In this document: in pieces, positions 1 through 46,328 of the stretch
Position numbering within the stretch: the first letter of the stretch is position 1
Layout of the letters: every line of letters begins with the position of its first letter
Assembly (NCBI GenBank): GCA_013044195.1
Contig: JABEUV010000073.1
Location: 1-46,328 of the forward strand
Reading direction: 5' to 3'
Source of the DNA: Elusimicrobiota bacterium
Lineage (GTDB): Bacteria; Elusimicrobiota; Elusimicrobia; UBA1565; UBA9628
Length of the DNA: 46,328 nucleotides
The notes under the pieces: model-generated
Database searches by the model: none
What the model was told of the DNA's origin: nothing
Seen by the model: only the letters and a program-made list of their open reading frames with translations
Position numbers and translations under genes: made by a program

Positions 1-717
1 GAACGCGCGCGCGCGTTCTGCTACCTGTTCCACCCGCCCGACGCGGAGATGAAGGACCTGGCCGAGGATGCGGTCAAGCGTCTGGACGCGCTCAAGGAGT
101 TCGGCGCGCTGGGCGCGGGTATAAAACTGGCCATGCGCGATCTGGAAATCCGCGGCGCCGGCGACCTGCTGGGCGCCAAACAGCACGGCTTCATGAACGC
201 CGTCGGCGCGGATTATTACTCCCAACTGCTGGAAGGCGAGGTTTCGCGCCTGCGCGGCGCGGCCGTGGAGGACGGCGGCCCGGTCACCATCGACCTGCGC
301 CGTCCCGCCTACATTCCCGAAAACTACCTGCCCGGCGAGACCGAGCGCCTGAAGCTTTACAAGCGCGCCCTGCGCGCGTCGTCGGAGGAAGCCGCGAAAA
401 TACTCGCGGAGCTGGAGCGCCTGTCCGGGCCCGCGCCGGAGCCGGTGCGCAACCTTTTCGAGCTGTTGGCCCTGCGCGCGGCCGCGCGCCGCGCGCGCGC
501 CGACTCCATCGTGGAGCTCGACGGCGTGCTGGAGGTGCGCTTCCGGCCCGACGCGCCGCCCGACGACGGCGCGCCGGGACGCTGGCTGGCGGCCTTCGGC
601 GCGCGCGTGTCCTTCGTGCCCGCCGCCGACGGCGACGCGGTGCGCCTGCGGCTGGACGGAGAGCCCGCGGCCGCGGCCGCGCGCGCGCTACTGGACGCGG
701 CGGGGGCGCCCGCGTGA
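1..717 (+). CDS. mfd: Transcription-repair coupling factor Mfd, C-terminal part (cut by window start)
   Basis: The frame is open from base 1, so this is the 3' end of a longer gene. The first residues (RARAFCYLF) fit the end of the second helicase/translocase lobe. The block GAGIKLAMRDLEIRGAGDLL followed by GAKQHGF is the TRG-type signature shared by Mfd and RecG. The rest (DYYSQLLEGEV, then RPAYIPENYLP) is the Mfd C-terminal TRCF domain, which RecG lacks. In the family Mfd recognises RNA polymerase stalled at DNA lesions, dislodges it by ATP-driven translocation and recruits UvrA. Only about 239 residues are visible; the UvrB-homology module, RNAP-interaction domain and Walker motifs lie outside the window. 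The end is Ala/Arg-rich. The next gene follows after a 58-nt gap with its own candidate -10. Confidence 0.9.
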   Translation, partial: ERARAFCYLFHPPDAEMKDLAEDAVKRLDALKEFGALGAGIKLAMRDLEIRGAGDLLGAKQHGFMNAVGADYYSQLLEGEVSRLRGAAVEDGGPVTIDLRRPAYIPENYLPGETERLKLYKRALRASSEEAAKILAELERLSGPAPEPVRNLFELLALRAAARRARADSIVELDGVLEVRFRPDAPPDDGAPGRWLAAFGARVSFVPAADGDAVRLRLDGEPAAAAARALLDAAGAPA

Positions 718-756
718 ACCCGCGCGGGCGGCAGCCTGAAATATCCGCGGCCCAAA

Positions 757-765
757 TGGTAGTAT
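757..765 (+). promoter_or_regulatory. Candidate extended -10 promoter for the parvulin lipoprotein
   Basis: TGG-TAGTAT reads as an extended -10 element (TGn plus hexamer at 760-765). The predicted +1 is near 772, about 4 nt before the ATG at 776 and downstream of the alternative ATG at 764. No convincing -35 is seen. Confidence 0.4.
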
Positions 766-775
766 GCGGCTCGTC

Positions 776-1603
776 ATGAGGCGCGCCGCTTTTCTATTTC
801 CCATCCTTGCCGCGTCGCTCGCCGCTTGCCGCGGCGACAAAGACCCGGTGTTGGCCCGCGTGGGCCGTCTGACGATCACCCAGTCCGAGTTCCAGCGCAA
901 GCTCGCCGACGTGTCCCCGGATTACCAGGACTACGTGCTGACACCCAGCGGTCGCAGGCAGTTCCTGGACGTGTTGATCCGCGAGGATCTGGTGCTCGCG
1001 GCGGCCCAGCATTCCGACGTGCCGCGCTCGGCGGATTTCCGCGCGCGTCTGGATCAACTGCGGCGCGACGAGGAGGAGCGCGTGCGCGACGGCGGCGACG
1101 CCCTGCTGACCTCCATGTGGATCGAGGATCTGCGCAAGCGCGGGGAACTGGCGGTCTCCGACCAGGAGATATCCGCTTTTCTGGAAAAGCATCCGACCGA
1201 GGTGCTGTTCCGCCACGTCCTGCTGGGCACGCCGGAGAAGGCGCAAGCCGTGGCCAAGCGCTTGCGCGGCGGGGCCAGCTTCGCGAAGGTGGCCGCGGAA
1301 GATTCTCTCGATGGGGCGACGGCGGCCAAGGGCGGGGCGTTTCCGCCGCTGATGTACGGTGAAGTGATTCCCGAGCTGGAGGAGGTCGTTTTCCGCATGC
1401 GCGACGGCGAGATCGGCGGGCCGCTGAAGAGCAAGTTCGGCTACCACGTCGTGCGCAAGGACGGGGAGAAAAAGCTCGACAAGTCGAGCCCCGAGGTGCG
1501 CGAGCGGGTCTCGCGCCTGCTCGAAAAGCAGAAGCTCGACCTGCACCTGCAGAAAGTCGAGAAGTCGTTTCCCGTGGAGGTCGTCGATGAGCAATTCAAA
1601 TAG
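776..1603 (+). CDS. Parvulin-type peptidyl-prolyl isomerase lipoprotein (SurA/PrsA-like)
   Basis: Predicted exported lipoprotein: after MRRAAFLFPI comes the lipobox LAAC, with the lipidated Cys about 18 residues in. A SurA-N-like helical region follows (about residues 25-130). Then comes one parvulin domain, recognised by VLFRHVLL, GGASFAKVAAEDSLD, the Gly-rich KGG-AF segment and the closing GPLKSKFGYHVVR. The family isomerises Xaa-Pro bonds and chaperones outer-membrane or exported proteins in the periplasm. I chose ATG 776 over ATG 764 because the candidate -10 overlaps 764 and because 776 gives a normal lipoprotein signal length. The 3' end overlaps the next parvulin gene by 17 bp, so the two are probably co-transcribed and translationally coupled. 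Confidence 0.85.
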   Translation: MRRAAFLFPILAASLAACRGDKDPVLARVGRLTITQSEFQRKLADVSPDYQDYVLTPSGRRQFLDVLIREDLVLAAAQHSDVPRSADFRARLDQLRRDEEERVRDGGDALLTSMWIEDLRKRGELAVSDQEISAFLEKHPTEVLFRHVLLGTPEKAQAVAKRLRGGASFAKVAAEDSLDGATAAKGGAFPPLMYGEVIPELEEVVFRMRDGEIGGPLKSKFGYHVVRKDGEKKLDKSSPEVRERVSRLLEKQKLDLHLQKVEKSFPVEVVDEQFK

Positions 1604-2684
1604 GGTCCTGGTTCTGGCGCTGCTGCTCGCCGCGCCCGGCGCGCGCGCCGCGATGATCGAGGACACCGTCGCCGTGGTCAACGGCACGCCGATTCTGCTG
1701 TCCGAATACCAGAAGGAAATCACCTCCGCACTTGAATACTGGTCGAAGACCCAGCCCGCGGCGCTGTCCAACCCGGCTTTGGTGCAGAGGCTGCGCGAGA
1801 GCACCTTGGAGGAATTGATCACGCGCGAGCTTCTAGTCGAACAGGCCGACCGCGATAAGGTCAAGATCCGCGAGCGCGAACTGGACGCCGCGGTCGACGA
1901 TATCCAGGCGCGCTTCAAAAAAGACGATCAGGGGCGCCCATTGAGCGACAAGGACGCTCAGACCGCTTTTCAAGCACAGCTCAAAGGCGAGGGCCTGGAT
2001 TACGACACTTTCCGGCAGCGTCTGCTGCGCCAGCTCAAGGCGCGCAAGGAGATTGAGGAGGAGGTCAAGCAGAAAGTGCCGCCGCCGACCGAGGCGGAGG
2101 AACGCGCCTACTTCGACCAGATCACCGCCTACATCGCCAGCGGCAGCACCGACCTGCCCAAGGGCATGAGCGAAGACGAGGGCGCGGCCCTGCGCCAGGC
2201 GGCCGACCAGGTCAAGCAGCTCAGCGCGGAGCGCGTGCGCGTGGAGCGCATCTTGATCCGGCTGGCGCCCAACGCGTCCGACAACGAGCGCCGGCGCGCG
2301 CTGAAGACGGCCGAGGACATCAAGAAGCAATTGGACGGGGGCGCGGACTTCGCGCAGTTGGCGCGCGAGGATTCTGAGGACCCGGAAAGTGCGGCGCGCG
2401 GCGGCGACATCGGCTTCGTGATGCGCGGCGTGGCGCCGCCGGCGCTTGAAAAGGCGGTCTTTTCCATGGACGTCGGCCAGACCAGCGCGCCGATCCTGAC
2501 AGAGATCGGCTACAGCATCCTGCGCGTGACCGAGAAGCACGCCGCCGAAAAACCCGAGTTCGACCGCTTCAAGAACGACCTGGCCAATTACTTGCAACAG
2601 GTCGCCTTCCACAAGCAATTGGAAGTCTTCGTCAAGAACTTGCGCGACAAGGCGGTCATTGAACGGCATCTCCCGCCGGCCTGA
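1587..2684 (+). CDS. SurA-like periplasmic chaperone / peptidyl-prolyl isomerase
   Basis: Starts with a Sec signal peptide (hydrophobic VLVLALLLAAPG, cleavage likely after ARA-A). The mature start AMIEDTVAVVNGTPILLSEY is the classical SurA N-terminus. It continues with a long helical SurA_N domain (about residues 25-165) and one parvulin domain (about 210-330: VRVERILIRLAP, GGADFAQLAREDSEDP, GGDIGFV, then ILTEIGYSILRV). At 365 residues it is shorter than E. coli SurA (about 430) and carries one rotamase domain instead of two, as in many non-proteobacterial SurA-like proteins. It probably escorts outer-membrane beta-barrel precursors together with the adjacent lipoprotein isomerase. It overlaps the upstream gene by 17 bp and pdxA by 26 bp. 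Confidence 0.85.
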   Translation: MSNSNRVLVLALLLAAPGARAAMIEDTVAVVNGTPILLSEYQKEITSALEYWSKTQPAALSNPALVQRLRESTLEELITRELLVEQADRDKVKIRERELDAAVDDIQARFKKDDQGRPLSDKDAQTAFQAQLKGEGLDYDTFRQRLLRQLKARKEIEEEVKQKVPPPTEAEERAYFDQITAYIASGSTDLPKGMSEDEGAALRQAADQVKQLSAERVRVERILIRLAPNASDNERRRALKTAEDIKKQLDGGADFAQLAREDSEDPESAARGGDIGFVMRGVAPPALEKAVFSMDVGQTSAPILTEIGYSILRVTEKHAAEKPEFDRFKNDLANYLQQVAFHKQLEVFVKNLRDKAVIERHLPPA

Positions 2685-3606
2685 CGTCCTCGCCTTCGCC
2701 TGCGGCGATCCCGCCGGCGTGGGCCCGCGCGCGGTCCTGGCCGCGCTGAGATCGGGCGTTTTGCCGCGGGGCGTTTCGCCGTTGTTGGTCGGCGCGCGGA
2801 CGGTCTGGCGCAAGGCCGGTTGGCGGCCGGGAGACGGCCCCATCCGCGATCCCGGCGTCGAGGGCCGTGTCCCGCAACCGGGACGGCCGACCGTGGACGG
2901 CGGGCGTCTGTCCGCCGCCGCGTTCGAGGAGTCCGTCCGCCTGGCCGCGCGCGGGCTGGTCGCGGGGATCGTGACGGCGCCCATCTCCAAGGAAGGCTGG
3001 GCGCAGTCCGGCTATCCGTGGAAGGACCACACCGAGCGCCTGGCGGCACTTGCCGGCGGCGAGGTGGAGATGGTTCTTGGAGTTCCCTCACGGCGCTTGT
3101 GGTGCGTGGCGGCCACGCGGCACGTGTCTTTAAAAGAAGCCGTGCGGAGCGTGGAAGCGCGCGCTGTGGCTTCCGCGGCGCGCGCGCTGGACTCAGTCTT
3201 GCGTCGCCTTGCGATCACGCGGCCGCGCCTGGCGTTGTGCGCTCTCAATCCTCACGCGGGAGAGGGGGGCCTGATCGGCCGCGAGGAAATCGATGTTTTG
3301 TCTCCCGCGGTCGCGGCGCTGCGCCGTGCGGGCCTGCTTTTGGACGGCCCCCTGCCCGCCGACTCCGCCTGGCGCCTGCACGTCGAGGGGGCCTACGACG
3401 GCCTGGTGTGCCTGTATCACGATCAGGCTCTGATCCCTTTAAAGGCGCTCGGGGGCCTGTCGGGCGTGAACTGGACCGTCGGCCTGCCGTTCATCCGCGT
3501 CTCGCCCGCCCACGGCACCGCCTGGGACGCCGCGAGAACGGGCCGCATCGACCCTTCCGCCACGATCGAAGCCGCGCGCCTGGCGGCGCTATTGGCGATG
3601 GCTTGA
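2659..3606 (+). CDS. pdxA: 4-hydroxythreonine-4-phosphate dehydrogenase PdxA
   Basis: Oxidises 4-phosphohydroxy-L-threonine with NAD(P)+ in the DXP-dependent pyridoxal phosphate pathway (cytosol). The N-terminal GDPAGVGP is the family signature. The three metal-binding His sites are visible: KDHTERLAAL, NPHAGEGG and CLYHDQALIPLKALGG. The closing GLPFIRVSPAHGTAWDAA is also typical. The length of 315 residues is close to E. coli PdxA (329). The start is a TTG at 2659 inside the 3' end of the SurA-like gene; no better in-frame ATG exists before the GDPAGVGP motif, and the overlap suggests translational coupling. Co-occurrence of pdxA with surA is also known from enterobacteria, so the order is not surprising. 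Confidence 0.93.
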   Translation: MNGISRRPDVLAFACGDPAGVGPRAVLAALRSGVLPRGVSPLLVGARTVWRKAGWRPGDGPIRDPGVEGRVPQPGRPTVDGGRLSAAAFEESVRLAARGLVAGIVTAPISKEGWAQSGYPWKDHTERLAALAGGEVEMVLGVPSRRLWCVAATRHVSLKEAVRSVEARAVASAARALDSVLRRLAITRPRLALCALNPHAGEGGLIGREEIDVLSPAVAALRRAGLLLDGPLPADSAWRLHVEGAYDGLVCLYHDQALIPLKALGGLSGVNWTVGLPFIRVSPAHGTAWDAARTGRIDPSATIEAARLAALLAMA

Positions 3607-3608
3607 AA

Positions 3609-3914
3609 TCAGCCGATGTGGATGTTGTTGAGCATCGCGGCGATGCTCAGATCAATGGCTGAGGCCACGTCCTTCTTTTCCTGGCTGCTGACATAGGTCG
3701 TATCGTAATCCTGCGGCTGGGCTGGAAGGGTCGCAGGGTTCGCTTTCCCCTCGGCCACGCGCACGGCGATGTGAACATAATTGCGAGTGTCGAGGTAGAC
3801 CTTCTGCGCGTCAGGGCTTAAGGTCTGATACACGCGTTGCTCGTCGGGTTTCAACGCGGCCCGGGCGGCGACCGCACCGAACGCAAGAAAAAAGAGCGCC
3901 AAGATAGGCTTCAT
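3609..3914 (-). CDS. Small secreted protein of unknown function
   Basis: 101 residues with a clear Sec signal peptide (MKPILALFFLAFGAVAARA, cleavage before ALKPDEQ). The mature part is polar and helical with no motif I recognise. The ATG at 3914 is preceded by the Shine-Dalgarno GAGGTG at about 7 nt, which makes it better than the upstream start at 3977. It sits divergently from the first receptor-like kinase and shares the promoter region with it. Its base composition is clearly less GC-rich than most of the window. Its gene ends 3 bases beyond the pdxA stop, tail to tail. Function unknown; the shared regulatory region makes a link to the kinases possible but unproven. Confidence 0.65.
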   Translation of the reverse strand: MKPILALFFLAFGAVAARAALKPDEQRVYQTLSPDAQKVYLDTRNYVHIAVRVAEGKANPATLPAQPQDYDTTYVSSQEKKDVASAIDLSIAAMLNNIHIG

Positions 3915-3948
3915 TTCTGTCACCTCGTTGATTTCGTTGCTGTTATCG

Positions 3949-3977
3949 AGTATAACCCTGACCCCTTGATTTGTCAA
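3949..3977 (-). promoter_or_regulatory. Sigma70-type promoter of the small secreted protein
   Basis: On the minus strand: TTGACA (3977-3972), 17-nt spacer, TATACT (3954-3949). The predicted +1 is near 3942, giving a roughly 30-nt leader that contains the GAGGTG ribosome site. Confidence 0.75.
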
Positions 3978-3978
3978 G
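3965..3978. promoter_or_regulatory. Palindrome between divergent promoters (candidate operator)
   Basis: CTTGA-N4-TCAAG is a perfect inverted repeat. It covers the -35 elements of both divergent promoters (TTGACA on minus, TTGATT on plus). A protein bound here could control both genes; alternatively the symmetry simply reflects two -35 boxes back to back. Confidence 0.4.
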
Positions 3979-3994
3979 CGATCAGGGCTACACT
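3966..3994 (+). promoter_or_regulatory. Promoter of the first receptor-like kinase, near-leaderless
   Basis: TTGATT (3966-3971), 17-nt spacer, TACACT (3989-3994). The -10 ends 9 nt before ATG 4004, so the transcript would carry only about 3 nt of leader. Confidence 0.6.
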
Positions 3995-4003
3995 GGGCTC
4001 GAC

Positions 4004-6376
4004 ATGAGGGTCAGGATGATCGTCTCAGTCTTGTTTGCGGCAGGCGCGTTATTCGGCGCCTCGCAAGTTTCTATTGCGGAGACGAGCCAGGACAACACGA
4101 TCCTTCAGGCATTCATGTTGAGCGCTACGAATTTTTACATCGCGCACCACAATCACATGACGCCGTCGGATTTGAATACGCTGTTGCAAACCCCCGAATT
4201 TGCGCCGCGTGCGGCCGAAATTCAGGCGAAGCTAAGTCAATTTATCAGCGGCAAAGTTTCGGGAGGCGGCGGTCCGTCCGTGCCCGTCCCGCCGGTGACC
4301 CCCGTCGCTAATTCCGAGGCGGGCGGTGCCGGCACCGCCGGTCCCGGCGGGGGCGTGCCGGATATTCCGGCTGGTCCGATCGGATTTCTGAATGCCGTTG
4401 GAAATGCCGTCGTTCAGCAGCAACCAAACAACTACGGCGCGCGCGCCCAGCGCGGCATCGACTACGCCAACCAGGGGCAATACCAGCTTGCTTTCAATGA
4501 TCTGGGCGCGGCGATCGCCGCGGGCGTCAAGACGCCGGACGCGCTCGACGCGTACGGGGCGTCTGCCTATCATTTGGGAGACTATGCGCTGGCGGCGTCG
4601 GTCGCGCAATCGGTTTTGACGAACAATCCCAACGACCAGTCGGCGCTGGCGCTTTATCATTTCGCCAAGGATCGCGCGCCGGCCGTTTCACTGCCGTCGG
4701 CGCTGGGAGAGCTTGCGGCGTCGTCTTCCGGGCCGGGGGCGTTGCCCGGCGGCGGCGCGGCCGCTCAGGGCGCGCGGCCGTCGGGGATGAGCGCGGGAGA
4801 AGTCGCGCAGTACACGCGGCAGGCGCAGGCGGGCGGCTCGGACGCGGTCGCGCGCTCGGCGCAGTCGGCGCGCGACGCGGCCAACGCCATGCGCATGAAC
4901 GATTTTCAGTCGGCCTACGACTTGGCGACGAAGGCGGTGCAGTTGAATCCGTCGAACGCGCAGGCGCTGAACTACCGGGCCATCGCGCTGTCGCGCATGG
5001 GGCGCAACGCAGAGGCGGCGCAGGACGCGAGCGCTGCGCTGGCGCTGGCGCCGGGAAGTGCCGCGGCTTTGCAGACGCGCAGTCAGGCGCTGTCGAAACT
5101 GGGGCGCTACCGCGAGGCGCTGGCGGACGCGGAGGCCACGCTGGCGGTCGATCACAATAACGCGTTCGCCTGGCGCAACGAGGCGTTCGCGCTGGCGGGA
5201 TTGGGCGACCGCGCGGGCGCGATCACGGCGCTGCGCCGCGCCGCCGCGGCGGACCCGCGCTTCCAGTCGCAGTTGGAGCGCGCGCTGCAGTTGCCGCAGG
5301 ACGCGGATTTGAAGATGCTCTTCGATGACGGCCCCGCGGCGGCGGCATCGTCGGCGCCGGTTCCTTCGCGGCCGGGCCGTTTCCTGCGCCTGTTCGCGCT
5401 GACGGCGATCGGCGGTCTGCTGATCGCGCTGGGCACTTTGCACGTCGTTTCCTCCACATGGCGCGACGCGGTGCGCGCGACCATGCGGCGCGTGACCGGC
5501 GGCGGCTCGCCGGTCTCGGCGGGCGCGCCCGGAGCACCCGCCGCGGCCCTGCCGGGTTCCGGCGCGTTTTGGACCCAGTATCAGCTGGTCAAGGAGATCG
5601 GACTGGGCGGGATGGGTGTGGTGTATGAGGCCGTCGATCGCTCGCTGGAGCGCCGCGTCGCCGTCAAGCGCATGCGCGACGAGATCCGCTTCGACCCGCG
5701 CGACCGCGCCCGCTTCGTCAACGAGGCGCGCCTGGTCGCCCAGCTTCATCACCCCAACATCGTGGACATCTACGCGATCGTCGAGGACGGCCCCGACGTC
5801 TACCTGGTCTTCGAGTACGTGGCCGGCCGCACGTTGCACGACGCGCTCAAGGAGGGCGCGATGGACTTCGCGTCGGCCGCGCGCGTCCTGCGCGAGGCGG
5901 CGTCCGCCGTGGACCACGCGCACGGCCGCGGCGTCATTCACCGCGACCTCAAGCCGTCCAACGTGATGTTGACTCCGGAGGGCCGCGTCAAGGTCATGGA
6001 CTTCGGCATTGCCCGCCAGGCCAAGGACGCGCTGACGCGCCGCTCCATGACCAACACCATCGCAGGCACGCCGCCCTACATGGCCCCGGAGCAGGAACAG
6101 GGCACCGTGCGCCGCGAGGCGGACGTCTACGCTTTGGGCGTCTGCCTTTACGAGATGCTCTGCGGCCAGCTGCCGTTCGGCGGCATGGGCGGCGCGATGC
6201 TCCTCAACAAGCTCAACGGCCGCCTGACCCCCGTCCGCTCGCGCGTCCCGTCCCTGCCGGACGGCATCGACCAGGTCCTGGCCCGCGCCTTGGCCCCCGA
6301 CCCCGACAAGCGCTTCCACACCGCAGCGGAGTTCGCCGACGCCGTCTGGGCGCTGTCCGCCGCGCGCGCCGCCTGA
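4004..6376 (+). CDS. Receptor-like Ser/Thr protein kinase: signal peptide, TPR region, membrane segment, C-terminal kinase
   Basis: About 790 residues. A Sec signal (MRVRMIVSVLFAAGALFGAS) is followed by an unknown N-terminal segment, a Gly/Pro linker and TPR-like repeats in two blocks (about residues 145-225 and 285-435, for example AQRGIDYANQGQYQLAFNDL). A single membrane helix lies near 459-482. The kinase domain runs from about 525 to the end: glycine loop EIGLGGMGVVYE, Lys555 in VAVKRM, HRDLKPSNVM (Asp648), DFG and PPYMAPEQEQ. All catalytic residues are present, so it should be an active Hanks-type kinase. Expected topology: TPRs in the periplasm, kinase in the cytosol, which is the reverse order of PknB-type receptors. 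It is a paralogue of the next gene. ATG 4004 was chosen over TTG 3971 because it begins the signal peptide and lies just after the -10. Confidence 0.85.
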   Translation: MRVRMIVSVLFAAGALFGASQVSIAETSQDNTILQAFMLSATNFYIAHHNHMTPSDLNTLLQTPEFAPRAAEIQAKLSQFISGKVSGGGGPSVPVPPVTPVANSEAGGAGTAGPGGGVPDIPAGPIGFLNAVGNAVVQQQPNNYGARAQRGIDYANQGQYQLAFNDLGAAIAAGVKTPDALDAYGASAYHLGDYALAASVAQSVLTNNPNDQSALALYHFAKDRAPAVSLPSALGELAASSSGPGALPGGGAAAQGARPSGMSAGEVAQYTRQAQAGGSDAVARSAQSARDAANAMRMNDFQSAYDLATKAVQLNPSNAQALNYRAIALSRMGRNAEAAQDASAALALAPGSAAALQTRSQALSKLGRYREALADAEATLAVDHNNAFAWRNEAFALAGLGDRAGAITALRRAAAADPRFQSQLERALQLPQDADLKMLFDDGPAAAASSAPVPSRPGRFLRLFALTAIGGLLIALGTLHVVSSTWRDAVRATMRRVTGGGSPVSAGAPGAPAAALPGSGAFWTQYQLVKEIGLGGMGVVYEAVDRSLERRVAVKRMRDEIRFDPRDRARFVNEARLVAQLHHPNIVDIYAIVEDGPDVYLVFEYVAGRTLHDALKEGAMDFASAARVLREAASAVDHAHGRGVIHRDLKPSNVMLTPEGRVKVMDFGIARQAKDALTRRSMTNTIAGTPPYMAPEQEQGTVRREADVYALGVCLYEMLCGQLPFGGMGGAMLLNKLNGRLTPVRSRVPSLPDGIDQVLARALAPDPDKRFHTAAEFADAVWALSAARAA

Positions 6377-6418
6377 TCCACGCCCCGGATAAAGTTCGGT
6401 AAACCAATCTGGGTTGTA

Positions 6419-6447
6419 TTGACAAGAGGAGCGTCGCCCTTTACACT
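6419..6447 (+). promoter_or_regulatory. Leaderless promoter of the second receptor-like kinase
   Basis: Consensus TTGACA (6419-6424), 17-nt spacer, TACACT (6442-6447), then exactly 6 nt to ATG 6454. The predicted +1 is the A of the start codon. A purine-rich AAGAGGAG lies in the spacer, too far upstream to serve as a ribosome site. Confidence 0.75.
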
Positions 6448-6453
6448 TCCAAT

Positions 6454-8982
6454 ATGACGCAAAAGCCCCTCGGGTCTGTCTTGTCTTCCATGCTGATAAT
6501 GACGATTCCGTTTGCTGCCCTTCGCGTCGCTGAAGCGAACAATATGGGCGTTGACAAGACATACAGTCGCAAGTTTATGTTGGGCGAAATCCACAATGAA
6601 TTCGGTGCGCTGAATTCAGCCTACAGCGGCAAACCGCATGTATTGGATTTTTTGAAGGCGGCCGAAAACAACTACGTGGACTGGGTCAACAGTAATCCGC
6701 CGGACAGGAATTATGTCCGTGCGGAGGTCCTCAATGTTCCGAAGGTCGCCAGTATCGTTCTGAATGGGTGGATGAATATCCACCAGATTCGCGAAGCGGG
6801 GGGCGGGAAAAACGAGTTGGACCAAGCGATGGAGGCGATGAGGACGAACCTTGTGAATGTCCTGGGAAAGGATCTTTCCAAAACCACGGCCGACGCTGGT
6901 CCTCGATTTTGGGTTGAGCACCATGAAATCGATGTGAATGACGCGGATACGCATATCGTCGTTTCTCTCGTCACCGCGTTTCACCAGCCTTCCGCGTCTG
7001 CCGGGGGTGCCTCATTGCCGTTCGGAGCGGCCGTGAATTCGAACGGACCGTCTGCGGCGATCGCTCTGGGCCAAAGCGCGTTGGCTGCTGGGGATTTGCC
7101 GACGGCGCTCGCGGACGCCAACCAGGCCGTGCAGGCGGGCGGCGGAGTCAGCGCGCTGGATTTGCGCGGAGACGTGGAATTTAAGATGAATCAGTTCTCC
7201 AACGCGTCGGCCGACGCGCAGGCGGCGCTGAAGTTGAATCCCCAGGACGCGGACGCGGCGTCTTTGCTCCATTTCACCGCGGATCGGGTGGACGGGACGG
7301 CGGCCTCGGACGGCGGCGGGCCGGCCCGAGGCGCGGGCTCGCGCGGGGCGATGAATAGGCCGGGGGCCGGGGCGCAGGATGGAAACTCGGCGCTGGCGGC
7401 AAGCGCCGCGGCCGGAGCGGCGCGCGTGGCGGCGGAGGAGGCGGCGGGCAAGGCGCGCGCAGCACTGGGGCTGGGCGACGGCGAGGCGGCGTCGGCGGCG
7501 ATCGAAAAGGGCCTGGCGGCGGACCCGGGCAATCCCGTCCTGCTGGGCCTGCGCGCGCAGATCGAGGCGCGCAAGGGTCAGTGGGCGAAGTCGCTGGCGG
7601 ACGCGGAGGCCGCGCTGGCCAAGGATCCGAAGAATATCGCTCTGCTGCGCGCCAAGGCGCTGGCGCAGTTGCGCACCAAGGACTACGCGGGCGCCATCGC
7701 GACGGCCAACGAGATGTTGGAGCTCGACCCCAACAATGCCGACGCCTTTGCCATTCGCGGACAGGCGTATGGTCTGCTGGGCAAATACGACATGATGACC
7801 GCCGACCTTCAGAGCGCGGCGGCGCTCGATCCGTATTACAAGGACATCGCGGCTCGGGCGAAGGCGGGGACTCTCGTCGCGCCGGCTGATTCGGACGTGT
7901 TGTTCCTCTTGCCCGGGGAAGGAAACGGCGGCGCGGGCTTCGCGTCCGCTCCGGCGGGGCGCGCGCGGCGCTTCGGCTGGATGCTGGCCTTGGCGGCGGC
8001 GGGCGGCCTGCTCATGGCGTTGGGGCTTCTGGGAACGGTCCTGGCGCCGGCGCGTCGACGCGCGGCCGAGGCGCTGGCGCGGCTGACGCGAACGGGGCCG
8101 ACCGTCGGCGCGCTGCCGGAAAGCGAACCGGCGGCCGTCGCGTCGCCGGTCGCAGGCCTCATCCGCGGCCAGTACGAGCTTTCCCGGGAGATCGGCGTGG
8201 GCGGTATGGGCCGGGTCTACGAGGGCACCGACCGTTCCTTGGGCCGCCGCGTGGCGATCAAGAAGATGCGCGACGAACTGCGCGCCGATCCGCGCGAGCG
8301 CATGCGCTTCGTGGCCGAGGCCAAGACCGTCGCGGCACTCCATCATCCGAACATCGTCGACATCTACGCGATCGCCGAGGAGGGCGCGGACGTCTACCTG
8401 GTGTTCGAATACATCGACGGCAAGACCGCGCATGATCTGGTCTATGAGCGCGGCCGCCTGGAGCCCGCCGTCGCGGCGAGCGTGGCGCGCGCCTGCGCGG
8501 AGGCACTGGAGTTCGCGCACTCGCGCGGCGTGATTCATCGCGACATGAAGCCGTCGAACGTGATGATCGACGCCGCGGGCCGCGTGAAGGTCATGGATTT
8601 CGGCATCGCGCGCGCCGCCAAGGACGCGCTGGCGCGCGGCACCATGACCAACACCGTCATCGGCACGCCGCCCTACATGGCGCCGGAGCAGGAGCAGGGG
8701 CAGGTGCGCCGCGAGTCGGACGTGTATGCTCTGGCGATCTGCACCTACGAGATGCTGGTCGGTGAACTGCCGTTTTCCGGCGTGGGCATGGGGATGTCCC
8801 TCAATAAGTTGAACATGGCCTACGAGCCGGCGACGAAGCGGGTGCCGGGATTGCCTGCAGCCGTTGATGCGGCATTCGCACGCGCCTTCCAACCCGATCC
8901 GGGCAAGCGCTGGAGCTCGCCGCGCGAGTTCGTCACGGCGCTGGATGCCGCGTTGACCTCGCCCGCCGCGGCGCGCGCCTGA
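6454..8982 (+). CDS. Second receptor-like Ser/Thr protein kinase with outside TPR region
   Basis: 842 residues with the same plan as the preceding gene. There is an N-terminal hydrophobic signal (about residues 8-28) and an unrecognised N-terminal domain to about 180, encoded by clearly less GC-rich DNA. TPR-like repeats follow (about 190-275 and 315-470), then a membrane helix near 510-535 and a kinase domain from about 570. Kinase motifs: EIGVGGMGRVYEG, Lys603 in VAIKKM, HRDMKPSNVM (Asp697), VMDFGIAR, PPYMAPEQEQ. The catalytic set is complete. The kinase domains of the pair are close to each other while the N-terminal domains share little, suggesting duplication with a changed sensor. It has its own strong leaderless promoter, so it can be controlled separately. 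Ligand and substrates cannot be told from sequence. Confidence 0.85.
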   Translation: MTQKPLGSVLSSMLIMTIPFAALRVAEANNMGVDKTYSRKFMLGEIHNEFGALNSAYSGKPHVLDFLKAAENNYVDWVNSNPPDRNYVRAEVLNVPKVASIVLNGWMNIHQIREAGGGKNELDQAMEAMRTNLVNVLGKDLSKTTADAGPRFWVEHHEIDVNDADTHIVVSLVTAFHQPSASAGGASLPFGAAVNSNGPSAAIALGQSALAAGDLPTALADANQAVQAGGGVSALDLRGDVEFKMNQFSNASADAQAALKLNPQDADAASLLHFTADRVDGTAASDGGGPARGAGSRGAMNRPGAGAQDGNSALAASAAAGAARVAAEEAAGKARAALGLGDGEAASAAIEKGLAADPGNPVLLGLRAQIEARKGQWAKSLADAEAALAKDPKNIALLRAKALAQLRTKDYAGAIATANEMLELDPNNADAFAIRGQAYGLLGKYDMMTADLQSAAALDPYYKDIAARAKAGTLVAPADSDVLFLLPGEGNGGAGFASAPAGRARRFGWMLALAAAGGLLMALGLLGTVLAPARRRAAEALARLTRTGPTVGALPESEPAAVASPVAGLIRGQYELSREIGVGGMGRVYEGTDRSLGRRVAIKKMRDELRADPRERMRFVAEAKTVAALHHPNIVDIYAIAEEGADVYLVFEYIDGKTAHDLVYERGRLEPAVAASVARACAEALEFAHSRGVIHRDMKPSNVMIDAAGRVKVMDFGIARAAKDALARGTMTNTVIGTPPYMAPEQEQGQVRRESDVYALAICTYEMLVGELPFSGVGMGMSLNKLNMAYEPATKRVPGLPAAVDAAFARAFQPDPGKRWSSPREFVTALDAALTSPAAARA

Positions 8983-9010
8983 CGTCCGCATCGGGCTCTG
9001 CCGTCGAAAT

Positions 9011-9019
9011 TGATAGAAT
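9011..9019 (+). promoter_or_regulatory. Leaderless extended -10 promoter of the PBP gene
   Basis: TGA-TAGAAT (hexamer 9014-9019) is an extended -10. The hexamer ends 6 nt before ATG 9026, so +1 should be the start codon itself. The -35 is weak, as is usual for extended -10 promoters. Confidence 0.65.
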
Positions 9020-9025
9020 CCGCCG

Positions 9026-11371
9026 ATGCCGCGGCTGAGATTCTATCTGCTGGTCGTGCTTGCCTTGGTCGCGATCGGGGCGGGCTCCTGGACCTTGCGC
9101 AAACTGCTGATCGGCCTGCCGCCGTTGCAGGCTCTTGAGGACTACGCGCCGTCCTTGACCACGCGCATCTACGACTCCAAGGGCCAGGTCGTCGCCGAGT
9201 TGTCGATCGAGAAGCGCGCGCTCCTGCCGCTGTCGAAGATTCCCGTCGACCTGCAGAACGCGGTGATCGCCGTCGAGGACGACGGCTTCTTCCATCATTG
9301 GGGCATCTCGCCCAAAGGCATGCTCCGGTCGGCGCTGCGCGACCTGCTGGCGCGGCGCGTGGTGCAGGGTGCTTCGACGATCACCCAGCAGTTGGCCAAG
9401 CAGATATTTCTGAAGCCGGAGAAGAAATTCTCGCGCAAGATCCGCGAGGTCCTGCTGGCCCTGCAGATCGAGCGCAATTTCTCCAAGCAGGAAATCCTGC
9501 AGTTCTACCTGAACCAGGTGTATTTCGGCGAGGGCGCCTACGGCGCTCAGTCGGCGGCGCGCAACTATTTCGGCAAGGACATCTCGGACCTGAGCCTGGG
9601 CGATTGCGCGCTGCTGGCCGGCCTCATCCGCGCGCCGCACGCCAACTCTCCTTTCGTCAATCCCGAGAACGCCCGCCGCCGCCGCGCCGTCGTGCTCCAG
9701 CGCATGGTGGACGCGGACATGATCACGCCCGCCCAGCGCGACGCGGCCGACGCCGAAGCCCTGCCGGCGGCCCGTCCCCAGGGCCTGGCCACGCAGGCGC
9801 CCTACTTCGTCGAGCACGTGCGCCAGCGCCTGGAGCGCACCTACGGCACGGCCGCCGTGTGGCGTGGGGGGCTCAAGGTCTACACGACGCTCGATCTGGA
9901 CGTGGAGAGCGACGCCGAGGCGAAGATGGAGAAGGCTCTGTCGGCCTTCGACGCTCAAGCCCAGGCGGAGCGCGACGCGAAGACGAAGGCTCTGCTGGCG
10001 ACCGGCGCGGCCCTGCCTCCGGATGTGTCCACCGGCCCGGTCGTCAAGATTCAGGGCGCGTTTGTTTTGATGGACGTGAAATCCGGCGCGGTCCGCGCGA
10101 TGATCGGCGGTCGCGACTCAAAGTTCAACCGCGTGACCCAGGCCCGACGCCAGCCCGGCTCCACGTTCAAGCCGTTCGTGTGGGCGGCGGCGCTGAACTC
10201 GGGGCTGACGGCCGCCAGCCTGGTCGACGACTCGCCGCTGGCGTATTATTTCGATGGCCGCGACTGGCGCCTGCTTGAGGGCGCGACGGACCAATACTCG
10301 ATTGCGCTCGCCACCCAGCCGTTTGCGGCTTCCCCGGACTTCAAGATCTGGGTGCCCAACGACTTCGAGGGCAAGTTCCTGGGCCGCATCACCTTGCGCA
10401 AGGCGCTGGAGGAATCGCGCAACATCGCCTCGATCAACCTGATCACCCAGGTGGGCCCGCCCGTGGTCGTGGAGATCGCGCGCCGCGCCGGAATCGTCTC
10501 GGCGCTTGAGCCGGCGCCGGCTCTGGGGCTGGGCGCGTCGGTGGTCACGCCGCTGGAGATGACCGACGCCTTCGCCGCTTTCGCCAACGGCGGGGTCGCG
10601 GTCACGCCGTACACCATCGAGCGCGTGGAGGACTCCAGCGGCCGTGTGCTGGAGTCTCACGCGCCGTCCGAGCGCGAGGCGATGACGCCCCAACTCGCCT
10701 ACCTGGTGACGAACCTGATGAAAGGCGTCGTCGAACACGGCACCGGACGCAACGCGCGGCGTCTGGGCCGGCCGCTCGCGGGCAAGACCGGCACGTCCAA
10801 CGACAATCGCGACCTGTGGTTCATCGGTTTCACGCCCGACCTCGCGGCCGCCGCGTGGATGGGCTACGACGACTTCTCCTCCTTGGGGCGCAAGGACTGG
10901 ACCGGAGGCTCGACCGTCGTGCCGTGGTGGACCGACATCATGTCCGACGTGCTCAAGGACTCGCCCAAGCGCGATTTTCCGGTGCCGCTGGGCATCAAGT
11001 TCGCGGCGATCGATGCGCAGACCGGCCTGCGCTTCGGTCCGCAGTGCCCGAAGAGAAACAAACTGCTCGAGGCGTTCCTGGACGGCACCGTTCCAAAATA
11101 CTGCACGATCGACCATGACAAGCCGCTGGCGCCGCAGCTCCTGGCGCTGCCGGCGGTCGGTCCGTCCGTCTCGTCGCCCCAGCCCGCCGCGTCCTCGACC
11201 ACGGTTCCGGCGGTCGTCGGGGCGGCGGCCGCGGCGGTCCCGGCCGCGATCCCGCCGTCGGCCGCTCCGGCGAAGGCGACGGGCGACGAGCCGCCTCCCC
11301 TGCCCTCGGATGAGGATTTGGAAAAGGGAAAGACGCCGGACCGCAACGGCGAGCCGGACGGTTTGGAATAG
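9026..11371 (+). CDS. Bifunctional penicillin-binding protein 1A (glycosyltransferase + transpeptidase)
   Basis: Class A PBP, 781 residues, that polymerises lipid II and cross-links peptidoglycan on the outer face of the inner membrane. One N-terminal membrane anchor (about residues 5-30). The GT51 domain (about 45-230) has the catalytic Glu84 in AVEDDGFFHHWGI and QGASTITQQLAKQIF. The transpeptidase domain (about 300-640) has the Ser-x-x-Lys site STFK (Ser379), SRN in the second motif and KTGTS near 587-591. The C-terminus is a Pro/Ala/Ser-rich, then acidic tail. The full catalytic set is present. Start ATG 9026 fits the leaderless promoter. The next gene follows after 11 nt with a GGAG site and probably belongs to the same transcript. 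Confidence 0.93.
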   Translation: MPRLRFYLLVVLALVAIGAGSWTLRKLLIGLPPLQALEDYAPSLTTRIYDSKGQVVAELSIEKRALLPLSKIPVDLQNAVIAVEDDGFFHHWGISPKGMLRSALRDLLARRVVQGASTITQQLAKQIFLKPEKKFSRKIREVLLALQIERNFSKQEILQFYLNQVYFGEGAYGAQSAARNYFGKDISDLSLGDCALLAGLIRAPHANSPFVNPENARRRRAVVLQRMVDADMITPAQRDAADAEALPAARPQGLATQAPYFVEHVRQRLERTYGTAAVWRGGLKVYTTLDLDVESDAEAKMEKALSAFDAQAQAERDAKTKALLATGAALPPDVSTGPVVKIQGAFVLMDVKSGAVRAMIGGRDSKFNRVTQARRQPGSTFKPFVWAAALNSGLTAASLVDDSPLAYYFDGRDWRLLEGATDQYSIALATQPFAASPDFKIWVPNDFEGKFLGRITLRKALEESRNIASINLITQVGPPVVVEIARRAGIVSALEPAPALGLGASVVTPLEMTDAFAAFANGGVAVTPYTIERVEDSSGRVLESHAPSEREAMTPQLAYLVTNLMKGVVEHGTGRNARRLGRPLAGKTGTSNDNRDLWFIGFTPDLAAAAWMGYDDFSSLGRKDWTGGSTVVPWWTDIMSDVLKDSPKRDFPVPLGIKFAAIDAQTGLRFGPQCPKRNKLLEAFLDGTVPKYCTIDHDKPLAPQLLALPAVGPSVSSPQPAASSTTVPAVVGAAAAAVPAAIPPSAAPAKATGDEPPPLPSDEDLEKGKTPDRNGEPDGLE

Positions 11372-11382
11372 CGGAGCGGCGC

Positions 11383-12204
11383 GTGGACGACCCCGGCGGC
11401 GTCAAGCGCGGCTTCGCGATCGGCGCCGCGTGCGGCCTCCTGGTGGTGGCGTGGCTTTGGCTGTCCCGGCCCGAGGACGTCGGACTGTCGTCGAGCGGCT
11501 TTGACGCGGGCGGCCTTGTCGGAGGGCTGGCCAGCGGCTCTCGCCCGGGACTGTTCGACGCGCGTCGTCCGACCGTTCGGCCGCTGATCGGGCGTGACGG
11601 CGGTCCGGCGCGCGTCGAGAATGCGGTCGCTGCGTCTGGGGCTTCGACCGCCGCCGCGCCCCCGGACGGCGCCGCGGAACTGACGAGCCTCGGGGCGCCG
11701 TCCGATCCGGCGGGACTCCAGCGCCTGGGAACGCAGAAGGGACTTCTATCTCGGTTGGTCGCAGCGGCGGCCGCGCATCCGGCCGCGCTGCGCGCCCTGC
11801 TCAACAACAAGCTTTTGGTCGACGCCTATTTCTCCCGAGACCTGGTGAGCCGCAATTGCGCCAGCGGCGCGGCGCTCAAATCTTACCTGATGAACGGGTC
11901 CGATCCCCAGGGCGTGTCCGAGGAAGTTTCGCTTGTTCGGGGCTATCTCGGCGATCCCGCGGCGGCGTCGTCGGCCGTCGGCGCCGCTGCGGGCACGGAA
12001 TTCGCTCAGCGCTTGGCGTCGTGTCCGTCGGTGCGGCAACTCGCTGCGGATCCCGGAGCCGGGTTGCAGATCGCCGCGGCCAACCCGGCCTTGCTCGGTC
12101 TCGTGGCGGATCCGGCGGCGGCCGCGGCGCTCTCCTCCAATGCGCAGGCCTCGGCCGCGCTTGCGGGCGTAAAAGCGGCGCTGTCCGCGCCGCAGACGCC
12201 TTGA
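11383..12204 (+). CDS. Membrane-anchored Ala-rich protein of unknown function
   Basis: 273 residues from a GTG start preceded by GGAG at 7 nt. One hydrophobic segment near residues 9-28 (FAIGAACGLLVVAWLWL) suggests an inner-membrane anchor with the rest outside. A flexible Ala/Gly/Pro stretch follows to about residue 110, then a helical Ala-rich domain with two Cys (in NCASGAALKSYL and ASCPSVRQLAADP) that could pair. I do not recognise a family. It lies 11 nt after the PBP gene, so a role in envelope or wall assembly is plausible but only by context. The downstream gene has its own promoter whose -35 overlaps this stop codon. Confidence 0.65.
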   Translation: MDDPGGVKRGFAIGAACGLLVVAWLWLSRPEDVGLSSSGFDAGGLVGGLASGSRPGLFDARRPTVRPLIGRDGGPARVENAVAASGASTAAAPPDGAAELTSLGAPSDPAGLQRLGTQKGLLSRLVAAAAAHPAALRALLNNKLLVDAYFSRDLVSRNCASGAALKSYLMNGSDPQGVSEEVSLVRGYLGDPAAASSAVGAAAGTEFAQRLASCPSVRQLAADPGAGLQIAAANPALLGLVADPAAAAALSSNAQASAALAGVKAALSAPQTP

Positions 12205-12229
12205 CGAGACGCTTGATTCCGTCTATCAT
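12201..12229 (+). promoter_or_regulatory. Leaderless promoter of the DUF3014-like gene
   Basis: TTGACG (12201-12206), 17-nt spacer, TATCAT (12224-12229), then 6 nt to GTG 12236. Predicted +1 is the G of GTG. The -35 overlaps the TGA of the upstream gene. Confidence 0.75.
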
Positions 12230-12235
12230 TCGAGC

Positions 12236-13048
12236 GTGAACGACAAGAAAAAGATCGCCGCCGCCGGTGCCGTCGCCGTCGTCCTCCTCGCCGCTTTTTT
12301 CATGCTCCATCAAAAATCCGCGCCGCCGCCCGCGCCCGTCGCCGCGGCGCCCGTCCCGGCCCCTGCGCCCACACCCGTTCCCGCACCTGTCGCCGCGCCG
12401 ACGCCTCCGCCCGCACCGGAGATTCCTTTGCCCGAACTGGCTCAAAGCGACGATTTCCTTCGCGAGCAAGCCAAGGGCCTGTCCGCCGATCCAAGCTTCG
12501 CGGGCTGGCTCAAGGCCCGCCATCTGCTCAGCCGCCTTGTTGCCGGGACCGATCTGATCGTGGCCGGGAAAATCCCGTCGGACAGCCTCGGCTTTATTGC
12601 GCCGCGGCGGCGTTTCACCGCCGCTCGGCGCGGCGGCCGTCTGGTGGTCGGCCCGAAATCCTTCGCGCGCTACGACGCGCTGGCCTCGGCGTTCTCTTCC
12701 ATCGACGCGAAAGGCGCCGCGACGCTTTACCAGAAGACCGAGCCGCTTTTTAAACAGGCTTGCCAGGAACTGGGAGACAAGACCTGCGATTACCGCGCCG
12801 CGTTCCAGCGCGCGGCCGGGGAGATACTTCAGACGCCGTCTCCGGCCGGGGACTTGGAAGTCCGAGCCAAGCCCAACGGCTTAATCTACACCTACGCCGA
12901 CGACGCGTTGGAGCGTTTGGACCCGGTCCAAAAGCTGGTTCTGCGCATGGGCCCGCAAAACGAGCGCAAGGTTCAGGATAAGGTGCGCGAACTGGCGGCG
13001 GCGCTGGGAATCACCGCCGATCAGCTCCCGACGGCTCCCGCCCCCTAG
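12236..13048 (+). CDS. DUF3014-type membrane-anchored protein
   Basis: 270 residues. A short basic N-terminus and one membrane helix (about residues 8-24) are followed by a Pro/Ala/Val linker (about 29-62) and a globular domain. That domain shows features I associate with DUF3014 proteins of proteobacteria: SDDFLREQAKGLSADPSFAGW near its start, then SFARYDALASAFSSIDA, ATLYQKTEPLFKQACQELG and VQKLVLRMGPQNERKVQDK. The biochemical role of the family is unknown; the anchor places the domain in the periplasm. The GTG start is fixed by the promoter 6 nt upstream. It is followed convergently by the oxidoreductase remnant. Confidence 0.65.
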   Translation: MNDKKKIAAAGAVAVVLLAAFFMLHQKSAPPPAPVAAAPVPAPAPTPVPAPVAAPTPPPAPEIPLPELAQSDDFLREQAKGLSADPSFAGWLKARHLLSRLVAGTDLIVAGKIPSDSLGFIAPRRRFTAARRGGRLVVGPKSFARYDALASAFSSIDAKGAATLYQKTEPLFKQACQELGDKTCDYRAAFQRAAGEILQTPSPAGDLEVRAKPNGLIYTYADDALERLDPVQKLVLRMGPQNERKVQDKVRELAAALGITADQLPTAPAP

Positions 13049-13053
13049 TATTT

Positions 13054-13265
13054 TTACGGGATCAGGACGATCTTGCCGATCCGGGGCAGTAAGGCGGTTC
13101 CGGCTTGGCGGGGTATGTTCCCGCGCGCACGTAGGCGTCCACGGGATTGACGCCGACGGCTTTCACGGCCACGACGACCTGTCCTGGCCCGGGCGTCGGA
13201 TCGGGGACGTCCTCGAGTTTTAAGACTTCGGGACCGCCGAACGCCCGGACCAGGATGGCCTTCAT
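13054..13265 (-). pseudogene. Quinone oxidoreductase / zinc-type alcohol dehydrogenase gene with internal deletion
   Basis: The ATG at 13265 begins a normal MDR-family N-terminus: MKAILVRAFGGPEVLKLEDV, GPGQVVVAVKAVGVNPVDAY and PEPPYCPG. Just after this, near 13080, the frame runs into SARSS and stops at 13062. The neighbouring frame from the same point encodes RIGKIVLIP followed by TAA at 13054-13056, which looks like the usual C-terminus of this family. The central part of about 250 residues, with the NADPH-binding fold, is therefore missing and the two ends are joined out of frame. The remnant sits 3 nt downstream of the nitroreductase gene and was probably its operon partner. A mis-assembly collapse cannot be excluded from one sequence. 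Confidence 0.7.
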
Positions 13266-13268
13266 GGC

Positions 13269-13937
13269 TTAGAGCTTCTCAAGAAGCTCGTTCTTCTCGA
13301 AGCGCACCTTCGCGAGCTTCGCGTAGGCGTCGTCGCACGCGCGGTAGCCGGCCGTCGCGACGAACACCGCGTTCCAGCCCTTGGCCGGCAGGCCCAGGAT
13401 CTGGTCGTATTGCGTCTGGTCGATGCCTTCCATGGGGCAGGCGTCCACGCCGAGCGCGGCGGCGGAGGTTAGGAACACGCCGAGCGTGATGTAGACCTGG
13501 CGGATGGCCCAGGCCTGGACGCGCGCGGGCTCCTGGGAGACCGAGCCGAGCATCATCTTCTTGTACTGCTCCAGGGCTTCCTTCGGCAAGCGGCGCACCT
13601 CGGAAATCCTTTCAATGAAGCGCTCGACGTGGTCGGGCCCCAAGTCCTTCTTGACCGCGAACACCACCAGCTTGTCGGCGTCGACGATCTGCGACTGTCC
13701 CCACGACGCGGGCTGAAGCTTAACGCGCAGGGCCTTATCCTCGACGACGAAGAACTTATAAGGCTGGAGTCCGTAGGACGACGGGGCGAGTACGAGCGAC
13801 TCCTCGAGGGCGCTCCACAGCGGCGCGGGGATCTTGCGGGCGGCGTCGAACTTCTTGGTCGCGATGCGCCAGCGCAGGCTGGACAGCAGGGCGTCCGGGG
13901 TGACGGCGGCGGTTGCGTCGGGTGCAATGACGGTCAT
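13269..13937 (-). CDS. NAD(P)H nitroreductase family oxidoreductase (FMN)
   Basis: 222 residues of the nitroreductase fold. FMN-contacting N-terminal motif RWRIATKKFDAARKIP, then LVLAPSSYGLQPYKFFVV (typical of NfsB/YdgI-like enzymes), and C-terminal GVDACPMEGIDQTQYDQILGL. The family reduces nitroaromatics, quinones and other electrophiles using NAD(P)H in the cytosol. The ATG at 13937 has a strong GGAGG site at 8 nt. It is transcribed after the Rrf2 regulator (gap 37 nt) and is followed by the damaged quinone oxidoreductase. The gene set suggests a response to electrophile or oxidative stress under Rrf2 control, which is an inference from context. Confidence 0.85.
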   Translation of the reverse strand: MTVIAPDATAAVTPDALLSSLRWRIATKKFDAARKIPAPLWSALEESLVLAPSSYGLQPYKFFVVEDKALRVKLQPASWGQSQIVDADKLVVFAVKKDLGPDHVERFIERISEVRRLPKEALEQYKKMMLGSVSQEPARVQAWAIRQVYITLGVFLTSAAALGVDACPMEGIDQTQYDQILGLPAKGWNAVFVATAGYRACDDAYAKLAKVRFEKNELLEKL

Positions 13938-13951
13938 TTGAAACCTCCGTT

Positions 13952-13966
13952 GTTACATTTAGTGAC
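13952..13966 (-). promoter_or_regulatory. Candidate Rrf2 operator before the nitroreductase
   Basis: GTCACTAAATGTAAC on the minus strand has imperfect dyad arms (GTnAC...GTnAC). A related arm pair, GTAAC-N7-GTTCC, covers the -10 of the Rrf2 promoter at 14397-14413. The shared arms suggest a common operator; support is only two sites. Confidence 0.3.
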
Positions 13967-13974
13967 GAAAAAAA

Positions 13975-14394
13975 TCACGCCGGTCTGGGCAGTTGGCCCA
14001 CGACGTCGGCCAAAGTCGCGCGCTTGAGTTCGGGAACCACCTTGGATTCCACGCGCTTGAACACGCCGTCTAGGATCGCCTTCATCCGGCAGGAGACGGG
14101 GCATTGGTCGTTGCCTTTTTCCGGCAGAGCGAAGAACCCGCCTTCCTCCACGGCCGCATAGACGTCGTAAAGACGAATCTTCCCGGCCGGGCGGGCGAGA
14201 CGAAAGCCGCCCTTGGCGCCGTGCGCGGACTCGACGATGCCGGCGCGCGAAAGCTGGGCGAGCAAGCGGCGGATCACCACCGGGTTCGTCGCCACCGAAC
14301 TTGCGATCTCTCGCGAACTGTGGCGCGCGTCCTCATGCCAAGCGATGACCGCCAGCGCGTGGACCGCGACCGCGAAACGGGAGTTGGCCGCCAT
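13975..14394 (-). CDS. Rrf2-family transcriptional regulator
   Basis: 139 residues. Winged-helix DNA-binding domain with the Rrf2 features FAVAVHALAVIAWH near the N-terminus, SSREIASSVATNPVVIRRLL as recognition helix region and GGFRLARPAGKIRLYDVYAA as the wing. Two Cys lie in NDQCPVSCRMKAI (spacing C-x3-C); this is fewer than the three Cys that hold the cluster in IscR or NsrR, so thiol-based sensing as in YwnA- or CymR-like members is an alternative. First gene of the operon with the nitroreductase and the oxidoreductase remnant, hence probably autoregulatory. Start ATG 14394 lies 8 nt after a consensus -10. Confidence 0.87.
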   Translation of the reverse strand: MAANSRFAVAVHALAVIAWHEDARHSSREIASSVATNPVVIRRLLAQLSRAGIVESAHGAKGGFRLARPAGKIRLYDVYAAVEEGGFFALPEKGNDQCPVSCRMKAILDGVFKRVESKVVPELKRATLADVVGQLPRPA

Positions 14395-14402
14395 ATGTAA
14401 CC

Positions 14403-14431
14403 ATTATAGTTCCCAATTAAAGACGAGTCAA
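14403..14431 (-). promoter_or_regulatory. Strong promoter of the Rrf2-nitroreductase operon
   Basis: On the minus strand: TTGACT (14431-14426), 17-nt spacer, TATAAT (14408-14403). It ends 8 nt before ATG 14394, giving about 2 nt of leader. Confidence 0.8.
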
Positions 14432-14439
14432 GCGCTATT

Positions 14440-14448
14440 TGCTAAGAT
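14440..14448 (+). promoter_or_regulatory. Leaderless extended -10 promoter of the carrier gene
   Basis: TGC-TAAGAT (hexamer 14443-14448), then 6 nt to GTG 14455. It is divergent from the Rrf2 promoter, about 35 bp away. Confidence 0.6.
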
Positions 14449-14454
14449 GACCCC

Positions 14455-15684
14455 GTGGCCGGCGAACTGAAGCCGCTTGTCGCGGCGGCCTTCCTCTGGT
14501 ATCTGCTGACCATCGCCGCGTATTCCATGGTCGGACCGGCGCGCGACGCCCTGCTGATGACGCGCTTCGGTCCGGCGATGCTGCCGTGGGTGTATCTGGC
14601 GGGAGCGGCGCTGACGGGTGCGGCGGTGTGGACTTACGGCCGCTTCGCGCGTTCCTCAAGACGGCGGCTCATCGGCGGCACTTTGGCGGCGCTGGCGCTG
14701 ACCTTGGGCGGCGGGGGACTGCTCGTCGCGGAGGCGGGCTCCCGCGCGCTGTCCTTCCTATATTTTTTATGGTGCGACGTGTTCGGCATCATGTCGGTGA
14801 CTTTGTTCTGGACCTATGCCGACGACGTGTTCACCGCCGAGGAATCCCTGCGCGTATTCGGCCTGCTCTCGGCGGCCGCACCCGTGGGCGCGATTCTGGG
14901 CGATCTGGCCGTGCGCCGTTGGGTGCGGGCGGTGGGACCCAGCGCCATTCTTGTGGCGGCCGCGGCGTTGTTCGCGTTGGCCGTTCCGCTGTTCTTGTTT
15001 ATGGAGTCGCGGGCGGGTGGGCGCGGAAAATCGGGAGCGCCGCCGCGCGCTGCGGCGCCCGTCCCGGCGGCGGGACTGCTCAAGACCATTATCGCCTCGC
15101 CGTTCCTGCTCTGGCTGGCCGCGCTGGTGGCCTTCGAGCGGTTGGTGCCTGATTTCAGCAAGTATCTCTACAGTGTCGAGGCCTCGCGCGCGTTCGGCGG
15201 CGACGCGCGCGTGATGGCGTCGTTCTTCGCCGGAGTGGACCTTTGGACCGGCGTTGGTTCGTTCATCGCGGGGATTATCTTCACGGCGCCGGCGCTGCGT
15301 CTGTTCGGGATCGGCGGGTTGCTGGCCAGCGCCGGTCTGGCCAATCTTGCACTGCTGGCTCTCTATCCGGCCGCGCCGGGCCTGCGCTTGTGCGCGGTTT
15401 TCATGGCGTTGGAAGGAACGGCGCGCTACACTTGGTTTAAGACCGCCAAGGAGAGCACCTACACCGCCACCGGCAAGGACGTGCTCTACCGCGTGAAGGC
15501 GTTCATCGAGATGTTCGTCTACCGCATCGCGCGTGGCGGCGCGGGACTTCTCCTGCTGGCGGCCGGTTGGGTTGGGTTGGGCGCTCGCGGCGTGGCCGTG
15601 CTCGGCATTCCGTTCGGCCTGGCCTGGTTGTATACGGCCGCGCGCACGGCCCGCGAGCATGCGCGCGTCAGCGAAGGGTCTTGA
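14455..15684 (+). CDS. ADP/ATP-translocase-like multi-helix carrier
   Basis: 409 residues with about 11-12 hydrophobic segments in an MFS-like arrangement. The N-terminus resembles the plastid/bacterial NTP-carrier (Npt/Tlc) family: FLWYLLTIAAYSMVGPARDA, then LWCDVFGIMSVTLFWTYADD, and in the last third ARYTWFKTAKESTYTATGKD followed by VLYRVKAFIEMFVYRIARGG. Family members in intracellular bacteria exchange ATP for ADP; free-living relatives exist with unknown substrates, so nucleotide transport should not be assumed. The GTG start is fixed by the -10 located 6 nt upstream. It overlaps the convergent MOT1-type gene by 17 bp. Confidence 0.65.
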   Translation: MAGELKPLVAAAFLWYLLTIAAYSMVGPARDALLMTRFGPAMLPWVYLAGAALTGAAVWTYGRFARSSRRRLIGGTLAALALTLGGGGLLVAEAGSRALSFLYFLWCDVFGIMSVTLFWTYADDVFTAEESLRVFGLLSAAAPVGAILGDLAVRRWVRAVGPSAILVAAAALFALAVPLFLFMESRAGGRGKSGAPPRAAAPVPAAGLLKTIIASPFLLWLAALVAFERLVPDFSKYLYSVEASRAFGGDARVMASFFAGVDLWTGVGSFIAGIIFTAPALRLFGIGGLLASAGLANLALLALYPAAPGLRLCAVFMALEGTARYTWFKTAKESTYTATGKDVLYRVKAFIEMFVYRIARGGAGLLLLAAGWVGLGARGVAVLGIPFGLAWLYTAARTAREHARVSEGS

Positions 15685-16810
15685 AGGCGAGGCGGTCTCT
15701 GACGCGGTAAAGCGCGACGCCGAGGCCGAGAGCGGTCAAATAGCCGTAGGGCGTGAAGGCGGCGATCATGCCGAGCAGGAGCACGAGCGCGAAAGAATTC
15801 GTGTCGTGCGCCTCGTCGCGGATGAGGCCGAGCATAGCCAGGCCCTCGAAGCCGAGCAGTACGCCGAGGACGGGCTTTGGAAAGGCCTGGAGAATCTGTG
15901 CGAAGGCTCCGCCGAAGAATAGTCCGAGAGCAAGAAACAGCGACCCGTAGATCACGACCGAGCCGCCCGTGCGCGCGCCGAACGCGTAATGTCCGGCGAT
16001 GCCGCCCGAGCCGTGGCAGGACGGCGCGCCGCCGAAGAGCGGGGCGACCAGGTTCATCGCCGCGTAGGTAAAGCCGATGGTGCGCACCGCGGGCGCGCGG
16101 TCGGGGAAAAGATCAAGCGCGGTGCGCCGGGTGGCCAGCACGGAATTGGCCAGCGACAGCGGCAGTTGCGGCAGAGCAAGCAGCCAAAAGCCTCGCGCCA
16201 CGTCTCTGGCGTCCGGCGCGGCGAAAACGGGAAGGTGCAGGCCGAAGCCGGCGGCGAGGGCGCGCGGGCTCAAGGTCGTCGCCAGCGCATAGGCCAGGCC
16301 CAGGCCGATCACGATCAGCGCGGACGGCACGCGCTCGTTTCCGGACAGCGCGACGACGATGAGCGCGCAGACCGCCGCCAACGCCCAGCCCGCCGCACCG
16401 CCCGCGGGCAGGAACTGGCGCGCGGCCAGCGACGCGAGCTGAAGGCCCAGCCCGCACTGAATGCCGCGCACCACGGTCTTGGGCACCGCGCGGGCGAACG
16501 CGTCTAAGAGGCCGGTCGCGGTCATCAGGAGCATAATCACGCCGAGCGCCAGGCCCGCGCCGGCGATCACGGACGGGGGCAGACGTTCGGCGATGGCGAT
16601 CGCGGCCAGGGCTTTGAGCGGCTCCACCGGCATCGGCATTCGGTAGAACACGCCGGCCGCGATTTGCAACGCGCCGGCGCAGGCCAGCACCGAGCCTCCG
16701 TCCAGGCCGCAGGCCAAAGTCAGGCCCGCCAGCAAGGGAAAATCCGTTCCTAGGTCGCCGAAGGCTCCGGCCAGCTCGCGCCGGTCGAATCGCAGCGGCG
16801 CGCGGCTCAC
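15668..16810 (-). CDS. Putative molybdate/sulfate transporter, MOT1 (SulP-like) family
   Basis: 380 residues, about 10-11 membrane segments. The opening RFDRRELAGAFGDLGTDFPL is the MOT1 signature, and FYRMPMPVEPLKALAAIAIA matches the second family motif (PVQPMKA-like). The mid-region FGGAPSCHGSGGIAGHYAFG is also typical. Plant MOT1 proteins carry molybdate at high affinity; the bacterial relatives are assigned by homology only. The GTG start at 16810 overlaps the stop of the response regulator gene (GTGA), so the two form an operon and the regulator may act on, or be co-expressed with, oxyanion uptake. The 3' end overlaps the convergent carrier gene. Confidence 0.8.
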   Translation of the reverse strand: MSRAPLRFDRRELAGAFGDLGTDFPLLAGLTLACGLDGGSVLACAGALQIAAGVFYRMPMPVEPLKALAAIAIAERLPPSVIAGAGLALGVIMLLMTATGLLDAFARAVPKTVVRGIQCGLGLQLASLAARQFLPAGGAAGWALAAVCALIVVALSGNERVPSALIVIGLGLAYALATTLSPRALAAGFGLHLPVFAAPDARDVARGFWLLALPQLPLSLANSVLATRRTALDLFPDRAPAVRTIGFTYAAMNLVAPLFGGAPSCHGSGGIAGHYAFGARTGGSVVIYGSLFLALGLFFGGAFAQILQAFPKPVLGVLLGFEGLAMLGLIRDEAHDTNSFALVLLLGMIAAFTPYGYLTALGLGVALYRVRDRLAFKTLR

Positions 16811-17193
16811 GCGTTCTTGGACCAGCCCTCGGGGTCCAGCAGAGCCTTGATCGCGCCCTCAAGCTCGCCCAGGTCCACGGGCTTGCGCAGGAAGCGCACC
16901 CGAGGATCCGGGGGGACATCGACGGCGAAGCGCAGGGCCTCGACGCCGCTCAGGAAAACGACAGGTATCTCCTCGAAGGCTTCTTGGCCGCGCAACTGCT
17001 CCAGCAGTTCGTGGCCGTTGATCTTGGGCATGTCGAAATCCAGGATCGCCAGCTCGGGCGCGGCTTTATCCGCGAGCGCGGACGCCTCCTGGGGGTTGCA
17101 GCAGCGCGAGACGGCGTGGCCGCGGCGGGACAGGAAGTCGCCGAGAATTTCGGTGAACGGCTCGTCGTCGTCGACCAATAAAATACGCGCCAT
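16807..17193 (-). CDS. Single-domain response regulator (receiver only)
   Basis: 128 residues, CheY-like fold. Acidic pocket VDDD near residues 7-10, phospho-acceptor Asp52 in AILDFDMP, conserved Ser in VVFLSG and Lys in FLRKPVD. There is no output domain, so it acts by protein contact, as a phosphate shuttle, or on a partner not seen here. No histidine kinase lies next to it. Start ATG 17193 is set by the TATGAT element 6 nt upstream; longer in-frame starts would run through the hairpin and the neighbouring gene. It is translationally coupled to the MOT1-type transporter by a GTGA overlap. Confidence 0.85.
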   Translation of the reverse strand: MARILLVDDDEPFTEILGDFLSRRGHAVSRCCNPQEASALADKAAPELAILDFDMPKINGHELLEQLRGQEAFEEIPVVFLSGVEALRFAVDVPPDPRVRFLRKPVDLGELEGAIKALLDPEGWSKNA

Positions 17194-17199
17194 GCGCGT

Positions 17200-17205
17200 A
17201 TCATA
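17200..17205 (-). promoter_or_regulatory. Leaderless -10 of the receiver-only regulator
   Basis: TATGAT on the minus strand, then 6 nt to ATG 17193. The -35 is poor. Confidence 0.5.
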
Positions 17206-17212
17206 CTTCATG

Positions 17213-17240
17213 AAAGCCCTGTCATTTAAGGGCTTTCTTT
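17213..17240. terminator. Hairpin between lipoprotein and regulator genes
   Basis: AAAGCCCT, 8-nt loop, AGGGCTTT, then CTTTT on the plus strand. The perfect 8-bp stem lies downstream of the minus-strand lipoprotein gene, but the T-run is on the plus side, so termination in the minus direction would rely on the stem's own terminal TTT. Likely a weak or bidirectional terminator. Confidence 0.45.
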
Positions 17241-17261
17241 TACCCGCCCGCGCGGGCGGCG

Positions 17262-17570
17262 TTACTGATTGGTATTGTATGCGTAGGACTTCACGGTGCC
17301 GTCCGCGTTGAAGCGCACGAAAAGGTCCCGCGTGCGCGGAGTGGAGAACACGCCGACGTGGTCGTCGACGTAGGTCCAGGTCGCGTCGCCGTCCTCGATG
17401 CCGGTGCGGTAGGGCTTGCCGTAGGCCGACTGAATCTGGGCTTGGGTCGTCTTGCCGAGCGCGATGGTCTTGATCCCGTCCGAGGGGAAGGTTCGGCCGA
17501 CCGAGACGCAACCGGAGAACGCCAGCAGAAGGCCGACGCACGAGGCGAGAGAGGCGATTCTAATGTTCAT
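17262..17570 (-). CDS. BamE/SmpA-like small lipoprotein
   Basis: 102 residues. Signal peptide with lipobox LAFSGC (lipidated Cys near residue 20). The mature domain shows the SmpA/OmlA pattern: IKTIALGKTTQAQIQSAYG, KPYR-G-EDGDATWTYV, and a C-terminal strand VRFNADGTVKSYAY. BamE-type proteins belong to the beta-barrel assembly machine at the outer membrane, but this fold is also used by other small envelope lipoproteins, so the Bam role is a guess. ATG 17570 lies 6 nt after a perfect TATAAT. The longer in-frame start at 17645 would read through an intrinsic terminator and is rejected. Confidence 0.75.
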   Translation of the reverse strand: MNIRIASLASCVGLLLAFSGCVSVGRTFPSDGIKTIALGKTTQAQIQSAYGKPYRTGIEDGDATWTYVDDHVGVFSTPRTRDLFVRFNADGTVKSYAYNTNQ

Positions 17571-17576
17571 GGCCGT

Positions 17577-17582
17577 ATTATA
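17577..17582 (-). promoter_or_regulatory. Leaderless TATAAT of the BamE-like lipoprotein
   Basis: Perfect TATAAT on the minus strand, 6 nt before ATG 17570. A TTGTGT at 17605-17600 lies at 17-nt spacing as a partial -35. Confidence 0.7.
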
Positions 17583-17597
17583 ACTCTTCGCCCTTGG

Positions 17598-17632
17598 AAA
17601 CACAAAACCCCTGGGCTTTGATCGCCCAAGGG
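17598..17632 (-). terminator. Intrinsic terminator of the candidate small RNA
   Basis: Minus strand: CCCTTGGGC, 7-nt loop, GCCCAGGGG (9 bp with one U-G pair), then TTTTGTGTTT. Confidence 0.6.
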
Positions 17633-17670
17633 CCGGTCCCGTCATTTCTTGTCACGGGTTCGAAATCGAC
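17598..17670 (-). ncRNA. Candidate small RNA of about 70 nt
   Basis: A perfect extended -10 (TGC-TATAAT, hexamer 17682-17677) on the minus strand predicts +1 near 17670. The transcript would contain a hairpin CCCGT-N11-ACGGG (17658-17638) and then a 9-bp terminator stem followed by TTTTGTGTTT (17632-17598). The only ORF near the start is a six-codon M-S-I-S-N-P. It matches no RNA family I recognise. It could instead be a leader/attenuator for the BamE-like gene just downstream, although that gene has its own -10 after the terminator. Confidence 0.45.
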
Positions 17671-17672
17671 AT

Positions 17673-17685
17673 TGCTATTATAGCA
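17673..17685. promoter_or_regulatory. Near-symmetrical -10 serving both strands
   Basis: TGCTATTATAGCA reads as TGC-TATTAT on plus and TGC-TATAAT on minus, each an extended -10. The plus direction would start near 17688 and serve the TPR lipoprotein (leader about 46 nt); the minus direction drives the candidate small RNA. Confidence 0.5.
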
Positions 17686-17733
17686 GGAGGTTCGCCGCGG
17701 CGCAAGCGCGATCCGGCCTTCTTTCGAAAACAA

Positions 17734-18843
17734 ATGATTCGACGATCCCGAAGTCTTCTCCTCGTTGCGGCTACGGCCGGCTTTCTCGGCGCGTGCGCTG
17801 TGCCCTTCGCCTGGGCCCCGCGTCGGAGCGTGCCGCCCGCGCCAAGGTCCGCGCCCGCGCCGACGCCTGCCGCGCCGCCGCGTCTTGGACTGGAGATCGG
17901 CGACCGAGCCCTGCGTCATGGACGATTGTCGGAGGCCGAGGTCGAACTCTCGTCCGCGCTGGCGCGCGCGGAAAGCCTCGGAAGCCGGGACGCGGCGCTG
18001 GCCACGGCTCTGGACGCGATGGGCGATCTGCGCGAAGCGCAGGGAGACGCCGCCGGCGCGGAGGTCTACGACCGCCGCGCGCTGGCCGTCTGGGAGGATT
18101 GCGCGGGCCCCGACGCTCCCGAGACCGGGGCGGCGCGCGCCTACCTGGCCGGCGTCTGCGCAGCACAGGGGCGCGCGGCCGAGGCCGAGGAACTCCTGCT
18201 GCGCGCGGTGGCCTCGGCGCAGGCCGATCCGGCGCGGGCGGAAGAGGCCGCGGCGCGGCTTGACGATCTGGGCGGGCTGGAGCGCTCGCGCGGCCGCCTG
18301 GACGCGGCGCAGGCCGACTACCGGCGCGCGTTGGAATTTGCCGAGACGGCCGACGGCGCCGAGAGTCTGTCCGTTGCCCGACGTCTGGACGCGCTGGCGC
18401 TCTTCGAGCATTCGCGGGGTCTTTACGACGCCGCCGAGCCCTTATACCGCCGCGCGCTCGAGATCAAGGAGAAACGGCTGGGTCCGGGAGACGGCCGGAT
18501 TCTGGCCGCGCTCGACGCTCTGGCCCTCTTCGAAGAGGCGCGCGGCCGCGACGCGGAGGCGGAGGCTTTGTACCGCCGCGCAATCGATGCGGGCCGACGC
18601 GCGGACGGGACGGACGCGGAGGGGCTGAAGTCCGCGCTGGCCGATTACGCCCATCTGCTGCGCCGTTTGGGACGGGCCTCCGAGGCCGATGCGCTCGACG
18701 CTCGATCGAACCCTTCGCCCCGATCCGCGCCGCTGCCGGCGGGGCCTTCCATTTCCGCGCCGGCGCTGTCGACCGGCACGGCCTCGGCACCCGTGCCCGC
18801 GGTATCGACCGCGACGGCCGCCGCTCAGGGGTCGAAGCGGTAG
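17734..18843 (+). CDS. TPR-repeat lipoprotein
   Basis: 369 residues. Lipoprotein signal with lipobox LGAC (Cys near 21), a Pro/Ala/Arg linker to about residue 50, then about six tandem TPR-like repeats of 42 residues (about 50-315), of the kinesin-light-chain type with the recurrent YRRALE or YRRAID helix B. A Ser/Ala/Pro-rich tail ends the protein. Such proteins act as scaffolds in the periplasm; no enzyme domain is seen. ATG 17734 has no obvious ribosome site; GGAGG at 17686 is too far away. The gene overlaps the convergent OmpR-type regulator by 19 bp. Confidence 0.75.
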   Translation: MIRRSRSLLLVAATAGFLGACAVPFAWAPRRSVPPAPRSAPAPTPAAPPRLGLEIGDRALRHGRLSEAEVELSSALARAESLGSRDAALATALDAMGDLREAQGDAAGAEVYDRRALAVWEDCAGPDAPETGAARAYLAGVCAAQGRAAEAEELLLRAVASAQADPARAEEAAARLDDLGGLERSRGRLDAAQADYRRALEFAETADGAESLSVARRLDALALFEHSRGLYDAAEPLYRRALEIKEKRLGPGDGRILAALDALALFEEARGRDAEAEALYRRAIDAGRRADGTDAEGLKSALADYAHLLRRLGRASEADALDARSNPSPRSAPLPAGPSISAPALSTGTASAPVPAVSTATAAAQGSKR

Positions 18844-19523
18844 CCCAGTCCCGGCAGGGCGACGATGTGTGCGCCGAGCTTGGCGCCGACTTTCTTGCGC
18901 AGCGTCCAGACGTGTGCGGCGACCGTGTGCGGATCGGAGTAGGCCTCCGGGTCGTAGCCCCAGACGGTTTCGAGAAGATAGGCGATCGTCAGCGCCTCGC
19001 CGGGTTGGCGCAGGAAGGAGGTCAGCAGGTCGAACTCCTTGCGCGTCAGCGCGACCCGGCGGCCGCCGATCGTCACGGTTCGTGCGACGACGTCGAGGGT
19101 GAGGCCGTGAGCCTTCAGCGTCTTGTCGAGGTCCGTGGGTGCGGCGTAGCGGCGCAGGACGGCCTCGATCTTCGCGCGCAGAAGCGGCGCGGGAACGGGC
19201 TTGGAGAGGTAGTCGTCGGCGCCGCTGTTGAGGCCCTCGATCTGCTCTTCGACCTCGGTGTGCACGCCGGACATCAGCACGAACGGCACGTGCGCGGTGC
19301 GCGGATCGTCGCGCAGACGCGACAGCAGGCTCAGGCCGTCGCCGCCCGGCATCGAGACGTCGCTGAGCACCAGATCCGGCGGCGATTCGAGCGCGACCGC
19401 GAGCGCTTTGTCCGCGGAAGGCGCGCTGCGCACGGAGTAGCCGGCGGCCTCCAAGATGTCGCCGTAAATACGGCGGTTGTCGGCCGTGTCGTCGACGATC
19501 AGTATGCGCGCGCGGGGCGTCAC
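18825..19523 (-). CDS. OmpR/PhoB-type response regulator
   Basis: 232 residues. Receiver domain (1-122) with the acidic pair in IVDDTADNRR, phospho-acceptor Asp55 in LVLSDVSMPGGDG, Ser in FVLMSG and Lys in YLSKPV. A winged-helix DNA-binding domain follows (about 138-232): VALTRKEFDLLTSFLRQPGE, then SDPHTVAAHVWTLRKKVG and IVALPGLGYRF. It should be a DNA-binding transcription factor controlled by phosphorylation. No cognate kinase is adjacent; the nearest histidine kinase is at 31214-32689. The GTG start is fixed by the -10 element 6 nt upstream, which excludes the long upstream frame extension that runs under the neighbouring plus-strand gene. Confidence 0.9.
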   Translation of the reverse strand: MTPRARILIVDDTADNRRIYGDILEAAGYSVRSAPSADKALAVALESPPDLVLSDVSMPGGDGLSLLSRLRDDPRTAHVPFVLMSGVHTEVEEQIEGLNSGADDYLSKPVPAPLLRAKIEAVLRRYAAPTDLDKTLKAHGLTLDVVARTVTIGGRRVALTRKEFDLLTSFLRQPGEALTIAYLLETVWGYDPEAYSDPHTVAAHVWTLRKKVGAKLGAHIVALPGLGYRFDP

Positions 19524-19529
19524 GCGGCG

Positions 19530-19538
19530 ATTATTGCA
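19530..19538 (-). promoter_or_regulatory. Leaderless extended -10 of the OmpR-type regulator
   Basis: TGC-AATAAT on the minus strand (hexamer 19535-19530), 6 nt before GTG 19523. Confidence 0.55.
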
Positions 19539-19634
19539 TTTTGACTCGCGCGTCCGAAATGAGTCCGGCCAATTCGGCCGATTTGATCTTGATTTGATCC
19601 CGCGCGGCGCGGGTGCACCGTCCGCACAATGGAC

Positions 19635-19640
19635 TATACT
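19635..19640 (+). promoter_or_regulatory. Leaderless -10 of the unknown secreted protein
   Basis: TATACT, then 6 nt to ATG 19647. The position also decides the start: an upstream TTG/ATG reading would overlap the -10. Confidence 0.6.
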
Positions 19641-19646
19641 GTCTCC

Positions 19647-20543
19647 ATGGCCTTGCTCGACGCGCGCGCCACCCTCCTTGCCGCCGCCGCCGCCCTGGCG
19701 GCGTGCGCGTTCGCGGCACGCGCGCGGCCGCGTCGTCCTCTGGGCTACGCGGACTACGCGAGACTCTACGCGCGCCTGGCCTCCGGTCAGACCCCGGCCG
19801 ATCTCAGCGACGTCGTCCCGGGCCTGTCGGGAGACCTGAAGGACGCGGCGGTCGTGTCGCGGCACTGGTGGACCGACAGCACGCCCTACGACGAACTCGC
19901 TCACCGAGAGATTCTTCCCGACGGCGTCCTCGACGCGCTGGGCATTGCCCACGAGGTCACCTCGGGCGTCGAGCACGTGCCGGCGGGGCTCATGCACACC
20001 TACGGCTATGTCTTTTCCCAGCTTCAAACCGCTTACGGCCTCAAGGGCAAGCGCTGGGTCGAGTCGCGCCTCGACGAGCGTCTGGGGTTGCCGGCGGGGA
20101 CGTTTTCTCCTCGGCCTCCAGCCGGAGAATTTCTGTCGAACGTCACCGCGACGCTGTCCGCGCTTGTGGGTCTCGACGCGCATCCCACGCGGGCGGCGGA
20201 GCTTGCGCCGCGCGCGCGGCGTCTGGGCGCCGTTGAGGAAGCCGTGCGCTGGCGGCGACCGGACGGCGTGGAAGTGTCCGGCGTCGTGCGGACTCACCTG
20301 GTGCCGCTGGCCCCGGTTGCGGGGCTCAAGACCGACGACGCGTACCTGCTGATCTACGAACTGGAGTTGAGCGGCGAGCGCCGCCTGGTGACGGCGTTCC
20401 CGGTCCAGGAGGGCTTTGCGCGGACCTTCCTAAATGCCAAGCCTGCCGTCGACGCCGCCTTCCGGCCGCGCTTCAACCTCTACGTCGATCCGACGTGGGT
20501 CGTCGTCGAGCGCCGTAGCGCGGGCTTTCTGCCGGCGCGATAG
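19647..20543 (+). CDS. Predicted exported protein of unknown function
   Basis: 298 residues. An N-terminal hydrophobic stretch (LLAAAAALAACAFAARA) is a signal peptide or anchor; the embedded LAAC could be a lipobox. The mature protein begins GYADYARLYARLASGQ and has conserved-looking His/Trp clusters (SRHWWTDSTPYDELAH; SGVEHVPAGLMHTYGYVF). The last part (about 215-290) is rich in beta strands. I recognise no family. It may be a small-molecule or lipid-binding envelope protein, but nothing in the sequence proves it. The start is chosen because the -10 lies exactly 6 nt upstream. It is convergent with the hydrolase gene, with a hairpin over the stop codon. Confidence 0.65.
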   Translation: MALLDARATLLAAAAALAACAFAARARPRRPLGYADYARLYARLASGQTPADLSDVVPGLSGDLKDAAVVSRHWWTDSTPYDELAHREILPDGVLDALGIAHEVTSGVEHVPAGLMHTYGYVFSQLQTAYGLKGKRWVESRLDERLGLPAGTFSPRPPAGEFLSNVTATLSALVGLDAHPTRAAELAPRARRLGAVEEAVRWRRPDGVEVSGVVRTHLVPLAPVAGLKTDDAYLLIYELELSGERRLVTAFPVQEGFARTFLNAKPAVDAAFRPRFNLYVDPTWVVVERRSAGFLPAR

Positions 20544-20552
20544 TCGCGCCGG
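20532..20552. terminator. Hairpin over a stop codon between convergent genes
   Basis: CCGGCGCGA-TAG-TCGCGCCGG: a perfect 9-bp inverted repeat whose 3-nt loop is the TAG stop of the plus-strand gene. The minus-strand hydrolase stop follows directly. No U-tract, so it may act as a pause or mRNA-end stabiliser more than a classical terminator. Confidence 0.45.
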
Positions 20553-21257
20553 TCAGGCCGGGGCTTTGAGGAACTGAAGCGCCAGCGCCCAGGCCTGCGC
20601 GGCCGACGGGGCGTGGTAGCTGGCGCGCGCGTCGCAGTGGAAGCCGTGGTCGGCGGCGGAGAAAGCGGCCTCGACGAACGGCTTGCCCGCGTCGCGCAGG
20701 GATTTGGAGACGGCCGCGACGCTTTCCGGAGGGATGTGTTTGTCGAGTCCGCCCCAAACAAGGAGGATCGGCGCTTTCATTTTCGGCGCGTGGTCGATTA
20801 AGGACGGTGCGATGCCGCCGCCGTAAAACGAGACCGCGGCCTTAAGCGGCAGTGCGGTGTCGGCGAGGAACGCTGCCCGCCCGCCCATGCAGAAACCGAT
20901 GGCGCAGACGTCTGGACATCCGCCGACCCTGGAGAGCCAGGTGTGTGCGGCCGTCATATCCGCCAGCAAGCCGGCATCGGTCAGGGCCTGGTAATGGGGC
21001 ATCGCCGCGGCGAAATTGGTGTAGGGGCCTTCCCAGCCCGCGGGGGCGCTGCGGTGGAACAACTCGGGCGCGAGTGCCAAGTAGCCTTCCCGCGCGAAGC
21101 GATCGGTCACGTCTCGGATGTGCGCGTTGACTCCGAAGGCCTCCTGCAAGACGATCATTCCGGGCCGCGGGCCCGGTGCGGCCGGGCGCGCCCAATAAGC
21201 GCGCATCGGCGCGCCGTCGACGGGAAGGTCGACGAAGCCGGTCTCGATTCCCGGCAT
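20553..21257 (-). CDS. Dienelactone hydrolase family protein
   Basis: 234 residues, alpha/beta-hydrolase fold. The catalytic triad of the family is visible: nucleophile Cys in AIGFCMGGRAAF, Asp in WGGLDKHIP and His in AADHGFHCD. The N-terminal GMIVLQEAFGVNAHIRDVTD is also typical. Dienelactone hydrolases open lactones in chlorocatechol degradation, but most genomic members are general carboxylic-ester or lactone hydrolases. It is the last gene of the purine operon, 3 nt after the CBS-domain gene, so it is probably co-expressed with GMP/IMP synthesis although no purine reaction is expected of it. Confidence 0.85.
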   Translation of the reverse strand: MPGIETGFVDLPVDGAPMRAYWARPAAPGPRPGMIVLQEAFGVNAHIRDVTDRFAREGYLALAPELFHRSAPAGWEGPYTNFAAAMPHYQALTDAGLLADMTAAHTWLSRVGGCPDVCAIGFCMGGRAAFLADTALPLKAAVSFYGGGIAPSLIDHAPKMKAPILLVWGGLDKHIPPESVAAVSKSLRDAGKPFVEAAFSAADHGFHCDARASYHAPSAAQAWALALQFLKAPA

Positions 21258-21260
21258 GGT

Positions 21261-21776
21261 CTAGGCTCCGCCGTCCGTCTGCGGCGATTCGTGCGAGGGG
21301 TCCGGCGGGAGGTTCTGTATCTCCGCCGGAAACAACTCGACGATGTCGTCGACGATGTCCTTGACCGACAGCACCCCGACGGGAACCAGGCCTTCACTGA
21401 TGATCGGGACATGGCGGTAGCCGCCGACGTGCATACGGTTGAGAGCCCAGGCAAGCCGGTCTTCGGCGGCGAGCGTCTCGGGATTGGCGGTCATGTACTT
21501 ATCGATGCGCGCGACGGCCAGATCGACGGGATGACCCACCACGCGATTGAGCAGATCGCGTTCCGTGAAGATGCCGATCAGGCAGCCCTCGTCGTCGACG
21601 ACCAGCACGCAGCCGATGCGCCGCTGCTGCATCAGCGCGACGGCCTGGGCCAGCGTCGTTTCGGGGCCGACGCTCACCGGGGAGCCGCGCAGATGCCGTC
21701 CGATCGGCTCCGTCAGCAGAGCGCCGACGGCCTTCAGTTCGTCTCCGGAGGCGTCTCCGAATTCGCTGTCGTCCAT
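21261..21776 (-). CDS. Two-CBS-domain protein
   Basis: 171 residues with two CBS motifs forming one Bateman module: ETTLAQAVALMQQRRIGCVL with GIFTERDLLNRV, and ETLAAEDRLAWALNRMHVGG with GVLSVKDIVDDI. Bateman modules bind adenine nucleotides (AMP, ATP, SAM). No other domain is attached. The adjacent IMP dehydrogenase homologue lacks the CBS insert found in normal GuaB, so this free-standing module in the same operon could regulate purine enzymes in trans; that is an inference. It starts 5 nt after purQ and ends 3 nt before the hydrolase gene. Confidence 0.9.
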   Translation of the reverse strand: MDDSEFGDASGDELKAVGALLTEPIGRHLRGSPVSVGPETTLAQAVALMQQRRIGCVLVVDDEGCLIGIFTERDLLNRVVGHPVDLAVARIDKYMTANPETLAAEDRLAWALNRMHVGGYRHVPIISEGLVPVGVLSVKDIVDDIVELFPAEIQNLPPDPSHESPQTDGGA

Positions 21777-21781
21777 GATCG

Positions 21782-22555
21782 TTATCTCGCGTGCGCGACG
21801 GCGTTCTTGAACATCTCCAGGCCGACCGCCTGCTTGCGGTAGGTCTGGCGCGTCCAGTTCGGGTGCTGGTGGATCTCCACGAAGCGCTCGGGGTGCGGCA
21901 TGAGGCCCAGCACGTTGCCCTCGGGGTTGGTGAGGCCCGCGATGTTGAAGATTGAGCCGTTGGGGTTGTGCGGATAGCCCATCAGCTTGCCGTCCTCGGT
22001 CACATACTGCAAAGCGATGGACTTGTTCTTCTTGAGATCTTCCAGCTGGCGCGGGGACTTCAGCACCAGCTTGCCCTCGCCGTGCGCGACGGGCAGTTCG
22101 ATCATCTCGGGCAGGCCCTTGAAGAACAGGCAGGAACTCTGCGTGTTCAGGCGCAAATGCGTCCAGCGCGCCTCGAACTTGCCGGAGTCGTTGAAGGTGA
22201 AGCTTGCGGTCTGGTCGCAGGCGTTGGAGTGCGGCAGGATGCCGGCCTTAACCAGCGCTTGAAAGCCGTTGCAGATGCCGATCACGGGTCGGCCCAGGCG
22301 CACGAACTGACGCAGATCGGTCAAAGTGTGTCGGATCTGGTTGGCGAGGACCTTGCCCGCGCCCACGTCGTCGCCGTAGGAAAATCCGCCGGGGATGGCC
22401 AGCACGGCGTAGTCCATCAGCTTCTTCTTGCCGGCCTTGATTTCGGCGATGTGCACGAGCTCGGGCGCGCCGCCGACCGCGCGGAAAGCGCCGGCGGTCT
22501 CCAACTCGCAGTTCGTACCCGCGGCGCGCAGGATCAGCACCTTGGGATTCTTCAC
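21782..22555 (-). CDS. purQ: Phosphoribosylformylglycinamidine synthase, glutaminase subunit PurQ
   Basis: 257 residues. Class I glutamine amidotransferase that supplies ammonia to PurL in step 4 of purine synthesis. VLILRAAGTNCE at the N-terminus, oxyanion strand GFSYGDDVGAGK, nucleophile Cys in IGICNGFQALV, and the His-Glu pair in LMPHPERF. The GTG at 22555 overlaps the purL stop as GTGA, which is preferred over a longer start at 22585 inside purL. Free-standing PurQ together with PurS and PurL is the arrangement of Bacillus and archaea, unlike the single large FGAR-AT of E. coli. Confidence 0.93.
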   Translation of the reverse strand: MKNPKVLILRAAGTNCELETAGAFRAVGGAPELVHIAEIKAGKKKLMDYAVLAIPGGFSYGDDVGAGKVLANQIRHTLTDLRQFVRLGRPVIGICNGFQALVKAGILPHSNACDQTASFTFNDSGKFEARWTHLRLNTQSSCLFFKGLPEMIELPVAHGEGKLVLKSPRQLEDLKKNKSIALQYVTEDGKLMGYPHNPNGSIFNIAGLTNPEGNVLGLMPHPERFVEIHQHPNWTRQTYRKQAVGLEMFKNAVAHAR

Positions 22556-24972
22556 TTGAGAACCGCGGGCAAAGTCTTCTGCCACGCCTCCTTGAGTTCG
22601 CGCAGGGACTCCTCAAGGACGGTCGAGCCGTCCAGGCCGACGACCTTGAGGATGGGGTTGGCCGTGGTCTGGCCCACGCGGCGCACGCAGGCGGCCTTGG
22701 CGCCCTTGCCGAAGTGGCGCAGGAAGGCGCCCTCGTCCTCGGGCTTGACCTCCACGAGGATGCGGCTGGGGCTTTCGGAGAACAAAAGGGTTTCATTGGA
22801 ATAAATGCGCGGGTCGCGCGCCAGCTCGTCGAGGTCCAGGCGCGCGCCGAACTCCCCGGAGAAGCCCATCTCCGCCGCGGTCACGGCCAGGCCGCCTTCG
22901 GACAGGTCGTGCGCGGCGAGGACCAGGCCACGGTTGATGGCCGCGTGCAGGGCCTTGAAGCCGTCGAGCGCGCAGGCTGGGTTCGCCTTCGGAACCTCGC
23001 CGCCGCTGCGTCCGAGGATACGATGATAGAGCGAGCCGCCGAGCTCATCGTTGGTGCGGCCGATCAGGTACAACGCGTTTCCGGGGCCCTTGAAGTCCAT
23101 CGTGACGGCTTTGCGCACATCGGGGACGGGCGCAAGCGCCGAGATCAGCAACGTGCCCGGGATCGGCAGCGCGCGGCCCTTCTCGTCCTTCGATTGGTTG
23201 TAGAGCGAGTCCTTGCCGGAGATAAACGGCGCCAAGTAACCCTTGCCCGCGTCGCGGCAGCCTTCGGCGGCGCGCACTAAAGCGCCGAGTTGCTTCGGGT
23301 CCTCGGGGCTGGCCCAGCAGAAGTTGTCGAGCAGAGCGGCGCGCGCCGGGTCGGCGCCCACGCAGGTGAGGTTGCGCAGGGCCTCGTCGACGCAGGCCAG
23401 CGCCATCCAGTAGGGATCGAGGCGGCCGTAATCCGGGTTGAGGCCGTGGGCCACGGAGAAGCCCGCGTAATCCTGCATGTCGCCGGTGGCCGCATACGGC
23501 CAGATCACGCAGGCGTCGCCGGGGCCGTCGTGGCGCACGCCCTGCAGTGGCTTGATCACGGTGCCGCCCTGGACCTCATGATCGTATTGTCGGATCACCC
23601 ACTCGCGCGAGCAGACGTTAAGGTGCGCGACCATCTCGCGCAGAACGAGCGGCGCTTTCTTCTCCACGCCGCCGGACGCCTTGGAGGAAACCGGCGCGCT
23701 CCATGTCGCCGCGCGCTCCACGCGGGGCAGGCCCTTGTGCAGGAACTTCATGTCGAGCTGGACCACGCTCTCGTCGCGGTGGGTGACTTCCAGCCGTCCG
23801 GCGCCCGTGAACTCGCCGATGACGGCCAGCTCGCAGCCCTCGGCCGCGAACACGGCTTCCAGGGCCTTGAGGTTTTTCGGAGGGACGGCCAGCACCATGC
23901 GTTCCTGGGACTCCGACAGCCAAATCTCCCAGCCCTGCAGGTCCGCGGCCTTGAGCGGCGCGGCTTCCAGGCGCACGCGCGCGCCGCAAGTCGCGCCCAA
24001 CTCGCCGACGGCCGAGGAGAATCCGCCCGCGCCGCAGTCCGTCACCGAGCGGTAGAGCTTCTTGTCCCGCGCGCGCAGGATGGCGTCGAGCACGCGCTTC
24101 TCGTTGATCGCGTGGCCGATCTGCACGGCCGAGGACGGCGCGTCGGCCCCCAAATTGGCCGAGGAGAACGTGGCGCCGTGCAGGCCGTCGCGCCCGGTGC
24201 GCCCGCCGACGGCCACGATCAGGTCGCCGGCTTTCACGTCCTTGGCGACGGCCCACTGCGGCATGATCCCCACGGTGCCGACGAACACCAGGGGGTTGAG
24301 GCGATAGTCGTCGTCGAACCAGATGCCGCCGCCCGCAGTCGGGATGCCCATGCGGTTGCCGTAGTCGCGCACGCCGGCCACCACGCCGCGCAAGGTTCGG
24401 CTGGGATGATGGGCGCCTTCGGGAAGCGGACCGGCGTAATCGGGCCGGCCGAAGCAGAAGACATCCGTGTTCAGCACGGGCTTGGCGCCCAGGCCGCAGC
24501 CCAGCACGTCGCGGACCACGCCGCCGACGCCGGTTTCAGCACCCCCGTAGGGTTCCAGCGCCGAGGGGTGGTTGTGCGTCTCGGCCTTGAAGGCGAGCGC
24601 CCACTTCTTGCCGAAGGCCACGACGCCGGCGTTGTCCTCAAACACCGACAGGCACCAGGATTTCTTAACGGCCGCGGTCGCCGCGACGATGGTCTCTTCG
24701 AAAAGATTCTTGATGACGCGCGTCTTCTTGCCCTCGGTCAGCCGGATGGGGCTGGTGAAGGTCTTGTGCTTGCAGTGCTCCGACCAGGTCTGCGCGATCG
24801 TCTCGACCTCGGCCAAGGTGGGCTCGCGCTTGAGGCCTTTGAAATGCGCCTGCACGGCGGCCCACTCCGCGTCGTTGAGCGACAGGTGCCGTGCGTCGCC
24901 CAGAGCGCGCAGCTCCTTGGGAGATTTGTCGAGGACGCCGAAGGCGGCGGGGGCGGCGGCGGGAGCGCTCAC
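22552..24972 (-). CDS. purL: Phosphoribosylformylglycinamidine synthase, large subunit PurL
   Basis: 806 residues. Catalyses ATP-dependent amidation of FGAR to FGAM, with PurQ and PurS, in the cytosol. Motifs: TWSEHCKHKTF near residue 63 (substrate region), KAETHNHPSALEPYGGAETG, GGVVRDVLG, GGRTGRDGLHGATFSS and C-terminal AHDLSEGGLAVTAAEM. It is somewhat longer than B. subtilis PurL (about 740) and lacks a C-terminal glutaminase, matching the separate purQ. The GTG at 24972 overlaps the purS stop (GTGA); upstream in-frame codons belong to purS in another frame. It is coupled on both sides by 4-nt overlaps. Confidence 0.95.
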   Translation of the reverse strand: MSAPAAAPAAFGVLDKSPKELRALGDARHLSLNDAEWAAVQAHFKGLKREPTLAEVETIAQTWSEHCKHKTFTSPIRLTEGKKTRVIKNLFEETIVAATAAVKKSWCLSVFEDNAGVVAFGKKWALAFKAETHNHPSALEPYGGAETGVGGVVRDVLGCGLGAKPVLNTDVFCFGRPDYAGPLPEGAHHPSRTLRGVVAGVRDYGNRMGIPTAGGGIWFDDDYRLNPLVFVGTVGIMPQWAVAKDVKAGDLIVAVGGRTGRDGLHGATFSSANLGADAPSSAVQIGHAINEKRVLDAILRARDKKLYRSVTDCGAGGFSSAVGELGATCGARVRLEAAPLKAADLQGWEIWLSESQERMVLAVPPKNLKALEAVFAAEGCELAVIGEFTGAGRLEVTHRDESVVQLDMKFLHKGLPRVERAATWSAPVSSKASGGVEKKAPLVLREMVAHLNVCSREWVIRQYDHEVQGGTVIKPLQGVRHDGPGDACVIWPYAATGDMQDYAGFSVAHGLNPDYGRLDPYWMALACVDEALRNLTCVGADPARAALLDNFCWASPEDPKQLGALVRAAEGCRDAGKGYLAPFISGKDSLYNQSKDEKGRALPIPGTLLISALAPVPDVRKAVTMDFKGPGNALYLIGRTNDELGGSLYHRILGRSGGEVPKANPACALDGFKALHAAINRGLVLAAHDLSEGGLAVTAAEMGFSGEFGARLDLDELARDPRIYSNETLLFSESPSRILVEVKPEDEGAFLRHFGKGAKAACVRRVGQTTANPILKVVGLDGSTVLEESLRELKEAWQKTLPAVLK

Positions 24973-25469
24973 GGGTGGGCCTCCGAGACGACGGCGTCGT
25001 GGATTAGGGGATTGGCCAGGCAGCGCGTGACGGCTTTTTCGAGCGCGGGCTTGCCGGCGCGGCCGGCCAGGCGGTAGACAAACGCGCAGCGCGCCGAGTC
25101 CGGGCGCGGTAGGCCCATGTCGGCGATCGCCGTGCGCACGGTCTCTCCGACGGGGTCGGTCACGGTGGGCTTGAGCCAGACCTCGACGCGCCAAAAGTTC
25201 ATGCCGTTGAGCGGCGCGGGAACGGGCGCGACGACGCGATGCTCCTGGGTGACGGGATCGCAGAGCAGGTCCTTGGCGGCCTGCTGGACCTGATTGGCGG
25301 TGATCGGCCCCTGAATCCGGTAGAGGCGCGAGACGCGCGCTTCCTTGATGGAGGTCAGGCCCTGCGCCTGTAAAAGCTGAAGCGCGGCCGCGCCCTCGGC
25401 GTCGGCGAACTCCGGACGCAGGCGCACCTCGATGAGATGGGAGGCGACGGGCATCGGGCGCACGCTCAT
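24969..25469 (-). CDS. purS: Tandem PurS protein (two PurS domains in one chain)
   Basis: 166 residues, twice the usual PurS length of about 80. Both halves look like PurS. The first (about 10-80) has LIEVRLRPEFADAEGAAALQ, QGLTSIKEARVSRLYRIQG and DLLCDPVTQEHRVV. The second (about 90-163) has WRVEVWLKPTVTDPVGETV, GLPRPDSARCAFVYRLAG and RCLANPLIHDAVV. PurS dimers bridge PurL and PurQ in the FGAM synthase complex and match the N-terminal domain of large PurL. This chain would supply the dimer as one polypeptide. It lies between purC and purL with ATGA and GTGA overlaps. Confidence 0.8.
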   Translation of the reverse strand: MSVRPMPVASHLIEVRLRPEFADAEGAAALQLLQAQGLTSIKEARVSRLYRIQGPITANQVQQAAKDLLCDPVTQEHRVVAPVPAPLNGMNFWRVEVWLKPTVTDPVGETVRTAIADMGLPRPDSARCAFVYRLAGRAGKPALEKAVTRCLANPLIHDAVVSEAHP

Positions 25470-26359
25470 TTCGTTACCTTCATCAGGAAGTCGTTGTAGC
25501 GGGCCAGCGTGCCCGCGACCACGTCGGCGGGCAGTTCGGGGCCGGGCGCAGTCTTGTTCCAGCCGGATTTCTCCAGCCAGTCGCGCACGAACTGCTTGTC
25601 GAAGCCGTCGGGCGTACGGCCGGGCGTCCAGTCGGATTTCATCCAGACGCGGGAGGAGTCCGGCGTGAGGATCTCGTCGATCAGGCGCAGTTCGCCGTCG
25701 ATATAACCGAACTCGAACTTGGTGTCCGCCAAGATAAGACCGCGGGCATCGAGGTGCTGCGAGGCGCGCTTAAAAACGGACAGCGTGAGCTTCTCCAACT
25801 GGGACGAAAGTTGGGAGCCGACCTGAACGGCGAGCTGTTCGCGCGTGATATTTTCGTCGTGGCCTTCATCGGCTTTCGTGGCCGGCGTGAAGATGGGTTC
25901 GGGCAGCTTCGACGCGGCGACAAGTCCTTTCGGCAGGTTGTGACCGCCCACCATCCCGGCGGCGTTGTATTCCTTCAGGCCGGAACCGGCGAGATACGCG
26001 CGCGCCACGCACTCCACATCCACGCGCTTGGCCTTGCGCACCAGCATCATGCGTCCGTCGAACCACGGTCGATCAAGACGTACTCCCGCAGGGAGCGCGG
26101 CGACGATCTGGTCGTAATCGGCGGTGACCAGGTGATTGGCGACGACGTCCTTGGTCAGGTCGAACCAGAACAGGGCGGCGGCGGTCAAAATTTTTCCCTT
26201 GCCCGGGATCGGCGTGGGCAGGATCACGTCGAAGGCGGACAGCCGGTCGGAGGCGACGATCAGCAACCGGTCGCCCAGGTCGTAGACGTCGCGCACCTTG
26301 CCGCGCCTCAGCAGAGGCAGGCCGGCGATGTCCACGGAGGCGGGCGCTTCGGCGGTCAT
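25466..26359 (-). CDS. purC: Phosphoribosylaminoimidazole-succinocarboxamide synthase PurC
   Basis: 297 residues. Joins CAIR and aspartate with ATP to form SAICAR (purine step 8). Signature blocks: RRGKVRDVYDLGDRLLIVAS with DRLSAFDVILP, VECVARAYLAGSG, ILADTKFEFGYIDGELRLID and DEILTPDSSRVW. Full length, closer to the longer fungal or Gram-negative form than to B. subtilis PurC (about 240). The ATG at 26359 overlaps the guaA stop as ATGA, which excludes the longer frame extension into guaA. Confidence 0.95.
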   Translation of the reverse strand: MTAEAPASVDIAGLPLLRRGKVRDVYDLGDRLLIVASDRLSAFDVILPTPIPGKGKILTAAALFWFDLTKDVVANHLVTADYDQIVAALPAGVRLDRPWFDGRMMLVRKAKRVDVECVARAYLAGSGLKEYNAAGMVGGHNLPKGLVAASKLPEPIFTPATKADEGHDENITREQLAVQVGSQLSSQLEKLTLSVFKRASQHLDARGLILADTKFEFGYIDGELRLIDEILTPDSSRVWMKSDWTPGRTPDGFDKQFVRDWLEKSGWNKTAPGPELPADVVAGTLARYNDFLMKVTK

Positions 26360-27915
26360 TCCCATTCGATGGTGGCGGGGGGCTTGGAGCTCACGTCGTA
26401 GGCGACGCGGTTGACGCCCTTCACTTCGGAAACGATGCGGCTGGAGATCTTCGCGATCAACTCGTGCGGCAGGCGCGACCAATCGGCGGTCATGCCGTCG
26501 CGGCTGTCGACGGAGCGCAGGACCACGGTGTTTTCGTAGGTGCGCTCATCGCCCATGACACCCACGGAGCGCACGGACGGGAGGATCACGACAAACGCCT
26601 GCCAGACCTTGTCGTACCAGCCGGAGGACTTCAACTCCTCGCGCAGGATCAGATCGGCGGACTTCAGGGTTTTCAGGAGTTCCGGCGTGACGGCGCCCAG
26701 CACGCGGATGGCCAGGCCCGGCCCGGGAAACGGGTGCGCGCCCAGCAGTTCCGCGGAGATGCCCATCTCACGCCCGAGCCTGCGCACCTCGTCCTTGAAA
26801 AGCATGCGCAGGGGCTCGACGAGCTTGAGCTTCATGTTCTTGGGCAAGCCGCCGACGTTGTGGTGGGACTTGATGACCGCGGACGGGCCATGCACCGAGA
26901 CGGACTCGATCACGTCTGGATACAACGTGCCTTGAGCAAGAAACTCGGCGCCTTTAATGCGCTTGGCTTCTTTATCGAAAACTTCGATGAACGATTTGCC
27001 TATGATTTTGCGCTTCTTCTCGGGGTCGGTCACGCCCTTCAAGCGGCCGAGGAAAAGCTTGGACGCATCGACGATCTTCAAATCGAGGCGCAGTTCTTGG
27101 CCCAGGACTTTCTCGGCGCGCTCGCGGTCGCCGTGACGCAGGAGGCCCGTGTCCACGAAAATGCAGTGCAGGCGAGGTCCAATGGCGCGCGAAATTAAAG
27201 CGGCCGCGACCGCGCTGTCCACGCCGCCGGAGAGCGCGCAGACCACCTTGCCGGTCTCGCCGACCTGGGCGCGGATCGCGGCCACCTGCGTGTCGAGCAA
27301 GGACGACATGGTCCAGCGTTTTTCAAAGCGGCAGACGCGGCGCGCGAAATTCTCCAGCACCTTGGAGCCCAGGGGCGTGTGCACCACCTCGGGATGGAAC
27401 TGGATGCCGTACCAATTCTTGCCCTGGTCGGAGATCGCGGCGAACGGGGCGGAGCTTGTGCGCGCGTCCACGCGAAAGCCGTTGTTGAGGCGCTCGGCGC
27501 AGTCGCCGTGGCTCATCCACACCTGCAGGCGCTTGGGCAGGTCCGCGAACAGCGGGCTGTCGCCCAGAATCTCCAGATCGGCGTGGCCGTACTCGCGCTT
27601 CTTGGCCGGGACCACCTTGCCGCCGTGCAGGGCGACGAGCAGCTGCATGCCGTAGCAGATGCCCAGCACCGGCACGCCGGAGGCGAACACGAACGAGTCC
27701 GGGCGCGGAGATCCCGCGCGGTGCACGGAGTCCGGCCCTCCGGACAGGATGATGCCCGCGGGCTTGGCCGCGACGATCTGCGCCTTCGAGGCTTTGTAAG
27801 GAAGAATCTCGCAGTACACTTCCAGTTCGCGCAGGCGTCGCGCGATGAGCTGGGTGTACTGACTGCCGAAGTCGAGGATGAGTATCTTCTCGGCTTCGTC
27901 GGCGGCGACCGGCAT
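26356..27915 (-). CDS. guaA: GMP synthase (glutamine-hydrolysing) GuaA
   Basis: 519 residues. Converts XMP, ATP and glutamine to GMP. The N-terminal class I glutaminase domain has LILDFGSQYTQLIARR, GICYGMQLL (Cys nucleophile) and QFHPEV. The ATP-pyrophosphatase P-loop is ALSGGVDSAVAAALI near residue 230. The C-terminal dimerisation domain ends in PPATIEWE, as in all bacterial GuaA. All key motifs are intact. ATG 27915 overlaps the guaB-type stop by 1 nt (TAATG), so translation is coupled. Confidence 0.96.
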   Translation of the reverse strand: MPVAADEAEKILILDFGSQYTQLIARRLRELEVYCEILPYKASKAQIVAAKPAGIILSGGPDSVHRAGSPRPDSFVFASGVPVLGICYGMQLLVALHGGKVVPAKKREYGHADLEILGDSPLFADLPKRLQVWMSHGDCAERLNNGFRVDARTSSAPFAAISDQGKNWYGIQFHPEVVHTPLGSKVLENFARRVCRFEKRWTMSSLLDTQVAAIRAQVGETGKVVCALSGGVDSAVAAALISRAIGPRLHCIFVDTGLLRHGDRERAEKVLGQELRLDLKIVDASKLFLGRLKGVTDPEKKRKIIGKSFIEVFDKEAKRIKGAEFLAQGTLYPDVIESVSVHGPSAVIKSHHNVGGLPKNMKLKLVEPLRMLFKDEVRRLGREMGISAELLGAHPFPGPGLAIRVLGAVTPELLKTLKSADLILREELKSSGWYDKVWQAFVVILPSVRSVGVMGDERTYENTVVLRSVDSRDGMTADWSRLPHELIAKISSRIVSEVKGVNRVAYDVSSKPPATIEWE

Positions 27916-29075
27916 TATTTGCCCATCCCGATGCGCTGCGCTTTCTGGAAGATTTTGCCCTCGGTCTTGATCGAGGGCGCGATCACGATCTCGGTGGTCT
28001 GCATCTCGCGGATGTTCGACGCGCCGACCGAACCCATGCAGGTGCGCAACGCGCCGACCAGGTTCTGCGAGCCGTCGTCAAGGCGCGACGGGCCATACAG
28101 AATTTCTTCCAGAGAGCCCGTGATGCCCACCTGGATGCGCGTGCCGCGCGGGAGGTTGGCGTGCGGCGTGGCCATGCCCCAGTGGAAACCCTGGCCCGGC
28201 GCTTCCTTGGCGCGCGCGAAGGCGGAGCCGACCATGACGCCGTCGGAGCCGCAGGCGATGGCCTTGCAGATGTCGCCGCCGGTGGACATGCCGCCATCGG
28301 TGATGATCGGCACGTATTTGCCGGTGCGTTTATGGAAAAAATCGCGCGCCGTGGCGCAGTCCACGGTGCCGGTCACCTGGGGAACGCCCAAGCCCAAGAC
28401 GCCGCGCGTGGTGCAGGCCGCACCCGGCCCCACGCCGATGAGCAGGGCGCTGACGCCCGCGTCCATCAGCTCGGTCGCCACCGAGTAGGTCACGCAGTTG
28501 CCGACGACGACGGGAATCTTCATCGTCTTGCAGAACTTGATGATGTCGAAGGGCGTGTATTTGGTGGCTTTGTGGCGGACGGTGGTGACGGTGGACTGGA
28601 CGACGAACAGGTCCGCGCCGGCTTCCACCGCGATCTTGCCGTACTTCTCCGCGTTCTGCGGGATGGTGGAGATGGCGCAGGGGACCCCGGCCTTCTTGAT
28701 CTGCTTGATGCGCTCGGCGATGAGCTCTTCCTTCACCGGCGGGCGGTACATGTCCTGCACCAGGCGCGTGGCCTCGTCGGGGGTCGCGCCCGCGATCTGC
28801 ATGACGACCTCGCGCGGCTTGTCGTAGCGGGTGCTGATGCCGTCGAGGTTCAGGACCCCGAGGCCGCCCATCTTGCCCATCGCGATCGCGAACTCGGCGT
28901 CGACGACGCCGTCCATCGCCGAGGCCAAAAATGGAATCTCGAGATGGACGTTTCCGATCTTAAGAGTGGTGTCGACCTCGTCGGGGTTGACGGTCACGTC
29001 GCCGGGAACCAGCGCGATCTCGTCGAATCCGTAGGCCCTGCGGGCTTCGCGGTCGCGTCCGATGAAGAAAGCCAT
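27915..29075 (-). CDS. IMP dehydrogenase-related protein, GuaB3 type
   Basis: 386 residues, TIM-barrel. Opens AYGFDEIALVPGDVTVNPDE, then LASAMDGVVDAEFAIAMGKM. The catalytic loop with Cys is IGVGPGAACTTRGVLGLGVP, followed by ITDGGMSTGGDICKAIACG. There is no CBS insert and the length is about 100 residues below classical GuaB, matching the GuaB3 (IMP_DH_rel_2) branch of actinobacteria and cyanobacteria. The catalytic Cys is kept, and adjacency to guaA supports IMP-to-XMP activity. ATG 29075 has a strong GGGAGG site 8-13 nt upstream. It is the first gene of the eight-gene purine operon. Confidence 0.88.
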   Translation of the reverse strand: MAFFIGRDREARRAYGFDEIALVPGDVTVNPDEVDTTLKIGNVHLEIPFLASAMDGVVDAEFAIAMGKMGGLGVLNLDGISTRYDKPREVVMQIAGATPDEATRLVQDMYRPPVKEELIAERIKQIKKAGVPCAISTIPQNAEKYGKIAVEAGADLFVVQSTVTTVRHKATKYTPFDIIKFCKTMKIPVVVGNCVTYSVATELMDAGVSALLIGVGPGAACTTRGVLGLGVPQVTGTVDCATARDFFHKRTGKYVPIITDGGMSTGGDICKAIACGSDGVMVGSAFARAKEAPGQGFHWGMATPHANLPRGTRIQVGITGSLEEILYGPSRLDDGSQNLVGALRTCMGSVGASNIREMQTTEIVIAPSIKTEGKIFQKAQRIGMGK

Positions 29076-29113
29076 TGCACTACCTCCCGTCGAGGATGGG
29101 CGCGTCGAGGGGT

Positions 29114-29122
29114 AATGTATCA
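29114..29122 (-). promoter_or_regulatory. Promoter of the purine operon
   Basis: Extended -10 TGA-TACATT on the minus strand; predicted +1 near 29107, giving a leader of about 31 nt with a ribosome site. The sequence CGTCGAGG occurs twice (29088-29095 and 29103-29110, plus-strand reading) around +1 and in the leader and could be a regulator site. Confidence 0.5.
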
Positions 29123-29230
29123 AATCTTCGCGCGCGGCGTCCACGCGCCGGATGTGTTTGAAGCGCGGTCTAGGACTTTTGTCGCCGGAGACCGTCCCGA
29201 AAGGCCCAAGCGCCCGTAGGCGCGGGATAC

Positions 29231-29236
29231 TATTCT
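29231..29236 (+). promoter_or_regulatory. Candidate -10 of the exported LOG-family gene
   Basis: TATTCT, 9 nt before ATG 29246; predicted leader about 3 nt. A GAAGG touches the start codon and could instead be read as a poorly spaced ribosome site. Confidence 0.45.
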
Positions 29237-29245
29237 TGTCGAAGG

Positions 29246-31201
29246 ATGACACGAACTCTTCTCGCCGTCCTGCTCGCGCTGGCCCCGGCGGCCCCGGCAT
29301 TCGCCCAGTTCCGCGCGGCGCCCGAGGTCGCGCCGACGATCGTCTCTCCGCTGGCGGGCGCGGGGGCGGCCGTCGCGTCGCCGCTGACGACCGCGCCGGC
29401 GCTGGCGGGCGCCCAAGCCGTGCCTTCTCTGGCGCCGACCGCCCTATCGGCTCCCTCCGCGGCGTCTCTGCCGGCTCTTCCCGCAGCGGCCGTCCCCTCC
29501 GTGGCGTCCGGCTTCGCCGCCGTGCCGGCCTCCGCCGACGCGGCTTCGGTGGGGAGGACGGCTTCGGGAGCCGCGGCGACGGCCGTTCCAGCGGCTTCCG
29601 TCGAATTTTCCGGCGCGGCTTCCGCGCGCGGGGCCGATGGTCGTCCCGCCGTCCTGAGCAGCCTCAAGGATCTGGCGGTCCTGCTGGGCGACGGCGCGGC
29701 CCTTCAGGGCGCGCGGACCTTCGACGGCGCGGGCCAGCTTGGCGCGCTGGTCGATGCCTCGGGCGAAGCGCCCTCGATTCCTCAGGGCGTGCGGCGCGTG
29801 GAGGCGCATCCGCTGCGCTCGCCCGCCGACGTGGACCTGATACCGCGCCTGGGCAACTCCGCGGCGCTGCACGACGAACTGCGCGCGCACCTATCCGCGC
29901 TTCTGCCCATCGACATCTTCGTCTATCACGACGCGCGCGGCGGACGCTTTCTGGGGCTCGATTTGTCCCGCAACCCGGACAACGCCGGTCGCCTGCCGGA
30001 CCTGCAGGCGCACGAAGTCGCCACGATCCGCCGCATCCAGGCCGTGACGCGCGATCTGCAGGTGCTTGTGCGCGAGGAGGGCGCGACGCCGGATCTGGTC
30101 GTTCGCGGCGTGCCGACGGAAATGAAGAGCGTTTTCAGCGGAGACGTGGCCGTGCAGGTCTCTCACGCCAACGTGCAGCTCCTTGCGCACGCCAAGCGTC
30201 ACGGCCTGGGTCTGGGCGCGGTGGCGCTGGACATGGACGGCCGGGAGATCCCGGTGGAGCGCGTCGAGGCGGGCTTGGCCGCCGTCCGCCGGGCGGGCGA
30301 GATCGGATTCGACCGCGTCTACGCTTTCAACGGCGGCGCCTGGCAGACCTACGCGCGCGGCGTCGACGGGGAATTTCGTCTGTCGCGGACCGAGCGCCCG
30401 TTCTCGTCCCACGCCGCGCCGACCGCGCGCGCGGCGCTTGTTCCGCGCGCGTTGGCCCTGGCGCCCCGGATGAACCTGCGCGAAGTCGAGCGCGAGATCA
30501 CCGAGCCTTCTCGCCTGCTGCGCGAGCGCGGCATCGAGGCGATCGTGACGGCCTACGGCTCCGCACGCATTGCGTCGCCGGAAGCGGCACGGGCGCGGCT
30601 GGCGAAAGCCGAGGCCGAGGCGGCGGCAAGCCCCAGCGCCGAGTCGCGCCGCAGCCTGACGGCCGCGCGCGAGGCTCTGCGGATGTCGAAATACTATCGG
30701 ATCGCGCGCGAATTGGGCGCGCTGGTCGCGCGCGAGGGCGGCGGCCGCGTGGCGATGGTGACCGGCGGCGGCCCCGGCATCATGGAAGGCGCCAACCGCG
30801 GCGCCTTCGAGGCGGGCGGGCCCAGCGTCGGCTTCAACATCATCCTGCCGCACGAGCAGAACGCCAATCCTTACGCGACCGCGGGCCTGGAGTTCTCCTT
30901 TGAGAATTTCGCCACGCGCAAGATGGCCCTGCGCCGCGGCGCGATGGGCCTGGTCTATTTTCCCGGCGGCTTCGGCACCATGGACGAGCTCTTCGAGGTG
31001 CTGACCTTGATTCAGACCGGAAAGATGCCGCGCGTGCCGATCGTGCTCATTGGGGAACGCTCTTACTGGGAAAAAATATTGGATTTTTCCGAGTTCGACC
31101 GCATGGGCCTGATCTCCCACGAGGACCTGTCCATGTTCACCTTCGCGGAGACCGCCGAGCAGGCCTGGTCCGCGATCCAGCGCTTTCACGCCGCGCGGTG
31201 A
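29246..31201 (+). CDS. Exported protein with nuclease-like middle domain and C-terminal LOG-family domain
   Basis: 651 residues. Sec signal peptide (TLLAVLLALAPAAPAFA-Q), then about 150 residues of Ala/Pro/Ser/Val-rich linker. The middle domain (about 170-395) has PDLVVRGVPTEMKS with Asp283, Glu292 and Lys294, resembling a PD-(D/E)xK active site. The following helix-strand pattern (LLAHAKRHGLGLGAVALDMD) resembles the CdiA_C toxin nuclease family. The C-terminal domain (about 410-651) is a LOG/lysine-decarboxylase-like fold: VTGGGPGIMEGANRGAFEAG, RKMALRRGA and PGGFGTMDELFEVLTLIQTG. LOG enzymes release the base from nucleoside 5'-monophosphates and normally work in the cytosol. Export of such a domain is unusual. 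The LOG part is certain; the nuclease-like reading is tentative. Confidence 0.8.
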   Translation: MTRTLLAVLLALAPAAPAFAQFRAAPEVAPTIVSPLAGAGAAVASPLTTAPALAGAQAVPSLAPTALSAPSAASLPALPAAAVPSVASGFAAVPASADAASVGRTASGAAATAVPAASVEFSGAASARGADGRPAVLSSLKDLAVLLGDGAALQGARTFDGAGQLGALVDASGEAPSIPQGVRRVEAHPLRSPADVDLIPRLGNSAALHDELRAHLSALLPIDIFVYHDARGGRFLGLDLSRNPDNAGRLPDLQAHEVATIRRIQAVTRDLQVLVREEGATPDLVVRGVPTEMKSVFSGDVAVQVSHANVQLLAHAKRHGLGLGAVALDMDGREIPVERVEAGLAAVRRAGEIGFDRVYAFNGGAWQTYARGVDGEFRLSRTERPFSSHAAPTARAALVPRALALAPRMNLREVEREITEPSRLLRERGIEAIVTAYGSARIASPEAARARLAKAEAEAAASPSAESRRSLTAAREALRMSKYYRIARELGALVAREGGGRVAMVTGGGPGIMEGANRGAFEAGGPSVGFNIILPHEQNANPYATAGLEFSFENFATRKMALRRGAMGLVYFPGGFGTMDELFEVLTLIQTGKMPRVPIVLIGERSYWEKILDFSEFDRMGLISHEDLSMFTFAETAEQAWSAIQRFHAAR

Positions 31202-31216
31202 CGGACCGATCCGTCA
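31199..31216. terminator. Palindrome containing both convergent stop codons
   Basis: TGACGGA-CCGA-TCCGTCA: perfect 7-bp arms. The left arm begins with the TGA of the LOG-family gene and the right arm ends with the complement of the histidine-kinase TGA. No U-tract. Confidence 0.4.
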
Positions 31217-32689
31217 ACCGGGCGTCGGCTCTTCCCAGCGCGGGAGGGTGAAGGAGAAACGGGAGCCGCGGCCCGGGCCGCCTTCGATTTCGAGCGCGGT
31301 TTCGTGCGCGTCGAGGACGGTCTTGACCAAGGTCAGTCCGACGCCGAAGCCGGCGGCGGCCTCGCGTCCGGCCTCGGTGCGGTGCCCGCGCAGGATGACC
31401 TCGCGGTCCTCGGGTGCGACGCCGATGCCGGTGTCGGAAACATGGACGCGTACGCGGCCGCCCGGTTCGGCGCAGAAGCCGATGCGGATCGTCCCGCCTT
31501 CCGGGGTGTACTTGACCGCGTTGCCCAACAGGTTGGTTGCGACGAGCAGCAGGGACTCGGGATCGGCGAGCGCGGCGGGAGCGTCTTCGGGCGTTTCCAG
31601 CCGCACGTTCAGGTTCTTGCGCTCGTAGAGCGGCTGGAGGGCCTTCAGCGCGGAGCCCAGCACGCGCGCCAGGTCCGCGCGCCGCGGGCGCACCGCGAAG
31701 CGTCCGTCCTCCAGGCGGCCGAGGTCCAGAAGGTTGCGCGTCGCCAGCCCCAGCGCGCGGAGATTGGCCTCAATGACGCCGTAGTATTCCGCGCGGCGTC
31801 CGAACGGAGTGGGGGATTCGGTCGTTTTGAGCAGGTCCGTCGCGCCGCCCAGCACGCTCAGCGCGTTGTTGAACTCGTGGCTGGCCATGGACACCAGGCT
31901 TCCCTTCAGGCGACCAAGCTCGGCCTCGCGCGCGAACTGAGCGTTGAGCCGCACGGCCATGTCGCGCATCGCGTCGTAAAGATCCGCGACCTCGGGGCCG
32001 GCGGCGGGCCGCGCGGCGCTCCAGTCTCGGCCGAGCGTCCACTCCTTGGCGCGGCCGCGCAGTTCCACCACGGGACCGATCAGCGAGCGCGACAAAAACA
32101 GCGCGACGAACAGCGCGGCGGCCGCGCCGGCCAGCACGATCAGCGCGGCGGTCAGCCGGGAGACGCGCTCCAGCTCGTCTTCCCGCGCGCGCAGCTGCGC
32201 GACGTTCGCGTCGCCCAGCCGGGCCAGCGGTTCCGCCGCGGACTCCAGACGGTGGCCGAGCCGTCCCGCGCGCGCGGCCTCCGCGCTGGACAGTCTTCCG
32301 AACTTGCGGCGCGCGACCCATTGGCTGGACTCGGCCAAATACGCGGTGAGAGCGTGGTCCATCTCGTCGAGCATCGCGCCGCCTTCGGGCCCGGTGACCG
32401 CGGCAAGCGTTCTTTCGACGCCGCGCACGTCGGCCAAAGACTCCTCCCGGCGCTCCAGCCACGAGCGCTGTCCGGTCAGCAGGAAACGGACCGTCGTCTG
32501 GTCGACGCGGCGCAGGCGGTCGCGCAGGCGCGGCAGGCTCGACAGCACGGCCAGGCTTTCGTGAAGCTGGCTGTCCAGGCGGGCGTGAGCGCGCGCTTGG
32601 AGCAGGAACGCAGTGCCGACGCCCAATGCGTAGAGCAGTATCAGTCCGGCCACCGCGATCAGCTGGGAGCGAAGTCCGGGGTATTTCAT
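31214..32689 (-). CDS. Membrane sensor histidine kinase
   Basis: 491 residues. Two membrane helices (about 8-30 and 178-200) enclose a helical periplasmic sensor rich in Arg/Leu. A HAMP-like segment follows. HisKA dimerisation helix MASHEFNNALSVLGG carries phospho-acceptor His271. The ATPase domain has N box LVATNLLGNAVKYTPEGG, G1 VSDTGIGVAPED and G2 GFGVGLTLVKTV. All catalytic boxes are intact. The HEFNN form (N after F instead of R) is found in a subset of kinases. It is an orphan: no response regulator is adjacent. ATG 32689 lies about 29 nt after the predicted +1 with no ribosome site. Confidence 0.9.
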   Translation of the reverse strand: MKYPGLRSQLIAVAGLILLYALGVGTAFLLQARAHARLDSQLHESLAVLSSLPRLRDRLRRVDQTTVRFLLTGQRSWLERREESLADVRGVERTLAAVTGPEGGAMLDEMDHALTAYLAESSQWVARRKFGRLSSAEAARAGRLGHRLESAAEPLARLGDANVAQLRAREDELERVSRLTAALIVLAGAAAALFVALFLSRSLIGPVVELRGRAKEWTLGRDWSAARPAAGPEVADLYDAMRDMAVRLNAQFAREAELGRLKGSLVSMASHEFNNALSVLGGATDLLKTTESPTPFGRRAEYYGVIEANLRALGLATRNLLDLGRLEDGRFAVRPRRADLARVLGSALKALQPLYERKNLNVRLETPEDAPAALADPESLLLVATNLLGNAVKYTPEGGTIRIGFCAEPGGRVRVHVSDTGIGVAPEDREVILRGHRTEAGREAAAGFGVGLTLVKTVLDAHETALEIEGGPGRGSRFSFTLPRWEEPTPG

Positions 32690-32724
32690 CGCGCGCGCCG
32701 GTGATGGAAACGATTCACGCCGTC

Positions 32725-32730
32725 ATGTTA
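32725..32730 (-). promoter_or_regulatory. Candidate -10 of the histidine kinase
   Basis: TAACAT on the minus strand. A GTG sits 6 nt downstream at 32718 but is out of frame with the kinase, so this is not a leaderless start for that gene. Confidence 0.3.
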
Positions 32731-32780
32731 GCCAATTGCCCGCGGCCGCGTCTCGCGCCGGGACGTTTCACCGACGAGCG

Positions 32781-34637
32781 CTACTTTAGGTCGCGCGCCG
32801 GAACGCCGCCGGCGACGAGCCAGCGTTCGAGCGCCGCGACGTAGTCCGCGTCGCCGCGGCCTTGAGGACGGTTCTGGCGGTAGCCGTCGAAGCGCCAGCG
32901 TCCGTCGTGCCGCGTGGCGTAGAAGACGATTTGCGCGGAGCGGACGTCGGGATCGCGGCCGACGGAGGCGTGAGTCAGGCTCAGCCCGGAAAAATCCGCG
33001 TAGACGAACACTCCGTCGCGCGCGACCTCCTCGACCGACTTGCCGGCCCGCACGGTCATCGCGTCCGCGATCCGGCGCATCAGATCGCCGGCGGAATTCT
33101 GCGGATAGCCGGCGACGGCGCGCGCCAGCGCGTCGCGCCGCAGGGCCAAGTCCGCTTGGCGTTCAAAGGCGGCGGGGCTCAGTGCGGCGTAGGCCGCCGG
33201 TTCTCCCCGCCGCGCGAGCGCGGCCTGCACGCCGGCGGGCGTGGTGCCGTATTCGGCGGCCAGTTGCAGGATCGCCGCGCGGTGGCGCTGAAGCGCGGGG
33301 GTCAGGGTCGATGTCGCGGCGTCTTCCGCGGCGACGCGCGAGGGCAGAAGGTCGCGGCGCACCGCGGCGGCGCGCGCGGAGCCGGGGGGGATGCCGTTTT
33401 CGGAGAAATAATCGCCGAGCAGGGCGTCGGTCTGGCGATCATCAAGGGAAATTCCCGCCGCGATGCTGCGGATGTAGCGCCGCGCGGCCGCGGCGTCCGG
33501 CGAGGCGGGCGGCGCGCGCGCGGCGGCAGGGGCAGCGGCGTCTTGCCAGAGGTCCGGGGTCGGCCGCGCCGAGAAATAGGCGAGTACCGATTGGAACCGG
33601 GCCTGATCCGCCTTCGGCAGGAGCGCGAATTGCGGATTGTCGCGCAGGATATGCAGGAACTTCCCGGTGCCCGCCAGCACGTCGGCGTCGCTTGGAGCCG
33701 TCTCGTTCGGCCCGCGAATTTCAGCGGCCAGGCCCTGCACGCGCCGGCGCGCTTGCTCCGGCGTGGCGACATACGTCGCGATCTGATCGGCGAACGCCAG
33801 GCGTCGACCCCAGACCATGCCCCAATCGTCTGGGAATGCCGCGGCGGCGGCGGCTTCGAAGACTTTTTGCTTGGACGCCATGGCCGCAGGATCGGGACTG
33901 AAGTCCGTGGCCAGGATCAGAGCCTTGACCTGCGCGGCGGTGAAGCCGAAGCGTTGTCCGAACTCCGCAAGAATATTGCGCGCCTCGGAGTCGGAGTCCA
34001 AATAGGCCAGCGTCTGTGGAACTCGCGCGGGAGTGCCGGGGGTCCTCTCCGGATCAATATCGTGCAGGGCCGCGGCGACGATCAAGAGTATTTTCCGATC
34101 GGGAGAAAGTCCGGCGCCGTGAGTTAGGCGCGTGGCCAACGCGGCGACCTCCTGTGAGTGGGCCAGTCCGTGATAAACGCGCGCGGGATCGCCTGGATGC
34201 CGGGCGGAAAGAAAATCGTCGAGCCGTCGCGCCAGCCCCGCGTCGACGCCCAGAGATCCAAGCGCGACAACGTAGTCGGGCGCGGCGGGCGGGGTTGCGA
34301 CGGACGCCGGCGCGGACGGCGGGACGGCAGGCATGGCCGCCGATGGCGCCGCCGCGGAGGCGGCAACGGGGTGAGCCGGAGAGCTTGGCGCGGGTGCGGC
34401 GGCCGCGGCGCTCGGAAGCGCCAAGGCGCCCGGAGATGCGGACGGTGCCAGAACGGCGCCGATCCCGAGATTCGGCGCGAGCGCCGATGCTCCTAGACCC
34501 GATGAGAGCGAAGATCGTCCCGCTCCTGCGGGCGAAGAGGCGGAGGCCTCGCCGTCGACTTCAACCTGGGCTGCGGCCTGCGGTCCAACAACGGACAGGC
34601 ACACCAAAGCCGCGGCCAGCAGAGACGAGGGGGCCAT
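32781..34637 (-). CDS. Exported HD-domain phosphohydrolase-like protein
   Basis: 618 residues. Sec signal peptide (SLLAAALVCLSVVGPQAAA-Q), then an Ala/Pro/Ser-rich linker to about residue 120. The HD domain (about 125-330) shows YHGLAHSQEVAALATRL, AAALHDIDPERT, LATDFSP and LAFADQIATYV, i.e. the H...HD...D metal ligands. The YHxxxH opening recalls class I cyclic-nucleotide phosphodiesterases. The C-terminal third (about 400-618) is unrecognised. HD enzymes hydrolyse nucleotides or cyclic nucleotides and are normally cytosolic. It lies just downstream of a class III cyclase gene but has its own consensus leaderless promoter. ATG 34637 is fixed by that promoter. Confidence 0.78.
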   Translation of the reverse strand: MAPSSLLAAALVCLSVVGPQAAAQVEVDGEASASSPAGAGRSSLSSGLGASALAPNLGIGAVLAPSASPGALALPSAAAAAPAPSSPAHPVAASAAAPSAAMPAVPPSAPASVATPPAAPDYVVALGSLGVDAGLARRLDDFLSARHPGDPARVYHGLAHSQEVAALATRLTHGAGLSPDRKILLIVAAALHDIDPERTPGTPARVPQTLAYLDSDSEARNILAEFGQRFGFTAAQVKALILATDFSPDPAAMASKQKVFEAAAAAAFPDDWGMVWGRRLAFADQIATYVATPEQARRRVQGLAAEIRGPNETAPSDADVLAGTGKFLHILRDNPQFALLPKADQARFQSVLAYFSARPTPDLWQDAAAPAAARAPPASPDAAAARRYIRSIAAGISLDDRQTDALLGDYFSENGIPPGSARAAAVRRDLLPSRVAAEDAATSTLTPALQRHRAAILQLAAEYGTTPAGVQAALARRGEPAAYAALSPAAFERQADLALRRDALARAVAGYPQNSAGDLMRRIADAMTVRAGKSVEEVARDGVFVYADFSGLSLTHASVGRDPDVRSAQIVFYATRHDGRWRFDGYRQNRPQGRGDADYVAALERWLVAGGVPARDLK

Positions 34638-34643
34638 GTCCCA

Positions 34644-34672
34644 GTTTAAGCCCGGCTTAGGGGCGCTGTCAA
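34644..34672 (-). promoter_or_regulatory. Leaderless promoter of the exported HD-domain gene
   Basis: Minus strand: consensus TTGACA (34672-34667), 17-nt spacer, TTAAAC (34649-34644), 6 nt to ATG 34637. Confidence 0.65.
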
Positions 34673-34687
34673 GGCGCGTCGGTCGTG

Positions 34688-35887
34688 TCAGGCCGAGATG
34701 GCTTCGTCCGCGGAAGCGTCTGCGCGCCACTCGTAGACGTCGTGGCCGTCGACCTGCTTGCGCACGGGGCGGAAGCCGAACTGAGAGCGAATGCCTTCGA
34801 TGGCGTGCGCGCCGATGTAGATGGTGTTGGCTTCTGCATACTTCTGCATGTGGCCGGCGATGTCGATGTTGCGGTCGGTCATCTCTTCCATGGGGACGGT
34901 GTCATCGAAGAGCACCTTGCCGGCGTTGATGCCGCAGCGGATCTTGAAGTCGGCCTTGATCGTCTTGACCTGCCGGTTGAAGTGGTCCAGGTTGCGGATC
35001 AGGTCCTGCGCGGCCTGCACCGCGTTCTGCACGGAGGCAAAGCAGATCATCACGCCGTCCGGGGTCCAGGCGGCCTTGAGGCCCTTGTGCGCGGCGATCA
35101 CGCGCTCGACGAGCTTCTTATATTGACGGAAGTCTCGCTCGGCCAGCGCGGAGTCCTCGCCCAGCTTCATGCCGGTCGAGTCGACCACGTCGACGGCGAG
35201 GAAGGACAGGTTCTTCTTCTGCTCCTCCAGGGATTTTTTGGTTTGCGCGTAGAGTTCGAGCAGATGCTCGCGGCGGCTGACGGCTTCCGAGTTCGCGGCG
35301 GCGGCGGGCACGGCCGGCGCGGCCGCCGTCGGGGTCGCCGGCGTTTGGGCGACCGGCGCCGGGGCGGACGGGGCGCGCTGGGCGGCCGTGCGCGCCTGCT
35401 CCAAGGCGCGGGCTTCGGCTTTCACGCGGGCCGCGGCTTCCGCGGCGAGGCGGGCGCGCTCGCGCTCGTGGACGCGCACCAGTTCGGCGCGGCGCTCCGC
35501 TTCGCGGCGGCGATCTTTTTCGGCGGCCTTCTCGGCGAGCCGAACCTTGCGCTGAGCGTTGAGGTCCCAATCGAGCACGCGCAGGCGGTGTCGCTCGGCT
35601 TCGGCGAACGCCCACAGCACGATGAACCCAACGGCGATCAAATAGGGAGCCAGATCCAGTCCTGAGACCATCAGCGGAACGTTGGCGTGCAGGAATCTCA
35701 CCGTCGGTGCGAGAAGATGCCGGACGATTAACACAAGGTCGTTGGACAAGGCGTAGCGCTTCAGATGGGCCATCTCGGCCAGGCCTTGGGCGGCTAGAAC
35801 GAGAACGGCGGCGGTCAAGCTCAAGCGGCTCAGAATGATCACGAAAGCCTGGAACGACTTCAGGATCGATTTCTTGATCAGATACAT
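34688..35887 (-). CDS. Membrane-anchored class III adenylate/guanylate cyclase-like protein
   Basis: 399 residues. Two membrane helices (about 15-38 and 76-95) are followed by a long charged coiled coil (about 97-170) and an Ala/Pro linker. The class III cyclase domain (about 228-385) has FLAVDVVDSTGMKLGED with the metal Asp pair region, TPDGVMICFAS and KIRCGINAGKVLFDD. At the usual transition-state motif (N-x3-R) it reads RNIDIAGHMQKYA, so Asp and His seem to stand where Asn and Arg are expected. Activity is therefore uncertain, and substrate preference cannot be told. ATG 35887 has GGAG at 6 nt. A cyclic-nucleotide-binding protein lies at 45900-46328. Confidence 0.8.
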   Translation of the reverse strand: MYLIKKSILKSFQAFVIILSRLSLTAAVLVLAAQGLAEMAHLKRYALSNDLVLIVRHLLAPTVRFLHANVPLMVSGLDLAPYLIAVGFIVLWAFAEAERHRLRVLDWDLNAQRKVRLAEKAAEKDRRREAERRAELVRVHERERARLAAEAAARVKAEARALEQARTAAQRAPSAPAPVAQTPATPTAAAPAVPAAAANSEAVSRREHLLELYAQTKKSLEEQKKNLSFLAVDVVDSTGMKLGEDSALAERDFRQYKKLVERVIAAHKGLKAAWTPDGVMICFASVQNAVQAAQDLIRNLDHFNRQVKTIKADFKIRCGINAGKVLFDDTVPMEEMTDRNIDIAGHMQKYAEANTIYIGAHAIEGIRSQFGFRPVRKQVDGHDVYEWRADASADEAISA

Positions 35888-35930
35888 GACTCTCCGTGGG
35901 GCGGTATTCGGTGATTGGACCTGTTTTCAT

Positions 35931-35936
35931 ATTATA
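35931..35936 (-). promoter_or_regulatory. TATAAT of the cyclase-like gene
   Basis: Perfect TATAAT on the minus strand; predicted leader about 37 nt ending in a GGAG ribosome site. The -35 is weak. Confidence 0.55.
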
Positions 35937-35973
35937 CCCCACCGACGGCGGCGGAAGTTTGTTTTTCTTTCCG

Positions 35974-36002
35974 TTGACAGTCCGTTTCGAGTCTGTTATA
36001 AC
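35974..36002 (+). promoter_or_regulatory. Consensus promoter of the M23 peptidase operon
   Basis: TTGACA (35974-35979), 17-nt spacer, TATAAC (35997-36002), 9 nt to GTG 36012. Near-leaderless (about 3 nt). Confidence 0.75.
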
Positions 36003-36011
36003 ATCCCCGAC

Positions 36012-37004
36012 GTGAAACTCCATAAAAAGATCGTCGACGCCCTGTCCCGGCGCATGACCGTGCTCGTGATTTCCCAGTCCCGCCTGAAGCCGTGGCGGTG
36101 GCAGGTGTCCACGGGTTTCTTCCTCTTTATGCTGACGCTTTGGTCGGGGCTGACGATTTGGTCCGGCTTTATCGCGGGGCGGCATGTCGACTACTGGATC
36201 ACGAAGGCCGACAACGAAGTGATGCTGGCCAAGCTCACACGGCTGGCGCAGGAAATGGAGGGTGCGCGCGCGGTTTTGGACGAGGCGAGCGCGACCGACC
36301 GTCAACTGCGCGGATTGCTGACCATGGCCCGCGACCGCGATCCGATCGCGGCGGCGACGGGCGTGGGCGGCCCGACCTTGGCTGATCGGCTCTCGCTGGA
36401 CCGCCTGCTGTCTTCCGGCCGCGCCGACGCCATCCGCCAGGCGGATTGGCATCATGAGATCGCGCGCATCCGAGCTGATGCGCAGAGCCGCCTGGCGAGC
36501 TTCCAGGAGATCGCCTGGTACGTCGGCAATCAGAAGAGCCTGCGCAACGCCACGCCCAGCCTTTGGCCCGCCGCGGGCACGATCACGTCCCTGTTCGGCT
36601 ACCGCCTGTCGCCGATGCACCGCGACGACGGCGAGACCGGCGAGTTCCACCCCGGCGTCGACATCGCCAACAACCCCGACACCTTGATCTACGCGACGGC
36701 CGACGGCACCGTGCAGTTCTCGGCCTGGTCCCACGGCTACGGCAACCTGGTGGTCATCGACCACGGCTACGGCATCCAGACCGTCTACGGCCACACGTCG
36801 AAGGCTCTGGTGAAGGCCGGCGACCGCGTGCTGAAGGGCCAGGTCATCGCCTACATGGGCACGACCGGACGCTCGACCGGCGCGCACGTCCACTACGAAG
36901 TCCGCCGCCAGGGCCGCGCGATCAATCCGATGCAGTTCCTCAAAGTGCGCGGGCCCGGCGACGAACTGGGCTTCGCGCGCACACGGCCGGAGACCGGGGG
37001 CTGA
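36012..37004 (+). CDS. M23 (LytM-type) peptidoglycan endopeptidase, membrane-anchored
   Basis: 330 residues. A short basic cytosolic tail and one membrane helix (about 32-55, VSTGFFLFMLTLWSGLTIWS) precede a periplasmic coiled-coil stretch (about 65-180) and the M23 domain (about 195-315). Zinc ligands are visible in FHPGVDIANN (H-x3-D) and GAHVHYEV (HxH). It should cut peptide cross-bridges of peptidoglycan. The gene is followed with a 1-nt stop/start overlap by a bactofilin gene. M23-bactofilin pairs set cell curvature or stalk growth in Helicobacter, Hyphomonas and others. GTG 36012 is fixed by the promoter; longer frames would overlap it. Confidence 0.9.
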   Translation: MKLHKKIVDALSRRMTVLVISQSRLKPWRWQVSTGFFLFMLTLWSGLTIWSGFIAGRHVDYWITKADNEVMLAKLTRLAQEMEGARAVLDEASATDRQLRGLLTMARDRDPIAAATGVGGPTLADRLSLDRLLSSGRADAIRQADWHHEIARIRADAQSRLASFQEIAWYVGNQKSLRNATPSLWPAAGTITSLFGYRLSPMHRDDGETGEFHPGVDIANNPDTLIYATADGTVQFSAWSHGYGNLVVIDHGYGIQTVYGHTSKALVKAGDRVLKGQVIAYMGTTGRSTGAHVHYEVRRQGRAINPMQFLKVRGPGDELGFARTRPETGG

Positions 37005-37423
37005 TGTTCGGCTCCAAGGCGCGCACGGACGCGCGCGAAGGCATGACCTTGATCGCCGAGGAGGCCTATTTTCACGGCACGCTCTCGGCGAAGGGTTCCT
37101 TGCGTGTCGAGGGCACGTTCGAGGGAGACATCACGGACGCCGTCGACGTCGTCGTCGGCGCGCACGGACGCGTGCTGGGCGACATCGCCGCCGAAAGTTT
37201 GACGGTCGCCGGCGAAGTCTCGGGCAACGTCGTCGCCTCGGTCTCCGTCGAACTGTTCTCAAGCGCGCGGTTGACCGGCGACGTGCGCACGCCGAAGCTG
37301 AAGATCGACGAGGGCGCCTTCTTCGACGGCGCCTGCGCGATGGGCGACGGAGCGGAGCGCCCGCGCCGCCGCCGCGCCAAGACCGAGCCGGAGCCCGAGC
37401 GGCCGGCCGACGCCGTTTCCTGA
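37004..37423 (+). CDS. Bactofilin
   Basis: 139 residues. The central bactofilin domain (about 20-110) is a run of short hydrophobic beta repeats: FHGTLSAKGSLRVEGTFEGD, VVGAHGRVLGDIAAESLTV, AGEVSGNVVAS and LTGDVRTPKLKIDEGAFFDG. The tail is basic/acidic and disordered. Bactofilins form cytosolic, membrane-associated filaments that position cell-wall enzymes. ATG 37004 overlaps the TGA of the M23 gene and has a GGGGG site at 5-7 nt, so the hydrolase and its scaffold are made together. Confidence 0.92.
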   Translation: MFGSKARTDAREGMTLIAEEAYFHGTLSAKGSLRVEGTFEGDITDAVDVVVGAHGRVLGDIAAESLTVAGEVSGNVVASVSVELFSSARLTGDVRTPKLKIDEGAFFDGACAMGDGAERPRRRRAKTEPEPERPADAVS

Positions 37424-37430
37424 GGACTCC

Positions 37431-38135
37431 ATGATCTCCTTCCTGCGCCGCCACCAGAAAAGCGTTTTCGCCGCGACGCTGACGATCTTCTTCGGCGGCA
37501 TGTTCGTGGGCTTCGGCGGCTACTGGTTTGAGAAGCGCGATCTGCAGGGCGTCGTCGCCCGGGTGGGCGGCGCGAAGATCCTCTACTCCACCTTGATGGC
37601 TCAGGTCGAGCTGTACGAGGACCAGGCTCAGCGCCAGGGCAAGGAACTGACCGACGCGCAGCTCAAGGAGCTCAAGCAGGAGCTGCTCAACGGGATGATG
37701 GTCGACGAACTGCTGGCGCAGAAGGCCGACGAACTGGGCTTCGTCGTCAGCGACGCGGAATTGGCGCGCGACATCCGCGGCACGCCCGCGTTTCGGCGCG
37801 ACGGCCGTTTCGACGAGGAGTCCTACATCGCGCTTTTGCGCGAGCGTTTCCGCATGACGCCTCAGGAGTTCGAGATCCAGCGTCGCAAGGCCCTGAAGGC
37901 GGCTCTGGTCCAGAGCCTGCTGATGCGCGAGGCGAAGGTGTCTCCCGCGGAACTGCGCGAGGCCTACGCGGCCGCCAACAAGGGCTCGATGAAGGGCTTC
38001 GACAAGAACAAGGACGCGGCGCTCGGCCGGCTCCAGCAGGAGCACGCGCGGGGCCTGCTGGGCCGTCTTCTACAGCAGATGCAGGCGAAGGTCGAGGTCC
38101 AGAATCTGCTGAGCAAGGTCGACGCGGGCGCTTAA
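37431..38135 (+). CDS. PpiD/SurA-N-like membrane-anchored chaperone without rotamase domain
   Basis: 234 residues. The opening MISFLRRHQKSVFAATLTIF resembles PpiD-type proteins: a short basic tail and one membrane helix. The SurA_N_3-like domain follows: VVARVGGAKILYSTLMAQVE, LLNGMMVDELLAQKADELGF, VSDAELARDIRGTPAFRRDG and FDEESYIALLRERFRMTPQE. The protein stops where PpiD would continue with its parvulin domain, so it should be a chaperone only. ATG 37431 has GAGGA at 5 nt and lies 7 nt after the bactofilin gene; it is the third gene of this operon. Confidence 0.8.
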   Translation: MISFLRRHQKSVFAATLTIFFGGMFVGFGGYWFEKRDLQGVVARVGGAKILYSTLMAQVELYEDQAQRQGKELTDAQLKELKQELLNGMMVDELLAQKADELGFVVSDAELARDIRGTPAFRRDGRFDEESYIALLRERFRMTPQEFEIQRRKALKAALVQSLLMREAKVSPAELREAYAAANKGSMKGFDKNKDAALGRLQQEHARGLLGRLLQQMQAKVEVQNLLSKVDAGA

Positions 38136-38161
38136 GCGCCTCAGACCGGGAGACTTTTTTC

Positions 38162-39112
38162 GTGAACACGATCCTCGTCGTCGGCTCCGTCGCGCTCGAC
38201 ACCGTCAAGACTCCGGCGGGCTCGATTGCCGACGGTCTGGGCGGTTCGGCCACTTACTTTTCGCTCGCCGCGCGTCATTTCGCGCCGGTGCGCCTAGTCG
38301 GCGTGGTGGGCGAGGACTTTCCGAGCGAGCACCGGACCTTGCTGTCCGAGCGCGGCATCGACTGCGCGGGCCTGAAGACCGCCAAGGGCAAGACCTTCCG
38401 CTGGTCGGGCCGCTACGGCAAGGACGCGAACACGGCCAAGACCTTGGCCACGCACCTGAACGTCTTCAAGGATTTCCGCCCGCGCTTGGACGAGGCGCAG
38501 AGAAACTCGCCCGTGGTGTTCCTGGCCAACATCGATCCGGAACTGCAGAGCGAGGTGCTGGCGCAGATGAAGGCGCCCGCGCTGGTGGCCTGCGACACGA
38601 TGAATTTCTGGATCGACTCCAAGCCGGAGGCGCTCAAGGAATTGCTCTCGAAGGTGGACGTGTTCTTCGCCAACGAAGAGGAAGCCAAGCGCTTGGCGCG
38701 CAAGACCAACCCAATGCTGGCGGCCGAGACCATCTCCTCCTGGGGCCCGTCGGTGGTGGTGATCAAGAAGGGCGAGCACGGCGCGCTGATGAAGGTGGGC
38801 AATCGCTTCTACATCTTTCCGCCGTTTCCTTTGCCGGAGATCAAGGACCCGACCGGCGCCGGTGACACGTTCGCGGGCGGTTTCCTGGGCTCGCTGGCCG
38901 CGGCGGGCGTCTACGACGACGTCGGCCACCTCAAGCGCGCGATGGCCTACGGCTCGGTTCTGGCGTCGTTCAACGTCGAGGATTTCTCCACCCGCAATAT
39001 CGAGAATCTGGACCGCGAGCGCATCGACGAGCGCTTCCACGACCTGCTGGACCGCATGAGCGTGCCGCGGACCCAGGACCTGCCCAAGCCCCGTCGCGCC
39101 GTCGCGGCCTGA
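38162..39112 (+). CDS. PfkB-family carbohydrate/nucleoside kinase
   Basis: 316 residues, ribokinase fold. GSVALDTVKTPAGS at the N-terminus, Gly-Gly motif LGGSATYFSLAARHF, and the C-terminal signature DPTGAGDTFAGGFLGSLAA with catalytic Asp. The substrate cannot be fixed; PfkB members phosphorylate ribose, fructose, adenosine and others. Sequences such as VACDTMNFWID and FANEEEAKRLARKTN are typical of the adenosine/ribokinase side. GTG 38162 has GGGAG about 9 nt upstream. It follows the PpiD-like gene by 26 nt and is probably in the same transcript. Confidence 0.88.
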   Translation: MNTILVVGSVALDTVKTPAGSIADGLGGSATYFSLAARHFAPVRLVGVVGEDFPSEHRTLLSERGIDCAGLKTAKGKTFRWSGRYGKDANTAKTLATHLNVFKDFRPRLDEAQRNSPVVFLANIDPELQSEVLAQMKAPALVACDTMNFWIDSKPEALKELLSKVDVFFANEEEAKRLARKTNPMLAAETISSWGPSVVVIKKGEHGALMKVGNRFYIFPPFPLPEIKDPTGAGDTFAGGFLGSLAAAGVYDDVGHLKRAMAYGSVLASFNVEDFSTRNIENLDRERIDERFHDLLDRMSVPRTQDLPKPRRAVAA

Positions 39113-39119
39113 CGCGCGC

Positions 39120-39875
39120 GTGATCGAGATCGAGGGCCTGGTCAAGCGCTTCGGCGAGCACACGGCCGTGGCGGGCCTGGACCTGACGGTCGCGCCCGGC
39201 GAGATTTTCGGCTTCCTGGGTCCCAACGGCGCGGGCAAGACCACGACGGTCAAGTTGATCACCGGTCTGCTCAAACCGACGGCGGGGCGGGTGCGCGTCG
39301 TGGGCCACGACGTGGCCGAGGATCCGATCGCGGCCAAGCGCGCGATGGGGCTGGTGCCCGACGAGCCGTTCGTCTACCCGAAGCTCACCGGCGCGGAGTA
39401 CCTGCGCTTCGTCGGCGAGTTGTACGGGGCGCGCTTGGACGAGATGAAGCGGCGCGTGCCGGAGCTGCTGGAGATGTTCGAGCTGGGACCGTGGGGCGGC
39501 GAGCTTCTGGAAAGCTACTCCCACGGCATGCGCCAGAAGCTGGTGCTGGCGGGCATTCTCCTGCACGAGCCCAAGGTGCTGGTGCTCGACGAGCCGATGG
39601 TGGGCCTGGACCCGAAGAGCGGACGTCTGGTCAAGGATATCTTTCGCAGGCTTGCGCGGCGCGGCACGACGATCTTCATGTGCACGCACGTGCTGGAGAT
39701 CGCCGAGAAGCTGTGCGACCGCGTGGGCATCATGATCGAAGGGCGCATGATCGCCTGCGGGACGCTGGCCGAACTGCAGGCGCAGGGCCGCGGCGGCGGC
39801 GGGACGGATTTGGAGTCGATCTTCCTGGGCCTGACCGGCGGCGACGAGTACGCGACGTTGCTGCGCTACCTGTGA
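39120..39875 (+). CDS. ABC transporter ATP-binding protein
   Basis: 251 residues. Walker A GPNGAGKTT near residue 38, Q-loop region MGLVPDEPFVYPKLTG, signature ESYSHGMRQKLVLAG (SHGMR variant of LSGGQ), Walker B VLVLDEPMVGLDP and H-loop CTHVLEIAEKLCD. The typical layout of an ABC-2 exporter ATPase. GTG 39120 follows the PfkB stop by 7 nt. The stop TGA overlaps the start of the permease gene by 1 nt, so the two are coupled. Confidence 0.93.
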   Translation: MIEIEGLVKRFGEHTAVAGLDLTVAPGEIFGFLGPNGAGKTTTVKLITGLLKPTAGRVRVVGHDVAEDPIAAKRAMGLVPDEPFVYPKLTGAEYLRFVGELYGARLDEMKRRVPELLEMFELGPWGGELLESYSHGMRQKLVLAGILLHEPKVLVLDEPMVGLDPKSGRLVKDIFRRLARRGTTIFMCTHVLEIAEKLCDRVGIMIEGRMIACGTLAELQAQGRGGGGTDLESIFLGLTGGDEYATLLRYL

Positions 39876-41530
39876 TGCTGGCCTTGCTGGCCGAGCGCCG
39901 CGCGCGGTGCGCGCGCAACGCGCTGGCGGCGCTCACGCCCTACGAGCGCGGCCGTAATTTCGCCTTCAGCCTGGCGGGCGTCGCCCTGCTCTACGGCCTG
40001 TACGCAGGCTTTCGCCGCGTTCTTCTTTACCTTGTCGGCGTGGAGTTGATCGGCCGTCTCCTGCTGTGGAAGCTGACGGCCATGATGTTCCTAATGACGC
40101 TGTCGATGGTGATGGTGTCGAGCCTGCTGACCTCTCTGACGACGCTCTTTTACTCCTACGATCTCAAGTTCTTGATGAATGCGCCGCTCAGCCTGCGCAC
40201 GATCTTCCTGGACAAGTCGCTGGAGAGCGCGTTCTTCGCGTCGTGGATGATTGCGCTGGTGCTGGCGCCGTACGCGCTGGCGTTGTCGCGCGCGCTGAGC
40301 CTGGGGCCGAGTTTTCTATGGGCGTTCGCGGCGCTCCTGCCGCCGTTCCTGCTGCTGGCGGCCTCGTTCGGCATCGCTTTCACGTTGATCCTTCTTTATC
40401 TGTTTCCGTCCTCGCGCACGCGCGACGTGGTCTGGGTGCTGTCGAGCCTGTCGTTGACGATCGCCTACGGCCTGGTGCGCTTTGCTCAGCCCGAACGCCT
40501 GATCCGCCCCGACGCGCTGAAGGTGGTGGCCGAGTATCTGAACTTCCTGCAGGCGCCCACGGCGCCGTATCTGCCGTCCTGGTGGGCGGCGCGCGGACTT
40601 CAGGCGGCGGCCGACGGGCGCTGGGGAGCCTGGGGCGCGGATCTGGCGCGGCTGTGGGGCGCGGCCGTCCTGGTCTACGCGGGCCTGGTGTGGCTGGCGG
40701 GGCGCACGTATTTTATCGGCTACAGCGGGGCGCAGGAGGGGGGCTTGCGGCGGCGGCTGCACTCGTTTTCGCCGCTTTTCGAGAGGCGCTTCTTCGGCCG
40801 CATCGGCCCTCTGCTTTGGAAGGACCGCGTCACGTTTTTTCGCGACGTGAAGCATTGGTCGCAGATGCTCCTGATCGTGGGCCTGGTGTTCGTCTACTTG
40901 TTCAGCATCCGGCGCCTGCCGCTGGACTCCGCGGATCTGCGCAGCCTGGTGTCCTTCCTGAACGTCGGCACGGCGGGCTTCGTGATCGCGGCGTTGGGCC
41001 TGCGCTTCACCTTCCCGTCGATCAGCCTGGAGGGACGCTCCTGGTGGGTGCTGAAGGCCGCACCCCTGACCACGGCGCAAATAATGCGCGAGAAGTTCCT
41101 CTTCTCCGCGGGGCCGATGCTTTTGGTGGCGTTCGTGCTGGGCTCCGCGACGAACCTGATTTTGGACGCGGACCGCTTCACCGCGACGCTGTCCTTGGGC
41201 GCTTTGCTGGCGGTCGCGGCGGTGGTCTGCGCCATGGGCGTGGGCCTGGGCGCGCTGTTTCCGCGCTTTCACGTGGAGAACATCCACCAAGTGGAATCCT
41301 CCTTGGGCGGCTTCGTCTACATGGCGGCGTGCCTGTTCTACATCGGCGCGACCATCGCGGTGCTGGCCTGGCCCATGCAGATGCATTTTCAGGAACGCTT
41401 CGGAAAAACGGCCGCCTGGGACTGGCGCGTGGCTGCCGCGTCCGGCGTGATGTGGCTGGCGCTCAACGCGGCCGCCGTGGTCGTGCCCTGGACTTTGGGA
41501 CTTCGCGCCTTGGAGAATCATGAACTATAA
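39875..41530 (+). CDS. ABC-2 type exporter permease
   Basis: 551 residues with about 12 hydrophobic segments, in two clusters (about 30-250 and 320-545) separated by a polar region (RRRLHSFSPLFERRFFGRIG). Long single-chain permeases of this kind pair with one ATPase to export lipids, polysaccharide or antibiotics; the substrate here is unknown. ATG 39875 overlaps the ATPase stop (TGATG); a GTG one codon earlier is equally possible. The 3' end overlaps the deacetylase gene by 11 bp, hinting at a link with envelope polysaccharide. Confidence 0.8.
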   Translation: MLALLAERRARCARNALAALTPYERGRNFAFSLAGVALLYGLYAGFRRVLLYLVGVELIGRLLLWKLTAMMFLMTLSMVMVSSLLTSLTTLFYSYDLKFLMNAPLSLRTIFLDKSLESAFFASWMIALVLAPYALALSRALSLGPSFLWAFAALLPPFLLLAASFGIAFTLILLYLFPSSRTRDVVWVLSSLSLTIAYGLVRFAQPERLIRPDALKVVAEYLNFLQAPTAPYLPSWWAARGLQAAADGRWGAWGADLARLWGAAVLVYAGLVWLAGRTYFIGYSGAQEGGLRRRLHSFSPLFERRFFGRIGPLLWKDRVTFFRDVKHWSQMLLIVGLVFVYLFSIRRLPLDSADLRSLVSFLNVGTAGFVIAALGLRFTFPSISLEGRSWWVLKAAPLTTAQIMREKFLFSAGPMLLVAFVLGSATNLILDADRFTATLSLGALLAVAAVVCAMGVGLGALFPRFHVENIHQVESSLGGFVYMAACLFYIGATIAVLAWPMQMHFQERFGKTAAWDWRVAAASGVMWLALNAAAVVVPWTLGLRALENHEL

Positions 41531-42245
41531 AACGCTCGCCGCACTTCTTCTGCTCGCCGCTCCCGCGTGCGCGGGGCCGCGCGTGGCCGTGGTCATCGAC
41601 GACTTCGCGCTGACCTACCCGAAAAATCCACAGGACGCGGAGTGGATGGCCTTCGATGCGCCGCTGACCTTCGCGGTGATGCCGGACTACAAGATCACGA
41701 CCTTGACCGCGAAGCGCGCGCACGAGGCGGGCAAGGAAGTCATCATGCACTACCCGTTCGATCCCTACCAGCGCTACGACCTGAACCCGACCGCGGCCAC
41801 ACCGGGCGATGTGGAGAAAGCATCCAAGCTTTTGGCGCGCATGCTCAAGCAGGTGCCCGGCGCGGTGGGTCTCAACAATCACCGCTCCGACCGGGCCACG
41901 AAGAACCGCCCGCTGATGCGCGCGTTCATGAAGCTCTACAAGCCCACGGGCCTCTACTTCATCGACTCCAAGGTCTCCTCGAAAAGCGTGGCTTATTCCG
42001 AAGCGAAGGCCGCCGGCATCCGCACCGCCGAAAACTTCATCTTTCTAGACACCGCGCAGGTGCACACCAAGCCCTTCTGCGAGAAGATGCTGGGCCGCGC
42101 GATCGCGCACGCGCGCAAATACGGCTCGGTGCTGGTGATCGGCCACCACTATTTCCACGGCACGCTCGACTGCCTAAAAGAAGAGATGCCGCGCTACACG
42201 AAGGAAGGCATTGAGTTCGTCAAGGCGTCGGCGCTGGTGAAGTAG
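41520..42245 (+). CDS. Divergent polysaccharide deacetylase (YibQ/DUF610 family)
   Basis: 241 residues with a Sec signal peptide (TLAALLLLAAPACA-G). Family motifs: VAVVIDDFALTY at the start of the barrel, PLTFAVMPD, EVIMHYPFDPYQRYDLNP, GLNNHRSDRATKNRPLM, LYFIDSKVSS and IGHHYFHGTLDCL. The family shares the NodB-type barrel and often lies next to EnvC-like M23 factors; its substrate is not established. It overlaps the exporter permease gene by 11 bp at its start and the convergent exported kinase-like gene by 26 bp at its end. Confidence 0.88.
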   Translation: MNYKTLAALLLLAAPACAGPRVAVVIDDFALTYPKNPQDAEWMAFDAPLTFAVMPDYKITTLTAKRAHEAGKEVIMHYPFDPYQRYDLNPTAATPGDVEKASKLLARMLKQVPGAVGLNNHRSDRATKNRPLMRAFMKLYKPTGLYFIDSKVSSKSVAYSEAKAAGIRTAENFIFLDTAQVHTKPFCEKMLGRAIAHARKYGSVLVIGHHYFHGTLDCLKEEMPRYTKEGIEFVKASALVK

Positions 42246-42933
42246 GCGTCAGGGCGCGGACGGAGCCGGCGTCCACTAGATAGGCCTGCGTCTTCTCCCG
42301 AGACGCGGTGACGCCGATCATGATGTTCTCGTCGTGCAGGTCCCGGGCGGTCAGTCCCGCCGCGCGTAGACGCCCTTTCAAATCCCTGGTCATGGTATCG
42401 TGCGCGTTGGTTCGCGCGCCCGCGCGGCTGAGTTCGCCCAGGGTGCTTCCGATCACGCGTTCCTTCACCAGGGCGGGCCGGCTCCAGTCCGGTGCGCGCG
42501 CGCCGAACCAAGCGGCCATGCGATCCATCAGCGGCTGAAGACGGTGGGGGATGCGGGTGACCGCGATCAGCCTCGGCCCGGCCCCGGCCTCGGCCAGCGC
42601 GCGGGTCGCCGTGGCTTCGGCCAGCACGTCCCATGTCATCTGGGAGCGGCCGCGCGCGTTCGGCGCGCCGAATCCGTCCGCGGCGATTTTGACCACCCAA
42701 GCGGGTTGGGCCGGATGGGTATAGACGGCGCCGAAATCTCCGCGTCCGAGCGCGGGCAGGGCCGAGTCGCTGAGAGAGGCCGCGTTGTTCAGCCACGTCA
42801 TTCCGCCCAAGCCCAATGCCTGCGCGGGCACGACCGGGAGGGCCGCAATGGGAGTCTCCGCCAGCGGCGCCGCAAGAACCGCGGCGCGCGAGGGGAGCGA
42901 TAGCGAGAGGGCGAACGCCAGCAGAGCGATCAC
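42220..42933 (-). CDS. Exported kinase-like phosphotransferase
   Basis: 237 residues. N-terminal Sec signal (IALLAFALSLSLPSRAA). The rest looks like a small eukaryotic-type or aminoglycoside-type kinase fold: glycine loop ALGRGDFGAVYTH, Lys in WVVKIAADG, Glu in EATATRALAEAG, catalytic loop RDLHDENIMIGV (D-x-H-x2-N) and metal-binding Asp in YLVDAGSV. All catalytic positions appear filled. A kinase exported to the periplasm, where ATP is scarce, is odd. Alternatively the signal acts as a membrane anchor with the domain kept inside. GTG 42933 is set by the -10 element 6 nt upstream; the longer frame would run into the tRNA gene. Confidence 0.7.
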   Translation of the reverse strand: MIALLAFALSLSLPSRAAVLAAPLAETPIAALPVVPAQALGLGGMTWLNNAASLSDSALPALGRGDFGAVYTHPAQPAWVVKIAADGFGAPNARGRSQMTWDVLAEATATRALAEAGAGPRLIAVTRIPHRLQPLMDRMAAWFGARAPDWSRPALVKERVIGSTLGELSRAGARTNAHDTMTRDLKGRLRAAGLTARDLHDENIMIGVTASREKTQAYLVDAGSVRALTPTSPAPTP

Positions 42934-42939
42934 TCTTTC

Positions 42940-42945
42940 AGAATA
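42940..42945 (-). promoter_or_regulatory. Leaderless -10 of the exported kinase-like gene
   Basis: TATTCT on the minus strand, 6 nt before GTG 42933. A GC-rich hairpin GGGCC-GTT-GGCCC (42982-42970) lies just upstream and may end tRNA transcription. Confidence 0.55.
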
Positions 42946-43014
42946 GCCGCGCGCGCCGCGCGACGTCAGGGGCCAACGGCCCACTAAGAAACGGGTCTTT
43001 CGCCCGAAAAATCG

Positions 43015-43098
43015 TAGCGGCGGTGGGAATCGAACCCACAAGAGGTTTCCCCCGAGCGATTTTGAGTCGCTTGCGTCTGCCAGTTCCGCCACGCCGCC
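43015..43098 (-). tRNA. tRNA-Leu, anticodon CAA
   Basis: 84 nt on the minus strand. Acceptor GGCGGCG pairs with CGCCGCT (first pair G-U). D-arm GCGGAACTGGCAGACGC is typical of Leu. Anticodon stem AGCGA/TCGCT encloses loop CTCAAAA, giving CAA. A long variable arm and T-arm GTGGG-TTCGATT-CCCAC follow. The CCA end is not encoded. Reads UUG codons. Confidence 0.92.
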
Positions 43099-43179
43099 TT
43101 TGATTGCGTCTTACTGCCGCAATTCTACCAGTTTCCGGCGTCCCCGGAAAGTGCTCTGGGTGCGGAGGACGGATTGTTG

Positions 43180-43185
43180 TAACAT
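43180..43185 (+). promoter_or_regulatory. Candidate -10 of the regulator-thioesterase gene
   Basis: TAACAT, 14 nt before ATG 43200; predicted leader about 8 nt, without a ribosome site. Confidence 0.35.
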
Positions 43186-43199
43186 CTCACCAGCACGAT

Positions 43200-44135
43200 A
43201 TGACCACGACTCGAACCATACTCATCGTCGACGACGATCAGACCTTGGTCGCGCCGCTGAAGGACGGCCTGGAGTCCGCGGGCTACCGCGTGGCGGTCGC
43301 GTTTGATACGGCGCAGGGGCTTCTGCTCGCTCACCAGGCGCATCCGGACATGATCATCCTGGACTTTTATATGCCCGGGGGAGACGGCGGCTCGCTTTAC
43401 GACCGTCTGCGCGCCGCGCCCGACACGGCGTCGATTCCGGTTGTTTTCTCGACGGGCCTGACGGTCGAGGAACTGCGCGCGAAGGTCAAGCCCAGCGCGA
43501 GAACGTTTTTCCTAAAAAAACCAGTCGGCTTCAACGGATTGCTGGCGATCGTCAATCAGGTGTTGGGGGAGGACCGCCGCGCGCCCGCCGCGTCGTCCGC
43601 GCCGGCTCCGGCGGCGCCCGCGCCTGCCCCGAGGGCGCCGGTGACGGCGCCCGCCGCGTCGCGGCATGACGTTCCCGCCGCCGCGCCGCCGCAGAGGCCG
43701 GCGCGATTCCACGAGTTCGACGTGCGCGTGACCTACGCCGACACCGACAAGCTGGGCATCATCTATTACGCGAACTACCTGAAGTATTTCGAGCAGGGCC
43801 GCACCGAGCTTCTGCGCGCGATGGGCGTGCGCTACCGCGACCTGGAGATCCAGCGCAAGTTGTTCCTGCCCGCCGTCGAGGCGCGCTGCCGCTACTTCGC
43901 GCCCAGCCGCTACGACGACATGCTCACCGTCAGGACCTGGATCGCAGAACTGGGCCGCGCGAGCGTCAGCTTCGAGTGCGACGTCGTCGACAAGGACCTG
44001 GGCGGGCGGCTGTGCGCGCGCGGATTTTCCCGCCACGCCGTCGTCAACGATCTTTGGCGCACGACCCGCATCCCCGAGGACCTGCGCGTCCTGCTGACGC
44101 CGTTCGTCGGCCGCGGACCGTCCGGCGCCGCATAA
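43200..44135 (+). CDS. Response regulator receiver fused to a hotdog acyl-CoA thioesterase
   Basis: 311 residues in one open frame. Residues 1-122 form a CheY-like receiver: IVDDD near 9-13, phospho-acceptor Asp55 in MIILDFYMPGGDG, Ser/Thr in VVFSTG and Lys in FFLKKPVG. Residues 125-172 are an Ala/Pro linker. Residues 175-305 form a YbgC/4HBT hotdog thioesterase: VRVTYADTDKLGIIYYANYL (catalytic Asp near 183), KYFEQGRTELLRAMG and VEARCRYFAPSRYDDMLTV. YbgC-type enzymes hydrolyse short- or acyl-CoA thioesters. The fusion suggests phospho-control of a thioesterase, or a scaffold role. I know of no described example of this pairing. ATG 43200 starts the receiver fold exactly. Confidence 0.88.
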   Translation: MTTTRTILIVDDDQTLVAPLKDGLESAGYRVAVAFDTAQGLLLAHQAHPDMIILDFYMPGGDGGSLYDRLRAAPDTASIPVVFSTGLTVEELRAKVKPSARTFFLKKPVGFNGLLAIVNQVLGEDRRAPAASSAPAPAAPAPAPRAPVTAPAASRHDVPAAAPPQRPARFHEFDVRVTYADTDKLGIIYYANYLKYFEQGRTELLRAMGVRYRDLEIQRKLFLPAVEARCRYFAPSRYDDMLTVRTWIAELGRASVSFECDVVDKDLGGRLCARGFSRHAVVNDLWRTTRIPEDLRVLLTPFVGRGPSGAA

Positions 44136-44210
44136 GTTCGCTGTAATACTTTGGGGGCTTCTCCGTATTATTTATGACTGGAACGGAGAGATGAACCCGG
44201 AGCGCTGAGA

Positions 44211-44370
44211 ATGCGAGACGACTCCTCGGACCGCCCGGACTTCTGCGAACTCTATGAGCGCTATTACGACGCCGTCTGCGGCTACGCGCGCTGCCGCGTC
44301 GAAGACGCGGCGGCGGCCGACGACGTGGTCAGCCGCGTCTTCGAGCGCGCGCTCGACGGGCTGCGGAGCT
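44211..44370 (+). pseudogene. 5' fragment of an ECF sigma factor gene
   Basis: ATG 44211 with GGAG upstream begins an ECF sigma region 2: FCELYERYYDAVCGYARCRV and AAAADDVVSRVFERALDGLR. After about 53 residues the frame continues as low-complexity Arg-rich sequence and stops at 44453. Regions 2.4 and 4 are missing. The break coincides with the start of a CpaB-like segment in another frame, so the gene was cut by a deletion. It cannot work as a sigma factor. Confidence 0.65.
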
Positions 44371-44580
44371 CCGATCCTGCAGAACGTCGTCGTCGCGGAC
44401 GTCAAGCGTCCCGAGAAGCTCGACCAGATCGGGGCCGTCGAGCTTTTGCTTAATCCCAACGAGGCTCAGTATGCGGCGTTGAGCTTGGAGCAGGGTTCGC
44501 TGCACCTGGCCCGGCGAGCCTCCGGTGACGCCGAGATGCACCCGATGGAGATGGCGACGTTCCGCAAGCTGTTCAAATAG
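44371..44580 (+). pseudogene. 3' fragment of a CpaB/RcpC-like pilus assembly gene
   Basis: In the frame +1 to the sigma fragment: PILQNVVVADVKRPEKLD, then VELLLNPNEAQYAALSLEQG and SLHLARRASGD, ending FRKLFK. The pattern VLQNV...VTLLVTPEQA..LALA..G.L.LALR is the C-terminal part of Flp pilus proteins CpaB/RcpC. Only about 69 residues remain and no start or N-terminal SAF domain is present. The fusion point with the sigma fragment lies near 44366-44374. Confidence 0.6.
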
Positions 44581-44585
44581 TCGGG

Positions 44586-44828
44586 TCAGCGTTCGGCGTC
44601 GAGGCGCGAGACGATCTTCGAGGGCGACGTCGCGCCCTTGATGATCCGCAGGGCTTTGGCCGGGCAGCTCAACTCGCGCGCCAGCAGCGCCAAGGCCGCC
44701 GCGTTGGCCAGGCCGCGCTCCGCCGGCGCGCGCACCCAGACCTCGTAGCCTCCCGCGGCGCGCGCGGCCAGGCGGTCCTCGCGCGCGGAGGCGTGGACTT
44801 TGAGGAGGATCGGGGCGGACCGGTTCAC
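44586..44828 (-). CDS. DUF167 (YggU-like) small protein
   Basis: 80 residues. Typical DUF167 pattern: ILLKVHASAREDRL, YEVWVRAPAERGLANAAALA, LLARELSCPAKALRIIKGAT and SPSKIVSRL. Function of the family is unknown; it is often found beside YggT or pyrroline reductase genes. GTG 44828 overlaps the stop of the transporter gene as GTGA, so it is the last gene of a three-gene operon. Confidence 0.88.
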   Translation of the reverse strand: MNRSAPILLKVHASAREDRLAARAAGGYEVWVRAPAERGLANAAALALLARELSCPAKALRIIKGATSPSKIVSRLDAER

Positions 44829-45907
44829 GTGTACGGGATTTCCGCCGCGTCGGAGGCGTAGCCGGGCTGGAGGCCGGTCTCGGTGGCATACCAGGACCAG
44901 GAGACCTTGGCCACGGCCTTGAGCACGCAGGCGGCGGGCACCGCGAACACCAGGCCCAGGAAACCGAACATCTCGCCGCCGACCACGAGGGCCAGCAGGT
45001 TCACCATCGGATGCAGATGCACCGAGTGGCGGGCGATCACGGGCTGGAGCAGTATCTCGTCGGCGAAGCGGATGGCGATGAACAAAAGGATGACCTTGCC
45101 CGCGGCCGCCAGCGTGCCGAACTGGATCAAAGCCATGGCGCCGCCCACGACGATGCCGATGGCCACGCCCAGATAGGGGACCACCGACGTGATCCCGCAC
45201 AGCAGGGCGATGGCCAGCGCGTTCTCGACGCCGAGAATAGTCAGGCCGAGGAAGGTCGCGGTGCCGATGGCCACGGCGACGACGATCAGCCCGCGCAGGT
45301 AATTGCCCAGGGCGGTGTCGATCTCGGCGGCCAGATGAAGCGCCTGCTCCACGTAGCGGCTGGGAGCGGCCTGGATCAGGGCGTCGAAGCCTTCGGTGCT
45401 GTCCTTTAAAAAGAAGAAGCCGATGAACGGAACGAGAACCGCGTGGGCGAGCAGGGGGAGGACTCTTAGAAGGCTTGAAGGCGCGTCTTGGAGGCGTGTC
45501 ATCGCCGCCGCGACCGCGGCATCGAGAGCCTGGCGGGAGATGCGGGCGGGAAGCGGCAGTCGGCGCACCAGGGAGTTTTCTCCGACGGCCGCGTAGGCTT
45601 GAAGTGCGCGGGAATAAGACGGCGCGCGGTCGAGCAAGTGGCGGCCCTGTTCGACGGCCAGCGGTTTGATGGCGTAGTAGGCCGCGGCGGTGAACGCCAG
45701 CGCGCAGAGGTAGCCGATGACGATCACGGGCAGGCGGCGAAAGCCCTTGGCCTCGAAGAATGTCGCGACGGGGCCCAGCACGTAGGCGAACGCGGCCGCG
45801 AGCAAGAACGGCGTGAGTGCCGCGCGCGCGCGGTAGGCCGCAAACACCAGGGCCGCGCTCAGCAGCAGAGCGGAGGCCGACGGGGCCGGACGCGAGCGTT
45901 CAGCCAT
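44825..45907 (-). CDS. AI-2E family transporter (PerM/TqsA-like)
   Basis: 360 residues with about eight membrane segments. Family features: N-terminal helix pair with FLLAAAFAYVLGPVATFFE, a polar loop rich in Leu/Ala (about 85-150), VPFIGFFFLKDSTEGFDALI, then LGNYLRGLIVVAVAIGTATF and the conserved SVVPYLGVAIGIVVGGAMAL, and C-terminal QPVIARHSVHLHPMVNLLAL. Members export autoinducer 2 or other small molecules or ions; the substrate here is unknown. The start overlaps the end of the cNMP-binding gene by 8 bp. Confidence 0.92.
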   Translation of the reverse strand: MAERSRPAPSASALLLSAALVFAAYRARAALTPFLLAAAFAYVLGPVATFFEAKGFRRLPVIVIGYLCALAFTAAAYYAIKPLAVEQGRHLLDRAPSYSRALQAYAAVGENSLVRRLPLPARISRQALDAAVAAAMTRLQDAPSSLLRVLPLLAHAVLVPFIGFFFLKDSTEGFDALIQAAPSRYVEQALHLAAEIDTALGNYLRGLIVVAVAIGTATFLGLTILGVENALAIALLCGITSVVPYLGVAIGIVVGGAMALIQFGTLAAAGKVILLFIAIRFADEILLQPVIARHSVHLHPMVNLLALVVGGEMFGFLGLVFAVPAACVLKAVAKVSWSWYATETGLQPGYASDAAEIPYT

Positions 45908-46328
45908 CGGCGCGGGCGGGTGCCACGCCGTGCGCGCGGCGCAGGCGCGAGGACAGCAGGCGCGCCAGGTGGCTCATGACCACCACTCCGATGCGCGGCT
46001 GGGACTGCAGAAGGCCGTCCAGCTTGGAGCGGTAGAGCAGGTGCAGGCGCGAGGTCTCCGTGGCGGTCGCGGTGGCGGTGCGCGGCAAGGATTCGAGCAG
46101 GGCCATCTCGCCGAAGAACTCTCCGGGCTTGAGCGTGTGGATACGCTCGGGCTTGCCCGCGGAGTCCAGGCGGGTCAATTCGACCCGGCCCGTCTCCAGA
46201 ATGAACAGCGCGCGGCCGATGTCGCCTTCGACGAAGACCACCTCGCCGGGACGGTAGGTGCGCGCGTGCAGGGCGTGCACCAGTTCGCCCAACTCTCCGG
46301 CCGACAGCCCGTCGAAGAGATCCAGCGA
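45900..46328 (-). CDS. Cyclic nucleotide-binding domain protein (5' end beyond window)
   Basis: The frame is open to the window edge, so the N-terminus is missing. Visible: LFDGLSAGELGELVHALHAR, YRPGEVVFVEGDIGRALFIL, the phosphate-binding cassette GEFFGEMALLESLPRTATAT and a C-terminal helix. The cassette has the Gly-Glu and Arg positions needed to bind cAMP or cGMP. No winged-helix DNA-binding domain follows (only about 40 residues remain after the cassette), so it is an effector-domain-only protein and not a Crp-type activator. It overlaps the transporter gene by 8 bp and may control it. Confidence 0.85.
   Translation of the reverse strand, partial: SLDLFDGLSAGELGELVHALHARTYRPGEVVFVEGDIGRALFILETGRVELTRLDSAGKPERIHTLKPGEFFGEMALLESLPRTATATATETSRLHLLYRSKLDGLLQSQPRIGVVVMSHLARLLSSRLRRAHGVAPARADG

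What the first reader, a model, noticed from the sequence alone, without database searches (positions are those of the whole stretch)
43200..44135. Response regulator fused to a hotdog thioesterase
One uninterrupted frame joins an intact receiver (Asp55, Lys near 110) through an Ala/Pro linker to a YbgC-like thioesterase with its Asp-containing DTDKLG motif. Known regulator output domains are DNA-binding, cyclase, phosphodiesterase and methylesterase types; a thioesterase output would tie acyl-CoA or acyl-ACP turnover directly to a two-component signal.
Basis: partly seen in the sequence, partly recalled or inferred. Interest (0 to 1): 0.75.

Follow-up and report, generated by a model that had tools for sequence, protein, structure and literature searches.

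The report
Phospho-receiver fused to YbgC-type thioesterase
In one order of uncultured Elusimicrobiota bacteria, a signal-receiving switch domain is joined to an enzyme predicted to cut fatty-acyl thioesters; the joint protein is conserved across three families, and distant relatives keep the two parts as neighbouring, mostly overlapping genes, which suggests that environmental signals directly control acyl-chain turnover.

Summary
ORF 43200-44135 (+) encodes 311 aa: a receiver (PF00072, E 1.8e-17), a 42-aa Ala/Pro linker, and a YbgC/FadM-type hotdog thioesterase (4HBT, E 6e-15; TIGR00051 above cut-off). It is not a sequencing artefact. The fusion is a single full-length ORF in 31 of 56 genomes of the order (16 of 19 in the genus), across three families. 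The receiver quintet (Asp12/13, Asp55, Thr85, Lys107) is intact in 28 of 28 aligned proteins, the thioesterase Asp183 in 27 of 28. Both domains are under purifying selection; the linker is nearly neutral. Outside the order the thioesterase stands alone, sometimes near accA. In five genomes of four other families its gene is directly followed by, usually overlapping, a single-domain receiver gene of a different lineage, so the partnership probably arose twice. Best reading: a two-component-controlled acyl-CoA/acyl-ACP thioesterase (regulation and substrate inferred, not shown). Against strict dependence: two relatives lost the receiver but kept the enzyme, and one genus kept the receiver while its hotdog diverged. 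Receivers joined to metabolic enzymes are a known kind; I found no description of a hotdog thioesterase output. Novelty: new variant of a known kind.

The parts
43200..44135 (+). REC-linker-hotdog fusion gene, 311 aa, ATG to TAA
   Evidence: homologues full length in 31 of 56 order genomes
43200..43571 (+). Receiver domain, residues 1-124; (beta-alpha)5 in the model
   Evidence: PF00072 E 1.8e-17; AF2 pLDDT mostly 83-97
43362..43364 (+). Asp55, predicted phosphorylation site (other quintet residues: Asp12/13, Thr85, Lys107)
   Evidence: D12, D13, D55, K107 28/28; position 85 is T 24 / S 4 in alignment A1
43572..43697 (+). Ala/Pro-rich linker, residues 125-166 (64% A+P), predicted disordered
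   Evidence: high dN/dS, length 19-95 aa among relatives
43698..44132 (+). YbgC/FadM-type hotdog thioesterase domain, residues 167-311
   Evidence: 4HBT/4HBT_2, TIGR00051 83.2 bits vs cut-off 68.7, Foldseek top hit 5v10 E 2e-14
43746..43748 (+). Asp183, equivalent of the catalytic Asp of YbgC/4HBT (Asp15 in S. oneidensis YbgC)
   Evidence: aligned to the DTD of 5v10; conserved 27/28; catalytic role from PMC5479800

Best explanation
This is a response regulator whose output is a hotdog acyl-thioesterase. A histidine kinase encoded elsewhere in the genome (not identified) is expected to phosphorylate Asp55 of the receiver. Through the flexible linker, the receiver's change of conformation or pairing would then alter activity, assembly or location of the hotdog domain, which hydrolyses acyl-CoA or acyl-ACP using Asp183. 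That would tie a signal to fatty-acid or phospholipid flux. Shown: the architecture, its conservation, intact active-site residues of both domains, purifying selection on both, and an apparently second receiver-thioesterase pairing as adjacent, mostly overlapping genes in other families. Inferred: phosphorylation, enzymatic activity, substrate, direction of control.
For: Fusion conserved as one ORF in 31 of 56 genomes of the order, three families, down to 43% identity. Receiver quintet intact in 28/28 and hotdog Asp183 in 27/28. dN/dS: receiver about 0.05-0.16, hotdog about 0.06-0.28, linker about 0.25-0.93, so the receiver is maintained. Fold match to YbgC structures 5v10, 1s5u, 5t07, the last with decanoyl-CoA. 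Standalone orthologues outside the order stand next to a receiver gene in G245, G323, G324, G325, G327 (four families); the hotdog frame overlaps the receiver start in four of the five, and in G327 the two genes are 1 bp apart. In G325 the cluster carries accA, fba and a histidine kinase. The coupled receivers fall apart from the fused ones, which suggests independent recruitment.
Against: No kinase gene lies beside the fused gene; the nearest HK in the window is about 10.5 kb away. G018 and G042 lost the receiver but kept the hotdog, and g9 genomes have a standalone hotdog, so the enzyme can do without the receiver. In genus g17 the hotdog is diverged (ADAEAS in L033 of G049, which also has a long branch) while the receiver is intact. 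The linker is long and variable, so strict interdomain allostery is not obvious. The AU rejection of a common origin for fused and coupled receivers is marginal (p 0.046), on a short alignment.
Confidence: 0.6

Rival explanations
1. The hotdog domain is an input or scaffold rather than an output: it binds acyl-CoA/acyl-ACP or holds an oligomer together, and the ligand state tunes phosphorylation or partner binding of the receiver.
For: In genus g17 the hotdog motif is degraded (L033 ADAEAS, below the TIGR00051 cut-off) while the receiver quintet is intact. A non-catalytic hotdog regulator of fatty-acid synthesis is known (PMC516016). The receiver's closest relatives are single-domain receivers that act without an output domain.
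Against: Asp183 and Tyr179 are retained almost everywhere else, and the hotdog is under purifying selection. Receiver-less relatives keep the intact hotdog.
Confidence: 0.2
2. The receiver is a localisation or adaptor module: it tethers a constitutively active thioesterase to a partner (kinase cluster, membrane complex) and does not change its rate.
For: Long, variable, Ala/Pro-rich linker; the enzyme survives loss of the receiver in G018 and G042; the separate adjacent gene pair in other families fits two proteins that meet rather than one allosteric unit.
Against: All five phosphotransfer residues are conserved, which a pure tether would not need.
Confidence: 0.15
3. The fusion is neutral: two unrelated genes joined by chance in an ancestor and inherited, with no functional link.
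For: The fused gene sits in one conserved neighbourhood (convergent AI-2E transporter, cNMP-binding gene, ileS nearby), so simple vertical descent explains its distribution. Receiver loss in G018 and G042 shows that it is dispensable there.
Against: Both domains are under purifying selection in pairs from several genera, and an apparently independent receiver-hotdog pairing occurs as adjacent genes elsewhere in the phylum.
Confidence: 0.05

Closest known systems
Response regulators with enzymatic outputs (CheB, PleD-type GGDEF, EAL/HD-GYP; receiver fusions to metabolic enzymes)
   Same: N-terminal canonical receiver, linker, C-terminal enzyme; narrow phyletic range like the archaeal receiver-enzyme fusions
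   Different: The output is a hotdog acyl-thioesterase; none of the surveys I could search mentions one
YbgC / FadM-family acyl-CoA thioesterases (TIGR00051, 4HBT_2)
   Same: Fold, Tyr179/Asp183 core, Tyr at the His22/Tyr24 position as in 4HBT and 5v10
   Different: Carries an N-terminal receiver; below the Tol-Pal YbgC equivalog cut-off; no TolB_N in the genome
ComA-ComA2 of Bacillus subtilis
   Same: A response regulator co-transcribed with a hotdog protein, role of the latter unknown (PMC516016)
   Different: Separate genes; ComA is a DNA-binding regulator; ComA2 belongs to 4HBT class II, not the YbgC group
CBS-domain hotdog proteins (e.g. BH3175)
   Same: A hotdog domain joined to a sensory/regulatory module, proposed to be energy-regulated (PMC516016)
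   Different: The module is a nucleotide-binding CBS pair, not a phosphorylatable receiver

Membership tests
Canonical response regulator (receiver domain) | PF00072 match | tested here: met
   63.9 bits vs cut-off 30.2
Canonical response regulator (receiver domain) | Five active-site residues DD, D, T/S, K (definition in PMC12632262) | tested here: met
   D12/D13, D55, T85, K107; conserved in 28/28 relatives, with S for T in 4
Canonical response regulator (receiver domain) | Phosphorylation by a histidine kinase | not testable with these tools
   No kinase adjacent; nearest window HK at 31214-32689
Response regulator with enzymatic output | Receiver and enzyme in one polypeptide, conserved | tested here: met
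Response regulator with enzymatic output | Enzyme activity changes with phosphorylation | not testable with these tools
   needs purified protein
YbgC/FadM family (TIGR00051) | Score above curated cut-off | tested here: met
   83.2 vs 68.7 bits
YbgC/FadM family (TIGR00051) | Catalytic Asp and preceding Tyr | tested here: met
   Y179, D183 (roles from PMC5479800)
YbgC/FadM family (TIGR00051) | Acyl-CoA hydrolysis | not testable with these tools
   needs assay
Tol-Pal YbgC equivalog (TIGR02799) | Score above curated cut-off | tested here: not met
   89.3 vs 141.35 bits
Tol-Pal YbgC equivalog (TIGR02799) | Tol-Pal genes in the cluster or genome | tested here: not met
   no TolB_N match in G000 (92% complete); no tol-pal genes recognised in the neighbourhoods read

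The most novel reading that the evidence does not exclude
Signal control of acyl-thioester hydrolysis is a widespread trait of Elusimicrobiota that evolved at least twice, once as a receiver-thioesterase fusion and once as adjacent, mostly overlapping thioesterase and receiver genes (in G325 within an accA/fba cluster). It would be a two-component system that post-translationally sets fatty-acid or phospholipid supply rather than gene expression.
Probability: 0.4. Interest if true: 0.7.

Novelty: new variant of a known kind. Interest (0 to 1): 0.52.

Why it matters
Two-component systems usually act on lipid metabolism through transcription. A receiver fixed to an acyl-thioesterase would give a direct, fast route from a signal to the acyl-CoA/acyl-ACP pool. 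The apparently independent pairing in other families makes the functional link testable with small proteins, and gives YbgC-type enzymes, whose role is still unclear even in Tol-Pal bacteria (PMC5479800), a regulatory context.

Tried and rejected
Sequencing-error or chimera explanation: rejected, because the fusion recurs in many independent assemblies. Tol-Pal YbgC: rejected at equivalog level. Pseudo-receiver: rejected, quintet complete. Fused receiver descended from the adjacent receiver genes of other families: disfavoured, since they fall in different parts of the tree (AU p 0.046, marginal). A local kinase partner: none found beside the gene. Search for fusions in other phyla: not possible, the genome search cannot be centred outside the G handles; the genome-contig scan uses exact short peptides and would miss distant fusions; no plasmid record covers both domains. 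The Galperin 2006 and 2010 output-domain reviews are not held, so a prior listing of this architecture there cannot be excluded. The AU test of 'fused receivers are one clade' did not finish.

Full report
What is there. The frame from ATG 43200 to TAA 44135 encodes 311 aa. Pfam assigns Response_reg to residues 7-118 and 4HBT/4HBT_2 to 177-296, all far above cut-off. NCBIfam places the hotdog in the YbgC/FadM subfamily (TIGR00051, 83 vs 68.7 bits) but below the Tol-Pal YbgC equivalog (89 vs 141 bits). An AlphaFold2 model built on 28 aligned sequences has two confident domains and a disordered linker. Foldseek ranks YbgC-type thioesterases first (5v10, 1s5u, 5t07). Contig titles of close relatives name Elusimicrobia.

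Is it real and conserved. The same single-frame fusion occurs in 31 of 56 genomes of the order, from three families, and in 16 of 19 of the genus (my count from those tables). Five further order genomes have a hotdog without a receiver (G018, G042 and three of genus g9), one is frame-broken (G024), one is cut by its contig end (G046), and 18 have no hotdog match at the threshold used, some of them incomplete assemblies. In the 28-protein alignment D12, D13, D55 and K107 are invariant, position 85 is T or S in all, D181 is invariant and D183 is kept in 27. Approximate dN/dS for eight pairs is about 0.05-0.16 in the receiver and 0.06-0.28 in the hotdog, but about 0.25-0.93 in the linker. The receiver is therefore maintained by selection, not a relic.

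Origin. On the hotdog tree the fused proteins lie in one part of a phylum-wide family whose other members stand alone, in f7-f9 of the same class and in f20-f25 of the wider phylum. The fused receivers group with two single-domain receivers from genomes of the same family f1.

The partnership beyond the fusion. In G245 (f20), G323 (f22), G324 and G325 (f23) and G327 (f25) the standalone hotdog gene is directly followed by a single-domain receiver gene on the same strand. The hotdog reading frame runs past the receiver start in four of them, and in G327 the genes are 1 bp apart; Pfam confirms the receiver in G325 and G245. In G325 the cluster reads accA, class II fructose-bisphosphate aldolase, hotdog, receiver, phosphoesterase, and further on a histidine kinase and more receivers. 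In G068 (f7) the hotdog lies with accA, pfkA and, five genes away, a receiver. About 25 other standalone loci have no receiver next to the hotdog, so the pairing is lineage-specific, not universal. The coupled receivers form their own group, away from the fused ones. Forcing fused and coupled receivers together costs 57.6 log units, with a marginal AU p of 0.046. Gene order also differs: hotdog then receiver in the pair, receiver then hotdog in the fusion. I read this as probable independent recruitment, which argues for a functional link more strongly than the fusion alone.

Dissociability. G018 keeps only the first residues of the receiver (MPRPILVVDDD) followed directly by the hotdog, and G042 has no receiver, each in a neighbourhood like that of fused relatives. 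In genus g17 the receiver is intact but the hotdog is diverged; L033 has ADAEAS in place of ADTDKL, and both g17 proteins fall below the TIGR00051 cut-off. In G020, G049 and G050 a second single-domain receiver lies directly upstream of the fused gene.

Mechanism. Shown: architecture, conservation, residues, selection, gene pairing. From established knowledge: receivers switch conformation on Asp phosphorylation (PMC12632262), and YbgC enzymes hydrolyse acyl-CoA with the equivalent Asp, Asn replacement inactivating them (PMC5479800). Inferred: a kinase encoded elsewhere phosphorylates D55 and changes the hotdog's activity, assembly or location, so that acyl-CoA or acyl-ACP turnover follows a signal. 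The accA neighbourhood of some unfused relatives suggests fatty-acid supply, but substrate and direction are unknown. The genome also has a second, FadM-like thioesterase beside a thiolase-like gene, so the fused protein is not its only 4HBT enzyme.

Comparison with the known. Receivers fused to metabolic enzymes are a recognised though scattered kind (PMC5847659). The 2004 hotdog survey notes hotdog proteins with CBS domains and ComA2 beside the response regulator ComA (PMC516016), and in the passages I read no receiver-hotdog protein. Literature searches found no description of this architecture, but two key reviews were not available and other phyla could not be surveyed. Hence 'new variant of a known kind'.

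Noticed in passing
L091 6899-7655, L092 7175-7989, L093 7153-7918, L096 6949-7666, L118 1761-2505: Standalone YbgC-type hotdog gene followed directly by, usually overlapping, a single-domain receiver gene in four other families of the phylum; in L092 within an accA/fba cluster.
   Followed up: yes
L110 7261-7620, L116 8275-8628, L136 1365-1721: A second, mutually related single-domain receiver gene lies directly upstream of the fused gene in three genomes from three families (4-bp gene overlap in L110).
   Followed up: partly
L082 7587-8054 (G018) and L080 3002-3445 (G042): Receiver lost from the fusion while the hotdog and neighbourhood remain; in G018 the frame runs from VVDDD straight into the hotdog.
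   Followed up: partly
L033 and L034 (genus g17): Hotdog domain diverged (DTD to DAE or DCD, score below the family cut-off) with the receiver intact: possibly a thioesterase turned regulator.
   Followed up: partly
L019 (G008), frame printed; same region as L106: A protein that reads like two FabA-like hotdog repeats (VMPGCWG motif) lies in the same locus as the fused gene in one genome.
   Followed up: no
window 42220-43092 (-): ORF overlaps the tRNA-Leu(CAA) gene at 43014-43098, so its true start is probably further in; weak match to YrbL (E 7e-4, below cut-off).
   Followed up: no
window 44211-44453 (+): Reads like a truncated ECF sigma factor region 2 (YERYYDAVCGYARCRVEDAAAADDVVSRVFERAL) that then runs into unrelated sequence; possibly a gene remnant.
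   Followed up: no
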